DNA from: a virus
IMG/VR virus record: IMGVR_UViG_3300031787_000469
Coordinates: 1 to 34,313 of that record
Length of the DNA: 34,313 nucleotides
Strand: one strand, 5' to 3'
Shown here: piece by piece, positions 1 to 34,313 of the stretch
Layout of the letters: each line of letters begins with the position of its first letter
Numbering within the stretch: position 1 is the first letter of the stretch
The notes under the pieces: generated by a model
Told to the model about the DNA's origin: nothing
Database searches by the model: none
What the model saw: only the letters and a program-made list of their open reading frames with translations
Made by a program: the position numbers and the translations under genes

Positions 1-309
1 AGTGATATTATATTCTGCTCGTTGGGTTTCAGGGTGTACGCAAAGGCGTGAAAGTTCAAAGAGTCCTTCTTGCTCATTTCGTGCTAGTCCAAATGCTCCT
101 TGTGCTACTTCTGGGACAGGGAGTCCAGTAAAGATACAGACTCCCTTAATGCCACCGATATTCAGTGGACTAAAATCATTTCTCTCATACAGACCGTAGT
201 TATAACCACTCTTAAATCCTTTAGAAAAGTCCTTAAGATAATGAAACCGCAGAAGTAACTCTGCGGCTTCGGATTTATTTACACGGTCTATTGTGTAATC
301 AGACTTCAC
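1..309 (-). CDS. Mom-like GNAT-fold protein (partial, runs off left edge)
   Basis: The reading frame is open for 103 codons from a GTG at 309 to the window edge, so the C-terminus is missing. The GTG overlaps the gp32 TGA as GTGA, which suggests translational coupling. The protein contains RFHYLKD, then GVCIFTGLPVPE, then a GL...ELSRLCVHPE block. That order of His-Tyr-Leu, Gly-Val-x-x-Phe and Glu-Leu-x-Arg-Leu resembles the Mom family of GNAT-like proteins, which modify adenine in phage DNA to resist restriction. Related proteins are common beside gp32 in T4-like cyanophages. The Mom assignment is from recalled motif spacing and is moderately sure. That the frame is coding is much surer. A GNAT enzyme acting on another substrate is the main alternative. 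Confidence 0.68.
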   Translation of the reverse strand, partial: MKSDYTIDRVNKSEAAELLLRFHYLKDFSKGFKSGYNYGLYERNDFSPLNIGGIKGVCIFTGLPVPEVAQGAFGLARNEQEGLFELSRLCVHPETQRAEYNIT

Positions 310-1235
310 TCGTCGGCAAGGCGTGCGAAGTAAGACAGAGCATCATCATCGTCATCCTCCACAGGTGCCGCAGCACGACGAGTAGGTTGAAGATTGTTGA
401 GTTCGCTACGAAGATCCTCATCAAGATCCTTCGCAGGACCACGAGAATACTCTTCCTCATCAGCAACATCAGGGTCTTGATAACGAGGAGTGCCTTTGTT
501 ACCCAGAACATACTCAAGACGCTTCTTCAGTTCGTCATAGGTCTTGAACTGGTCAGCAGCAACGAGTTCGGCAAGAGAGAACTGCTTCTTCCACACTGCT
601 TCCATTGCGTCATCGTCGTCCAGAAGGGGTTCAGGACGGGCAAACTCACTGGAATCATAGTTACGATAACCAGCAACATTCTTTGCCTTCAGTTTGAAGT
701 TGGCACCCTGCCAGAAGTCAAACGGATCAATTGCTTCCTCATCTTCAAACTCGGGTTGCATCGCAGCAGTGAGTTTGTCAAAGATCTTCTTACCAAACTT
801 AAACAGGAAGACTTTACCTTCGTTGGCAGGATTAGCAGGATCCTTGACCACATAGATGTTGGCAACATAGGTCAGTTTACGCTTCTGCTTTCGTGCCAGT
901 TCTTTACCAGCATCGGTGCCATTGTTCCACAGTTCAGAGTTCAGTTCGGACACAGGATCCTTCTGACCCAGAGTGGTGAGACTGTTCTCAATATACCAAC
1001 CACCAGGACCTTGGAATGCGTGACTGTAGAGTTTCACGAACGGAAGATCCTCACCGTTCGGAGCAGGCAGGAAACGGATCACGGCATAACCATTGCCACT
1101 CTTATCACACTCCAGTTTCCAGAGACGGTCATCGCTGCTAGAACCGCCATTGTTATTCATTTTTTCTACTTCCTTGACCAGTTTAGCGGTCAGGTTGCCC
1201 AGTTTGGATTGCTTTTTAAGGTCTGCGAAAGACAT
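306..1235 (-). CDS. gp32: gp32-like single-stranded DNA-binding protein
   Basis: This 309-residue protein coats ssDNA during phage replication, recombination and repair. The core matches T4 gp32 in order: an N-terminal basic cooperativity segment (LKKQSKLGNLTAKL), the block YVANIYVVKDPANPANEGKV near residues 120-142, FGKKIFDKL, and WQGANFKLK. It ends in a very acidic tail (EDDDDD, then SYFARLADE) like the T4 C-terminal protein-interaction tail. A strong ribosome site (GAGG) lies upstream of the ATG. The only cysteine is C43: the CPVC-type zinc segment of T4 gp32 is replaced by a DPVSEL stretch, so this version probably does not bind zinc as T4 gp32 does. A near-consensus sigma70 promoter sits just upstream. 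Confidence 0.95.
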   Translation of the reverse strand: MSFADLKKQSKLGNLTAKLVKEVEKMNNNGGSSSDDRLWKLECDKSGNGYAVIRFLPAPNGEDLPFVKLYSHAFQGPGGWYIENSLTTLGQKDPVSELNSELWNNGTDAGKELARKQKRKLTYVANIYVVKDPANPANEGKVFLFKFGKKIFDKLTAAMQPEFEDEEAIDPFDFWQGANFKLKAKNVAGYRNYDSSEFARPEPLLDDDDAMEAVWKKQFSLAELVAADQFKTYDELKKRLEYVLGNKGTPRYQDPDVADEEEYSRGPAKDLDEDLRSELNNLQPTRRAAAPVEDDDDDALSYFARLADE

Positions 1236-1278
1236 TTGGATTACCTCGGATTAATTGGATTCGGGGGATTACTCGGAT

Positions 1279-1307
1279 AGTATAACAGGGATTCTCTCAA
1301 CCGTCAA
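1279..1307 (-). promoter_or_regulatory. sigma70-type promoter for gp32
   Basis: On the minus strand TTGACG (1302-1307) is followed after 17 bases by TATACT (1279-1284), giving 10 of 12 consensus matches at ideal spacing. It lies across the stop codon of the DUF1825 gene and about 45 bases upstream of the gp32 ATG. gp32 can therefore be made apart from the upstream operon, which fits its high-level early expression in T4 relatives. Confidence 0.75.
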
Positions 1308-1629
1308 TGTATTGCTTGAGAGATTCAATGGTCTGGTTCATACTATTGAATAAAACTTGCATATCGGTTTCTGGTGGGAAACCCATCAGTGCCACCGACT
1401 TGCGTAGGTTCTCTTTCATTTCAACCGCTTGTGGGTCGTCTGAAAGGGACAACCTAGTATACATCACTCTTTGCTTTTCTAGCAAGGTTTGAAGTTTTTC
1501 AACATGACTCAACTTGGTCTCACGGTCCATCACACCAAAAGTCAGGATACTTCCATAAATTTCTTCTTGAAGACGATTGATTTCTTCAAGTTCTTCCTGG
1601 ATAATATCAGATTTAAAAAACTCACTCAT
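1297..1629 (-). CDS. DUF1825 family protein
   Basis: A 110-residue, largely helical protein beginning MSEFFKSDIIQEELEEIN, with a later segment GFPPETDMQVLFNSMNQTIESLK. This layout (phage or cyanobacterial start xxFFxSDIIQ plus a C-terminal LFNxMNxTIE helix) matches the DUF1825 family, which is otherwise found in cyanobacteria and shared by many cyanophages. No enzymatic motif is visible and its function is unknown. The ATG overlaps the end of the gp59 gene by 8 bases. Its position between gp59 and gp32 suggests a replication-linked or host-takeover role, but that is inference from neighbours only. Its last codons contain the gp32 promoter -35 element. Confidence 0.8.
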   Translation of the reverse strand: MSEFFKSDIIQEELEEINRLQEEIYGSILTFGVMDRETKLSHVEKLQTLLEKQRVMYTRLSLSDDPQAVEMKENLRKSVALMGFPPETDMQVLFNSMNQTIESLKQYIDG

Positions 1630-2221
1630 TGATTATAGACCGTAAGATCTTTCGGTAGTTGAATACATCAATATTTATTAAAAATGGGGAATATTTCTTA
1701 ATCTTTAAACTTACGGTCTCCCACACTGGGTCCAAAAGTTGCTTATCAAACTTATTCCCGAACAGGAATATCTTATCATAGATCACTAGGGTTTCTAGGC
1801 AAATTTTCCCGCCCAGGAACTTTTTAAGGACGGGTGGATGACCTTTGGAACAGTTCAAGGCATCGTCTAATTTGATTTCCGAGAACAATTCGTTGCTTTG
1901 TTCTTTGAACAAGTAAGTCAAACTCTGTTGGCGCTTCATCCACTCTGAATAGTTTCTTTCGCCAGAATTGATAATTTCTCCAATCCATAAGTTTTGTGGG
2001 TTATCTACGGATACAAAATTTGATACTAAAAAGTCTACGACTTCTTTGTCATTATACTTACGACTTGTCTTCTCAAACCAGTATTTGTCCTTGCGTTTAT
2101 TAAAGGATGTCATACTAGCACGAGTCTTCGCACCGTACTTAAAGAAATCGTATTTTGGGTTTGTGAAATGATTTTTGAGTGAGAGATAATGTTGATAAGT
2201 TTCAAAGGGGCTCACAGTCAC
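1622..2221 (-). CDS. gp59: gp59-like loader of the replicative helicase
   Basis: This 199-residue protein should load the gp41-type helicase onto gp32-coated forked DNA. Its N-terminal block, KYDFFKYGAKTRAS then KRKDKYWFEKTSRKYNDKEV (about residues 23-62), aligns with T4 gp59 KYDVIKYNW...KRRDKYFFQKLSEKY in spacing and key basic and aromatic residues. The later WIGEI segment and a C-terminal helical half with VWETVSLKIKKY also fit. The start is GTG at 2221, overlapping the gp33 TGA as GTGA. T4 also has 33, 59 and 32 adjacent, so synteny supports the call. The ATG-less start implies coupling to gp33 translation. Confidence 0.85.
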   Translation of the reverse strand: MTVSPFETYQHYLSLKNHFTNPKYDFFKYGAKTRASMTSFNKRKDKYWFEKTSRKYNDKEVVDFLVSNFVSVDNPQNLWIGEIINSGERNYSEWMKRQQSLTYLFKEQSNELFSEIKLDDALNCSKGHPPVLKKFLGGKICLETLVIYDKIFLFGNKFDKQLLDPVWETVSLKIKKYSPFLINIDVFNYRKILRSIINE

Positions 2222-2478
2222 AATGGCAATTTTGCTTTTGAAGTTCGCTTCATAAAGTTAAGACGAGTTGCGTCCCACTTCAGTCTCTCTTTCAAAGGTT
2301 TTGAAATGAGTTTCGTGACTGATTCTACTTCAAGACTATTGATTTCGCAATAGTGACAAATAGCATCAATATAGTTGAAGTTTTCTTCGGCAACAATCTT
2401 TTCAATTTCCAAAGCAAACTTGGAAGGTGTTAAAAACTTGCTTTCTATTGCCTGTTCTAATTCCTTATTTGGTTCCAT
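2218..2478 (-). CDS. gp33: gp33-like late-transcription co-activator
   Basis: The open frame extends to 2583, but I choose the ATG at 2478 (MEPNKELEQ), giving 86 residues and only a 14-base overlap with the exonuclease gene. The longer version would be buried in that gene in another frame. The region IVAEENFNYIDAICHYC.. followed by EVESVTKLI and a basic tail resembles T4 gp33 (MVEEFGMSYLEATTAFLEEN..). That small protein bridges RNA polymerase and the sliding clamp for late transcription. The late promoter cores found upstream of the fibre genes in this window are what such a system would serve. Sequence similarity is modest; synteny with gp59 and gp32 adds most of the support. Confidence 0.78.
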   Translation of the reverse strand: MEPNKELEQAIESKFLTPSKFALEIEKIVAEENFNYIDAICHYCEINSLEVESVTKLISKPLKERLKWDATRLNFMKRTSKAKLPL

Positions 2479-3145
2479 AGAGTTCCAGTTTATCTCCAAC
2501 AAACTTTCTAATGTATTTGCCGAGTAGTTTGATGTACTTTGATTTGTCTCGTTCTTCATAGACGACGCATTCTCCATTTTCACAAGCCATAATGATTACA
2601 AGTTTTTTGACTGAAATACCAGTCAGTTCGTACAACATACAACCGTATGCCATACATTGAACAAAATAGTGTTCAATCCACTCGCGTGGTTTTGGTTTTT
2701 TAGAAGTCTTAAAGTCTATTATTGCTAACTCGCCGTCATATTCAGCGATACAGTCAACTGTCCCAGCAATACCTAGTTGCTTACTATATAGGGACCCTTC
2801 AAGGGCGTAAATATTATTTATGCGATTAAGTTCTGTTTTTGCGATTTTAAAGAGAAAGTCAGATAGTGGTTGAACTTTTGGTAGATCCTCATTTTTAAGA
2901 TGATGTTCTACCAATGTGTGCATATCGGTTCCACGACTGGTTGCCGCTTTTGTAACACGATCTGCCTCTTCCTCACCAACTTTCTTACGCCAATTAATAA
3001 AGATCTCTTTATTAAAGTGACTGGTAATAGAAGTAATGGAGACCAACTTCAATAGTTGGTCTTCATCTGGAACTTTATAATAACGAACACCATCTATAGT
3101 CTCCCTCTCTAGTTGAGGGAGTTCAATATCAACATGATTAAACAT
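2465..3145 (-). CDS. PD-(D/E)XK superfamily exonuclease (RecB/Cas4-like)
   Basis: A 226-residue nuclease. Visible motifs in order are RGTDMHTLVE (His76, the RecB-type helix), the glutamate of ALEGSLY (about E116), GTVDCIA with D131, IIDFKTSKK with D144 and K146, and a QCMAYG helix (Gln163, Tyr167). This is the layout of RecB/Cas4/lambda-exonuclease-like PD-(D/E)XK nucleases. It probably degrades host or phage DNA or processes recombination ends. The ATG overlaps the phoH TAA as TAATG, so the two are co-translated, and a PhoH-nuclease pair is common in T4-like cyanophages. The fold assignment is firm; the exact substrate is not visible. Confidence 0.85.
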   Translation of the reverse strand: MFNHVDIELPQLERETIDGVRYYKVPDEDQLLKLVSITSITSHFNKEIFINWRKKVGEEEADRVTKAATSRGTDMHTLVEHHLKNEDLPKVQPLSDFLFKIAKTELNRINNIYALEGSLYSKQLGIAGTVDCIAEYDGELAIIDFKTSKKPKPREWIEHYFVQCMAYGCMLYELTGISVKKLVIIMACENGECVVYEERDKSKYIKLLGKYIRKFVGDKLELYGTK

Positions 3146-3903
3146 TAAAAACCTGCTTCCATTTTTGCGATAATGTATTCTTTACAGAGACCAGAGCGAA
3201 CAATATCTTCTACACCAAATTCAATTATATCAAAAGACGGCATTTTACGCAAGACTGTCATAAAGTCTACAATACCATTACGCTCATTTGTCTTCTGTAA
3301 ATCTGACTGTGAGGCATCACCACAGAAACAAATTCGTGTATTCTCACCCACACGAGTGATAATAGAATCTAATTCGTGGAAGTTTAGGTTCTGAAACTCA
3401 TCTACAATAATGATTGAGTTATCAAGAGTCGTTCCACGAAGGAAAGAAGTGCTCCAGAACTTAATGGTCTCTTGTGACTTGAGATTTCCGTAGAGCATCT
3501 CAAAGTCGGCATCAGAAGGCATCTGGAACATATACTTCACCATATTCTTATAAGGAATCTGGTAAATATCTGCCTTATCATCATGAGTTCCAGGAAGGAA
3601 CCCAATTTCACGAGTTGCTACAAGAGAACGAACAAGATAGATTCTTTCATAAGGAGTATATTCGTTCAGAACATCTTGAAGAGCATTGTAGAGTGTAATA
3701 AATGTCTTACCTGTTCCAGCACAACCATAGGCAACAATGTGCTTATCTTCCTTATATGAATCAAATAAACGCTTTTGGTTTTCTGTGAGAGGATCAATAT
3801 CAACCAGATAATCGGAACTCAAAGGTTTTTTTCTTTTCATCTGTTTTGCCGTGAGTCCAACCCCGATAGGTTGCTCTGCAGATGATCTTTTTCTTCTTGC
3901 CAT
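3145..3903 (-). CDS. phoH: PhoH-like P-loop ATPase
   Basis: A 252-residue protein with Walker A GCAGTGKT at residues 60-67, Walker B IIIVDEFQN around 164-171, and downstream sensor segments (RICFCGDASQSDLQ). These are the hallmarks of PhoH family ATPases related to superfamily 1 helicases. The N-terminus is short and basic (MARRKR). PhoH is an auxiliary gene in many marine phages. It is often linked to phosphate stress, though an RNA- or DNA-related ATPase or nuclease partner role is equally plausible here because it is coupled to a nuclease gene. The ATG overlaps the upstream stop as TAATG. Confidence 0.92.
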   Translation of the reverse strand: MARRKRSSAEQPIGVGLTAKQMKRKKPLSSDYLVDIDPLTENQKRLFDSYKEDKHIVAYGCAGTGKTFITLYNALQDVLNEYTPYERIYLVRSLVATREIGFLPGTHDDKADIYQIPYKNMVKYMFQMPSDADFEMLYGNLKSQETIKFWSTSFLRGTTLDNSIIIVDEFQNLNFHELDSIITRVGENTRICFCGDASQSDLQKTNERNGIVDFMTVLRKMPSFDIIEFGVEDIVRSGLCKEYIIAKMEAGF

Positions 3904-4154
3904 TAGATTTTCTTTACGCGAGAACCAGGTGCTTTGGATGCCTTATGAAGAACATCGTTCCATCCAGGATTACGATTGACGAGCTTATCTTTCCACTCCC
4001 CCACCTCACCAGGAGAAGGGCAAGTAGAAGGATCCGACCAATCACGAATCCATTCAGGATTATCAGACTTCCACTGATCCCAGTCGTGGATGCTCATTTC
4101 CACTTCTTTCTGTTCACCAGTGGTTTGATTAATAACAGGATATACAGGACACAT
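3903..4154 (-). CDS. conserved small cyanophage protein, FmdB-like layout
   Basis: An 83-residue protein beginning MCPVYPVINQTTGEQKEV, followed by SIHDWDQWKSDNPEW, and ending in PGWNDVLHKASKAPGSRVKK. This arrangement resembles small phage proteins annotated as FmdB-like regulators: a short strand pair ending in a TGE turn, an xxWDxWKxxNP helix, then a GxxDVL.. basic tail. The paired Cys-x-x-Cys zinc knuckles of FmdB are absent (only two separate cysteines), so zinc binding is unlikely. It lies between thyX and phoH, and its TAA overlaps the phoH ATG. Function is unknown. Confidence 0.75.
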   Translation of the reverse strand: MCPVYPVINQTTGEQKEVEMSIHDWDQWKSDNPEWIRDWSDPSTCPSPGEVGEWKDKLVNRNPGWNDVLHKASKAPGSRVKKI

Positions 4155-4179
4155 AAGTTACGAAATCAAGATAATTTAT

Positions 4180-4815
4180 TTAGACCCACTCAAGGGCTTC
4201 TGCCACTGTCGGGAATTGTTCGGAAAATACCTTCTTACACTCTAGAGCAATATCCATGTGCTCTTGTTGAGTTCCATTAGCAGACCTCAAAGTAATGTAG
4301 TGAATCCAACTGCGACAAGATCCACTCATATAAATGCGTGTAGGAGTCGCCAGAGGCAGTACAAAGCGAGCACACTCCTTTGCCACACCGTGACCCAGAA
4401 GTTCCTTGTAGAGTCGCATACCCTCCGCAAAATGCTCTTGAATCTTGCTTTGGAGTGTCAGTTTTTCATACTGCCCAATGTCATCAATAGAGTTTTGACG
4501 ATTCTTGGTATCCTGACGACGAAGATCAGGAACTGGAATGTATTCAGAAATCAGTGAAGTATCGGCATAACGCTGTGAAAACTCTTGATAGGTAAAAGAG
4601 CGATGACGAAGAATCTGTGCGGCAATGCCACGATTCGTTTCAATCTCAAGAGTCATAAAAGACTGCTCAAAAACAGACCAATGATTATGCTTAATACAAT
4701 AAGCAAGCAACTTGGCATAGTTTTCGTTGTCTTGATTCGCAGGATTACTAACTCTCGCAACATACGCCATTGTTTGTTCTGCATCGGGAGTTACACTAAT
4801 CAGTTTTACGCTCAT
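4180..4815 (-). CDS. thyX: flavin-dependent thymidylate synthase ThyX
   Basis: A 211-residue protein that would make dTMP from dUMP using FAD and methylene-tetrahydrofolate. The ThyX signature RHRx7S is present as R70-H71-R72 through S80, followed by QRY (RHRSFTYQEFSQRY). The C-terminal segment YMSGSCRSWIHYITLR matches the substrate-binding region. Its length is typical. The ATG overlaps the preceding small gene as ATGA. In cyanophages ThyX supplies thymidylate for replication, in keeping with the adjacent replication genes. Confidence 0.96.
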   Translation of the reverse strand: MSVKLISVTPDAEQTMAYVARVSNPANQDNENYAKLLAYCIKHNHWSVFEQSFMTLEIETNRGIAAQILRHRSFTYQEFSQRYADTSLISEYIPVPDLRRQDTKNRQNSIDDIGQYEKLTLQSKIQEHFAEGMRLYKELLGHGVAKECARFVLPLATPTRIYMSGSCRSWIHYITLRSANGTQQEHMDIALECKKVFSEQFPTVAEALEWV

Positions 4816-4979
4816 TTCTTTCCAAATCCTTTTGATGTTTTTGCCTCCAATTCAGAGAGTTGCTCTTTCAACTCTTTAAGTTGGGATTTCATTTCTCTGA
4901 TTTTTTCATCAGTATAAAGATGATCTTGCTTGACAAGTCGTTCAAGCAATTTAATCAGTTTTTTTGCTCTACTAGTCAT
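4812..4979 (-). CDS. small coiled-coil protein
   Basis: A 55-residue protein (MTSRAKKLIKLLERLVKQ...) rich in Lys, Glu and Leu with heptad-like spacing from residue 8 to 45 (KLLERLV, MKSQLKELKEQLSELE). It is probably a short coiled coil. It is joined to both neighbours: its ATG overlaps the upstream TAA (TAATG) and its TGA overlaps the thyX ATG (ATGA). Function is unknown. Reading it as a gene rests on these exact junctions and on the lack of any other use of this interval. Confidence 0.72.
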   Translation of the reverse strand: MTSRAKKLIKLLERLVKQDHLYTDEKIREMKSQLKELKEQLSELEAKTSKGFGKK

Positions 4980-5149
4980 TAATCTGCGTACCCATCATCA
5001 TCGTCATAAAGTTCATCATAATCTATAAATCTTTCTGTTGTTTTTTCTGGTGCCTGATAAGCAGAGACATCAGAATAAACTTCTGCCTTCAGAGAGTCAA
5101 CCAACAGTTCAAGATTACGGACGATGAGTTTAAGTTTTTCTTTGTCCAT
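4979..5149 (-). CDS. small acidic conserved cyanophage protein
   Basis: A 56-residue protein beginning MDKEKLKLIVRNLELLVDSL with a strongly acidic C-terminus (FIDYDELYDDDDGYAD). An N-terminal helix plus acidic tail is a recurrent small-protein type in T4-like cyanophages. No domain is recognised. It is the first gene after a terminator, so it probably opens the thyX-phoH-gp59 operon. The leader between terminator and start is AT-rich, but I see no convincing promoter. Confidence 0.7.
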   Translation of the reverse strand: MDKEKLKLIVRNLELLVDSLKAEVYSDVSAYQAPEKTTERFIDYDELYDDDDGYAD

Positions 5150-5179
5150 AAGATACGGTTCTCTCTGATTATTTTAACA

Positions 5180-5206
5180 TAAAAAAAGGAGGGGATCAAC
5201 CCCTCC
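5180..5206 (-). terminator. intrinsic terminator
   Basis: Read on the minus strand, GGAGGGG (from 5206) pairs with CCCCTCC (ending 5188) around a 5-base loop and is followed by a run of seven T. It lies about 9 bases beyond the stop of the gene at 5215-5391 and before the gene starting at 5149, so it separates the two units. Confidence 0.88.
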
Positions 5207-5214
5207 AATGAACA

Positions 5215-5391
5215 TTACATTTTACTCAACATCTCCCGGCATATTCTTTTACAGGTTTGCTGATTTTCGTCACACTCAATCAAACAATTGAAATAGTCAT
5301 TCATTAACTCGTTCTGTTCTGTAAATTTATCAATTGTCTTCTCAAGTTTGCCCCAACCCGCAAGTTGATTGTAAGAAATTAAGTTGTGCAT
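5215..5391 (-). CDS. small hypothetical protein with conserved-looking cysteines
   Basis: The start is set at the ATG at 5391 because GGAGGTC lies 4 bases upstream of it; the frame itself runs to 5409. The 58-residue product (MHNLISYNQLAG...) has a helical acidic middle and a C-terminal cluster CLIECDENQQTCKRICREM with four cysteines. Four closely spaced cysteines could form disulfides or bind metal, but the pattern matches no zinc knuckle I know. It is followed directly by a terminator and behaves as a single-gene unit. Function is unknown. Confidence 0.65.
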   Translation of the reverse strand: MHNLISYNQLAGWGKLEKTIDKFTEQNELMNDYFNCLIECDENQQTCKRICREMLSKM

Positions 5392-5538
5392 AATGACCTC
5401 CACGCACAAAGAATATCATAACAAAGGAGTTTTCGTTCATTTGTATCACCACACATATTCTACTACTATCTATGTGTTTTGTGTGGATTTTCTGATATTC
5501 CGCAACAAAAATTTATGCCTACGAGTTTATACCTACAC

Positions 5539-5566
5539 AAAAAAAGAGGGAGAGTCAATCTCCCTC
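5539..5566 (-). terminator. intrinsic terminator overlapping a stop codon
   Basis: On the minus strand GAGGGAGA (5566 to 5559) and TCTCCCTC (5553 to 5546) form an 8-bp stem around a 5-base loop, then seven T (5545 to 5539). The TGA of the gene ending at 5555 uses the end of the loop, so the last codons of that gene form the ascending stem arm. Confidence 0.88.
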
Positions 5567-5710
5567 AAACTTAAACATTTTTTCAAACCACTCATCCAAA
5601 TGAACGATATAACAAGACCAATAATTACAACCTCTATATGTTAGTTGATAACAAGCAGGAGGTCGGTTGTCCTTGTCCATATCATCATAATGGTATGTGT
5701 AGTTTTCCAT
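5555..5710 (-). CDS. small aromatic-rich hypothetical protein
   Basis: A 51-residue protein (MENYTYHYDDMDKD...) with many Tyr, Trp and Asp residues and three cysteines (PPACYQLTYRGCNYWSCYI). The short YRG segment recalls the DUF4278 protein encoded upstream but I would not assign it. Its ATG overlaps the TAA of the membrane peptide gene (TAATG) and its stop lies in the loop of the following terminator, so it is the last gene of the 6028-5555 unit. Function is unknown. Confidence 0.65.
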   Translation of the reverse strand: MENYTYHYDDMDKDNRPPACYQLTYRGCNYWSCYIVHLDEWFEKMFKFEGD

Positions 5711-5796
5711 TATTTGTCCAACCACTGAACATACATTGATAAAAATACGGTTGTTAAGGCAATTGCGGCAGTGGATGAGACTATGAACTGTGCCAT
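5710..5796 (-). CDS. 28-residue single-pass membrane peptide
   Basis: The frame encodes MAQFIVSSTAAIALTTVFLS followed by MYVQWLDK. Residues 4-22 form one hydrophobic helix, so this is a tiny membrane peptide with a short polar end. A good ribosome site (AGGAG, 7 bases from the ATG) and exact TAATG overlaps on both sides make translation likely. Peptides of this kind recur in T4-like cyanophages; some in other phages alter host membrane enzymes, but nothing here shows a target. Confidence 0.7.
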   Translation of the reverse strand: MAQFIVSSTAAIALTTVFLSMYVQWLDK

Positions 5797-5894
5797 TACT
5801 TTGCTCCTACTAATTGTGCTAGTTGGGCTTGATGACGACGCTGTTCTTTTTGTTTTTGTTCTTTAATGAGTTGTAGGAAGTTAAGTTTTTTCAC
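5796..5894 (-). CDS. 32-residue basic, glutamine-rich peptide (GTG start)
   Basis: The start is the GTG at 5894, which overlaps the DUF4278 stop as GTGA and is preceded by AGGAGGGG. The product (MKKLNFLQLIKEQKQKEQRR...) is a short amphipathic basic helix rich in Gln and Lys. Its TAA overlaps the ATG of the membrane peptide gene. The chain of overlaps is the main evidence that it is translated. Function is unknown. Confidence 0.6.
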   Translation of the reverse strand: MKKLNFLQLIKEQKQKEQRRHQAQLAQLVGAK

Positions 5895-6028
5895 TTGTGC
5901 CCCTCCTTTACAAAACGAACACCACGATAGGTCTCGTTGTATTGTTGGGGTTCTTGTTGCTGTTGTGCCTGTTGTTGCTTACGAACTTCTGTGTCGTATG
6001 CTTGGCCACGATAAACGACTTTAGACAT
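5891..6028 (-). CDS. DUF4278-like small protein
   Basis: A 45-residue protein: MSKVVYRGQAYDTEVRKQ, a glutamine-rich linker, and a second YRGVRF motif near the end. The duplicated YRG(V)xY/F element matches DUF4278, a short family shared by cyanobacteria and their phages. A strong ribosome site (AAGGAGAA) precedes the ATG. It heads a run of four overlapping tiny genes down to 5555. No enzymatic residues are visible; a host-derived regulatory or structural peptide is possible. Confidence 0.75.
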   Translation of the reverse strand: MSKVVYRGQAYDTEVRKQQQAQQQQEPQQYNETYRGVRFVKEGHK

Positions 6029-6066
6029 TAGGGTTCTCCTTAAGTGTTAAGTTAAAGAGCGTTCCT

Positions 6067-6222
6067 TCAGTCGGCTTTTGCGTCTATGAAACAACTTTTC
6101 TTTGTTAACTGTTTGATTTCACATACAAGATCATTTTTTTGATAATCTGTAACAAAATTACTAGCATTAACTCTGCTAATGAGAAGTTGTGCTTGTAAAC
6201 AGGTTAAGAATAATTGTTCCAT
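6067..6222 (-). CDS. small hypothetical protein, possible paralogue of its neighbour
   Basis: A 51-residue frame (MEQLFLTCLQAQLLISRVNA...) ending KKSCFIDAKAD. The pattern of an N-terminal cysteine, central Ala-Gln-x-Leu helix, Asp-x-x-x-x-Asp-Leu segment and late cysteine parallels the C-terminal part of the gene at 6272-6472 (ISCDAAWELMDIV, then KDVIQRC). It lacks a signal peptide and has no clear ribosome site, and a stop codon lies 9 codons upstream, so it may be a truncated copy. Coding status is uncertain. Confidence 0.45.
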   Translation of the reverse strand: MEQLFLTCLQAQLLISRVNASNFVTDYQKNDLVCEIKQLTKKSCFIDAKAD

Positions 6223-6271
6223 AAATGAACGAATCCGTTCCGAGTCGGCTTACTTCCGTCCTATTCAGTTT

Positions 6272-6472
6272 TTAGCACCTTTGAATCACATCCTTTCGGA
6301 GTTCTAAAAGCAATCGGTCTTCTACTCTTTGGTGGACTACATCGTCGTTTTTAACGATGTCCATTAGTTCCCACGCGGCGTCACAACTTATAGTCACAGG
6401 ATATGATTTGAGTTGTGGCGTTGAAACAGAAAGAAGTGGAACCCATGCTAAAAGCAAAAGTGCTTTAGTCAT
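6272..6472 (-). CDS. small exported or lipid-anchored-like hypothetical protein
   Basis: A 66-residue product with a signal-like N-terminus (MTKALLLLAWVPLLSVS), then a short domain with two cysteines (ISCDAAW near 28-34 and the terminal RC). The two cysteines could form a disulfide in the periplasm. It has no Shine-Dalgarno sequence: the leader reads CCTCCTAACGTTCATCCT. A TATAAT at 6493-6498 would give a very short leader. Two promoters in tandem and an inverted repeat precede it, so it is probably transcribed early and may be regulated. Function is unknown. Confidence 0.65.
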   Translation of the reverse strand: MTKALLLLAWVPLLSVSTPQLKSYPVTISCDAAWELMDIVKNDDVVHQRVEDRLLLELRKDVIQRC

Positions 6473-6514
6473 AGGATGAACGTTAGGAGGTTATTATACT
6501 CCTATTCATCCTAT
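6471..6514. repeat. interrupted inverted repeat spanning a promoter (operator-like)
   Basis: ATAGGATGAA (6471-6480) is perfectly inverted as TTCATCCTAT (6505-6514), and an inner pair AGGAG (6485-6489) / CTCCT (6499-6503) adds five more. The TATAAT box at 6493-6498 sits in the centre, and one outer arm covers the start codon. As DNA it could bind a dimeric repressor. As RNA only the promoter-distal arm would be transcribed from this promoter, so an RNA hairpin would need read-through from the promoter at 6567. Confidence 0.7.
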
Positions 6515-6522
6515 ATAGGCAA
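6493..6522 (-). promoter_or_regulatory. sigma70-type promoter inside the inverted repeat
   Basis: TATAAT at 6493-6498 with TTGCCT at 6517-6522 and 18 bases between them. The -10 is perfect and the -35 has four of six matches. It reads toward the small exported protein gene. Confidence 0.6.
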
Positions 6523-6566
6523 CCTTTGTGTGAAAACTGTAACAATAAATACGAAACTGTATCTAT

Positions 6567-6596
6567 ATTATACTAAAAAGCGTGAAGATTTGTGAA
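6567..6596 (-). promoter_or_regulatory. sigma70-type promoter
   Basis: TTCACA (6591-6596), 18 bases, then TATAAT (6567-6572), 11 of 12 consensus matches. It overlaps the terminator of the preceding unit, so transcription appears to stop and restart here. Confidence 0.65.
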
Positions 6597-6607
6597 AACC
6601 CTCACGC
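6575..6607 (-). terminator. probable intrinsic terminator
   Basis: On the minus strand GCGTGA (from 6607) pairs with TCACGC (ending 6580) across a long loop and is followed by TTTTT (6579 to 6575). It lies about 40 bases past the stop of the gene at 6648. The stem is short for its loop, so strength is uncertain. Confidence 0.55.
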
Positions 6608-6647
6608 GAGAAAAATTTGCCGGGAAAATTTCCGCCGATATGGGGAA

Positions 6648-6908
6648 TCACTTTCGCTTTTTGGTTTTGGGTGTTTGATATCCCCATGACTTTGGATTGA
6701 CTGTGCCTTCTGTCCAACCCATGCTTCTTACATCACGATACTTGTCCCAATAGTGATCAAAGATGTCAGAACGAAGACCTTGTACTATATCAAACTTCTC
6801 ACCTTCACTGTCACCATAACTGATTAGATAAGAATCTCGTGGGAGACTCTTATCTTCGGCAAAGGATGGGTCACAGTTTGTATGAATAATGTTGATGCCC
6901 TTTCCCAT
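6648..6908 (-). CDS. conserved T4-like cyanophage protein of unknown function
   Basis: I start at ATG 6908, one base after the stop of the DUF6433-type gene, instead of the upstream start at 6986 that overlaps it. The 86-residue product (MGKGINIIHTNCDPSFAEDK..., LPRDSYLISY, FDHYWDKYRDV, GTVNPKSWGYQTPK) has the distinctive order Asn-Ile-x-His-Thr, Ser-Tyr-Leu, Asp-His-Tyr-Trp-Asp and Gly-Thr-Val-Asn-Pro-Lys. I recall this from many T4-like cyano- and pelagiphages. No catalytic motif is evident. It is paired with the DUF6433 gene and followed by a terminator. Confidence 0.82.
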   Translation of the reverse strand: MGKGINIIHTNCDPSFAEDKSLPRDSYLISYGDSEGEKFDIVQGLRSDIFDHYWDKYRDVRSMGWTEGTVNPKSWGYQTPKTKKRK

Positions 6909-6909
6909 A

Positions 6910-7521
6910 TCAAGAACGATTCCCCCACTGAATATCGGGATATGCTTGAGAGACAATCTCTTTAGTGATCTTATACTTCTCACCAAGTTTCTTGTCCTTA
7001 CAGAGACTGACGATTTCTGCTTCTAGTGGATGAAGACCCTCCAGAATGTTGATGAACATCGTTTCTCTACGAATACCATTCAGAGAATCATTACCACCCT
7101 TTACGAAGTGGTAAAAGTTTACATACTCTCTGCGAATTGTAGTGTGTCCCTGCTTATCAGTGGATCCAAGAGAGAATGATCCTGTCTCGTGCATCTTACG
7201 AACTTCTTCGGTGATCTTCGTAGAAAGAGATCCACTATAAGAAGTTTGTTCGGAGTATCCAGAATAAGGAACTGGACCATCAGGAAGCATACTTACAATA
7301 CTCTCATCAAAGTTCCATACAAAAACAGACTTTAGTGAGATGTGCTCATACTTCTGAAGTACTTCTACTTTTTTGGCATTTGATTTTTGCCTTGATGCCA
7401 GATCTAAAATTTCAAAGACGAATGGATTATTAGGAAGATCCAGTGATGGAGCAACCTTAATTGTTTGTGTTGCCGTCTTATTCGTCGTCGTCTTCTTCGG
7501 TGCTGTTGTCTTCGTAGTCAT
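6910..7521 (-). CDS. DUF6433-like conserved phage protein
   Basis: The start is the ATG at 7521 (MTTKTTAPKKTTTNK); an in-frame TTG at 7533 is possible. The 203-residue protein has a low-complexity Thr/Lys N-terminus, then PFVFEILDLASRQKSNAKKV, VFVWNFDESIVSMLPDGPVP, FYHFVKGGNDSLNGIRRETM and INILEGLHPLEAEIVSLCKDKKLGEKY. This block order matches the DUF6433 family of marine T4-like phages. It is presumably virion or assembly associated in such phages, but no function is established to my knowledge. It overlaps the end of the membrane protein gene by 44 bases in another frame and precedes the next gene by one base. Confidence 0.85.
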   Translation of the reverse strand: MTTKTTAPKKTTTNKTATQTIKVAPSLDLPNNPFVFEILDLASRQKSNAKKVEVLQKYEHISLKSVFVWNFDESIVSMLPDGPVPYSGYSEQTSYSGSLSTKITEEVRKMHETGSFSLGSTDKQGHTTIRREYVNFYHFVKGGNDSLNGIRRETMFINILEGLHPLEAEIVSLCKDKKLGEKYKITKEIVSQAYPDIQWGNRS

Positions 7522-7714
7522 GATAGTTTTCAAAGTTAAATGCGATCACCTCATCCGGTATCAGGTTACCCTGATTGTCAAACATTTCGGGGTGAGGTCT
7601 TGGAATCTCCCGATAGTTCATCATATATTCTCTTGCCACCCAACCTGCCATTACTCCCACTATAAGAAACAAAACGGTTAGAAAGGAACCGAAAACTAAA
7701 CTAACTGCGAGCAT
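7478..7714 (-). CDS. small membrane protein with acidic tail
   Basis: A 78-residue protein with one transmembrane helix at residues 2-27 (AVSLVFGSFLTVLFLIVGVM), the segment VAREYMMNYREIP, a HPEMFDNQGNLIPDEVI motif and an acidic C-terminus (STEEDDDE). The layout is familiar from T4-like cyanophages, where it sits beside the DUF6433 gene. The C-terminal 44 bases overlap that gene. The cytoplasmic acidic tail might contact a partner protein, but its function is unknown. Confidence 0.8.
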   Translation of the reverse strand: MLAVSLVFGSFLTVLFLIVGVMAGWVAREYMMNYREIPRPHPEMFDNQGNLIPDEVIAFNFENYHDYEDNSTEEDDDE

Positions 7715-7952
7715 TTCTTTTACCTCGGGAAACTACTTTTCTTTTCCTGGACTTAAAGGAAAATTCAAAATAGATGGTTACTTCCCGATTCAGAAAGCAA
7801 ACCATCTTCTCAAAGATGATGTGGAACGGTTGAGTCTGCTTTCTTTTTCCTCCATTAAGTATAAGTTCAACGCCACGATTAAAGTGGTCTTCTGGTTTAT
7901 TTATGTTAGGACTTGATGACTTGTTGTTCCTTGAGGAATTGGATTGTGTCAA
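7701..7952 (-). CDS. conserved small cyanophage protein (probable TTG start)
   Basis: The recognisable core is NKPEDHFNRGVELILNGGKR, then QPFHIIFEKMVCFLNREV and a basic end (SRKRKVVSRGKRNARS), a layout I recall from other cyanophages. The frame has no ATG before residue 50. The best start is TTG at 7952, preceded five bases upstream by GGAGG, giving 83 residues and a 47-base overlap with glutaredoxin. An ATA codon sits exactly where related proteins seem to begin (before NKPEDHF), so the usual start may have been lost. Function is unknown; the basic tail could bind nucleic acid. Confidence 0.65.
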   Translation of the reverse strand: MTQSNSSRNNKSSSPNINKPEDHFNRGVELILNGGKRKQTQPFHIIFEKMVCFLNREVTIYFEFSFKSRKRKVVSRGKRNARS

Positions 7953-8148
7953 CTGACCCTCCTAATTTTTTATCATCACAAATTACCTGAGGAAAAGTTG
8001 ATCCTTCTCCAAACTCGGCATAGAACTCATCTTTGGTAAAGTCCGTACCAAGAGTATACACTACAAAGTTACTGCCTGTCAACTCTAATACTTGTTTGAC
8101 TTTACTACAGTAAGGACAATCATCTTTTGAATAAACTGCGAAATTCAT
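7906..8148 (-). CDS. nrdC: glutaredoxin
   Basis: An 80-residue thioredoxin-fold protein with active site C11-P-Y-C14 (DDCPYCSKV), a TFPQV cis-proline segment near residue 51 and the GG-x-D pattern (KLGGSVDTIQF) that binds glutathione. It would reduce ribonucleotide reductase or other disulfides. T4-like phages name such genes nrdC or grx. The gene is preceded by an AT-rich stretch containing TATAAT close to the ATG, but I see no good -35, so no promoter is annotated. Confidence 0.93.
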   Translation of the reverse strand: MNFAVYSKDDCPYCSKVKQVLELTGSNFVVYTLGTDFTKDEFYAEFGEGSTFPQVICDDKKLGGSVDTIQFLKEQQVIKS

Positions 8149-8169
8149 AATTGGTTATAAAATTATATA

Positions 8170-8703
8170 CTATTTAACATCCATATCCCAGGAAGTAATC
8201 ATACGAAGTTTGTTTGTTTTCATGGCATCAGCATAATGTATCGTTGAACTTGGCCAAATATACATTACACCTTCTTTGGGATTTGGAATAGAAGCAAGTT
8301 GAGTTGTATCATTTACTGGATCATTCCATGGTCCAATAAACTTAGTCGGTTCATGGACTTTATCATTATATTCGAGGTAAAGTAGTCCAGTATATCCAAT
8401 CGAACGATGGTTATGTGGGCAATGATTTTCGTTCCTTTTTGTATATTTTAAGGTCCAGATATCAGTTACTCTTAAGTATTTAAGTTCTGCTTCTGTCTTA
8501 AACTGTTCTAGTTCCTCTGCAAAAATATTTTCAAAATCAAGGGCATATCTATTCTTTTTAGAATGGCGATCTGTTTGAAAAGTATTTGCTCCGTAATAAT
8601 CAAATTTGTTTTGATTTATCCTAGACAATAGTGCTTTCTTTTTACGATCCCATTCATTGACTTCATAAGAAAAAAGAGGAACATAAAATAGAATATTAAT
8701 CAT
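8170..8703 (-). CDS. putative 2OG-Fe(II) oxygenase
   Basis: A 177-residue protein whose second half fits a double-stranded beta-helix oxygenase: PHNHRSIGYTGLLYLEYND with His97 and His99, then a sheet ending GVMYIWPSSTIHYADAM with His156 and, ten residues on, Arg167 (LRMITSW). The distal His-x10-Arg pair is typical for metal and 2-oxoglutarate binding. The usual HxD is replaced by HNH, so metal ligation may differ. Its ATG overlaps the stop of the next oxygenase as ATGA. The substrate is unknown. Confidence 0.7.
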   Translation of the reverse strand: MINILFYVPLFSYEVNEWDRKKKALLSRINQNKFDYYGANTFQTDRHSKKNRYALDFENIFAEELEQFKTEAELKYLRVTDIWTLKYTKRNENHCPHNHRSIGYTGLLYLEYNDKVHEPTKFIGPWNDPVNDTTQLASIPNPKEGVMYIWPSSTIHYADAMKTNKLRMITSWDMDVK

Positions 8704-9410
8704 CTGTCATTAGCATGATGAACAAATGGTCCTTGTGCGTTTACATAGTGTAGGAAGATTTGGTGATGATAGGTATCATCTTCTTTCTTACGGAATGTGC
8801 GCCACAGGTTTTCCAATTTACTATACTTGGATTCTAGTGGGTCACGCCAGTGCTCACGCTCGCATCCTTTATAAACAGCAGCATCACCATTCTTCATTAG
8901 AACATAAGACTCACTACCATCAGGACGCTCAAACCAAATTGGCCAAGGATTGGAAGAGTTAGTGCTAATTTGAAGAGTCACACTGACTTCACACGCAGGG
9001 CGATCACTATGACGCCTTAGTTGCTGACCAACATAATAGAAGCGGTCATAGAAGTAGGTAGGAAGCAAATCAATACCAAGACGCTTCTCTACTTCCTTAC
9101 GAACAAGATAGTGAAGTTCCTTATACATTGGAACATTATATCGTGCTAGTGAACCATTCACCTGCTTTTCATCTGGGACATAAGTAAATTTATCCTTACG
9201 GACATAATTCATTTGCCCCGTGATACGATTACCATTCTCGTCAAGTGGAGGAGCACAGTAAAGATTTTCTGGGTCGGCAATGAGTCCTGGCATGAAAAGA
9301 TATCCATTCTTCTCGAAAGACTCATTCTTCGTCATATTGGTGGTGGTTGGAATAGCACAACGCTGATACCCATCTTCATAGACACCACCAGTTGATACAT
9401 ACTCTTTCAT
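8700..9410 (-). CDS. 2OG-Fe(II) oxygenase-like protein
   Basis: I start at ATG 9410 (MKEYVSTGG), whose A is shared with the preceding TGA and which has GAGG upstream; the frame extends further but would overlap. The 236-residue product carries YDRFYYVGQQLRRHSDRP with H134-x-D136, then GDAAVYKGCEREHW with H187, and a Tyr-His-His C-terminal region. This is the layout of the phage and algal type of 2OG oxygenase that carries a GDxxxYxGxxxxHxR motif. It probably hydroxylates a protein or small molecule. It is the middle gene of three overlapping oxygenase genes (10027 to 8170). Confidence 0.8.
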   Translation of the reverse strand: MKEYVSTGGVYEDGYQRCAIPTTTNMTKNESFEKNGYLFMPGLIADPENLYCAPPLDENGNRITGQMNYVRKDKFTYVPDEKQVNGSLARYNVPMYKELHYLVRKEVEKRLGIDLLPTYFYDRFYYVGQQLRRHSDRPACEVSVTLQISTNSSNPWPIWFERPDGSESYVLMKNGDAAVYKGCEREHWRDPLESKYSKLENLWRTFRKKEDDTYHHQIFLHYVNAQGPFVHHANDR

Positions 9411-10027
9411 CACTTCCACCTCGGGCCAACCACCCAACCTACAAGACTCTTACGCAAACCAGACTTGACCTTACGAACACGGTGCTTGGTGCGTGAGTCA
9501 AATACCATCAGAGTTCCACGCTGCTTCGGAGCAAAGTAAGTCTCACCACCATTATCAAGGAACTGAACTTCGCCACCAGTATAGTCACTGGGGTCAGAGA
9601 GTTGAAGAGCAAAGGACAACTTCCTTACATACTCGCCATTCAAAGTCACTTGGTCTTGACTCATGTTTGTTCCCGAACCAGGAACCAGTTGTGGTTTGTA
9701 AAAGGTATCAATATCTGCGTCCTGGTGCCAATTATAAAACTGCCCTTCACCATATTGGGTATATTGAATACTTCCACCATCAATATCGGTCAGATCGTAG
9801 CAGAAGTTCTCACGGTTTACTTTATCAATATAATACCACAACCAACCACCAATCCAATGTGAAGTAGGAATCCAAGCATTCTTACTATTGCGGATAACCT
9901 TATCCACTTGCGCTCCCATGATCTGGGAGTCTGCCGCAATAGAGTCGAATGTTTGAAGGTCTTTTTCTACAATTTCTACGATTTCAGTTGGCAAGTTAGT
10001 CATGTGCCAACAGGTTAAAAATGCCAT
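9410..10027 (-). CDS. PKHD-type (PiuC-like) 2OG-Fe(II) oxygenase
   Basis: A 205-residue protein starting MAFLTCWHMTN. Catalytic residues are visible: FYNWHQDADID with H101-x-D103, GGEVQFLDNG, and KHRVRKVKSGLRKSLVGW with H182 and R192. These match the PiuC/PKHD hydroxylase family, common in cyanophages and often linked to iron uptake in bacteria, though the phage substrate is unknown. I reject the upstream Met at 10120 because the promoter and leader lie there. A perfect sigma70 promoter precedes it. A diverged copy of this promoter and of codons 1-44 recurs at 26144-26334. Confidence 0.9.
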   Translation of the reverse strand: MAFLTCWHMTNLPTEIVEIVEKDLQTFDSIAADSQIMGAQVDKVIRNSKNAWIPTSHWIGGWLWYYIDKVNRENFCYDLTDIDGGSIQYTQYGEGQFYNWHQDADIDTFYKPQLVPGSGTNMSQDQVTLNGEYVRKLSFALQLSDPSDYTGGEVQFLDNGGETYFAPKQRGTLMVFDSRTKHRVRKVKSGLRKSLVGWVVGPRWK

Positions 10028-10051
10028 AGTCGAATAATATTCCTCAGTTTG

Positions 10052-10080
10052 ATTATATATGATTGTAATAAAAATGTCAA
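10052..10080 (-). promoter_or_regulatory. perfect-consensus sigma70 promoter
   Basis: TTGACA (10075-10080), 17 bases, TATAAT (10052-10057): all 12 positions match at ideal spacing. The -35 overlaps the stop codon of the sulfotransferase-like gene. It reads into the three-oxygenase operon. The same promoter recurs at 26306-26334. Confidence 0.88.
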
Positions 10081-10787
10081 TAAAAAATTTTCTGCTGATA
10101 TTGAAGAAAGTTGCGATCAACCCACCTAATTAAATCACCAATTTCAGAAAACTGATCGCACAAACCATCATCAATAATACCAAAGGAAGGATACAATGTT
10201 TTAACCAATCCTAAATTTGGTATTTCTGTCTCGTTAATTGGTTTTTCATTTCCTATCAAACCAAAAGACTTTACATAAACATTAGATAGTTCATAGTTTT
10301 TTACTCTATCTAAATTAAAGTGATCACATACTTTATCCATAGTTTCTTTTTTATTCTTAAAAAAACTATTTGATTCTATCCACAAAACATCATCAACTTC
10401 TTTCATCCATTGAACATTATTCAACCATATAAAAGCAATTTTTTCAAGATCAGTTTTAAACTCAAATTCTTTTAAAGATGGGTGGCAGTGATCTAAATGA
10501 TGCTCATATTTTTTAGATATGATACTTCTAATATAATTTGATGATTTAATTTTAAACAGATGATGTTTTAGTTTTCTATATAAAAATACTTTTTTGCCTG
10601 ACAGTTCATTTGAAAAGGGACACCATCCACTTCCAAATTTAATTGTAACATTATCAAGTTCCAAGTCACCATTCAATAAACTAGAAGTCCACGGTGGTTC
10701 ACAATAAACAGTTGTAGAGTTGGCCAATAATGTTGCCATTAGCGTTGAACCACAGTGAGATGTGTGGTAAATTTGATTAATTTTCAT
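10077..10787 (-). CDS. sulfotransferase-like P-loop protein
   Basis: The start chosen is ATG 10787 (MKINQIYHTSHCGSTLMA), giving 236 residues. The IYHTSHCGSTLMATLLANS segment at residues 6-24 resembles the 5'-phosphosulfate loop of PAPS-dependent sulfotransferases (variant with SHCGSTL in place of PRSGSTL). A CEPPW motif follows, which is seen in the same subgroup. Later segments are helical, including VDDVLWIESNSFF. It would transfer sulfate to a glycan or protein, but the acceptor is unknown. Many Ile, Lys and Asn codons make it visibly AT-richer than the replication genes, as is its neighbour at 10777-11421, which it overlaps by 11 bases. The pair may have come in together. Confidence 0.65.
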   Translation of the reverse strand: MKINQIYHTSHCGSTLMATLLANSTTVYCEPPWTSSLLNGDLELDNVTIKFGSGWCPFSNELSGKKVFLYRKLKHHLFKIKSSNYIRSIISKKYEHHLDHCHPSLKEFEFKTDLEKIAFIWLNNVQWMKEVDDVLWIESNSFFKNKKETMDKVCDHFNLDRVKNYELSNVYVKSFGLIGNEKPINETEIPNLGLVKTLYPSFGIIDDGLCDQFSEIGDLIRWVDRNFLQYQQKIFY

Positions 10788-11421
10788 GTGCTTTTTGGTA
10801 ATCAACTCCAAAGAAATGAGATATACAATATCTACCATTTCCAGAATAATAATCTGTATCTTCTATACTTACCCACTTAACTCCATGAGTAACATATGAT
10901 GGTAACAGAATTAAACTGTTGTTCGTACATTTAAATTCATAATCTCCATACTCTGGAAAAAATAATTCACCACCCGTAAACTTTCTAGGTTCTCTATTAA
11001 AATAACTGAATGCTAAAAAGTCATGATTTATATCGGTATGGGGTGCGTAATAGTCACCATCATGATAATACCTAACTTTTGTATAACAATAATTGGTGTG
11101 TAGAATTTTTTTATGTTGAGGAAACTTATCATAAAAGATATTCAAAAACCCATGATTGAATAACTTTTGAGTAACAGTTATAATGTTGGAAATATTTTTA
11201 TCATTATAAGAAACATCCAGTTGTATTGATCTGGATTTAGTTAAAATCTCCCCAGTTTCTGGATGAACTGCTCCGTGAATGTATCCCGGATCATAAAGTT
11301 TTCCTGGTTTAGTTAAGAATACAAGTTCTTCCCAAATTAAATCTAACTCTTCGTCAGTATAAAAGTTTTCTATAGTCAAATGAGGAAATGGATCTTTAAA
11401 TATACTTATCTTCCTTTCCAT
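10777..11421 (-). CDS. 2OG-Fe(II) oxygenase
   Basis: A 214-residue protein beginning with an FPHLTIENFYTDEEL motif typical of phage prolyl-4-hydroxylase-like proteins. Metal ligands are APHTDINH with H128-x-D130 and SYVTHGVKW with H179; R197 in GRYCISHFF would bind 2-oxoglutarate. A KFTGGELFFPEYG strand lies between. It probably hydroxylates a protein or glycan precursor. It overlaps the sulfotransferase-like gene by 11 bases and shares its AT-rich composition. No promoter is evident in the short AT-rich gap to the fibre gene upstream. Confidence 0.85.
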   Translation of the reverse strand: MERKISIFKDPFPHLTIENFYTDEELDLIWEELVFLTKPGKLYDPGYIHGAVHPETGEILTKSRSIQLDVSYNDKNISNIITVTQKLFNHGFLNIFYDKFPQHKKILHTNYCYTKVRYYHDGDYYAPHTDINHDFLAFSYFNREPRKFTGGELFFPEYGDYEFKCTNNSLILLPSYVTHGVKWVSIEDTDYYSGNGRYCISHFFGVDYQKAHEN

Positions 11422-11447
11422 TATTAGTAGGCATTTTAAATATCATA

Positions 11448-11954
11448 TCAAGTATTTGATTGATTGTCAATTAAATCTGATACCCAAGATCTTTCTCCTT
11501 CAGAACCTTCAACTTGTTTCCAATCTGAAATAGATTCATCCCATTCATATTGATGAGTAGTCATTGGTTTTGGAAATGGTGGTCTCCATTTTTTTCTTTC
11601 TGGATCATACCACCACATAGGATGTGGTTGAGGTAAAATAAATTCATCAAATTCTTCACTATATGAAGAACCATCTAGAACAATACGATTGTATTCTTCA
11701 TCATAATGATATCCTGGTGGAATAAAAACCTGATGAACTTCATCATAGAAGTCTCCTATTCCAGCATACTTATACCTGAAATTTGAATTATAAGAAGTTT
11801 GAACCCACTTTGTATCTTGCCCTAGTAAATTTTTACAAAATTGAATTCCAATCTCTTCCGATTCATTTCCATTTTCATCCAAAATGTCTGAGTTATTGAC
11901 TACTGTTACTTGAAGTACAATATTATTTTCATCTAATTGAGAAAAGTGCGCCAT
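11448..11954 (-). CDS. fibre-associated protein, MAHFxxLDxNN family
   Basis: A 168-residue protein beginning MAHFSQLDENNIVLQVTVVN, with a central region of Tyr, Asp and Pro-rich strands (YAGIGDFYDEVHQVFIPP) and a Trp-rich C-terminus (MWWYDPERKKWRPPFPKP, YEWDE). It is paralogous to the gene at 14235-14699: the same MAHxxxLxxNxV start, an EEIG segment, a YAGIG/YPGIG turn, and W..P.P endings with YxWDE. Such proteins accompany tail fibres in T4-like cyanophages and may be virion components or fibre caps. It ends the long fibre region in transcription order. Confidence 0.75.
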   Translation of the reverse strand: MAHFSQLDENNIVLQVTVVNNSDILDENGNESEEIGIQFCKNLLGQDTKWVQTSYNSNFRYKYAGIGDFYDEVHQVFIPPGYHYDEEYNRIVLDGSSYSEEFDEFILPQPHPMWWYDPERKKWRPPFPKPMTTHQYEWDESISDWKQVEGSEGERSWVSDLIDNQSNT

Positions 11955-11959
11955 AAGAA

Positions 11960-12814
11960 TTAAGTTACAGAGAATGTACCGTTACCAGTAAAGTCGTGAA
12001 TAGTATAAGGAGAACCACTAACTGTTGCAGTTGTGACTGTACCACCTGTTGCTTTTTGTACTGATCCAGCATAACGAACTATTACTCTTCCAGAACCTCC
12101 TGTTCCAGTTGAACCATATCCATCAGCATTTCTAGAACCTCCACCAGTATTAGCGGCAGGTGAACGAGTTGTACTACCATCACCATTAAGACCAACTGAA
12201 GGACCAAATCCTGGTGACACCGCCGCCCCACCGCCACCAAAAGCAACAGTCAATGAAGTACCACCTCTAAAAGTTGCTAGATCATATCCAGATCCACCAT
12301 TAGCGCCATTAGAGGTTCCAGCAGTTACACCAGCACTACCTTTTCCTCCTCCGCCGCCGGCTCCCCATGTTGATCTAGGAACAAAACTGGAACCACCACC
12401 AGGATTTCCTTGCCCAGGTGTTCCTGATCCACCGGCGCCACCCGATGCTCCACCACCACCAGATCCACCCGGAATACCTGTAAACGGAGTAAGGTTGTCG
12501 GAGGCGCTACCATATCCACCACCAGCAGCATTAGTAGCTCCAGTAAATAAAGTTGCAGTTCCATTAGTATTTCCACCTCCACCACCACCAATTGTGACTG
12601 TCCTACTTGTCCCTGGATCTAATGCTGCTGAGTAAATATACAATCCACCAGCGCCTCCCCCGCCGCCGCCGGCCACGAAGTAGGTATCATCTGTTGACGG
12701 GGGCGTGATTAATCCAATCCTACTTGTAGTTCCACCACCACCACCCATCATAAGAACTTCAACACTCAATGGTGCTGAACCACTCGTCATAAAAAATGAT
12801 TGAATAATAGACAT
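11960..12814 (-). CDS. glycine-rich tail fibre protein
   Basis: A 284-residue protein: a short N-terminus (MSIIQSFFMTSGSAPLSVEV), then a long glycine-rich region from about residue 24 to 235 (runs such as GGGGGGAGG), a VIVRYAG strand, and a final GGTVTTATVSGSPYTIHDF segment. Glycine-rich domains like this can form polyglycine-II bundles at adhesin tips. Its last segment resembles the strand pair that begins the glycine-rich domain of the gene at 15100-16512. Its first residues resemble the continuation of that pair, so the domain looks circularly shifted. It follows the collagen-like fibre by one base and may be its separate tip. Confidence 0.8.
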   Translation of the reverse strand: MSIIQSFFMTSGSAPLSVEVLMMGGGGGTTSRIGLITPPSTDDTYFVAGGGGGGAGGLYIYSAALDPGTSRTVTIGGGGGGNTNGTATLFTGATNAAGGGYGSASDNLTPFTGIPGGSGGGGASGGAGGSGTPGQGNPGGGSSFVPRSTWGAGGGGGKGSAGVTAGTSNGANGGSGYDLATFRGGTSLTVAFGGGGAAVSPGFGPSVGLNGDGSTTRSPAANTGGGSRNADGYGSTGTGGSGRVIVRYAGSVQKATGGTVTTATVSGSPYTIHDFTGNGTFSVT

Positions 12815-12815
12815 A

Positions 12816-14183
12816 TTAAGTTAACCCCGCTCCTGATATTACGAATATATTAGACCCTACACACAAAATTGTACATACTCCATATTGTGCTAATGTTCTG
12901 TTTCCAGTAGTAGCAGTTCCTGCTAAACGCAAAGTAACACTAGTTCCTTGTGTGATTGTTTGGTTGGATGATGAATTATTGTATATAGTCACTGCATCAC
13001 CAACATTAAACACTGAGGCTGGAACAGTAACACCACCAGTAGTTATTGATATATGCTTTCCAACATCACCAGATACCAAAGTGTATCCTGTTGTTTTGGA
13101 ATTTTGAGGAATTGTTGATGGTCCAAAAACTCCTTGAGTACCTTGCGTTCCAGTGGTTCCCTGAGAACCAGTAGTTCCTTGGGTTCCCGTTATACCTTGA
13201 GCACCTGTAGTTCCCTGAGAACCAGTAGTTCCTTGGGTTCCCGTTATACCTTGAGCACCTGTAGTTCCCTGTGCTCCTGTTGTACCCTGAGTACCCGTGG
13301 TTCCTTGTGTTCCTAATGTACCTTGAGAACCTGTTGCTCCTTGAACACCCTGCCTACCCTGAACTCCCTGAACACCAGTGGTTCCTTGAGTTCCTAGTAT
13401 ACCTTGAATACCCTGAGTACCCTGTGATCCAAGAGTACCATTGAATCCTTGAGCACCTTGTACACCCTGAGTTCCTTGTGGACCACCAGTTGTATAAGTG
13501 CTGATCTCTACACTATCTCCAGCAGTGAGAGGATCATTTAGAACAATGTCTGTTCCACTCGTCGCGGTGTAGTCTGATGGTCCTAGGTGAGCACCATTGA
13601 CATAGACATCAACATTCGCACCAACAACATAGGTGACACTGAATGTTGTTTGACTTGCTGTTGCTGTAAAACTACTGTTGGTTCTAGAAAAACTAGGACC
13701 TTGAAGACCTTGAATACCCTGTGTTCCCTGAGAACCAGTAGTTCCTTGGGTTCCCGTTATACCTTGAGCACCTGTAGTTCCCTGTGCTCCTGTTGTACCC
13801 TGAGTACCCGTGGTTCCTTGAGTTCCTAATGCACCTTGAACACCCTGGATACCTTGGATACCTTGGGTTCCTTGAATACCCTGAACACCTTGGACTCCTT
13901 GAATGCCTTGAGTGCCTTGGATTCCTTGAGTCCCCTGTACACCTTGAGTACCTTGAGTACCTTGAGTACCTTGAATTCCTAATGTACCTTGAACACCTTG
14001 AGTACCTTGAACTCCTTGTGTTCCTTGGACTCCTTGAGTTCCTTGAGTACCTTGGACACCTGTGACGCCTTGTACGCCAGTGTTAATTCTTACCCAAGAA
14101 CTGCCATTAAACTGCCAGGTCGTATCATTGGCAACATAAGTATCGTTTATAGCAGGATTATTGGGAAAATTAAGGGCTGCCAT
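12816..14183 (-). CDS. collagen-like tail fibre protein
   Basis: A 455-residue protein. Residues 1-36 ([20 protein letters not shown]...W) form an N-terminal module shared with the gene at 19100-20821. Two collagen-like blocks of Gly-X-Gln triplets ([10 protein letters not shown] and similar, about 37-165 and 235-345) flank an inserted beta domain ([12 protein letters not shown]..., [18 protein letters not shown]). A non-repetitive C-terminal beta domain follows (about 350-455). It is a likely trimeric fibre with collagen shafts and receptor-binding or trimerising heads. A late promoter core lies 17 bases upstream of the ATG. Long near-identical DNA repeats encode the shafts and could recombine. 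Confidence 0.88.
13157..13320. repeat. tandem 54-bp repeats encoding collagen triplets
   Basis: A 54-base unit (18 residues, six Gly-X-Gln triplets) starts at 13157 and repeats exactly at 13211, with a partial third copy at 13265. The block from 13211 to about 13320 recurs almost unchanged at 13724-13833 in the other shaft of the same gene. Confidence 0.85.
13724..13833. repeat. second copy of the collagen-shaft DNA block
   Basis: About 110 bases nearly identical, in the same orientation, to 13211-13320. Recombination between the copies would delete or duplicate the inserted beta domain between the shafts in frame, because the 513-base offset is divisible by three. Confidence 0.82.
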
Positions 14184-14199
14184 TATCTACTTTTTTGAC

Positions 14200-14207
14200 T
14201 ATTTATC
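14200..14207 (-). promoter_or_regulatory. T4-type late promoter core
   Basis: GATAAATA on the minus strand, 17 bases from the collagen-like fibre ATG, in the short gap after the gene at 14235. It differs from T4 TATAAATA at one base, and the ATAAATA core is shared with the other fibre genes. Confidence 0.65.
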
Positions 14208-14234
14208 CTCAAAAATATCATCTCTATAAATTAT

Positions 14235-14699
14235 CTATTCTCGTGTTTCCAATACCCAACCAGTGGTATTGTCTGCCTGATAGGCATCCTCATCCCAAAC
14301 ATATTGTGATCTTGCTTCTTTCTGCTCCTCTGTCAATTCTGGTTGAGGAATAGGAGCATCCCAGTGCCCAGTGGTAGTATTCAAAGTCCAAGAATCACGA
14401 CCTTCTGGTTTTGCTGGATGGAAGATGTCGTGTTCCGAACTATAATACCAACCAATACCAGGATAGTTCGCACGGAAACCTGGTTTTCCACTTGGTTCAT
14501 TGGTCTCGGCATCGTAATGAATCCCACCACGAGTATTGTAAGAACACTTCTTCCAATTCTCATGACCATGATGTTTGATGAGATGCTCTAATCCAATCTC
14601 TTCCTTTTCAATACCACCACGAGTCATACAATCAATTGTATCAACTGTAAGAACTGCGGTTACGATGTTGTCCAGTCCTAATTTTGCGTAGTGTGCCAT
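14235..14699 (-). CDS. fibre-associated protein, paralogue of 11448-11954
   Basis: A 154-residue protein starting MAHYAKLGLDNIVTAVLTVD. It shares with the gene at 11448 the N-terminal MAH-x-x-x-L-x-x-N-x-V strand, an EEIG segment, the YPGIGWYYSSEHDIF turn region, and an end with W..PIPQP and YVWDEDAY. Its middle contains KHHGHENWKKCSYNTRGG. Found in cyanophage fibre loci; a structural or fibre-processing role is likely but unproven. It lies two bases after the chaperone-like gene at 14702. Confidence 0.75.
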   Translation of the reverse strand: MAHYAKLGLDNIVTAVLTVDTIDCMTRGGIEKEEIGLEHLIKHHGHENWKKCSYNTRGGIHYDAETNEPSGKPGFRANYPGIGWYYSSEHDIFHPAKPEGRDSWTLNTTTGHWDAPIPQPELTEEQKEARSQYVWDEDAYQADNTTGWVLETRE

Positions 14700-14701
14700 C
14701 T

Positions 14702-15070
14702 TTATAACTCTGGTTCAGGTCCTTCGGGTTTGGGGTAATTTTCTTTGACTGTTTCAATCGCAGTCATCCAAGTACCATTATTTAGGTTTCCTGCTTTTAA
14801 ATCGTGATAAAGCATATCCAATTGGTCTTTGACACTTGGATAATCTTTTTCACGATTTCTTTCATAGAGATAGTAGTTATAAATCTCTACTTCTCTTACA
14901 ACTTCTGCTTGAATTTCTTCCCAGGTCGGTGGTTCTCTACCTTCATCATCTTCCCATCCAACAAAGGTGGTGTTTGAAAGGTCCCAACGAGCACCAGGAC
15001 GAAGAGTTTGAATTGCGGTATCTACACCAGGAACAGGATACTGAATACCCTTAAACTTTCTGTATGCCAT
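14702..15070 (-). CDS. small fibre chaperone-like protein (family member 1)
   Basis: A 122-residue member of a four-gene family in this region. Shared elements are an N-terminal hydrophobic strand leading to LRPGARWDL, then a W-E-D/N segment, PTWEEIQAEV, a Tyr-rich helix, and YPSVKDQLDMLYHDL followed by KENYPKPE. The DQLDxLYH plus YPKP ending recalls the XkdW-like domain of phage tail-fibre assembly proteins. Like its relatives it lies next to fibre genes, consistent with a dedicated fibre-folding partner. A late promoter core precedes it by 27 bases. Confidence 0.78.
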   Translation of the reverse strand: MAYRKFKGIQYPVPGVDTAIQTLRPGARWDLSNTTFVGWEDDEGREPPTWEEIQAEVVREVEIYNYYLYERNREKDYPSVKDQLDMLYHDLKAGNLNNGTWMTAIETVKENYPKPEGPEPEL

Positions 15071-15096
15071 ATAGTCAAATAAGTTATATACGGGAG

Positions 15097-15104
15097 TATT
15101 TATG
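15097..15104 (-). promoter_or_regulatory. T4-type late promoter core over a stop codon
   Basis: CATAAATA on the minus strand. Its TAA is also the stop codon of the fibre gene ending at 15100. It is 27 bases from the ATG of the chaperone-like gene at 15070. Confidence 0.6.
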
Positions 15105-16512
15105 CTGCTGATGGATAAGCAATGATGACGATTCCCGAACCACCAGCACCGCCACTAGTATTTCCAGAACCTCCCTGTCCACCATTACCTGTATTTGGAG
15201 TTCCAGCAGTTCCACCTCCGCTCCCGTCTCCGGTGGTGACACTAGGTCCACCTGCGGCATAAGTTGTACTAGTACCATTAATTGAAGATGCGGAACCGGG
15301 TCCACCAGGAACATTTCCACCCGGTGGAGCAGGAGTTCCAGCACCGCCAGCACCTCCGCCACCAGCCCCAGCTGGACTACCTGACGATCCTCCATCATTT
15401 CCTTGTGTAGGAACTGGTGTTGATGTTCCTGCTACTCTATTCCCATTTCCTCCACTGCCTGGACCTGAACCAGCACCTCCACCAGAACCACCATTTCTTC
15501 CACCATAGTTTGCTGAACCATCACCATTTCCACCACCCAATCCTCCACCTTCAGAAGTTATGGTTCCGAATATTGATTGATTTCCATTTTCTCCTGCCAC
15601 TCCGGGATAGATAGATCCTGCCCCTCCACCACCAACAGTAATAGGTTGTGAAGTCGCTACAAACATAGTTCCTGTCCTCATTCCACCAGCACCACCGCCG
15701 CCACCTCTATTACCACCAGCACCACCACCACTACCAACTACAAGATATTCCACAGTTGCAGATCCACTTGATACAGTAAATGTTCCTGGTGAAGTGAATG
15801 TATGAACTTTAAATCCACTTCTTGAAGTTGTACTTTCTGTTCCACCAGAAGCTGTAAACTGGTTTCCAAAGCTAGTCCAGGTAGATCCATTAAAAACTTG
15901 GGCTGTTGATGTGGTACTATTCCAAATAACTGTACCCGTAGCAGTACTGGTTAAAGCATCTCTCTGTGCCGTTGTAAAAGTACCCATTCCAAATCTATGT
16001 TGATCACCAACTTGAATTACATTTGTTGAATCATTAAAAGTAAATCCAGCATCACCAGAAGTTACATTAGATCCATTCTTATAAACAACCTGGTTTGCCG
16101 TACCACCGACAGTAGCACCAGAAGTACCTTGTGTTCCTGTGGTTCCAGTGGTTCCTTGAGTTCCTGTAGTTCCTGTAGTTCCTTGAGTTCCAGTAGCACC
16201 TTGTGTACCCTGAGTACCAGTAGCCCCCTGAGTTCCTGTAATGCCCTGAGACCCTGTAATACCTTGAGTTCCTTGGGGACCAGTCGTACCCTGAGTTCCA
16301 GTGGTTCCTTGTGTTCCACCAGTACCTTGTGCCCCCTGAATACCAGCAGAAGAACCTTGCCAGACTCCAGTGTTACTAATGACTGGTGTTCCTTTGATAG
16401 ATAAACCACCACTGATGTCTACAGTGGTTCCAATGCCAACCTTCGTAGCAGTTCCACTACCTGTAACATTTACAAGACCACCAAGTTGTGCTAGTTCGGT
16501 TGCTTTGGTCAT
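15100..16512 (-). CDS. collagen-like tail fibre with glycine-rich tip
   Basis: A 470-residue protein. N-terminal module [20 protein letters not shown] to about residue 55 ([22 protein letters not shown]) is shared with the gene at 21408-22412. A single collagen-like block (GTQGTTG triplets, about 58-135) follows, then a beta domain with VVYKNGSNV and a [11 protein letters not shown] segment. The C-terminal glycine-rich domain starts [24 protein letters not shown] and ends VIIAYPSAA. It is a probable adhesin with a collagen shaft and polyglycine-type tip. A late promoter core precedes it by 14 bases. Confidence 0.88.
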
Positions 16513-16525
16513 TTATCTTTTTGAC

Positions 16526-16533
16526 TATTTATT
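16526..16533 (-). promoter_or_regulatory. T4-type late promoter core over a stop codon
   Basis: AATAAATA on the minus strand, containing the TAA of the chaperone-like gene at 16529 (context CCAGAATAAATAG). It is 14 bases from the fibre ATG at 16512. The same context recurs at 20837-20844. Confidence 0.65.
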
Positions 16534-16834
16534 CTGGTTTTGGATACTTATCTTTGATTGCCTGAATTTGTGCTGCCATTTCTGGTGGGAAAACTCCAGC
16601 GTGAAACAGAGCATCAAGTTGATCTGTGATTGCTGGGTATTCTGGTGCTCTTTGGCGTTGGTATTGTGTAAGTTCGTACTCTGCTTTGAGTCTTTCTATT
16701 TCTTGAGCAATCTCATCTTCTGTAGGTTTTGATTGAGTTTCATCTACCCATTCCAATCCATCATAGGATGTTCCACGCCAAGTCCATTTAGCGCCTGGTC
16801 TTAAATTTTGTAATGCTTGTGAAATATTAGTCAT
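16529..16834 (-). CDS. small fibre chaperone-like protein (family member 2)
   Basis: A 101-residue paralogue of the genes at 14702, 17372 and 18204: LQNLRPGAKWTWRG, a WVDETQSKPTEDEIAQEI helix, a Tyr-Gln-Arg-rich linker, then YPAITDQLDALFHAG and a KDKYPKPE end. The fixed spacing between the R/K-PG-x-x-W strand and the DQLDAL helix defines the family. It sits between a short fibre gene and the collagen fibre at 15100, consistent with assisting one of them. Confidence 0.8.
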   Translation of the reverse strand: MTNISQALQNLRPGAKWTWRGTSYDGLEWVDETQSKPTEDEIAQEIERLKAEYELTQYQRQRAPEYPAITDQLDALFHAGVFPPEMAAQIQAIKDKYPKPE

Positions 16835-16835
16835 T

Positions 16836-17372
16836 TTATGCTGCTATCTCCATTAAAGTTAAAGAATATCCGTTGGTGTTTTGTTCAATTCCCGTTCCAT
16901 TCCATCCAGATTTTCCAACAACAATAGCTGGAGCAGCTCCACTTCCATAAAAGTGAACTGCTCTAAGCTTATAAGTTACTGCTGAAGTTGTAGATGGACT
17001 ATCAACTAAAACACCAGTAATTGTATATGTTCCATTAGAGTTGGTATTAGCAGGGACATTATCAGTACCGAAAGCTTGGAATGTTGCCCTATTGTTTCCA
17101 GATACATTAGAACCAAGGGCAATTGTAGTTGAATCTCTATAAGCCACAAATCCCCATTCTTGTCCAGAAGTTCCTTCCTGAGCTACATTACCATTATAAA
17201 GAAATAATATTTTACTGGTGGTAAATGATGGTGTGATAGATAAAGAAATAATATCAAAATCTGCTGTTGAATTTAGTATTGTATTACTAAAAGTTGTTTG
17301 AAGTTGAAGAACTTTTCCTCTATTGGGAAGTCCAGTAGTGGTTTGAATATCATTAACCTTGATTAAACTCAT
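16836..17372 (-). CDS. short tail fibre or adhesin protein (family member 1)
   Basis: A 178-residue, Ser/Thr-rich beta protein. Its start (MSLIKVNDIQTTTGLPN) and its end (SLTLMEIAA) are shared with the genes at 17686 and 18551, while the middle differs. The central part contains SKILFLYNGNV and a DSPSTTSAVTYKL segment also conserved in the paralogues. A conserved attachment strand and end with a variable body is what one expects of a family of exchangeable fibre heads. Its ATG overlaps the stop of the chaperone-like gene (TAATG) with GGAGAAGG before it. Confidence 0.82.
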   Translation of the reverse strand: MSLIKVNDIQTTTGLPNRGKVLQLQTTFSNTILNSTADFDIISLSITPSFTTSKILFLYNGNVAQEGTSGQEWGFVAYRDSTTIALGSNVSGNNRATFQAFGTDNVPANTNSNGTYTITGVLVDSPSTTSAVTYKLRAVHFYGSGAAPAIVVGKSGWNGTGIEQNTNGYSLTLMEIAA

Positions 17373-17689
17373 TATCCTTCTCCTGGTTTAGGATATTTAT
17401 TTTTTACTTCATCAACCATTGCTTTCCAACCATCATAACCTTGATGATATAAAGCATCTAGTTGGTCTTCAATGGAGGGATATTCTTTAGCACGGTCTCT
17501 TTGATATTGATTGTTCTGATATTCTAATTGAAGTCTTTGTGCTTCTTTAATAACCTCTTGTTGAGTTGGGGGTGGAAATTCATTTTCTAAATTCCATTCA
17601 AGATTTTCTACATCATCATCACCAACCAATCTCCAAGCACATCCTGGTTTTAAAGAAGAAATAGCTTGTGTATAAAATGGTATATTCAT
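17372..17689 (-). CDS. small fibre chaperone-like protein (family member 3)
   Basis: A 105-residue paralogue: ISSLKPGCAWRLVGDDD, NEFPPPTQQEVIKEAQRL, QYQRDRAKEYPSIEDQLDALYHQG, and VKNKYPKPGEG. The DNA encoding KNKYP includes AATAAATA (17394-17401), 22 bases from the next ATG, which could serve as a late promoter inside the gene. It overlaps both neighbours by four or fewer bases, so fibre and chaperone genes are translated as alternating pairs. Confidence 0.8.
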   Translation of the reverse strand: MNIPFYTQAISSLKPGCAWRLVGDDDVENLEWNLENEFPPPTQQEVIKEAQRLQLEYQNNQYQRDRAKEYPSIEDQLDALYHQGYDGWKAMVDEVKNKYPKPGEG

Positions 17690-18204
17690 GATCCTGCTAC
17701 CTCCATTAATACTAATTGAGTATTGTTATTCCAAAAGTTTGAGACATCATTTCCGGAGTTTCTGTTCACATATACTGTATAACTTGTATTGGTTGCTACT
17801 CTAATATCATATTGAACAGCACTTGTTGTTGCTGGACTATCCAAATAAAGAATATGATGAGTTTGTGGCTCACTTCCAGAAACTCTTCTGTACCAATTAT
17901 TTCCAGCAAGGAAAGTGCTTCCTCTAAAAAGACAAAAAACTTCTTCGGTGCCTGTAGAATTAGCGTCAGCAGAAGTTTTAAACTGACATAAAATTTTATT
18001 GGTTGAACTAGAAGGTGTAATGGTTCCAGAAAAAACTAATGTAGAGTTTGATGTTGTGACCACGAAAGCATTAGAACCAGTTCCAGATGTTGAGACTGCT
18101 GTTGCTGATGGAACTACTTGTACAACCTGTAAAATACTTCCAGTACTATTTAAAATAGTCCTACCACCAGTGGTTTGTATCTGATTTGTTTTAACTGTAC
18201 TCAT
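17686..18204 (-). CDS. short tail fibre or adhesin protein (family member 2)
   Basis: A 172-residue beta protein: MSTVKTNQIQTTGGRTILNS then TGSILQVVQVV, a Ser/Thr-rich body, FVVTTSNSTLVFSGTITPSS, the LDSPATTSAVQYDIRV segment, and an end in QLVLMEVAGS. The start, the DSP-T-S-A-x-x-Y motif and the LMEVA end are shared with the genes at 16836 and 18551. Its ATG and stop overlap the flanking chaperone-like genes. Likely a virion adhesin; receptor unknown. Confidence 0.82.
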   Translation of the reverse strand: MSTVKTNQIQTTGGRTILNSTGSILQVVQVVPSATAVSTSGTGSNAFVVTTSNSTLVFSGTITPSSSTNKILCQFKTSADANSTGTEEVFCLFRGSTFLAGNNWYRRVSGSEPQTHHILYLDSPATTSAVQYDIRVATNTSYTVYVNRNSGNDVSNFWNNNTQLVLMEVAGS

Positions 18205-18545
18205 TATTCAACACCTTCTGGTTTAGGATACTTTGCCTTCACAGCAAGACACGCATCTATATATGCCTGCATTTGCTCTGTATCTCCCTTAACAATACCA
18301 TCAAGATACTCTTTAAAGTCTGGGTATTCTCTAGCACGAAGTCTCTGATATTCTTTATTTTGATGTTCAACAGCGTATTCTGCTACTGCGGCATCAACTT
18401 CTTCTCTGGTTGGTTTTTTAACTCCACCTTCCCATACTGGTGGTTCACACCATTCTATGTCATCATAAGAATTTCCTCTTATAATCCACTTGGTTCCTGG
18501 TTTTATTTTTTCTATAACTCTAACTAAATCTACTTGATATTCCAT
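18204..18545 (-). CDS. small fibre chaperone-like protein (family member 4)
   Basis: A 113-residue paralogue with IEKIKPGTKWIIRGNSYDDIEW, KKPTREEVDAAV, and AREYPDFKEYLDGIVKGD, ending VKAKYPKPEGVE. It is the most divergent of the four: DQLDAL is replaced by EYLDGI. AGGAT lies upstream of the ATG. It precedes and overlaps the short fibre gene at 17686. Confidence 0.78.
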   Translation of the reverse strand: MEYQVDLVRVIEKIKPGTKWIIRGNSYDDIEWCEPPVWEGGVKKPTREEVDAAVAEYAVEHQNKEYQRLRAREYPDFKEYLDGIVKGDTEQMQAYIDACLAVKAKYPKPEGVE

Positions 18546-18550
18546 AATTT

Positions 18551-19075
18551 TTATCCTGATATTTCTATAAGAGTCATACTTGAATAAGCTCTACCACCAT
18601 TGTCAGTATTCTGTCTATTGAGGTAAACACTTCCAGCAGTACCCTGATAATAATAAAGAGAATAAGTAAGAGCAGAAGTTGAAGAAGGAGAATCTAAATA
18701 TACAACAGGATAAGTTCCTATTGAATAACTTTGAGCAATTCCAAAATCATCGTCAACAGTATTAAATGCTCCTTGATATGCTGATGCTCCACCTGAATAA
18801 GCATTATCTAAATCTGTCATAAAATTTGAACCATTTCTCAATATTTTAAGACCACCGTTAAGATTAGATGAACCAAAAGCAAAATTAGCAAGAATTAAAA
18901 CTTTACTACTTGCTGAACCTGGGGTAATACTAACACCACTCCAAAGAGTTCCAGTAGCACTAGCAGCAACCGTAGTTCTAGTTTCTCCTTGAACAACTTG
19001 TAAAATACTTCCAGTGCTATTGAGTATAGGTTTCCCAGCAACTGTTTGAATTGCGTTAGTCTTAATGGTACTCAT
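18551..19075 (-). CDS. short tail fibre or adhesin protein (family member 3)
   Basis: A 174-residue beta protein: MSTIKTNAIQTVAGKPILNS then TGSILQVVQGE, a Gly/Ser-rich body including GGLKILRNGSNFMTDL, the LDSPSSTSALTYSLYY motif, and the end YSSMTLIEISG. It clearly belongs to the same family as the genes at 17686 and 16836. It follows the large collagen-like fibre and has its own late promoter core 19 bases upstream. Confidence 0.82.
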   Translation of the reverse strand: MSTIKTNAIQTVAGKPILNSTGSILQVVQGETRTTVAASATGTLWSGVSITPGSASSKVLILANFAFGSSNLNGGLKILRNGSNFMTDLDNAYSGGASAYQGAFNTVDDDFGIAQSYSIGTYPVVYLDSPSSTSALTYSLYYYQGTAGSVYLNRQNTDNGGRAYSSMTLIEISG

Positions 19076-19093
19076 ATCACTTCACATTTCCTC

Positions 19094-19101
19094 TATTTAT
19101 T
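19094..19101 (-). promoter_or_regulatory. T4-type late promoter core
   Basis: AATAAATA within TATAATAAATAG on the minus strand, 19 bases from the ATG at 19075 and overlapping the stop of the collagen-like fibre gene. Confidence 0.62.
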
Positions 19102-20821
19102 ATACCACAGTCCAGGTCGCACCCGAGTTAACCGTGACCGTGATGCCAGAATTGACCGTTATGGGGCCAATACTCATTTCATTATAAGATGTTGTGACCG
19201 TATAGTTTGATGCGATGGTCGTTGTGTTGCGGAAGAATGGAACAGTCTCAGCATTGAATCCATTATAAGCACTGATAGTTCCATTGGTTTGTAGATTACC
19301 TGTTGATGGATTAATCTGGAATGCTTGAGATGTGGTTCTGACACTTGCGGTTTGGTTTGATCCTGCTGCTGCTACAAAGACCGGATAGAATGTAGAGTTA
19401 GTTGTAACGGCAGTCGCATTAATCGTTGTAGAAGGACCAGCAATACCCTGAATACCTTGAGTTCCAGTGGTTCCTTGTGCTCCTGTTGTACCTTGTGTAC
19501 CAAATGAACCTTGAGTTCCTTGAGCACCAGTAGCACCTTGAGCACCGGTGATTCCTTGTGCTCCTGTTGTACCTTGAGATCCTAGAATACCTTGAATACC
19601 TTGAGTACCCTGGACACCCTGAGTTCCTTGTACACCTTGAGTTCCTAGAATACCCTGAATACCTTGGGTTCCTTGAATGCCTTGAGTTCCTTGGACACCT
19701 TGTATACCCTGGAGACCAAATCCCTGTGTACCTTGTCTACCCTGAACACCCTGAGGACCAGCAGAAGCAAAAGTCGTAATATCAACAATCTCACCACCAA
19801 GAGCAGCAGTTCCAAGAACCACTGCTGTTCCACTTGTCGCAGTGTATTCAGCAGGAGTCAGACGAACACCATTGACATAAACATCAATGTCAGTTCCATC
19901 AGCATAAGTCGCACTGAATGAAGTCTGACCTGTTGTTGCGGTGTAGTTATATTCGGTTCTACTAAAGTTCGTACCCTGAAGACCTTGAATACCTTGTGTA
20001 CCTTGAGTTCCCTGTACACCCTGAATACCCAGAGTACCTTGAATGCCTTGGGTTCCAGTGGTTCCCTGAATACCTTGAATGCCTTGAGTTCCTTGAGTGC
20101 CTTGAATACCTTGAACACCTTGAATTCCTTGAGCACCTTGAGTACCCTGAACACCCTGAGTTCCTTGGACACCTTGAGTTCCTTGTGTTCCCTTGTCACC
20201 AGTTCTCGCAAAGGTAATAATGACATCTTCATTGTTTGAGAATGAAGTTGCACTTGCCGTACTGATGCCACAAGGAACAAGAAAATATCCAGTCTTCTCA
20301 ACACTTGTTCCAGTAATCGCAAACAGAGCAAAGTCTGCTGGGTTCGTTCTATTTGAGATCTTGAAGTGACCCTTAATCGTAGAGGTAGAGTCATCAATTG
20401 ATCTTAGATAATCCTGAATATCAGTTCCAGCATCATCCTGATCATCAATATAAAGTTCAGAAGCACTGGATACTAGAGCATTATTGAGTTTGAGTCTTCC
20501 AAGTCCAGGATCACTGTCTGCTGTATTGGTATCAAAAGTGTAGTCAAATGTAGCACCACCAAAGTTTCCTTCAGTTCCTTGAACACCTTGAGTACCTTGG
20601 ACACCTTGTCTACCTTGGATTCCTTGGATTCCTTGAATACCTTGAATGCCTTGGGTTCCTTGAGTGCCCTGAACACCTTGGATTCCTTGGACTCCTTGAA
20701 TACCTTGAGCACCTGGGTCTGGTATTCTGTTCCAGCTAGTTCCGTTCCATTGCCACCTTTTACCATTGGCGTTGTAAATCTGGTTGAGAGATGGACTAAT
20801 TGGAAAGTCTAGTGCCGCCAT
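19100..20821 (-). CDS. long collagen-like tail fibre protein
   Basis: A 573-residue protein. The N-terminus ([20 protein letters not shown]...W) is shared with the gene at 12816. Collagen-like Gly-X-Gln shafts ([10 protein letters not shown] types) occur in three blocks separated by two beta domains. The first (about 90-210) contains [20 protein letters not shown] and [18 protein letters not shown]. The second (about 290-360) contains [12 protein letters not shown] and [12 protein letters not shown], paralogous to the insert in 12816. The C-terminus ends [16 protein letters not shown]. It is probably the longest fibre of the set. A late promoter core with an embedded stop codon lies 16 bases upstream. 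Confidence 0.88.
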
Positions 20822-20836
20822 TATCTATTTTTTAGT

Positions 20837-20844
20837 TATTTATT
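20837..20844 (-). promoter_or_regulatory. T4-type late promoter core over a stop codon
   Basis: AATAAATA on the minus strand in the context CCAGAATAAATAA, containing the TAA of the gene at 20840. It is 16 bases from the ATG at 20821 and nearly the same context as 16526-16533. Confidence 0.65.
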
Positions 20845-21112
20845 CTGGTTTGGGTCCTAGTAATTCTTCATCCCAGATTGCTTTGAGTTCTGCTGTGATT
20901 TCATCAACGGTTGTTCCAGTGATCTCTGCTTCAGTAACAATATTAGTTACATCTCGGAGTGCTTGTTTCTGTGCTGCGATAGAAGCAGTATCTCCGCCAA
21001 GTTCTAGAGCACGAACAAAATCCACATCTAGTTTTTCTAGAAGTGGTTTTCTGACTTGACGAATATGATCTTTTTGAATTTCTTTTGCCTTGTCTAGATT
21101 AACTTTAATCAT
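20840..21112 (-). CDS. tail-fibre assembly chaperone-like protein
   Basis: A 90-residue helical protein: MIKVNLDKAKEIQKDHIRQV, a RALELGGDTASIAAQKQALRDV segment, and a TVDEITAELKAIWDEELLGP end. The order of a KAKEIxKDxIR helix, an xxAQKQALRDV helix and a final LKAIW helix matches small proteins next to fibre genes in many T4-like phages, usually called fibre assembly proteins. Its ATG overlaps the stop of the preceding gene (ATGA), and its stop lies in the next late promoter. Confidence 0.75.
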   Translation of the reverse strand: MIKVNLDKAKEIQKDHIRQVRKPLLEKLDVDFVRALELGGDTASIAAQKQALRDVTNIVTEAEITGTTVDEITAELKAIWDEELLGPKPE

Positions 21113-21372
21113 TTTCTATACTCCTGAACCCAATCTTCATAATCCACACCATAACCAGTAGGTTCTCCAAGTGCTTCTAGGTCAAGTTCCCAAGCATCAA
21201 AAAACGTATAATCATGGGATATATCATCTTTGTTTACAACCCAAAATGGTTGACCTGTTGGCGTGTCTTTAAGTCCAATTTCTATAGCAGAATAAGTTTC
21301 CAACGCTTCTGGTGCTGGGTAACATATTGTTACTCCACCAGTATCATTTCCATGAATGATTAATTGGTCCAT
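21109..21372 (-). CDS. small fibre-locus protein
   Basis: The start chosen is ATG 21372 (MDQLIIHGND). The upstream part of the frame (to 21477) overlaps the preceding fibre gene in another frame and spans the late promoter. The 87-residue product reads TGGVTICYPAPEALETYS, IGLKDTPTGQPFWVVNKDDI, then an aromatic acidic end (FFDAWELD, DYEDWVQEY). Proteins beginning xxLIIHxNDxGGVxxxxPAP occur beside fibre chaperones in cyano- and pelagiphages. A perfect late promoter lies 21 bases upstream, though no ribosome site is clear. Confidence 0.72.
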   Translation of the reverse strand: MDQLIIHGNDTGGVTICYPAPEALETYSAIEIGLKDTPTGQPFWVVNKDDISHDYTFFDAWELDLEALGEPTGYGVDYEDWVQEYRK

Positions 21373-21392
21373 AATATTTTTAATTTTTTGAA

Positions 21393-21400
21393 TATTTATA
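21393..21400 (-). promoter_or_regulatory. perfect T4-type late promoter core
   Basis: TATAAATA, all eight bases matching the T4 late consensus, 21 bases from the ATG at 21372 and just after the stop of the fibre gene at 21408. Confidence 0.75.
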
Positions 21401-21407
21401 CTCCAAA

Positions 21408-22412
21408 TTAACGGAAGATAGCTACAGACATCACCACACCATCTGCAGAAGTGCCAGAACCATAACGACCATGCCAAAATTGTGCAGAGGTAGTAGTATA
21501 ATTGCCAACAGTTTCACCTCCCACTCCACATGCATATTCATATTGTCCAATAGCAATCAAAGCATAATTTGAATCTGCTAAAGCGGTGCTAAAATTTACA
21601 GTATATCTGCCAGTAGAATTTCTTGATATGGAACTTGTATTATGAGAAGCACGAATACTACCATTTGAACCATTAAAATTTACCCAGACACGAGCACCAT
21701 TACCAGAATTAACACCGCGCCAAGAACCGAAACCATTACTCTCATTAAATCTTACAGACAGATAAGGTTTAGATGAATTTCTATCAACAGCAAACATAGC
21801 ACCATAAGATCCACTTCCCGTTGCTGGATATTCACTACCAAGTCCTATATACCAAGAATAAAACTGATTACCTTCATTTGATCCAACATCGCCTGGACCA
21901 TTTCCACTACCTTGAACAAATCTAAATCCAAAATCATATGAAGGAGTAGTGCCAAAAGAGGTTCTAGTGCTATGAACCCCACCCATATTATTGAACAAAT
22001 TTACGGCACTAATACCGTTGAGCGTAGTAGCATCGGTAGTAGTTAGTCCACCAGCACCTTGAGTACCAGTAGTTCCCTGTGCTCCCGTCGTACCTTGAGA
22101 ACCAGTAGCACCCTGAGTACCTTGCGTTCCAGTTGCTCCTTGTGTTCCCGTTATACCCTGCCTACCCTGAACTCCCTGTACCCCTGTAGTACCCTGTGCC
22201 CCTGTGGTTCCTTGAACGCCACCAGTGCCTTGTACTCCCTGAATACCAGCAGTAGAACCTCCCCAAGTTCCATCAGATCTGATCGCCTGAACGGCACCAA
22301 CAAACAGACCACCAGAAGTAATACGAACCGTCGTCGCAATACCTACTGTTTTATTTGTATTATCTACACTTACAAAACTTCCAAATTCAGAGAGTTCTCT
22401 ATTATTAGCCAT
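21408..22412 (-). CDS. collagen-like tail fibre protein
   Basis: A 334-residue protein: N-terminal module MANNRELSEFGSFVSVDNTN through GTWGGSTAGI, shared with the gene at 15100; one collagen-like shaft of Gly-X-Gln triplets (about 60-117); then a globular beta head of about 215 residues with NLFNNMGGVHSTRTSFGTTP, SYDFGFRFVQG, GARVWVNFNG and FSTALADSNYALIAIGQYEY. The last element resembles the common fibre-tip pattern of a strand ending in SNYALxxxG. It is the first gene of the main fibre region in transcription order and has its own late promoter. Confidence 0.88.
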   Translation of the reverse strand: MANNRELSEFGSFVSVDNTNKTVGIATTVRITSGGLFVGAVQAIRSDGTWGGSTAGIQGVQGTGGVQGTTGAQGTTGVQGVQGRQGITGTQGATGTQGTQGATGSQGTTGAQGTTGTQGAGGLTTTDATTLNGISAVNLFNNMGGVHSTRTSFGTTPSYDFGFRFVQGSGNGPGDVGSNEGNQFYSWYIGLGSEYPATGSGSYGAMFAVDRNSSKPYLSVRFNESNGFGSWRGVNSGNGARVWVNFNGSNGSIRASHNTSSISRNSTGRYTVNFSTALADSNYALIAIGQYEYACGVGGETVGNYTTTSAQFWHGRYGSGTSADGVVMSVAIFR

Positions 22413-22433
22413 CCGACATCAAATAGTTTTAGT

Positions 22434-22441
22434 TATTTATT
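22434..22441 (-). promoter_or_regulatory. T4-type late promoter core over a stop codon
   Basis: AATAAATA on the minus strand, containing the TAA of the DUF6445 gene at 22437, 22 bases from the fibre ATG at 22412. Confidence 0.65.
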
Positions 22442-23030
22442 CAGCATCAAAAAAGAACATATGAAACAGTCGTGAATCATACTTATCATAACCAAAATAT
22501 TTAGAAGCAGTATGGGGACACTTGGCATCCCAAATCACCAAACGATTAAACACATTCGCAATCACATCAATATGATCCCAGGGTGTTGGGTCTAAGTGTT
22601 GCTTCTCCCAGATGACATCAGACCCTTCTGTATTCACATGACGAATACCAGTCTTCTTATGAGCAAGTAATGAAGTCCCACACTCATAAGGAGCATCAGG
22701 AGTTAGATAGACAGTCGCAGCCCAGGTCTGAGCATCGGCGTGATAGACCAGAGCGTCTTCACAAGTACAGTGTTGAAAGCGACCACACATCCCATGAGTT
22801 TCCATCCAATTCGAAACTTTCATCCCCATGATACTTTCAAATGCTTCTTTTGTTCCTGGTATTTCAAACTGATGTTCAGTTCTTCTACCACGATGATAGT
22901 CACTGAAATGAAACTCTTGACTTAAAGCAAACTCCCGAACTGTCATTGGGTCTTGATAGAAATTATCAATGACCCATAGAGTTGGATTGGGTTGAGTATT
23001 AATCGTCTGGTTGTCTAATGTGTATCTCAC
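22437..23030 (-). CDS. DUF6445-type 2OG oxygenase-like protein
   Basis: The start is GTG at 23030, overlapping the preceding TGA as GTGA. The 197-residue product has TLWVIDNFYQDPMTVREFAL near the start, ALVYHADAQTWAATVYLTPD with H97-x-D99, GTSLLAHKKTGIR, FNRLVIWDAKCPHTASKYFG with H173, and R187 near the end. The HADxxTWAAxVYLTPDAP and GGTSxxxHKxTG pattern matches DUF6445, a family with the 2OG-Fe(II) oxygenase fold found in marine phages and bacteria. The conserved HxD, H and R argue for activity. It is the last gene of the 26281-22437 operon. Confidence 0.8.
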   Translation of the reverse strand: MRYTLDNQTINTQPNPTLWVIDNFYQDPMTVREFALSQEFHFSDYHRGRRTEHQFEIPGTKEAFESIMGMKVSNWMETHGMCGRFQHCTCEDALVYHADAQTWAATVYLTPDAPYECGTSLLAHKKTGIRHVNTEGSDVIWEKQHLDPTPWDHIDVIANVFNRLVIWDAKCPHTASKYFGYDKYDSRLFHMFFFDAE

Positions 23031-25180
23031 GGTTCTACTGCGTTCTCACAAAGTTTACAAAGTTCAAAGCACTGATTGTTCTCAGGCACAATGTCCTCAT
23101 AAGATTGCTCATAAAGATTTCCAAGAATATGTTTGAGACCATAGTCCATACAGCACAGAGACACATCACCATTTGGAAGCATCACATTATGATACATTTT
23201 TTCCAAACAACCACAGGTCATTTGTTTTTCACCGTGATTGGCAATCTTCCATTCTGCTTTTCTTTCCAGCAGTTCTGGTTTCATAATCATCTCACCGACA
23301 AGATTACCTGCTCGTGACCACATATCATAAACAGGAGCACTTGAAAACACATGGCGTACATCTTCATGAACAGTTCCCATACACATCGTTGTGAAGTTAT
23401 GAATCTGATTTTGAATCTTACCAAAGTGCTCAATGACTTCAATATAACGCTTGGTGATTGGGTGTTTTGCTTTCCGTTCTTGATCTGGAAGATGAAGTGT
23501 AAAGCAACCATTTGGATTTCCAGCAAATGGAATGTGCTTGATACGCTCAATGTCATCAATACTCATACCAATACCAGTGGTAAAGATTGAGATTGGATGC
23601 CCTTTTTCGTGAGCATAAAGAACCATATCAGTACAGTCCTTATTCAACCAAGGCTCAGTGAATCCAGCAAAGGTCACTCTAACCTCCTGTGGGAGTTTAT
23701 CAACTGCTTTCTTGAAGTTGTCCAGCGTCATAAACCTTTCGCCCTTGTAGGACTTCTGAAGAGTCCTTTGTGGGCAGAAGACGCAATCAACCACACAACC
23801 ATTCTGAGTATCAATGGAAGTCGTAAACTCCATTGTCGGAGCGATTGAGTTTCTCCAACGGTCCTTACCACTGAAACGATTGTCAATGTACAGATTGATT
23901 GTGGTGTAGTAATCCAGGAACCATTCACCATTATCAGTCCCATACAAATGCTGCTTGATATTTACATAGTCGGCAGAATAAATCTCATAATTATTCAGTT
24001 GTTTTAGATAAGTCTCTCTGAAACGAAGGAACTTTGCTTGAAGTTCTGGTGTTCCCAAGTGAAACTCACCAGCAACCTTCTTCACATTGTTCTTAATCCA
24101 TTGTAGGTTCTCATCATTGAAAATATCATACTCACCACCTTCACAGTCAGTCTTCAAGAAATCAATCTGAGTAATATTATTCTGCTCCACAAAGTCCTTG
24201 AACTTAACCGAAGGAATTGTCTGACGATTCTCATCTTCACAAGTTTCCAGTAGGTCTTCATTAAACAGACCAGCACTTTCAAACTCACCAGTCACAGGAC
24301 CGATTGCCTGATTCACACAGACAACATTTTCACCTGATACATTACCCAGAAGAGTCTGATACAGTTCTGGATGTGGTTCAAAGCAATAAACCTTGCCTGG
24401 GTTTTGATCCTTGATAAAGTGAGTAAATGGACCAGCACTTGCTCCTACATCAAAAACAATATCTCCCTCTTCTACCTTGAAGAATTTCTGATAGACATTA
24501 TCAATGAAAACTTCTTTCTCTACGGTCTTACGGAACCATTCATTCTCTGCGGCAATCCCCCAATCAAAATCTCTATGCTTCTTTGGCAGATAAACATTAT
24601 GAAGACCCTTAGAAGTCTCAGAGAGTCTTTGTAGATTGTTCTCAACTGCCTGCTTATGAATCTCATCTAAGTCATAGTTCTCATAAAGATCTTCTAGAAG
24701 ACTACGACTTTCGTGGCATAGACCAACCCACCAAGAAGACACTGCTTTCTCAAACAGAATACCATAGAAACCAGGATACTCTACATTCAGAATCAGTGGT
24801 TCTGAATCTTGTTCTGATACTTTTTCACCAATAGATGCGATCAAATAGGCATCGTGATAGTTCTCTTCTCTCTCATAGAAACGACTCAGAAGATAATAAC
24901 CTTCTGGACGAGTCGGCATAATCGCAAGAGCATGTTGAAATAGTCCCTTGACCGTTGTGTTCCTACAACCTTGCTTACTAAAACATAATCCAGCACGAAG
25001 AATACACTGATACTTAATCAGTTCTGACTGAGACCGTTCGGCAGTTCTCAGATAATAAGACACTGCAGAGGCAGACTGTTCAATGTTATCGTAGTAAGTT
25101 CCAAGATAGAAGTTGTTTTCTGGACTCTCTGGATCTTGAATAAACTTATGAAGTAAATTTTGTAGGTTATAATCAATCAT
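23027..25180 (-). CDS. TPR / FkbM methyltransferase / radical SAM-SPASM fusion protein
   Basis: A 717-residue protein with three parts. Residues 1-200 are helical repeats of TPR type (NNFYLGTYYDNIEQSASAVS, RPEGYYLLSRFYEREENYHD) like those following phage glycosyltransferases. Residues 223-400 form an FkbM-type SAM methyltransferase with DVGASAGPF at 244-252, CFEPHPELY at 266-274 and LKTDCEGGEYDIF at 342-354. Residues 445-717 carry a radical SAM core with C462-x3-C466-x2-C469 and a SPASM-like cysteine cluster (C656, C658, C676, C677, C704, C708, C711). It could modify a glycan or peptide by methylation plus a radical step. The ATG overlaps the GH130-like gene by 8 bases. The domains are firm; the substrate is unknown. 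Confidence 0.88.
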   Translation of the reverse strand: MIDYNLQNLLHKFIQDPESPENNFYLGTYYDNIEQSASAVSYYLRTAERSQSELIKYQCILRAGLCFSKQGCRNTTVKGLFQHALAIMPTRPEGYYLLSRFYEREENYHDAYLIASIGEKVSEQDSEPLILNVEYPGFYGILFEKAVSSWWVGLCHESRSLLEDLYENYDLDEIHKQAVENNLQRLSETSKGLHNVYLPKKHRDFDWGIAAENEWFRKTVEKEVFIDNVYQKFFKVEEGDIVFDVGASAGPFTHFIKDQNPGKVYCFEPHPELYQTLLGNVSGENVVCVNQAIGPVTGEFESAGLFNEDLLETCEDENRQTIPSVKFKDFVEQNNITQIDFLKTDCEGGEYDIFNDENLQWIKNNVKKVAGEFHLGTPELQAKFLRFRETYLKQLNNYEIYSADYVNIKQHLYGTDNGEWFLDYYTTINLYIDNRFSGKDRWRNSIAPTMEFTTSIDTQNGCVVDCVFCPQRTLQKSYKGERFMTLDNFKKAVDKLPQEVRVTFAGFTEPWLNKDCTDMVLYAHEKGHPISIFTTGIGMSIDDIERIKHIPFAGNPNGCFTLHLPDQERKAKHPITKRYIEVIEHFGKIQNQIHNFTTMCMGTVHEDVRHVFSSAPVYDMWSRAGNLVGEMIMKPELLERKAEWKIANHGEKQMTCGCLEKMYHNVMLPNGDVSLCCMDYGLKHILGNLYEQSYEDIVPENNQCFELCKLCENAVEP

Positions 25181-26147
25181 TCAGAAACTCCTCTAATACA
25201 CTCTCATCAAATTTAAGCAAGTAAGCAGCATTATCTTGGAAACCAAAAGTCATCAACATACTACCATTATGTATTGCTAGTCCAACACAGAACTCTACAT
25301 GACCACCCATAATGAAAAACTTCTTGGACCATTTTTGAAGTCTGAAATTTTTATCCCAGAACAGGACTCGGTGATAGTAGACGGCATCTTTTCTACCTAC
25401 TTCACTGTTAAACAAATCTACTTCGTGAGTGATCGCAACATACCCATCCTTCCAGGGAATGACTTGTGATCCTCCTCTTGGATAGCCGTCTATTGGATTC
25501 TTCTTATCCGTGAAGATTTGTTCTGAGGTTCCAGTATTTGGATTGATCTTAACCAGTTCAGTCGGATTACTCCACTTAATATAATGATAGGGTTTATCCA
25601 GAATCGGCATCCAGTTCTTTTCACAATAAGAAGTCGGATCCAGTGGTGGTTGAATCCGCAACTGTGAAACTTGCTTGACAGTATTATTATCTACAACAAT
25701 CTCACACAACTCCATCCGCCCAGTTCCGATGGTGTCTTCATCTCTTCGCACACCAGACAGATAAAGTTTTCCATTCCACCGAAAGAGACGAGCATCTTCT
25801 AGACCCACAAAGTCCCAGAGTTCTTTATCAGGAAATGCCGAAGTATCTATCTTACAATACCGTTCAATCTCATAGGCATCATTGAGTTCCAGATAATAGT
25901 TCCAGGTTCTCAGGTGAATATCATTCTCTGGGTGAACATAAGTCAGGGGGCCATAAGGATGCTGAAATAACTTCTCTTCCGAATGATAGAAAGTATAGTT
26001 AACCTGACGAAGATTAACCAGTACTTTTCCATTATCAATGAGAATGGATGGATTCATCAGTCCAAGTCCACCCGTGAACTTTGGATCAATAATCAAAGGG
26101 TGAATAGAACCACCCTTATCAAAAGCAACTTGTGCGAATGTTTTCAT
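25173..26147 (-). CDS. GH130-like five-bladed propeller protein
   Basis: A 324-residue beta-rich protein with repeated blade-type motifs: MNPSILIDNGKVLVNLRQVN, VGLEDARLFRWNGKLYLSG (GLEDAR at 115-120), CEKNWMPILDKPYHYIKWS, GGSQVIPWKDGYVAITHEV and GGHVEFCVGLAIHNGSMLM, then TFGFQDNAAYLL. The N-P-S, G-x-E-D-x-R and K-N-W blade spacing recalls family 130 beta-mannoside phosphorylases and related propellers. It may act on a glycan, perhaps with the methyltransferase fusion that follows. Its ATG overlaps the stop of the truncated PiuC-like frame (ATGA), so translation may be coupled to that fragment. A glycosyltransferase-linked propeller without catalysis is the alternative. Confidence 0.62.
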   Translation of the reverse strand: MKTFAQVAFDKGGSIHPLIIDPKFTGGLGLMNPSILIDNGKVLVNLRQVNYTFYHSEEKLFQHPYGPLTYVHPENDIHLRTWNYYLELNDAYEIERYCKIDTSAFPDKELWDFVGLEDARLFRWNGKLYLSGVRRDEDTIGTGRMELCEIVVDNNTVKQVSQLRIQPPLDPTSYCEKNWMPILDKPYHYIKWSNPTELVKINPNTGTSEQIFTDKKNPIDGYPRGGSQVIPWKDGYVAITHEVDLFNSEVGRKDAVYYHRVLFWDKNFRLQKWSKKFFIMGGHVEFCVGLAIHNGSMLMTFGFQDNAAYLLKFDESVLEEFLND

Positions 26148-26281
26148 TTAACCTTATCCACCTGCGATCCCATAATCTGAGAGTCTTGTGCGATGGTGTC
26201 AAACTTTTGAAGATCTTTCTCTACAATCTCTACAATTTCAGTTGGCATATCAGTCATGTGCCAACAGGTTAAAAAAGCCAT
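26144..26281 (-). pseudogene. truncated copy of the PiuC-like oxygenase 5' end
   Basis: A 45-codon frame, MAFLTCWHMTDMPTEIVEIV through SQVDKVK. Residues 1-44 match the N-terminus of the oxygenase at 9410-10027 at 38 of 44 positions, then stop. All catalytic residues are missing, so it has no oxygenase activity. Its TGA overlaps the ATG of the GH130-like gene. The copy also includes the full promoter (26306-26334), and DNA similarity begins at the -35 box. Many differences are synonymous, so the copy is not recent or came from a related phage. It may survive as a leader frame that passes ribosomes to the next gene. Confidence 0.85.
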
Positions 26282-26305
26282 AAATGAATAATATTCTTCA
26301 GTCTC

Positions 26306-26334
26306 ATTATATAGGATTGTGGCGAAGGTGTCAA
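26306..26334 (-). promoter_or_regulatory. perfect-consensus sigma70 promoter (second copy)
   Basis: TTGACA (26329-26334), 17 bases, TATAAT (26306-26311). It is the counterpart of the promoter at 10052-10080, with the same boxes and spacing but a diverged spacer. It reads into the truncated frame, the GH130-like gene and the fusion protein gene. Confidence 0.87.
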
Positions 26335-26340
26335 TCTCTA

Positions 26341-26354
26341 GTTCTTATAAGAAC
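26341..26354. repeat. 14-bp perfect palindrome upstream of the promoter
   Basis: GTTCTTATAAGAAC reads the same on both strands and lies six bases upstream of the -35 box at 26329-26334. It is absent upstream of the first promoter copy. It could be a binding site for a dimeric regulator, or chance. Confidence 0.6.
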
Positions 26355-26388
26355 CCAAAACGCTGAGAGGGTGGTCAAGTGGGGGGGA

Positions 26389-26541
26389 TTAAAAGTAATA
26401 AGATGCCGTGACTGGTAGGTTTTCCTTTTCGTTTGTGACGACTGGTGTAAGATTCCAAGAAAAACTTGGATTTAACATAAAGTTCTTAATGTTCTCAAAC
26501 TCTTCTTGTGAAAGAGCATTGTCTATAATTTCATAAGTCAT
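26389..26541 (-). CDS. short frame, probable remnant of a second oxygenase
   Basis: A 50-residue frame starting MTYEIIDNALSQEEFENIKN and reading FMLNPSFSWNLTPVVTNEKE before ending in TASYYF. The start pattern (xYxIIDNxLxxEEFxxIKxxM, then F-x-W) matches the N-terminus of a cyanophage 2OG oxygenase family whose members are normally about four times longer. Nothing that looks like the remainder follows; a C7 tract and the palindrome come next. It is either a truncated gene or a short peptide. It lies 4 bases after the gene at 26546. Confidence 0.5.
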   Translation of the reverse strand: MTYEIIDNALSQEEFENIKNFMLNPSFSWNLTPVVTNEKENLPVTASYYF

Positions 26542-26545
26542 AAAA

Positions 26546-27100
26546 TCATTCTAATGTATAAATCGCAAACATTCCACTTTTAGTAAATGCCTCTTGGATT
26601 TCTGCAAGTTCTTCTGCTGTAAATGTAATATTTTCTAGAATCTCAAGAAGAATCTCTTGGATTTTTGTAACATTTGCGTGTTTGTTTTTTGCATCACTCA
26701 TCAGTGCAATGAACTCTGTTGCAAGAGTATTAGCAACAAGTGATTGACCTGCTGTTGTTTTGATTTTAGTATATGCACCAGTAGTAATCAAGTCATCCCA
26801 GAATCTTTGATATTGGACTCTGTTCTGCTTCTCGTACTTTGATAGTTCAGTTGCATCATACTCACGAGTTTCATTATTCCACTTATAATTATGAGTAAAG
26901 AAACCTGAAGTAGGAGGCATCACAATAGGACCCTTCCAACCAAGTGCATTTAATTCTTCATCTGTAAGGTCAGGAAGGTCAGTTCTTATTTCTTCTCCAG
27001 GAGCAGGTCTCCACAAATCAGGGATTGTTTGTGGGTCATTTCCATTTGGAGGGCTGTATCTTCCTCTTGCTTCTGTTGCGGCAAGGTCTACGTAAGACAT
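26546..27100 (-). CDS. fibre-locus chaperone-like protein
   Basis: A 184-residue protein: MSYVDLAATEARGRYSPPNG, IPDLWRPAPGEEIRTDLPDL, LNALGWKGPIVMPP, a Trp-Asp linker (YKWNNETREYDATEL), then a helical half with RFWDDLITTGAYTKIKTTAG, TEFIALMSDAKNKHANVTKI and ITFTAEELAEIQEAF. The LGWKGP block and the F-W-D-x-L..T-x-AY segment match proteins found with fibres in cyano- and pelagiphages, likely assembly partners. No fibre gene adjoins it here, which is unusual. A late promoter core lies 26 bases upstream. Confidence 0.75.
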   Translation of the reverse strand: MSYVDLAATEARGRYSPPNGNDPQTIPDLWRPAPGEEIRTDLPDLTDEELNALGWKGPIVMPPTSGFFTHNYKWNNETREYDATELSKYEKQNRVQYQRFWDDLITTGAYTKIKTTAGQSLVANTLATEFIALMSDAKNKHANVTKIQEILLEILENITFTAEELAEIQEAFTKSGMFAIYTLE

Positions 27101-27124
27101 ATAATTTTTATGAGTTCCCTTTCT

Positions 27125-27487
27125 TTATTTATGTATCTTTACTTCCTGATAAAATGATTTATACTTCTCATTGATTTCTTTTTTGATACTTGCTCTTAAG
27201 TCATTAGTAATATAAACACTTCTTGCAAGTTCTATAAAAGTTGTACCAAAGTCTTGTGACTTCTCAAGAACTCTTAAGTCATCTTCTATTTTCCAGAGTT
27301 TACGATTGATTGAGAGTAGTTGTGAAACATAAGGTGCATCATAGACTTGATGTTTCTTTGCGATTTCTATAAGGTCTTGGAGTTCTTTTGTTACATAAGA
27401 GTTGTCTGTGTATTGAGACTTAATAGAAAGTATAGAAATTTTATCTAATAGTTCTCCTATAGAGATTGGTATTTTTATTTCAACCAT
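27125..27487 (-). CDS. DUF6165-like protein
   Basis: A 120-residue helical protein starting MVEIKIPISIGELLDKISIL. The xVPISxGELLDKxxILxIK opening followed by long helices (KELQDLIEIAKKHQV, INRKLWKIEDDLRVLEKSQ) matches DUF6165, which is frequent in bacterial glycan and LPS loci and in marine phages. No catalytic residues are visible; a scaffold or glycosyltransferase partner is possible. It overlaps the GT9-like gene by 8 bases, supporting joint work. Confidence 0.78.
   Translation of the reverse strand: MVEIKIPISIGELLDKISILSIKSQYTDNSYVTKELQDLIEIAKKHQVYDAPYVSQLLSINRKLWKIEDDLRVLEKSQDFGTTFIELARSVYITNDLRASIKKEINEKYKSFYQEVKIHK
27126..27133 (-). promoter_or_regulatory. T4-type late promoter core over a stop codon
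   Basis: CATAAATA on the minus strand, containing the TAA of the DUF6165 gene, 26 bases from the ATG at 27100. It has the same core and stop arrangement as 15097-15104. Confidence 0.6.
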
Positions 27488-28442
27488 AATTAATGTTCTT
27501 TGGTTTTTCTATAATGACTTGTGGTTTATTATCTCCTTCTATGTTTTTGATAATGTCTTGATATGCAGTTTCTATTTCTTTCTGTGTAAAATCAATTCGT
27601 GGTTCATTCAGTCGTGAAGACATATGTGCATGAAAATCTGATATTCTCATAGAGTCTGGATAAAACTCAACATCTCTCTCAATAATATGAAATCCATCAT
27701 AAGTCACATTGACCCGATGAGTTCCTGCAATCATCACTGATGCCTTCGTATTCAGTGCTTTACAGATGTGCTGACCGCAACTATCACATCCCACAAAGTA
27801 ATCAGCAGCACCAATGATTGCAGCCCATTCTCTTAGGTTAGGGTCAGGGTCTGGTTTATAAGTTTTGAGATTATAAAACTCCTTTGCTCCCATAAAGATG
27901 AGGTTATAATCATTTGAGAGTTCTTTGATAAAGTAATCCAACATTGGTTTTGGAATAGACCTTAAACTATCATCAAATACCCCAGAAGAATGTGGAGTAG
28001 CAGTAGAACCATAAGGTTGTAATACAATAGTCTTTGATTTCTTATGTTGGGACTTTGCTTTTTCTATGATTTCATATGCTCTTCTTTTTTCCTGAAATGA
28101 AATATTCAGTTGCATTGGTGGTAAGTCACTATGATCTGTTGAGTTGTTGATACAGATATCAAATGCTTCTCTTAATGAAATCTCATTACGATAATATGCA
28201 GGAACACGATAAGGTTCTGGTGAGAGCACTTGGTCTGCTTTCCAATACAAATCAAAAGAACCTTGTGCATTAGGGTTAAAGGTTCTTTCCTGAAGTTCTG
28301 GAATACCCCAAGTAATAAAATCCCATCCTGGAATCATTATATACCATTCTTCATCTGGATGATTATTATAATATTTAAGTAGTGCTGGTATTGCAGTGAT
28401 GATTCTTCCAAATCCACCATCTAATGATATGATTGTCGTCAT
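27480..28442 (-). CDS. GT9-like glycosyltransferase
   Basis: A 320-residue protein with two Rossmann-type halves. The N-terminal half starts TTIISLDGGFGRIITAIPAL, equivalent to the loop that begins ADP-heptose transferases. The C-terminal half has KTIVLQPYGSTATPHSS, YNLIFMGAKEFYNL, and IIGAADYFVGCDSCGQHICK, matching the family 9 segment in which D/S-x-G-x-x-H lies before a donor-binding helix. It probably transfers a sugar to LPS or a protein glycan. It overlaps both neighbours by a few bases. Confidence 0.75.
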   Translation of the reverse strand: MTTIISLDGGFGRIITAIPALLKYYNNHPDEEWYIMIPGWDFITWGIPELQERTFNPNAQGSFDLYWKADQVLSPEPYRVPAYYRNEISLREAFDICINNSTDHSDLPPMQLNISFQEKRRAYEIIEKAKSQHKKSKTIVLQPYGSTATPHSSGVFDDSLRSIPKPMLDYFIKELSNDYNLIFMGAKEFYNLKTYKPDPDPNLREWAAIIGAADYFVGCDSCGQHICKALNTKASVMIAGTHRVNVTYDGFHIIERDVEFYPDSMRISDFHAHMSSRLNEPRIDFTQKEIETAYQDIIKNIEGDNKPQVIIEKPKNINYG

Positions 28443-29203
28443 TTATAATGAATATTAAAGGTTTCTTTTTGTTCTTTGATATAAGTTTCGTTCACAACTT
28501 TCTTCCAGTCTATGATAGGACTGGTGTGATTTTCATCGCAGTGAGTGCTCCAACCAGGCATTGGAGAAATTAAATATCTCTCTTGTTTCTGCAGTTCCCA
28601 GAACTTATCATAATCTTTTGAGAAATGAAATCCCTCTTCTTTTTTCACACCATTTATAGAATGTTTTTGATGTATCTCCAAGTCTTCTATGAGTGTCTTA
28701 TATTTACAGGCAAAGGTATTAGTTGTTACCGGTACTGCTCTCCAATGAGAACTTGGTGTTGCAAAGATTTCACATAAGTATCCTTTTGCAATAAATAAAT
28801 TAAAGTCATAAAGAGTAAGATAATGAGAGTTAATCTCAAATCCTTCTAGCATTATATCACACCAACCAGGACGATGTAAATAATCATCTTCTAGTAAGTA
28901 AATGATTTGTTCATCATCAAAGTTTCTTGATTGGATAATTTCTAATGTTTTTAGAAAACTATCAGTCTCACTTCCACACTTAATGATTTTCACATTCTTT
29001 TCTTTTGCAAGAAAGGTCTTATCAATACTACCATAAAACTCATCATAAACAATCGTATAGTTTATCAAGTCTGGATTGAGAGTATTCTTAAAGTTCTCAA
29101 AGACTTTAATCTTATTGAACCAAGAAGGTCTTGTTCTGTCTGGAAGTTCTTGGAGTTTTGAGTAATAACAATGTCTTATAAAGACTTCAATTGGTTTTTT
29201 CAT
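28439..29203 (-). CDS. GT-A-like glycosyltransferase, EDDYLH family
   Basis: A 254-residue protein. IIYLLEDDYLHRPGWCDIML places E105-D106-D107 where GT-A enzymes keep the DxD metal site. A nucleotide-fold N-terminus (PIEVFIRHCYYS, INYTIVYDEFYG, VKIIKCG) precedes it, and HWRAVPVTTNTFACK, SPMPGWSTHCDENH follow. The EDDYLH core and the later HW-x-x-x-x-T-T motif are shared with the gene at 30050, so the two are paralogues. Acceptor and donor are unknown. Its ATG region overlaps the oxygenase at 29200 and its stop overlaps the GT9-like ATG. Confidence 0.75.
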   Translation of the reverse strand: MKKPIEVFIRHCYYSKLQELPDRTRPSWFNKIKVFENFKNTLNPDLINYTIVYDEFYGSIDKTFLAKEKNVKIIKCGSETDSFLKTLEIIQSRNFDDEQIIYLLEDDYLHRPGWCDIMLEGFEINSHYLTLYDFNLFIAKGYLCEIFATPSSHWRAVPVTTNTFACKYKTLIEDLEIHQKHSINGVKKEEGFHFSKDYDKFWELQKQERYLISPMPGWSTHCDENHTSPIIDWKKVVNETYIKEQKETFNIHYK

Positions 29204-29769
29204 TGATACTTCATTTTATTTTTTTTAGTTTTATCTATCTTATTAGTTCTCCACTGAATAGTAACTCTTTTTTTGATTGTTCCAGGAACAATACAAGTTA
29301 CACAATGTACATTATGAGGGTCTTCTTCTGTTGCAGAGTTTACAACCATAGAGTTATAAGTTGGTTCTATACCTTTGATTTCTTTTGTTTGACTATCTTT
29401 ATATAAAAATACTCCGCCATCATCACTATCCCATTCCTCATTTAAGTATATTGTACCATTATAAGGGTAACAATTATCTGGATGCCAGGTGATATAAGAA
29501 CCACCACCCCAAACATAAATGGAGGGAACAAAGGTTAAATCTTCTTTCTCAAAATCAACATCAAGTGCCGTTTCTATACTACTCTTGATTTCTTTTTCTA
29601 AAGTCTTATTTGATATTCTATGAGTAAGTATATTGGATGATATGAGACTTAAGTTTTGGTCCCATCCAATACTTGACCCCCATAAATCTGCACCCATTAT
29701 AGACTTAAAGTAATCCATCACATTTTTAATCAAGTGTTCATCTAGAACATTATTATAAGTTCTTATCAT
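29200..29769 (-). CDS. 2OG-Fe(II) oxygenase
   Basis: A 189-residue protein with YVWGGGSYITWHPDNCYPYN (H96-x-D98), GTIYLNEEWDSDDGGVFLY, then NVHCVTCIVPGTIKKRVTIQ (H155, R168). Spacing fits the phage 2OG oxygenase type with a WHxD motif and a D-D-G-G-x-F/L turn. It lies between two glycosyltransferase genes, so a hydroxylated protein or sugar acceptor is a fair guess. Confidence 0.85.
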   Translation of the reverse strand: MIRTYNNVLDEHLIKNVMDYFKSIMGADLWGSSIGWDQNLSLISSNILTHRISNKTLEKEIKSSIETALDVDFEKEDLTFVPSIYVWGGGSYITWHPDNCYPYNGTIYLNEEWDSDDGGVFLYKDSQTKEIKGIEPTYNSMVVNSATEEDPHNVHCVTCIVPGTIKKRVTIQWRTNKIDKTKKNKMKYQ

Positions 29770-29787
29770 ATTAACTAGATTTTAATA

Positions 29788-30057
29788 TTATTCTTCATTT
29801 TGACTTAAAAGTTCACTTCCCATTTGTGCGATTTCATCCCAAGTCATTTTTCCAATCTCTTCGTATCCTAATTTTTCTAGTACTAATAAGTAACCTCTTG
29901 GAATCACTTCAGTTGAGAAATAATACTCAAGTTCTTCATAAAGTGGATTATCAGTATCTATTCTTATTTGTAGTGCTTTTAGAACTTTTTTTACATCTTC
30001 AAGTGTTTTAAGTCTTTCAGTACAAAGTTCAAATCTTCTTACAGGTTTTTCAGTCAT
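29788..30057 (-). CDS. small helical hypothetical protein
   Basis: An 89-residue protein starting MTEKPVRRFELCTERLKTLE, with two predicted helical segments ([33 protein letters not shown]) and an acidic end. No domain is recognised. It overlaps the preceding glycosyltransferase gene by 8 bases and lies inside the glycan cassette, so it may be an accessory protein. Confidence 0.68.
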   Translation of the reverse strand: MTEKPVRRFELCTERLKTLEDVKKVLKALQIRIDTDNPLYEELEYYFSTEVIPRGYLLVLEKLGYEEIGKMTWDEIAQMGSELLSQNEE

Positions 30058-30865
30058 AAGTCACTCCAAATGATTTGAGTTTTGAGTATTTATTCCACCA
30101 GTCCAAGTGATGAATATGAGGGTCTCGTTGTTTCTCAAACTGAATGTGAAGAGCAAGAGAAGGCACAGGATTTAAACGAATCACATAATGTTTCCAGATA
30201 TTTGAGATTGTATTTCCTTCGTGAACAAGTTCTTCTATTGGGTCTATTCCATTCCAAGGTGTATATTTTGATGCAAGTTTCTCAAAGACTTCCCAGTGTT
30301 CCTGAAAGACTTTAGGTGTCGTCATCATTGTAAAAGTCGTCCATATTCCTTCTTTCCAGTGTCTTATTGGTGTTCTAAACAATCTTCCAGGAAACATATC
30401 TCGTAGTTCATAATCTTCTGGATTATCAAAAGGAAACAAACAAAGGTCTTTTTGAAGATGATAATAAGACTTTAAATAACTATAAGAAAACAACATTTCT
30501 TGGATTGCTTCTATGCAGTGTAAGTAATCATCTTCTACAGAATATACTAAATCAGCAGTAGAGTTCTTGCAATACTCAAACTGCTTTAATCCACTATGAT
30601 TAAATCCTTTTACTTCTAAATCTATAAGTTGGTATGAATGCTTTGAGTGTTTAAAGATTTTATGAACTTTAGAAATACAATCAGTAGTGCAGTGGTCATT
30701 AAGAACAACAAAAGAAATCTCTGCATCTGTGACTACATTTGCAGAGTTAATCAAGGAAGATAAGCAACCAAGTATCAGGTCTTTTTTGGGTATATCAATA
30801 TACCTTGGTTTACATCCGTGTATATTTTGACCATCGTGTATTCTTAAGATGATTTCAAGTTTCAT
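30050..30865 (-). CDS. GT-A-like glycosyltransferase, EDDYLH family
   Basis: A 271-residue paralogue of the gene at 28439. ADLVYSVEDDYLHCIEAIQE places E111-D112-D113 at the metal site. The N-terminus KLEIILRIHDGQNIHG and ISFVVLNDHCTTDC form the nucleotide-binding strands, and FPFDNPEDYELRDMFPGRLF, RHWKEGIWTTFTMMTTPKVF correspond to the acceptor side. The last residues include HIHHLDWWNKYSKLK. Substrates are unknown. It overlaps the sulfotransferase gene by 4 bases. Confidence 0.78.
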   Translation of the reverse strand: MKLEIILRIHDGQNIHGCKPRYIDIPKKDLILGCLSSLINSANVVTDAEISFVVLNDHCTTDCISKVHKIFKHSKHSYQLIDLEVKGFNHSGLKQFEYCKNSTADLVYSVEDDYLHCIEAIQEMLFSYSYLKSYYHLQKDLCLFPFDNPEDYELRDMFPGRLFRTPIRHWKEGIWTTFTMMTTPKVFQEHWEVFEKLASKYTPWNGIDPIEELVHEGNTISNIWKHYVIRLNPVPSLALHIQFEKQRDPHIHHLDWWNKYSKLKSFGVTYD

Positions 30866-31695
30866 TTATACTCAATAAACTTTTTGTCTAACTTTTCAAT
30901 AATATCAGCATCAATTTTATGTCCTTCTTTCCAGAACTCCATATTCATTTCCTTATATTTTTGAACAATTTCTGGAGGTAGAATAAATCTTGGAGGGTTA
31001 TATTCTACTTTTCTCTTGACTGTATGGAGGTCTTTAAGATTACAAGCCTTATCAAAGTTCTCATTTGAGTATTCTACATTCTCAAAGTCGTGAGCATAAT
31101 AAGGTCTCTCCAGAAACTCATAGACCTTTCTCATTGTCTTCTCTGGAGTTTTACATAAGTTCTCATAATCAATCAACATAATCATTTCTGGGTTCATTGC
31201 ATAACCTTCACGAAGTAGTATCCAAGGACCTGCAACAATACCACCATTTCTATCCATCATACCATCACAACGAGCAAATACACTATCTTTGTGTGCTGTA
31301 AGAGTTGTAGTATGAAATGGATTTTTGGATGCAATCAACTCAAAGGAGTTAAGAATAGAAACTATGTCTCTTACAGGACATAAGATTTTAGTATAAGGAA
31401 AAAGTGCTTTGAGAAATGGTGTCTTTTTAGTCCAACCACGAGAACTATCAAAGATGACTGGTTTCTCTATGTGTTTATAATACCCATCAAAAACTCCATA
31501 CATTAGATTTTTTCTTTGGTCTTCTGTGATATTAAGGTTATTTTCACCACTTGTAATCACATCAATAGAGTTTCCTGTAAGTCCTTGTACTGGTGATGCA
31601 ATATCAGCATAGAAGTCTGGGTTCTGTTTGAGAATACCAGAAAGTAATGTAGAACCAGACCTTGGAAGTCCGGAGATAAAGTAGTAGGATTTCAT
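30862..31695 (-). CDS. sulfotransferase family protein
   Basis: A 277-residue protein with a textbook PAPS-binding loop, FISGLPRSGSTLLSGILKQN (GLPRSGSTLL at about 9-18), and a second phosphate-binding segment, ILCPVRDIVSILNSF, near residue 105. The C-terminal part contains MLIDYENLCKTPEKTMRKVY, the usual sulfotransferase L-x-x-x-P element. It would sulfate a glycan or protein using PAPS from the host. With the glycosyltransferases beside it, a sulfated-glycan product is plausible. Confidence 0.88.
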   Translation of the reverse strand: MKSYYFISGLPRSGSTLLSGILKQNPDFYADIASPVQGLTGNSIDVITSGENNLNITEDQRKNLMYGVFDGYYKHIEKPVIFDSSRGWTKKTPFLKALFPYTKILCPVRDIVSILNSFELIASKNPFHTTTLTAHKDSVFARCDGMMDRNGGIVAGPWILLREGYAMNPEMIMLIDYENLCKTPEKTMRKVYEFLERPYYAHDFENVEYSNENFDKACNLKDLHTVKRKVEYNPPRFILPPEIVQKYKEMNMEFWKEGHKIDADIIEKLDKKFIEYK

Positions 31696-31701
31696 AAAGA
31701 A

Positions 31702-32325
31702 TCAGGTTTCTTCGGTCTGTGTTGGATATGCAATACTACCTTTAGGAAGAGCAATCAAATTAAATGAGATTGAGATGCGTTCTTCATCGTGATTGTTGGT
31801 TTCTACTGAATGTGGTAAGTAAGAAGGAAAGAGAATAATATTACCTTCTACTGGTTCAATACGAATACTTTCTCCTGTGAACTGGTTCTTCTGTGCAGTA
31901 AGAGCACAACCATTCCACATTTTATTGATTGCTGGATTTTGGAGTACCAGTTTTCCACTTTCTTCTGGTGCTTGGAGATAGAAGACTCCAGAGAATACAT
32001 CTCCGTGTACGTGCTCACTATTCATACACTGACGAGTATCATTAATGTTTAACCACGCAGAAGTAAGTGCAATATCACAATCCACAAAGTCTAAATCTCC
32101 AACTGCCTTAAATCCCAACTGACAGAGATACTCAAGGAGTGGTCGTAGTTCTTCTACTCCGTGTAATGTATCTGGTGATTGATAACTAGCAATATTTGAT
32201 TTTTGTACTGAAGGGTTTTGGTCCTTATAAGTTCTTACTGCATTCAGGAAGATTTCTTTGTGTTCCTCAAACTCTGGATATTCACTTTGCCAGAGAGGAA
32301 CTGAATAAATCGGCATTAAGTTCAT
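31702..32325 (-). CDS. 2OG-Fe(II) oxygenase (TIGR02466-like)
   Basis: The start chosen is the ATG at 32325 (MNLMPIYSVPLW), which gives the family-typical opening. The longer frame to 32388 adds a segment that overlaps a separate small gene. The 207-residue product has SEHVHGDVFSGVFYLQAPEE with H107-x-D109, GKLVLQNPAINKM, GNIILFPSYLPHSVETN with H172, and R183 (ERISISFNL). This order matches the phage 2OG-FeII family described by TIGR02466. Likely hydroxylates a protein, substrate unknown. It ends 7 bases from the sulfotransferase gene. Confidence 0.88.
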   Translation of the reverse strand: MNLMPIYSVPLWQSEYPEFEEHKEIFLNAVRTYKDQNPSVQKSNIASYQSPDTLHGVEELRPLLEYLCQLGFKAVGDLDFVDCDIALTSAWLNINDTRQCMNSEHVHGDVFSGVFYLQAPEESGKLVLQNPAINKMWNGCALTAQKNQFTGESIRIEPVEGNIILFPSYLPHSVETNNHDEERISISFNLIALPKGSIAYPTQTEET

Positions 32326-32362
32326 AATGATTTCAGTGTAAGTTTCTCGTATTTTACCATAT

Positions 32363-32431
32363 TTAGATTGTTTCGTAAAGGTCATCAATCAGTTCACTTG
32401 CGTCTTTATAGATTTGAAGATTTTCAACCAT
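32363..32431 (-). CDS. possible 22-residue peptide
   Basis: ATG at 32431 opens MVENLQIYKDASELIDDLYE and ends TI. It is amphipathic and acidic, has no clear ribosome site and ends 37 bases before the oxygenase ATG. It fills part of the gap after the lectin-type fibre gene. Peptides of this size occur elsewhere in the window, but support is weak. Confidence 0.35.
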   Translation of the reverse strand: MVENLQIYKDASELIDDLYETI

Positions 32432-32483
32432 AGTATGTTTTATAAAAAAATGAGTACAAAATACAAGTATCAAAGTATAAGTA

Positions 32484-33524
32484 TCAATAAGTCACACACC
32501 TGAAGGCACGAACTCGGTAAGGATTGCTCGAATAGGCCGTTAACTGCTGACCGGTATACATTCTCAGCATGCAAGCATTGTAAAACAAATAAGGTAAATA
32601 AGGATTATAATTAGAACCTGGAACCTCTGTACTACTCCAGTAGAAACCAGGGGGGGTGTAACAAGGTGCTGGACCCCAGAAGGACCTACAGCAGTATCCT
32701 GGATTCAGGAGTTGTGATATTGTTGGAACAAACCAACCGGTGCATCCCGATACACTTTGAGCAGTTGTATTAGCATCATTTCTATCGAACCAGTTTCTTT
32801 GGACCTCTGTACTATAAGGACTCACAACCCATCTTACTGGTGATGCCTTACATATAAGAAATCCACCTTCATATGAGTCACCAAGATTTATTGGTACAGT
32901 AGCAGTAGTAAAACTATAAGTATTAATCAAGGCATTTGTTAAAGTCGTGGTGATTCCACTAAATGCTCCTGCATCAACCACAACAAAAACATTAGTTGCA
33001 TCAGGAAGACTTGATACTGGGTCTATGGTAACTACACCACCAGAAATAGATACTGATGAAGAAGAGACTCCAATGGTCTCATGTACAGTTCCACCAGCAC
33101 TTCCTGACCTTAATGTGATGTTACCAGTTCCCTTTGCTACTGTACCATTAAAAGTAATGATGATATTAGATGCAAGAGCAACATCAGTAGCACCAATCGC
33201 AGGACTGAATGTAATGGGTACTGGTGGAACATTTATAGAAGTTGCAGTAATTATACCAACCGTAATATTAGAACTTTCTATAGAAGTTGCAGTAATTATA
33301 CCAACCGTAATATTAGAACTTTCTATAGAAGTTGCAGTAATTATACCAACCGTAATATTAGAACTTTCTACTAATTCTTTTTGCAGTGCTTGGCCACCTT
33401 GAGTGGTTCCATCCATAACAACAAGAGTATCTTTTGATAAATCTACAAACAATTCACCTGCAGCACCAGTTACTGTAGATATGCCAGAAGTCGTATCTCT
33501 TCTAAATTGTAAAACTTTTGACAT
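32484..33524 (-). CDS. modular fibre protein with 15-residue repeats, Ig-like and C-type-lectin-like domains
   Basis: A 346-residue protein. Residues 1-50 (MSKVLQFRRDTTSGISTVTG, AAGELFVDLSKDTLVVMDGT) are a common phage fibre N-terminus. Three copies of ESSNITVGIITATSI follow (about 53-97). Residues 100-200 form an Ig-like domain of the SbsA type (FSPAIGATDVALASNIIITF). The C-terminal 130 residues (GFLICKASPVRWVVS, GWFVPTISQLL, GFYWSSTEVPG, RVRAFRCVTY) carry a DUF1566-like C-type-lectin fold, as found in major tropism determinants. It is a likely receptor-binding protein. A perfect late promoter core precedes it by 32 bases. Confidence 0.85.
   Translation of the reverse strand: MSKVLQFRRDTTSGISTVTGAAGELFVDLSKDTLVVMDGTTQGGQALQKELVESSNITVGIITATSIESSNITVGIITATSIESSNITVGIITATSINVPPVPITFSPAIGATDVALASNIIITFNGTVAKGTGNITLRSGSAGGTVHETIGVSSSSVSISGGVVTIDPVSSLPDATNVFVVVDAGAFSGITTTLTNALINTYSFTTATVPINLGDSYEGGFLICKASPVRWVVSPYSTEVQRNWFDRNDANTTAQSVSGCTGWFVPTISQLLNPGYCCRSFWGPAPCYTPPGFYWSSTEVPGSNYNPYLPYLFYNACMLRMYTGQQLTAYSSNPYRVRAFRCVTY
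33241..33375. repeat. three tandem 45-bp repeats
   Basis: Units start at 33241, 33286 and 33331. The first two are identical over 45 bases and the third over its first 40. They encode three copies of the 15-residue ESSNITVGIITATSI motif in the fibre gene, in frame, so unit gain or loss would change stalk length without frameshift. Confidence 0.93.
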
Positions 33525-33555
33525 TTTATTTTTTAATACTTATTATTGATATTTT

Positions 33556-33563
33556 TATTTATA
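33556..33563 (-). promoter_or_regulatory. perfect T4-type late promoter core
   Basis: TATAAATA on the minus strand within CTATAAATAAAA, 32 bases from the fibre ATG at 33524, in an AT-rich gap after the upstream structural gene. Confidence 0.72.
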
Positions 33564-33581
33564 GAATATATGAAGCAACAA

Positions 33582-34313
33582 TTAAGTATTTAAGTCAAAC
33601 TGTCCAGTTCCAACTTCCAAATCAAGAGTTCCAGATTGAGATTCCAAATCTCCAGTTGGGGAGAATGCACTTCCTGTACTGCGAACTAAACTTCTATTAA
33701 GAATAATAGTAGTCTGTTCAGAAGAAGATGGTGTTAATGATAATATAAAATTAGATCCACTTATAGATCCAGTAAAAATTCCACAAGCAGCATTTAATGT
33801 AATAACATTGGATTCAAGTAAATATGGACTTGTTCCATCATGTAAAACAGTAATTTCAACAACATGATAATCACTACCATTAGTTAATTGAGCATAATAC
33901 TTAGCACTTCTATACAAGTCTGTTGAAAAAGTATCAATTCCAACTTGATTTGTAGATGCCGTAGTTATAGTTTTTGTATCTACAATGATATTATTAGTAT
34001 TATAACTTGTATCAGCAATTCCAATAATATTTGTATTAGATATATATGAATTAACTACCCCAACAGCAAGGGTGGATGTGTTATTAGAAGTTACTGTTTC
34101 ATTTGGATTTGTTGTACCGATACCAACACTAGAAAGTGTGTGAATGCCAGCGTTTGTTGTAACCCATTGAGATTGAGAAATTCCAGTTAATCCAGATCCA
34201 TCACCATAAATCTTATAAGCAGTGACAATACCAGCAGCCAATACCGCTGTGTTAGCGGATGTTACGACAGCAGTTGGATTTGTTGTACCTATACCGACAT
34301 TAGAAAGTGTATG
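33582..34313 (-). CDS. virion structural or fibre protein (partial, runs off right edge)
   Basis: The frame stays open to the window edge, so the start lies outside; the Met at 34241 is an internal TTG. The 243 visible residues include two related segments, HTLSNVGIGTTNPTAVVTSA and HTLSSVGIGTTNPNETVTSN, each followed by an L-A-x-G-(I/V)-V strand, and the phrase IYGDGSGLTGI. These repeats occur in long cyanophage structural proteins and fibres. The C-terminal 130 residues (YHVVEITVLHDGTSPYLLES, IFTGSISGSNFILSLTPSSS) form a beta domain also seen in such proteins. The exact virion location is unknown. Confidence 0.82.
   Translation of the reverse strand, partial: HTLSNVGIGTTNPTAVVTSANTAVLAAGIVTAYKIYGDGSGLTGISQSQWVTTNAGIHTLSSVGIGTTNPNETVTSNNTSTLAVGVVNSYISNTNIIGIADTSYNTNNIIVDTKTITTASTNQVGIDTFSTDLYRSAKYYAQLTNGSDYHVVEITVLHDGTSPYLLESNVITLNAACGIFTGSISGSNFILSLTPSSSEQTTIILNRSLVRSTGSAFSPTGDLESQSGTLDLEVGTGQFDLNT

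Follow-up and report, generated by a model that had tools for sequence, protein, structure and literature searches.

Promoter region and inverted repeat

On the minus strand of a 34-kb viral record (the window, i.e., the whole stretch of DNA analysed here), an inverted repeat surrounds a promoter and runs into a small gene that has no ribosome site. This raises the question of whether the repeat is an operator for a regulatory protein or part of a structured leader RNA. The DNA of the window resembles that of T4-like cyanophages, S-SRM01 being the nearest among named records. All features of the repeat, promoters, aptamer and ORFs are located on the minus strand. Those of the promoter region are as follows.

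6580-6607, minus strand: terminator-like stem-loop after the upstream gene, found in a sequence scan
6567-6596, minus strand: upstream sigma70-like promoter P_C, TTCACA-18-TATAAT (11/12); a comparable upstream -10 box occurs in 25/163 leaders
6539-6552, minus strand: NtcA-like site GTATTTATTGTTAC (GTA-N8-TAC), a motif enriched in leaders
6517-6522, minus strand: -35 box TTGCCT of promoter P_B (TTGCCT-18-TATAAT, 10/12)
6511-6517, minus strand: TATATAG, matching a conserved TAnATA element that stops 7 nt short of the hairpin; putative upstream start P_A
6505-6514, minus strand: outer arm, 5' side, ATAGGATGAA; a mean of 7.1/10 pairs kept in 80 leaders, compared with 3.6 in shuffled ones
6484-6504, minus strand: covarying promoter hairpin TAGGAG-TATAATAAC-CTCCTA with the -10 box (6498-6493) in its loop; 148/154 leaders
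6471-6480, minus strand: outer arm, 3' side, TTCATCCTAT, within the aptamer 5' strand; perfect pair with 6514-6505
6272-6472, minus strand: ORF1 (66 aa), located within the P2a loop; 262 relatives, from which 80 loci were retained; frame open in 82 distinct sequences

A sequence-only reading had described a perfect 10-bp inverted pair, which is indeed present at 6514-6505 / 6480-6471 (ATAGGATGAA/TTCATCCTAT). The inner pair, given there as 5 bp, exists as well but comprises six (TAGGAG 6504-6499 / CTCCTA 6489-6484). The repeat brackets a TATAAT, as had been stated, at 6498-6493 in the loop of the inner pair, and it covers the ATG (6472) of the 66-aa ORF, before which no Shine-Dalgarno sequence was found. 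The second promoter said to overlap a terminator upstream was also recovered (TTCACA-18-TATAAT, 11/12, 6596-6567, over the terminator at 6607-6580). The gene product, called a small exported protein, is small; its export is suggested by a hydrophobic N-terminus only.

Relatives of ORF1 numbered 262 among the candidate IMG/VR stretches, and 80 loci were kept. The upstream regions of ORF1 loci and those obtained from two pattern scans made up 154 unique leaders; the loci are mutually related, and the counts reported here are not numbers of independent events. When folded as RNA, the repeat reached -19.2 kcal/mol (z = -5.2), and none of 200 shuffles was as stable. Of the 154 unique leaders, 148 have a hairpin with four or more Watson-Crick pairs around a TAnnnT box, and 48 distinct 5' arms occur. 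The 32 unique inner-arm pairs had a mean of 4.66 Watson-Crick pairs out of 5, compared with 2.01 when partners were swapped. The outer pair was complete (10/10) in just 7 of 80 ORF1-bearing leaders, so it was no longer regarded as the key feature, and in one locus (L005) the outer arm was broken despite a nearly identical leader. The expected conservation of the arms was therefore seen for the inner arms, through compensatory change, and only in part for the outer ones. Judged by sequence comparison, it is the inner hairpin, carrying the -10 box in its loop, that is conserved as a unit, not the outer 10-bp pair.

The label "operator-like" did not withstand this comparison. An operator, at which a host or phage protein would block or activate transcription by binding the palindrome over the -10 box, could account for a dyad centred on that box and for the second, NtcA-type dyad upstream. 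Nevertheless, complementarity persists through complete changes in arm sequence, which argues against a protein operator: no conserved half-site is shared by the 48 different 5' arms, pairing is lost when arm partners are swapped, and the hairpin of P-SSM4 is kept without a -10 box, behind CATAAATA. We regard an operator as very improbable.

The hairpin and CGTTC are usually separated by 1-2 nt, and the distance from the TAnATA element to the hairpin is about 7 nt; a TTG is present 17-18 bp ahead of the loop -10 box in most leaders. These positions bear on another explanation, in which the hairpin would merely stabilise or insulate the 5' end of transcripts from TATATA/TAAATA, and the loop box would be a minor second start. 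It would fit the placement of the hairpin in most leaders, about 7 nt past TAnATA and 1-2 nt before the aptamer, the P-SSM4 hairpin (TGTAGC-AATT-GCTACA, with no -10 inside) and the few hairpin-less leaders in which TAnATA directly precedes the aptamer. However, the loop TAnnnT and the TTG 17-18 bp upstream survive complete changes of the arms, and we consider a mere stabiliser rather unlikely. The earlier view of a control region with a short and a structured long leader was right in so far as this is a promoter region, kept in relatives, whose start sites would give one or the other of these leaders.

In the upstream region, GTAN8TAC was found in 132 of 163 unique leaders, compared with 1.3% of shuffles; a few of the matches fall on promoter hairpins. 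In an NtcA-controlled promoter, this motif would be expected some 22 bp ahead of a TAN3T box. The spacing varies between locus groups and does not consistently fit canonical NtcA activation. In 24 of the 25 P_C-bearing leaders (of 163), the motif is displaced upstream by 8 bp relative to its place in most loci. Two loci, P-SSM4 (L312) and L256, have a hairpin without a -10 box in the loop, behind the late-promoter-like element CATAAATA and ahead of the aptamer. In P-SSM4, a manA RNA (RF01745, 135 bits; L312:1-152) lies directly upstream of the composite element.

A candidate glutamine aptamer split by two genes

The composite element of the window extends from 6482 to 6059 on the minus strand, its aptamer strands being split by ORF1 and ORF2.

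6478-6482, minus strand: P1a 5' strand CGUUC, with which the composite glutamine-aptamer RNA begins
6471-6476, minus strand: P2a 5' strand UCCUAU, overlapping the ORF1 start codon
6259-6264, minus strand: P2a 3' strand AUAGGA
6243-6250, minus strand: P3 5' strand AGCCGACU; position 8 Watson-Crick in 153/154 loci
6227-6240, minus strand: P1b hairpin GAACG-GAUU-CGUUC, circularly permuted second junction
6067-6222, minus strand: ORF2 (51 aa); it starts in P2b, and its stop codon is the E-loop UGA of the aptamer
6083-6094, minus strand: P2b 3' strand UUGUUUCAUAGA; 12 pairs with 6225-6214
6059-6076, minus strand: P3 3' strand AGCCGACU, GAA, P1a 3' strand GGAACG and C6059, which pairs with G6256

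The invariant CGTTCATCCTATG, which had been taken for a leader without a ribosome site, corresponds by its sequence to the 5' strand of the type-1 glutamine (glnA) aptamer. This explains why no ribosome site is present: the leader forms one strand of an aptamer that encloses ORF1 and the next gene. A relative from which ORF1 is deleted (L124) matched RF01739 with 45.3 bits (gathering cut-off 35). Other relatives with an empty first loop also matched, DSL-LC02 with 35.6 and P-SSM2 with 35.1 bits (cut-off 35), and a compact form of the element in S-CREM1 is annotated as glnA. The RF01739 core and the three-way junction (P1, P2, P3) are present in gene-free relatives, and the same strands occur in the window. 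An Rfam/cmscan scan of the window did not detect the RF01739 element, as the inserted genes split the aptamer strands. A BTnc060 match of cmscan in the window was dismissed as chance (23.5 bits, cut-off 228.9).

The residues described as contacting the ligand in the glutamine-I/II aptamers (PMC6698751) correspond to positions that do not vary in either half of alignment A2. With these bases retained in both halves, the element is a candidate glutamine sensor. In one locus (L079), ORF1 is retained, the 3' half of the aptamer is gone and the P1 strand is mutated; no GTAN8TAC was found there.

The element shares with the type-1 riboswitch (glnA, RF01739) the core CGUUCA, P2, GACG[G/C]AAGUA, P3, GAA and GGAACG, as well as a DUF4278-type gene downstream and an NtcA-like site upstream. 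It differs in that two halves are crossed and have P3 in common, in that the inner junction is permuted, and in that whole genes lie in the P2 loops; the window form escapes the Rfam model. The type-2 riboswitch (Downstream-peptide, RF01704), compared by sequence elements and score, also has CGUUCA, GACGC and GGAACG elements and a small peptide gene. Matches to RF01704 were nevertheless below threshold (22.0-26.4 bits, cut-off 33), and its peptide gene follows the aptamer, whereas the genes found here are inside it.

Crossed arrangement of the two halves

The two halves appear to be joined by an outer stem between the first CGUUC and the last GGAACG and by a covarying P3 that links them, around an inner junction that is circularly permuted. 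In all 156 loci, the nucleotide that follows the first GACG can pair with the one that follows the second GGAACG (G-C in 97, C-G in 59), and the reciprocal long-range pair in the crossed register is formed in 153 of 155. The first GGAACG and the second CGUUC close a hairpin, from which it follows that the inner junction is circularly permuted; one locus (L199) carries a self-complementary, stem-forming insert in exactly the loop of this P1b hairpin. Position 8 of P3 (U-A, G-C or A-U) is paired in 153 of 154 loci, compared with a mean of 92 and a maximum of 105 after shuffling; this count takes in loci with ORF2 between the P3 strands. Positions 3 and 6 of P3 are mostly C.A mismatches. The P1 strands are invariant, and P1 itself therefore shows no covariation.

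In the 11 gene-free loci, 100% of cells were paired, and covariation was 0.225, compared with 0.082 in shuffled alignments (0/500); slid-structure controls on the same loci gave at most 0.062. RNAalifold returned a similar overall fold for the 11-locus gene-free alignment. P2a is nearly invariant in the ORF1 family (UCCUAU/AUAGGA), and the mean P2a stem (5.77 pairs) barely exceeds the swapped-partner maximum (5.74). The P2b stems that bear ORF2 have a mean of 6.17 pairs, compared with 4.32 with swapped partners.

Two ordinary tandem aptamers, each closing its own P1, would have a precedent in the tandem glnA RNAs already described (PMC2864571), and cmscan does align the first or the second half alone. 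In the tandem register, however, the same two long-range pairs are formed in only 58/156 and 57/155 loci. The long-range and P3 covariation fits the crossed register only, and each half alone is without one strand of the AGUA/GAA E-loop. Simple tandem aptamers were accordingly rejected as highly improbable. The anatomy of a crossed composite of two junctions is well supported by the aligned sequences.

Genes inside the P2 loops

The P2 loop of either half ranges from a few nucleotides to a whole small gene. Among 156 unique loci, 52 have an ORF in both loops, 50 in the second only, 41 in the first only and 11 in neither; the remaining two have an odd second loop. Both nested ORFs of the window have their AUG in or beside a P2 stem and no Shine-Dalgarno sequence. 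Across loci, the loop-1 AUG is at offset 4 in the P2 strand in 91 of 95 cases, the loop-2 AUG is at offset 3-5 in nearly all, and in 94 of 102 loci the stop codon of the loop-2 gene is the UGA that belongs to the aptamer E-loop. The third codon position is the most variable and the second the least in both ORF families.

Neither a family search with the ORF1 protein nor tblastn of ORF1 against named phages gave a match, and the AlphaFold model of ORF1 was poor (mean pLDDT 57.6). ORF1-type and ORF2-type proteins have a common Cys...Cys pattern; the hhalign profile comparison was weak (probability 13.7%). No match was found between the nested genes and homing endonucleases. Other small proteins occupy the loops of marine loci. 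Both nested genes are annotated in P-SSM4 and P-HM1, and the loop-2 gene in S-SSM7 and P-SSM7. In P-SSM2 (L311), a loop-2 ORF starting ATGGACATACTACTCGC after the second CGTTCA is unannotated in the record.

The free variation of the loops, from short hairpins to genes, is what would be expected if they simply tolerated the insertion of small ORFs, and nested translation had no influence on ligand folding or the reverse. We find this unlikely, since it leaves aside the fixed offset of the start codon (91/95, offset 4, loop 1), the stop codon placed in the aptamer core (94/102, loop 2) and the Cys...Cys pattern shared by both ORF sets, weak as their profile match is (13.7%).

Downstream gene and distribution

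5891-6041, minus strand: Shine-Dalgarno AAGGAG (6041-6036) and ORF3 (6028-5891), DUF4278-like

According to a review (PMC6316151), type-1 glutamine riboswitches of cyanobacteria are mostly linked to DUF4278 genes, and glutamine activates expression. ORF3 of the window scored 16.8 bits against the DUF4278 Pfam family, below the cut-off of 25.3, and its P-SSM2 counterpart 29.0 bits, above it. The linkage of RF01739 to a DUF4278 or nitrogen gene is thus seen via the P-SSM2 counterpart, ORF3 of the window being below the cut-off.

The element is common in cyanophages and is carried by the laboratory phages S-PM2 (empty loops), P-SSM2 (one gene), P-SSM4 and P-HM1 (two genes each). One pattern for it matched more than 120 cyanophage contig stretches, and 40 phage records match the S-CREM1 element. 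A strict 25-base core pattern was found in two contigs of a collection of 84,980 species genomes from bacteria and archaea. Both are labelled Prochlorococcus, and one of them (189,106 bases), equal in length to the IMG/VR viral contig that contains L230, is probably a phage; given the strictness of the pattern, other cellular forms may exist. NtcA sites (PMC3037559) and glnA matches (PMC9964418, PMC10665884) in cyanophages are known. In the open-access papers searched, cyanophage glnA is noted just as an Rfam match, and we found neither protein genes inside aptamer loops nor a double glutamine aptamer that is crossed and circularly permuted.

Proposed mechanism

By comparison of the loci, a sigma70-like promoter with its -10 box in a covarying hairpin loop lies 1-2 nt before a predicted composite type-1 glutamine (glnA) aptamer. 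The explanation that we favour, and hold to be probable, combines this promoter-in-hairpin with the crossed composite aptamer and its nested genes, expression being switched by start site and glutamine. The switching itself, i.e., start-site choice and glutamine folding against nested translation, is a proposal.

Transcripts from the hairpin promoter would start approximately at the aptamer and be without the 5' arm, so that the aptamer could fold and ORF1 would be nearly leaderless. Upstream starts (TATATA, P_C or read-through) would yield transcripts that carry the hairpin. If transcription began before 6514, the outer 10-bp stem would also bury CGUUCAUCCUAU, holding the aptamer and ORF1 shut. 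The computed mean unpaired probability of GUUCAUCC was 0.06 in the long leader, 0.74 in the short form and 0.38 for the middle start. At 6475-6442, a local hairpin (CCUAUG...CAUGG) made up of the first ORF1 codons covers the start codon, and in isolation the computed fold pairs the ORF1 AUG by this hairpin even in the shortest transcript, which weakens a simple open/shut reading.

Glutamine would stabilise the aptamer, the P2 stems closing over the nested start codons and the DUF4278-like gene being favoured; without glutamine, translation of the nested genes by ribosomes would pull the aptamer open. Ligand folding and nested translation should compete, because the nested AUGs are positioned within or next to P2 stems; one stretch of RNA would probably have to serve both the synthesis of the nested proteins and the sensing of the nutrient. 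In a fuller version of the proposal, which we consider somewhat less likely than not, the aptamer would house two protein genes, and folding on the ligand would exclude translation of these genes and the reverse. One glutamine-sensing RNA would then choose between two protein sets, and the choice of start site at the hairpin promoter would determine whether the sensor folds.

Parallels exist in T4. In the e, soc and I-TevI leaders, a promoter is located inside the 5' part of a hairpin, and internal transcripts escape the structure (PMC3014915). The -10 box studied here likewise lies within a hairpin, in its loop. Unlike in T4, the promoter is sigma70-like (TATAAT with a -35 box) and not a late promoter TATAAATA, and there is no buried Shine-Dalgarno sequence, as none precedes ORF1; the sequestered strand is that of the aptamer. 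In ORF-bearing group I introns, such as td with I-TevI, a loop of the folded RNA likewise contains a gene, whose translation is at odds with folding (PMC3014915). The RNA that hosts the genes here is, in contrast, a riboswitch-type aptamer and not a ribozyme.

Inserted genes can hide known RNA families from standard searches. The element would link phage infection to the nitrogen status of the host via a small RNA.

Follow-up and report, generated by a model that had tools for sequence, protein, structure and literature searches.

What does a protein that joins TPR-like repeats, an FkbM-type methyltransferase and a radical SAM enzyme do in a phage, and is it the product of a single gene? The question was raised by a 717-residue frame in a 34,313-nucleotide stretch of viral DNA (IMG/VR record IMGVR_UViG_3300031787_000469, positions 1 to 34,313; hereafter the window). 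An earlier note, made from the sequence alone, had assigned the three domains to this frame and proposed that it acts with a neighbouring propeller enzyme and a DUF6445 oxygenase on fibres or on a surface glycan. The window comes from a T4-like cyanophage, of which it covers a part: it has gp32 and ThyX, and its DNA matches phages of Synechococcus and Prochlorococcus.

The three domains are encoded in one genuine frame

The frame is a single ORF with an ATG start on the minus strand (Table 1); the plus-strand reading of the same interval is interrupted by stop codons. A search for the same fusion, as the earlier note had advised, recovered the architecture from Synechococcus phage DSL-LC02 (tblastn, 100% coverage, 85.5% identity) and from viral contigs at 54% identity or more. 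A scan of IMG/VR gave 50 loci, with the three-domain frame continuous at 54–92% identity, and the same architecture was present in 28 ORF entries from the viral loci that were fetched, which reduce to 11 at 95% identity. The presence of the same frame in DSL-LC02 and in many viral contigs ruled out a chance or mis-joined fusion, so that the three domains do belong to one protein. The open-access literature searched contained no description of the combination of propeller, TPR, FkbM, radical SAM and DUF6445, in agreement with the statement that the architecture was not known as characterised. The nearest parallel is a paper on pelagimyophages that mentions cassettes of radical SAM genes in their host-recognition region (PMC7029224). 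It too concerns phages and a hypervariable region with tail fibres but does not speak of TPR, SPASM or fused modules; the likeness to the cyanophage cassette is one by description.

Structure prediction, likewise proposed in the note, yielded an AlphaFold model of the fusion with a mean pLDDT of 92.4 and a pTM of 0.56, the latter meaning that the placement of the domains relative to each other is poorly predicted. The model bore out the TPR and the radical SAM/auxiliary parts, while the FkbM domain rests on sequence profiles; a family missing from the structure matches is not excluded by its absence. The predicted TPR domain (about residues 1–190) is all-helical and matched O-GlcNAc transferase (OGT) and other TPR structures with Z scores of 14–17, and a TPR_17 Pfam match fell under its cut-off. 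OGT and SPINDLY likewise carry a TPR domain ahead of an enzyme domain, which is GT41 in these proteins, in contrast to FkbM and radical SAM in the phage fusion. The FkbM domain scored 48.4 bits with Pfam Methyltransf_21 (residues 244–392, cut-off 22.7) and 73.7 bits with NCBIfam fkbM_fam (cut-off 37.7), and has the DxEGxE motif as D345-C-E347-G-G-E350; profiles and motif both assign it to the FkbM methyltransferases.

Table 1. Features of the cassette and its surroundings, in positions of the window.
Feature	Position	Strand	Basis
717-aa fusion: TPR, FkbM methyltransferase, BtrN-like radical SAM/twitch (predicted)	23027..25180	-	ORF (ATG), Pfam/NCBIfam, relatives, AlphaFold model
TPR domain, residues 1-192	24605..25180	-	model helices 6-189; structural matches; weak TPR_17
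Linker and FkbM methyltransferase domain, residues 193-437	23870..24604	-	Pfam 1.5e-12, NCBIfam 2e-20
SAM-binding motif IVFDVGASAGPF, residues 241-252	24425..24460	-	sequence
FkbM DCEGGE motif, residues 345-350	24131..24148	-	sequence
Radical SAM core and auxiliary (twitch) domain, residues 438-717	23030..23869	-	Pfam; BtrN 4M7T; invariant columns
CxxxCxxC radical SAM cluster motif (C462, C466, C469)	23774..23797	-	invariant in 20 sequences
Auxiliary cluster cysteines C656/C658, C676, C708, C711	23048..23215	-	conservation; alignment to BtrN
GH130/GT108-fold five-bladed propeller, 324 aa, cassette gene 1	25173..26147	-	model; structural matches; invariant residues
DUF6445 protein, probable 2OG-Fe(II) oxygenase (H97, D99, H173, R187)	22437..23030	-	Pfam, PHROG 1644, conservation
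TTGACA-17-TATAAT promoter-like site upstream of cassette	26306..26334	-	12/12 match
Truncated 5' end of 2OG-oxygenase gene, running into propeller gene	26144..26281	-	identity to 9895-10066
Adjacent collagen-like tail-fibre gene	21408..22412	-	Pfam/PHROGs
ATAAATA late-promoter-like element of collagen-like gene 21408..22412	22434-22440		sequence

The radical SAM part resembles BtrN

A Radical_SAM Pfam match above the cut-off (1.4e-9, residues 458–551) and a CxxxCxxC motif invariant among the aligned sequences assign the C-terminal part to the radical SAM superfamily. The seven further cysteines that had been counted are present (656, 658, 676, 677, 704, 708 and 711). Among 20 aligned relatives, 656, 676, 677, 708 and 711 were invariant and 658 nearly so, which is enough for one auxiliary cluster, and C704 was not conserved. 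The description of this region as SPASM-type therefore holds insofar as an auxiliary-cluster domain is present (SPASM Pfam 1.5e-5, residues 658–698), but a two-cluster SPASM domain was rejected because the conserved auxiliary cysteines are too few and the top structural match for residues 439–714 was BtrN (4M7T; Z 18.0, 215 aligned residues, 20% identity). BtrN was also matched in a sequence profile search, and the sugar enzyme DesII was among the structural matches. C676, C708 and C711 align with cysteines of BtrN and C656/C658 are at most one residue away from its fourth; the part is best described as a BtrN-like twitch protein with one predicted 4Fe-4S auxiliary cluster. BtrN, a 2-deoxy-scyllo-inosamine dehydrogenase, performs the two-electron oxidation of the aminocyclitol DOIA and holds its one auxiliary cluster with four cysteines (PMC9012708). 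The phage part shares with it the fold, the CxxxCxxC motif and the auxiliary cysteine pattern with a final CxxC, but is fused to TPR and FkbM; moreover, C677 and M678 of the fusion take the places in the alignment of the F and E that come after the second auxiliary cysteine in BtrN, so that a substrate other than that of BtrN is likely.

The fusion lies between a GH130-like propeller and a probable oxygenase

The fusion is the second gene of a minus-strand cassette in the order propeller, fusion, DUF6445 protein. It overlaps the upstream propeller gene by 8 bases (25173–25180) and the downstream DUF6445 gene by 4 bases (23027–23030), which makes the three genes one tight cassette. This order is unchanged in DSL-LC02, where the cassette lies beside collagen-like genes and on the opposite strand. 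In Synechococcus phage S-SCSM2R, the propeller gene is followed by a TPR–methyltransferase–DUF6445 fusion without radical SAM, so the cassette core can do without the radical step.

The label "propeller" was correct: the predicted model (pLDDT 92.4) has a five-bladed propeller fold, which is shared over the whole protein with GH130 mannoside phosphorylases and GT108-type, GDP-Man-dependent mannosyltransferases (MPT-1, MPT-2) at Z scores of 18–25 (24.9 to 5AY9, 18.9 to MPT-2). N32, R47, E117, D118 and D305 were invariant in 70 sequences and match by motif N74, R89, E141-D142 and D363 of BT3780, in an alignment that is weak but co-registered; mutation of these BT3780 residues lowers or abolishes activity (PMC4599007). 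The propeller may share with the GH130/GT108 enzymes the E-D catalytic pair and the sugar-site residues Asn, Arg and Asp. Sequence identity to these enzymes was 9–17%, no match to Pfam GH130 (PF04041) was obtained at 0.1, profile-profile comparison with GH130 proteins (hhalign) scored weakly and a PDB sequence search with the propeller gave nothing useful. As there is no GH130 sequence-family match, we term the propeller GH130-like and not a GH130 member. Unlike the GH130/GT108 enzymes, it occurs in phages partnered with TPR, FkbM and radical SAM modules. The fold also covers hydrolases and phosphorylases, which counts against the putative propeller reaction proposed below.

For the third gene, the DUF6445 assignment stands (Pfam 2.6e-6, 28 bits against a cut-off of 24; also PHROG 1644), and its naming as an oxygenase derives from conserved motif residues: D99, H173 and R187 of an HxD...H motif with a distal Arg were invariant and H97 nearly so, which makes it a probable 2OG-Fe(II) oxygenase. 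A PDB sequence search with this protein gave nothing useful. Elsewhere in the window, 2OG-Fe(II) oxygenase genes are found at 8170–8703, 9410–10120, 29200–29769 and 31702–32388, an ORF at 10777–11421 has a 2OG-oxygenase match that narrowly misses the Pfam cut-off. The window also carries a sulfotransferase gene at 30862–31695.

Cassette modules are fused in many arrangements

Profiles of the propeller (PROP), TPR, FkbM, FkbX (a second FkbM-like domain, named from its sequence pattern), radical SAM (rSAM) and DUF6445 were run over all fetched viral loci. IMG/VR contained at least 598 confirmed PROP stretches and 367 rSAM stretches, the best 80 of each being fetched. Cassette modules were carried by 135 deduplicated viral gene clusters. 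Among the 97 clusters with PROP, 88 had TPR, 51 FkbX, 48 rSAM, 36 FkbM and 36 DUF6445, counts that are conditional on retrieval with PROP, rSAM or the whole fusion as query and that include clusters cut off by contig ends. TPR and rSAM were joined as TPR-FkbM-rSAM, TPR-FkbX-FkbM-rSAM, TPR-FkbM-FkbM-rSAM and TPR-rSAM, the propeller occurred in PROP-rSAM, PROP-FkbM-rSAM and PROP-DUF6445, and DUF6445 was further found in TPR-DUF6445 and FkbM-DUF6445. The FkbM domain was missing in L025–L027 and present in two copies in L014, L015 and L024. In other phages, GT2/GT7C, Methyltransf_24 and FkbM domains were fused to the cassette TPR proteins, and GT2 lay inside or adjoining the cassette in 5 of 8 records having a GT2 match. 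Identity to the fusion changed sharply between modules, with 66% for TPR, 69% for FkbM and 99% for rSAM in L004, and 61% for TPR and 94% for rSAM in L025. Recombination near the domain borders would give such a pattern, and these steps suggest recent module exchange. What had appeared to be a single odd protein is instead one of the arrangements of a modular system that recurs in many viral contigs and across many aquatic phage genomes. The functional tie to the propeller and DUF6445 neighbours, also proposed at the outset, is supported by the overlapping genes and by the fusion of the same parts in other phages, since fused modules would imply a joint function.

The cassette lies next to fibre genes and has its own promoter-like site

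A perfect TTGACA-17-TATAAT site precedes the cassette of the window, and the site of the DSL-LC02 cassette matches at 11/12 positions. Sigma-70-like sites of at least 11/12 occurred upstream of 13 propeller genes out of 98, where mononucleotide shuffles would give 0.2, and upstream of none of 43 collagen-like genes. ATAAATA elements resembling T4 late promoters precede the fibre genes of the window, where this heptamer is mildly enriched overall (16 found, mean of 10.35 in shuffles). In T4-like phages, sigma-70-like sites suggest early expression, with which enzymes acting later on fibres remain compatible. The 172 bp upstream of the propeller gene (26147–26320, within 26120–26320) are 83.7% identical to 9895–10066, which spans the start of the oxygenase ORF at 9410–10120 together with its promoter; the stop codon of the truncated oxygenase frame overlaps the propeller ATG. 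The duplicated stretch has the look of a recombination junction, by which the cassette would have borrowed its promoter. A short ORF further upstream (26388–26541) resembles, by eye, the start of another 2OG-oxygenase gene and is a second possible gene remnant.

The proximity to late fibre genes that had been pointed out was borne out by the adjacent collagen-like gene. In six of the seven records checked, the exception being G008, collagen-like fibre genes were no more than about 6.5 kb away from the cassette. Among the neighbouring families the collagen-like one was the largest: it comprised 120 ORFs in 71 distinct forms, with GxQG repeats in 66 of them.

Relatives of the radical SAM part in cells and other viruses

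In bacteria, most relatives of the radical SAM part are separate, unfused proteins. Genes for a GT2 glycosyltransferase, a sulfotransferase, a pyruvyltransferase and a flippase lie near them, and a search of the surrounding 10 kb gave no relative of PROP, TPR or DUF6445. In the tree, 22 of 23 viral rows and one WOR-3 gene joined radical SAM genes of Cyanobium and Aphanothece (support 100/98), indicating that the nearest cellular relatives include picocyanobacterial genes. The Cyanobium relative (L056) lies between a UDPGT glycosyltransferase-like gene and a large AMP-binding/PP-binding/reductase gene, and the ORF layout in Aphanothece (L057) is similar. The WOR-3 gene (L059, 9971–10879) is nested among the phage sequences in the tree, has genes for GT2 and DNA polymerase B nearby, and is possibly part of a phage region. 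A Methanomicrobiales virus (L054, 8037–8777; BK063669.1) has a stand-alone relative among head-assembly genes, and two 735-kb uncultured phage genomes (LR756501.1 and LR756503.1) have a relative with 27% identity at about 191 kb.

Possible function of the cassette

From the domains, predicted folds, key residues and repeated fusion observed here we infer the following reactions. The propeller would form or remodel a glycosidic bond, probably of beta-mannose type, the TPR domain would hold the acceptor or partner enzymes, and FkbM would O-methylate a sugar hydroxyl with SAM. The BtrN-like domain would cleave SAM to a 5'-deoxyadenosyl radical that takes a hydrogen from a ring carbon, the second electron would pass to the single auxiliary cluster and the alcohol would be oxidised (or epimerised), and the DUF6445 protein may hydroxylate the product as a 2OG-Fe(II) oxygenase. 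We consider it fairly probable that the fusion is the central multi-enzyme of such a modular phage glycan-tailoring cassette. The BtrN top match, DesII, the mannoside-enzyme propeller, GT2 and the polysaccharide neighbours of the bacterial relatives count for sugar chemistry; FkbM, radical SAM and 2OG enzymes could also have a peptide or small-molecule substrate. If glycans are tailored, the chance that a tail-fibre protein is the carrier is close to even, a host surface glycan is almost as likely a carrier, and another carrier or a small molecule is improbable. Only tentatively, and with considerable doubt, do we put forward an interchangeable phage toolkit that writes a radical-SAM-derived, O-methylated sugar on the phage's own collagen-like fibres, with the TPR domain as targeting hub.

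If the second of these carriers applies, the cassette would act during infection on host surface polysaccharide and not on the virion, for example to block superinfecting phages, an explanation that is unlikely yet deserves serious attention. The cassette's own sigma-70-like promoter, of a kind enriched before propeller genes, and the opposite direction of cassette and fibre genes in DSL-LC02 speak for a host-surface target; the bacterial relatives in polysaccharide loci also favour it, and the same role has been proposed for pelagimyophage glycosyltransferases (PMC7029224). It is countered by the resemblance of the TPR domain to that of the protein-modifying OGT, and by the recurrent nearness of collagen-like fibre genes (in a region that is hypervariable anyway); nor were genes for a lipid carrier, a flippase or an acyltransferase noticed among those of the cassette. 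Direct, RiPP-like modification of the backbone or side chains of collagen-like fibres, without a sugar, would suit the closeness of the fibre genes, the several 2OG oxygenases of the window and the frequent use of peptides as substrates by radical SAM enzymes with auxiliary clusters. We regard it as highly improbable, since the top structural match is an aminocyclitol enzyme, DesII was also matched, the most constant partner is a propeller of mannoside-enzyme fold and the bacterial relatives are housed in polysaccharide loci. A metabolic role for the radical SAM gene, for instance as the heme synthase ahbD, is hardly credible: the NCBIfam ahbD match reached 26.8 bits, far under the 500-bit cut-off, the closest structure is BtrN, and the domain occurs in changing fusions with FkbM, TPR and the propeller. 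Apart from this weak match, the label has a precedent in a Baltic virus survey that lists 261 viral "ahbD" genes, with both radical SAM Pfam domains in only three contigs (PMC9301287); some of these could belong to the radical SAM family of this cassette.

Viral radical SAM genes may thus be mislabelled in metabolic-gene surveys. Sugar-modifying enzymes of phages are already known, but none of the papers searched was found to describe a toolkit of GH130-like propeller, OGT-like TPR, FkbM and BtrN-like modules in many permutations. Such a toolkit makes radical chemistry on a glycan of the virion or the host accessible to experiment and suggests a way in which this chemistry passes between phages and cyanobacteria. 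If the toolkit does write sugars on the phage's own fibres, module recombination would diversify the virion surface.
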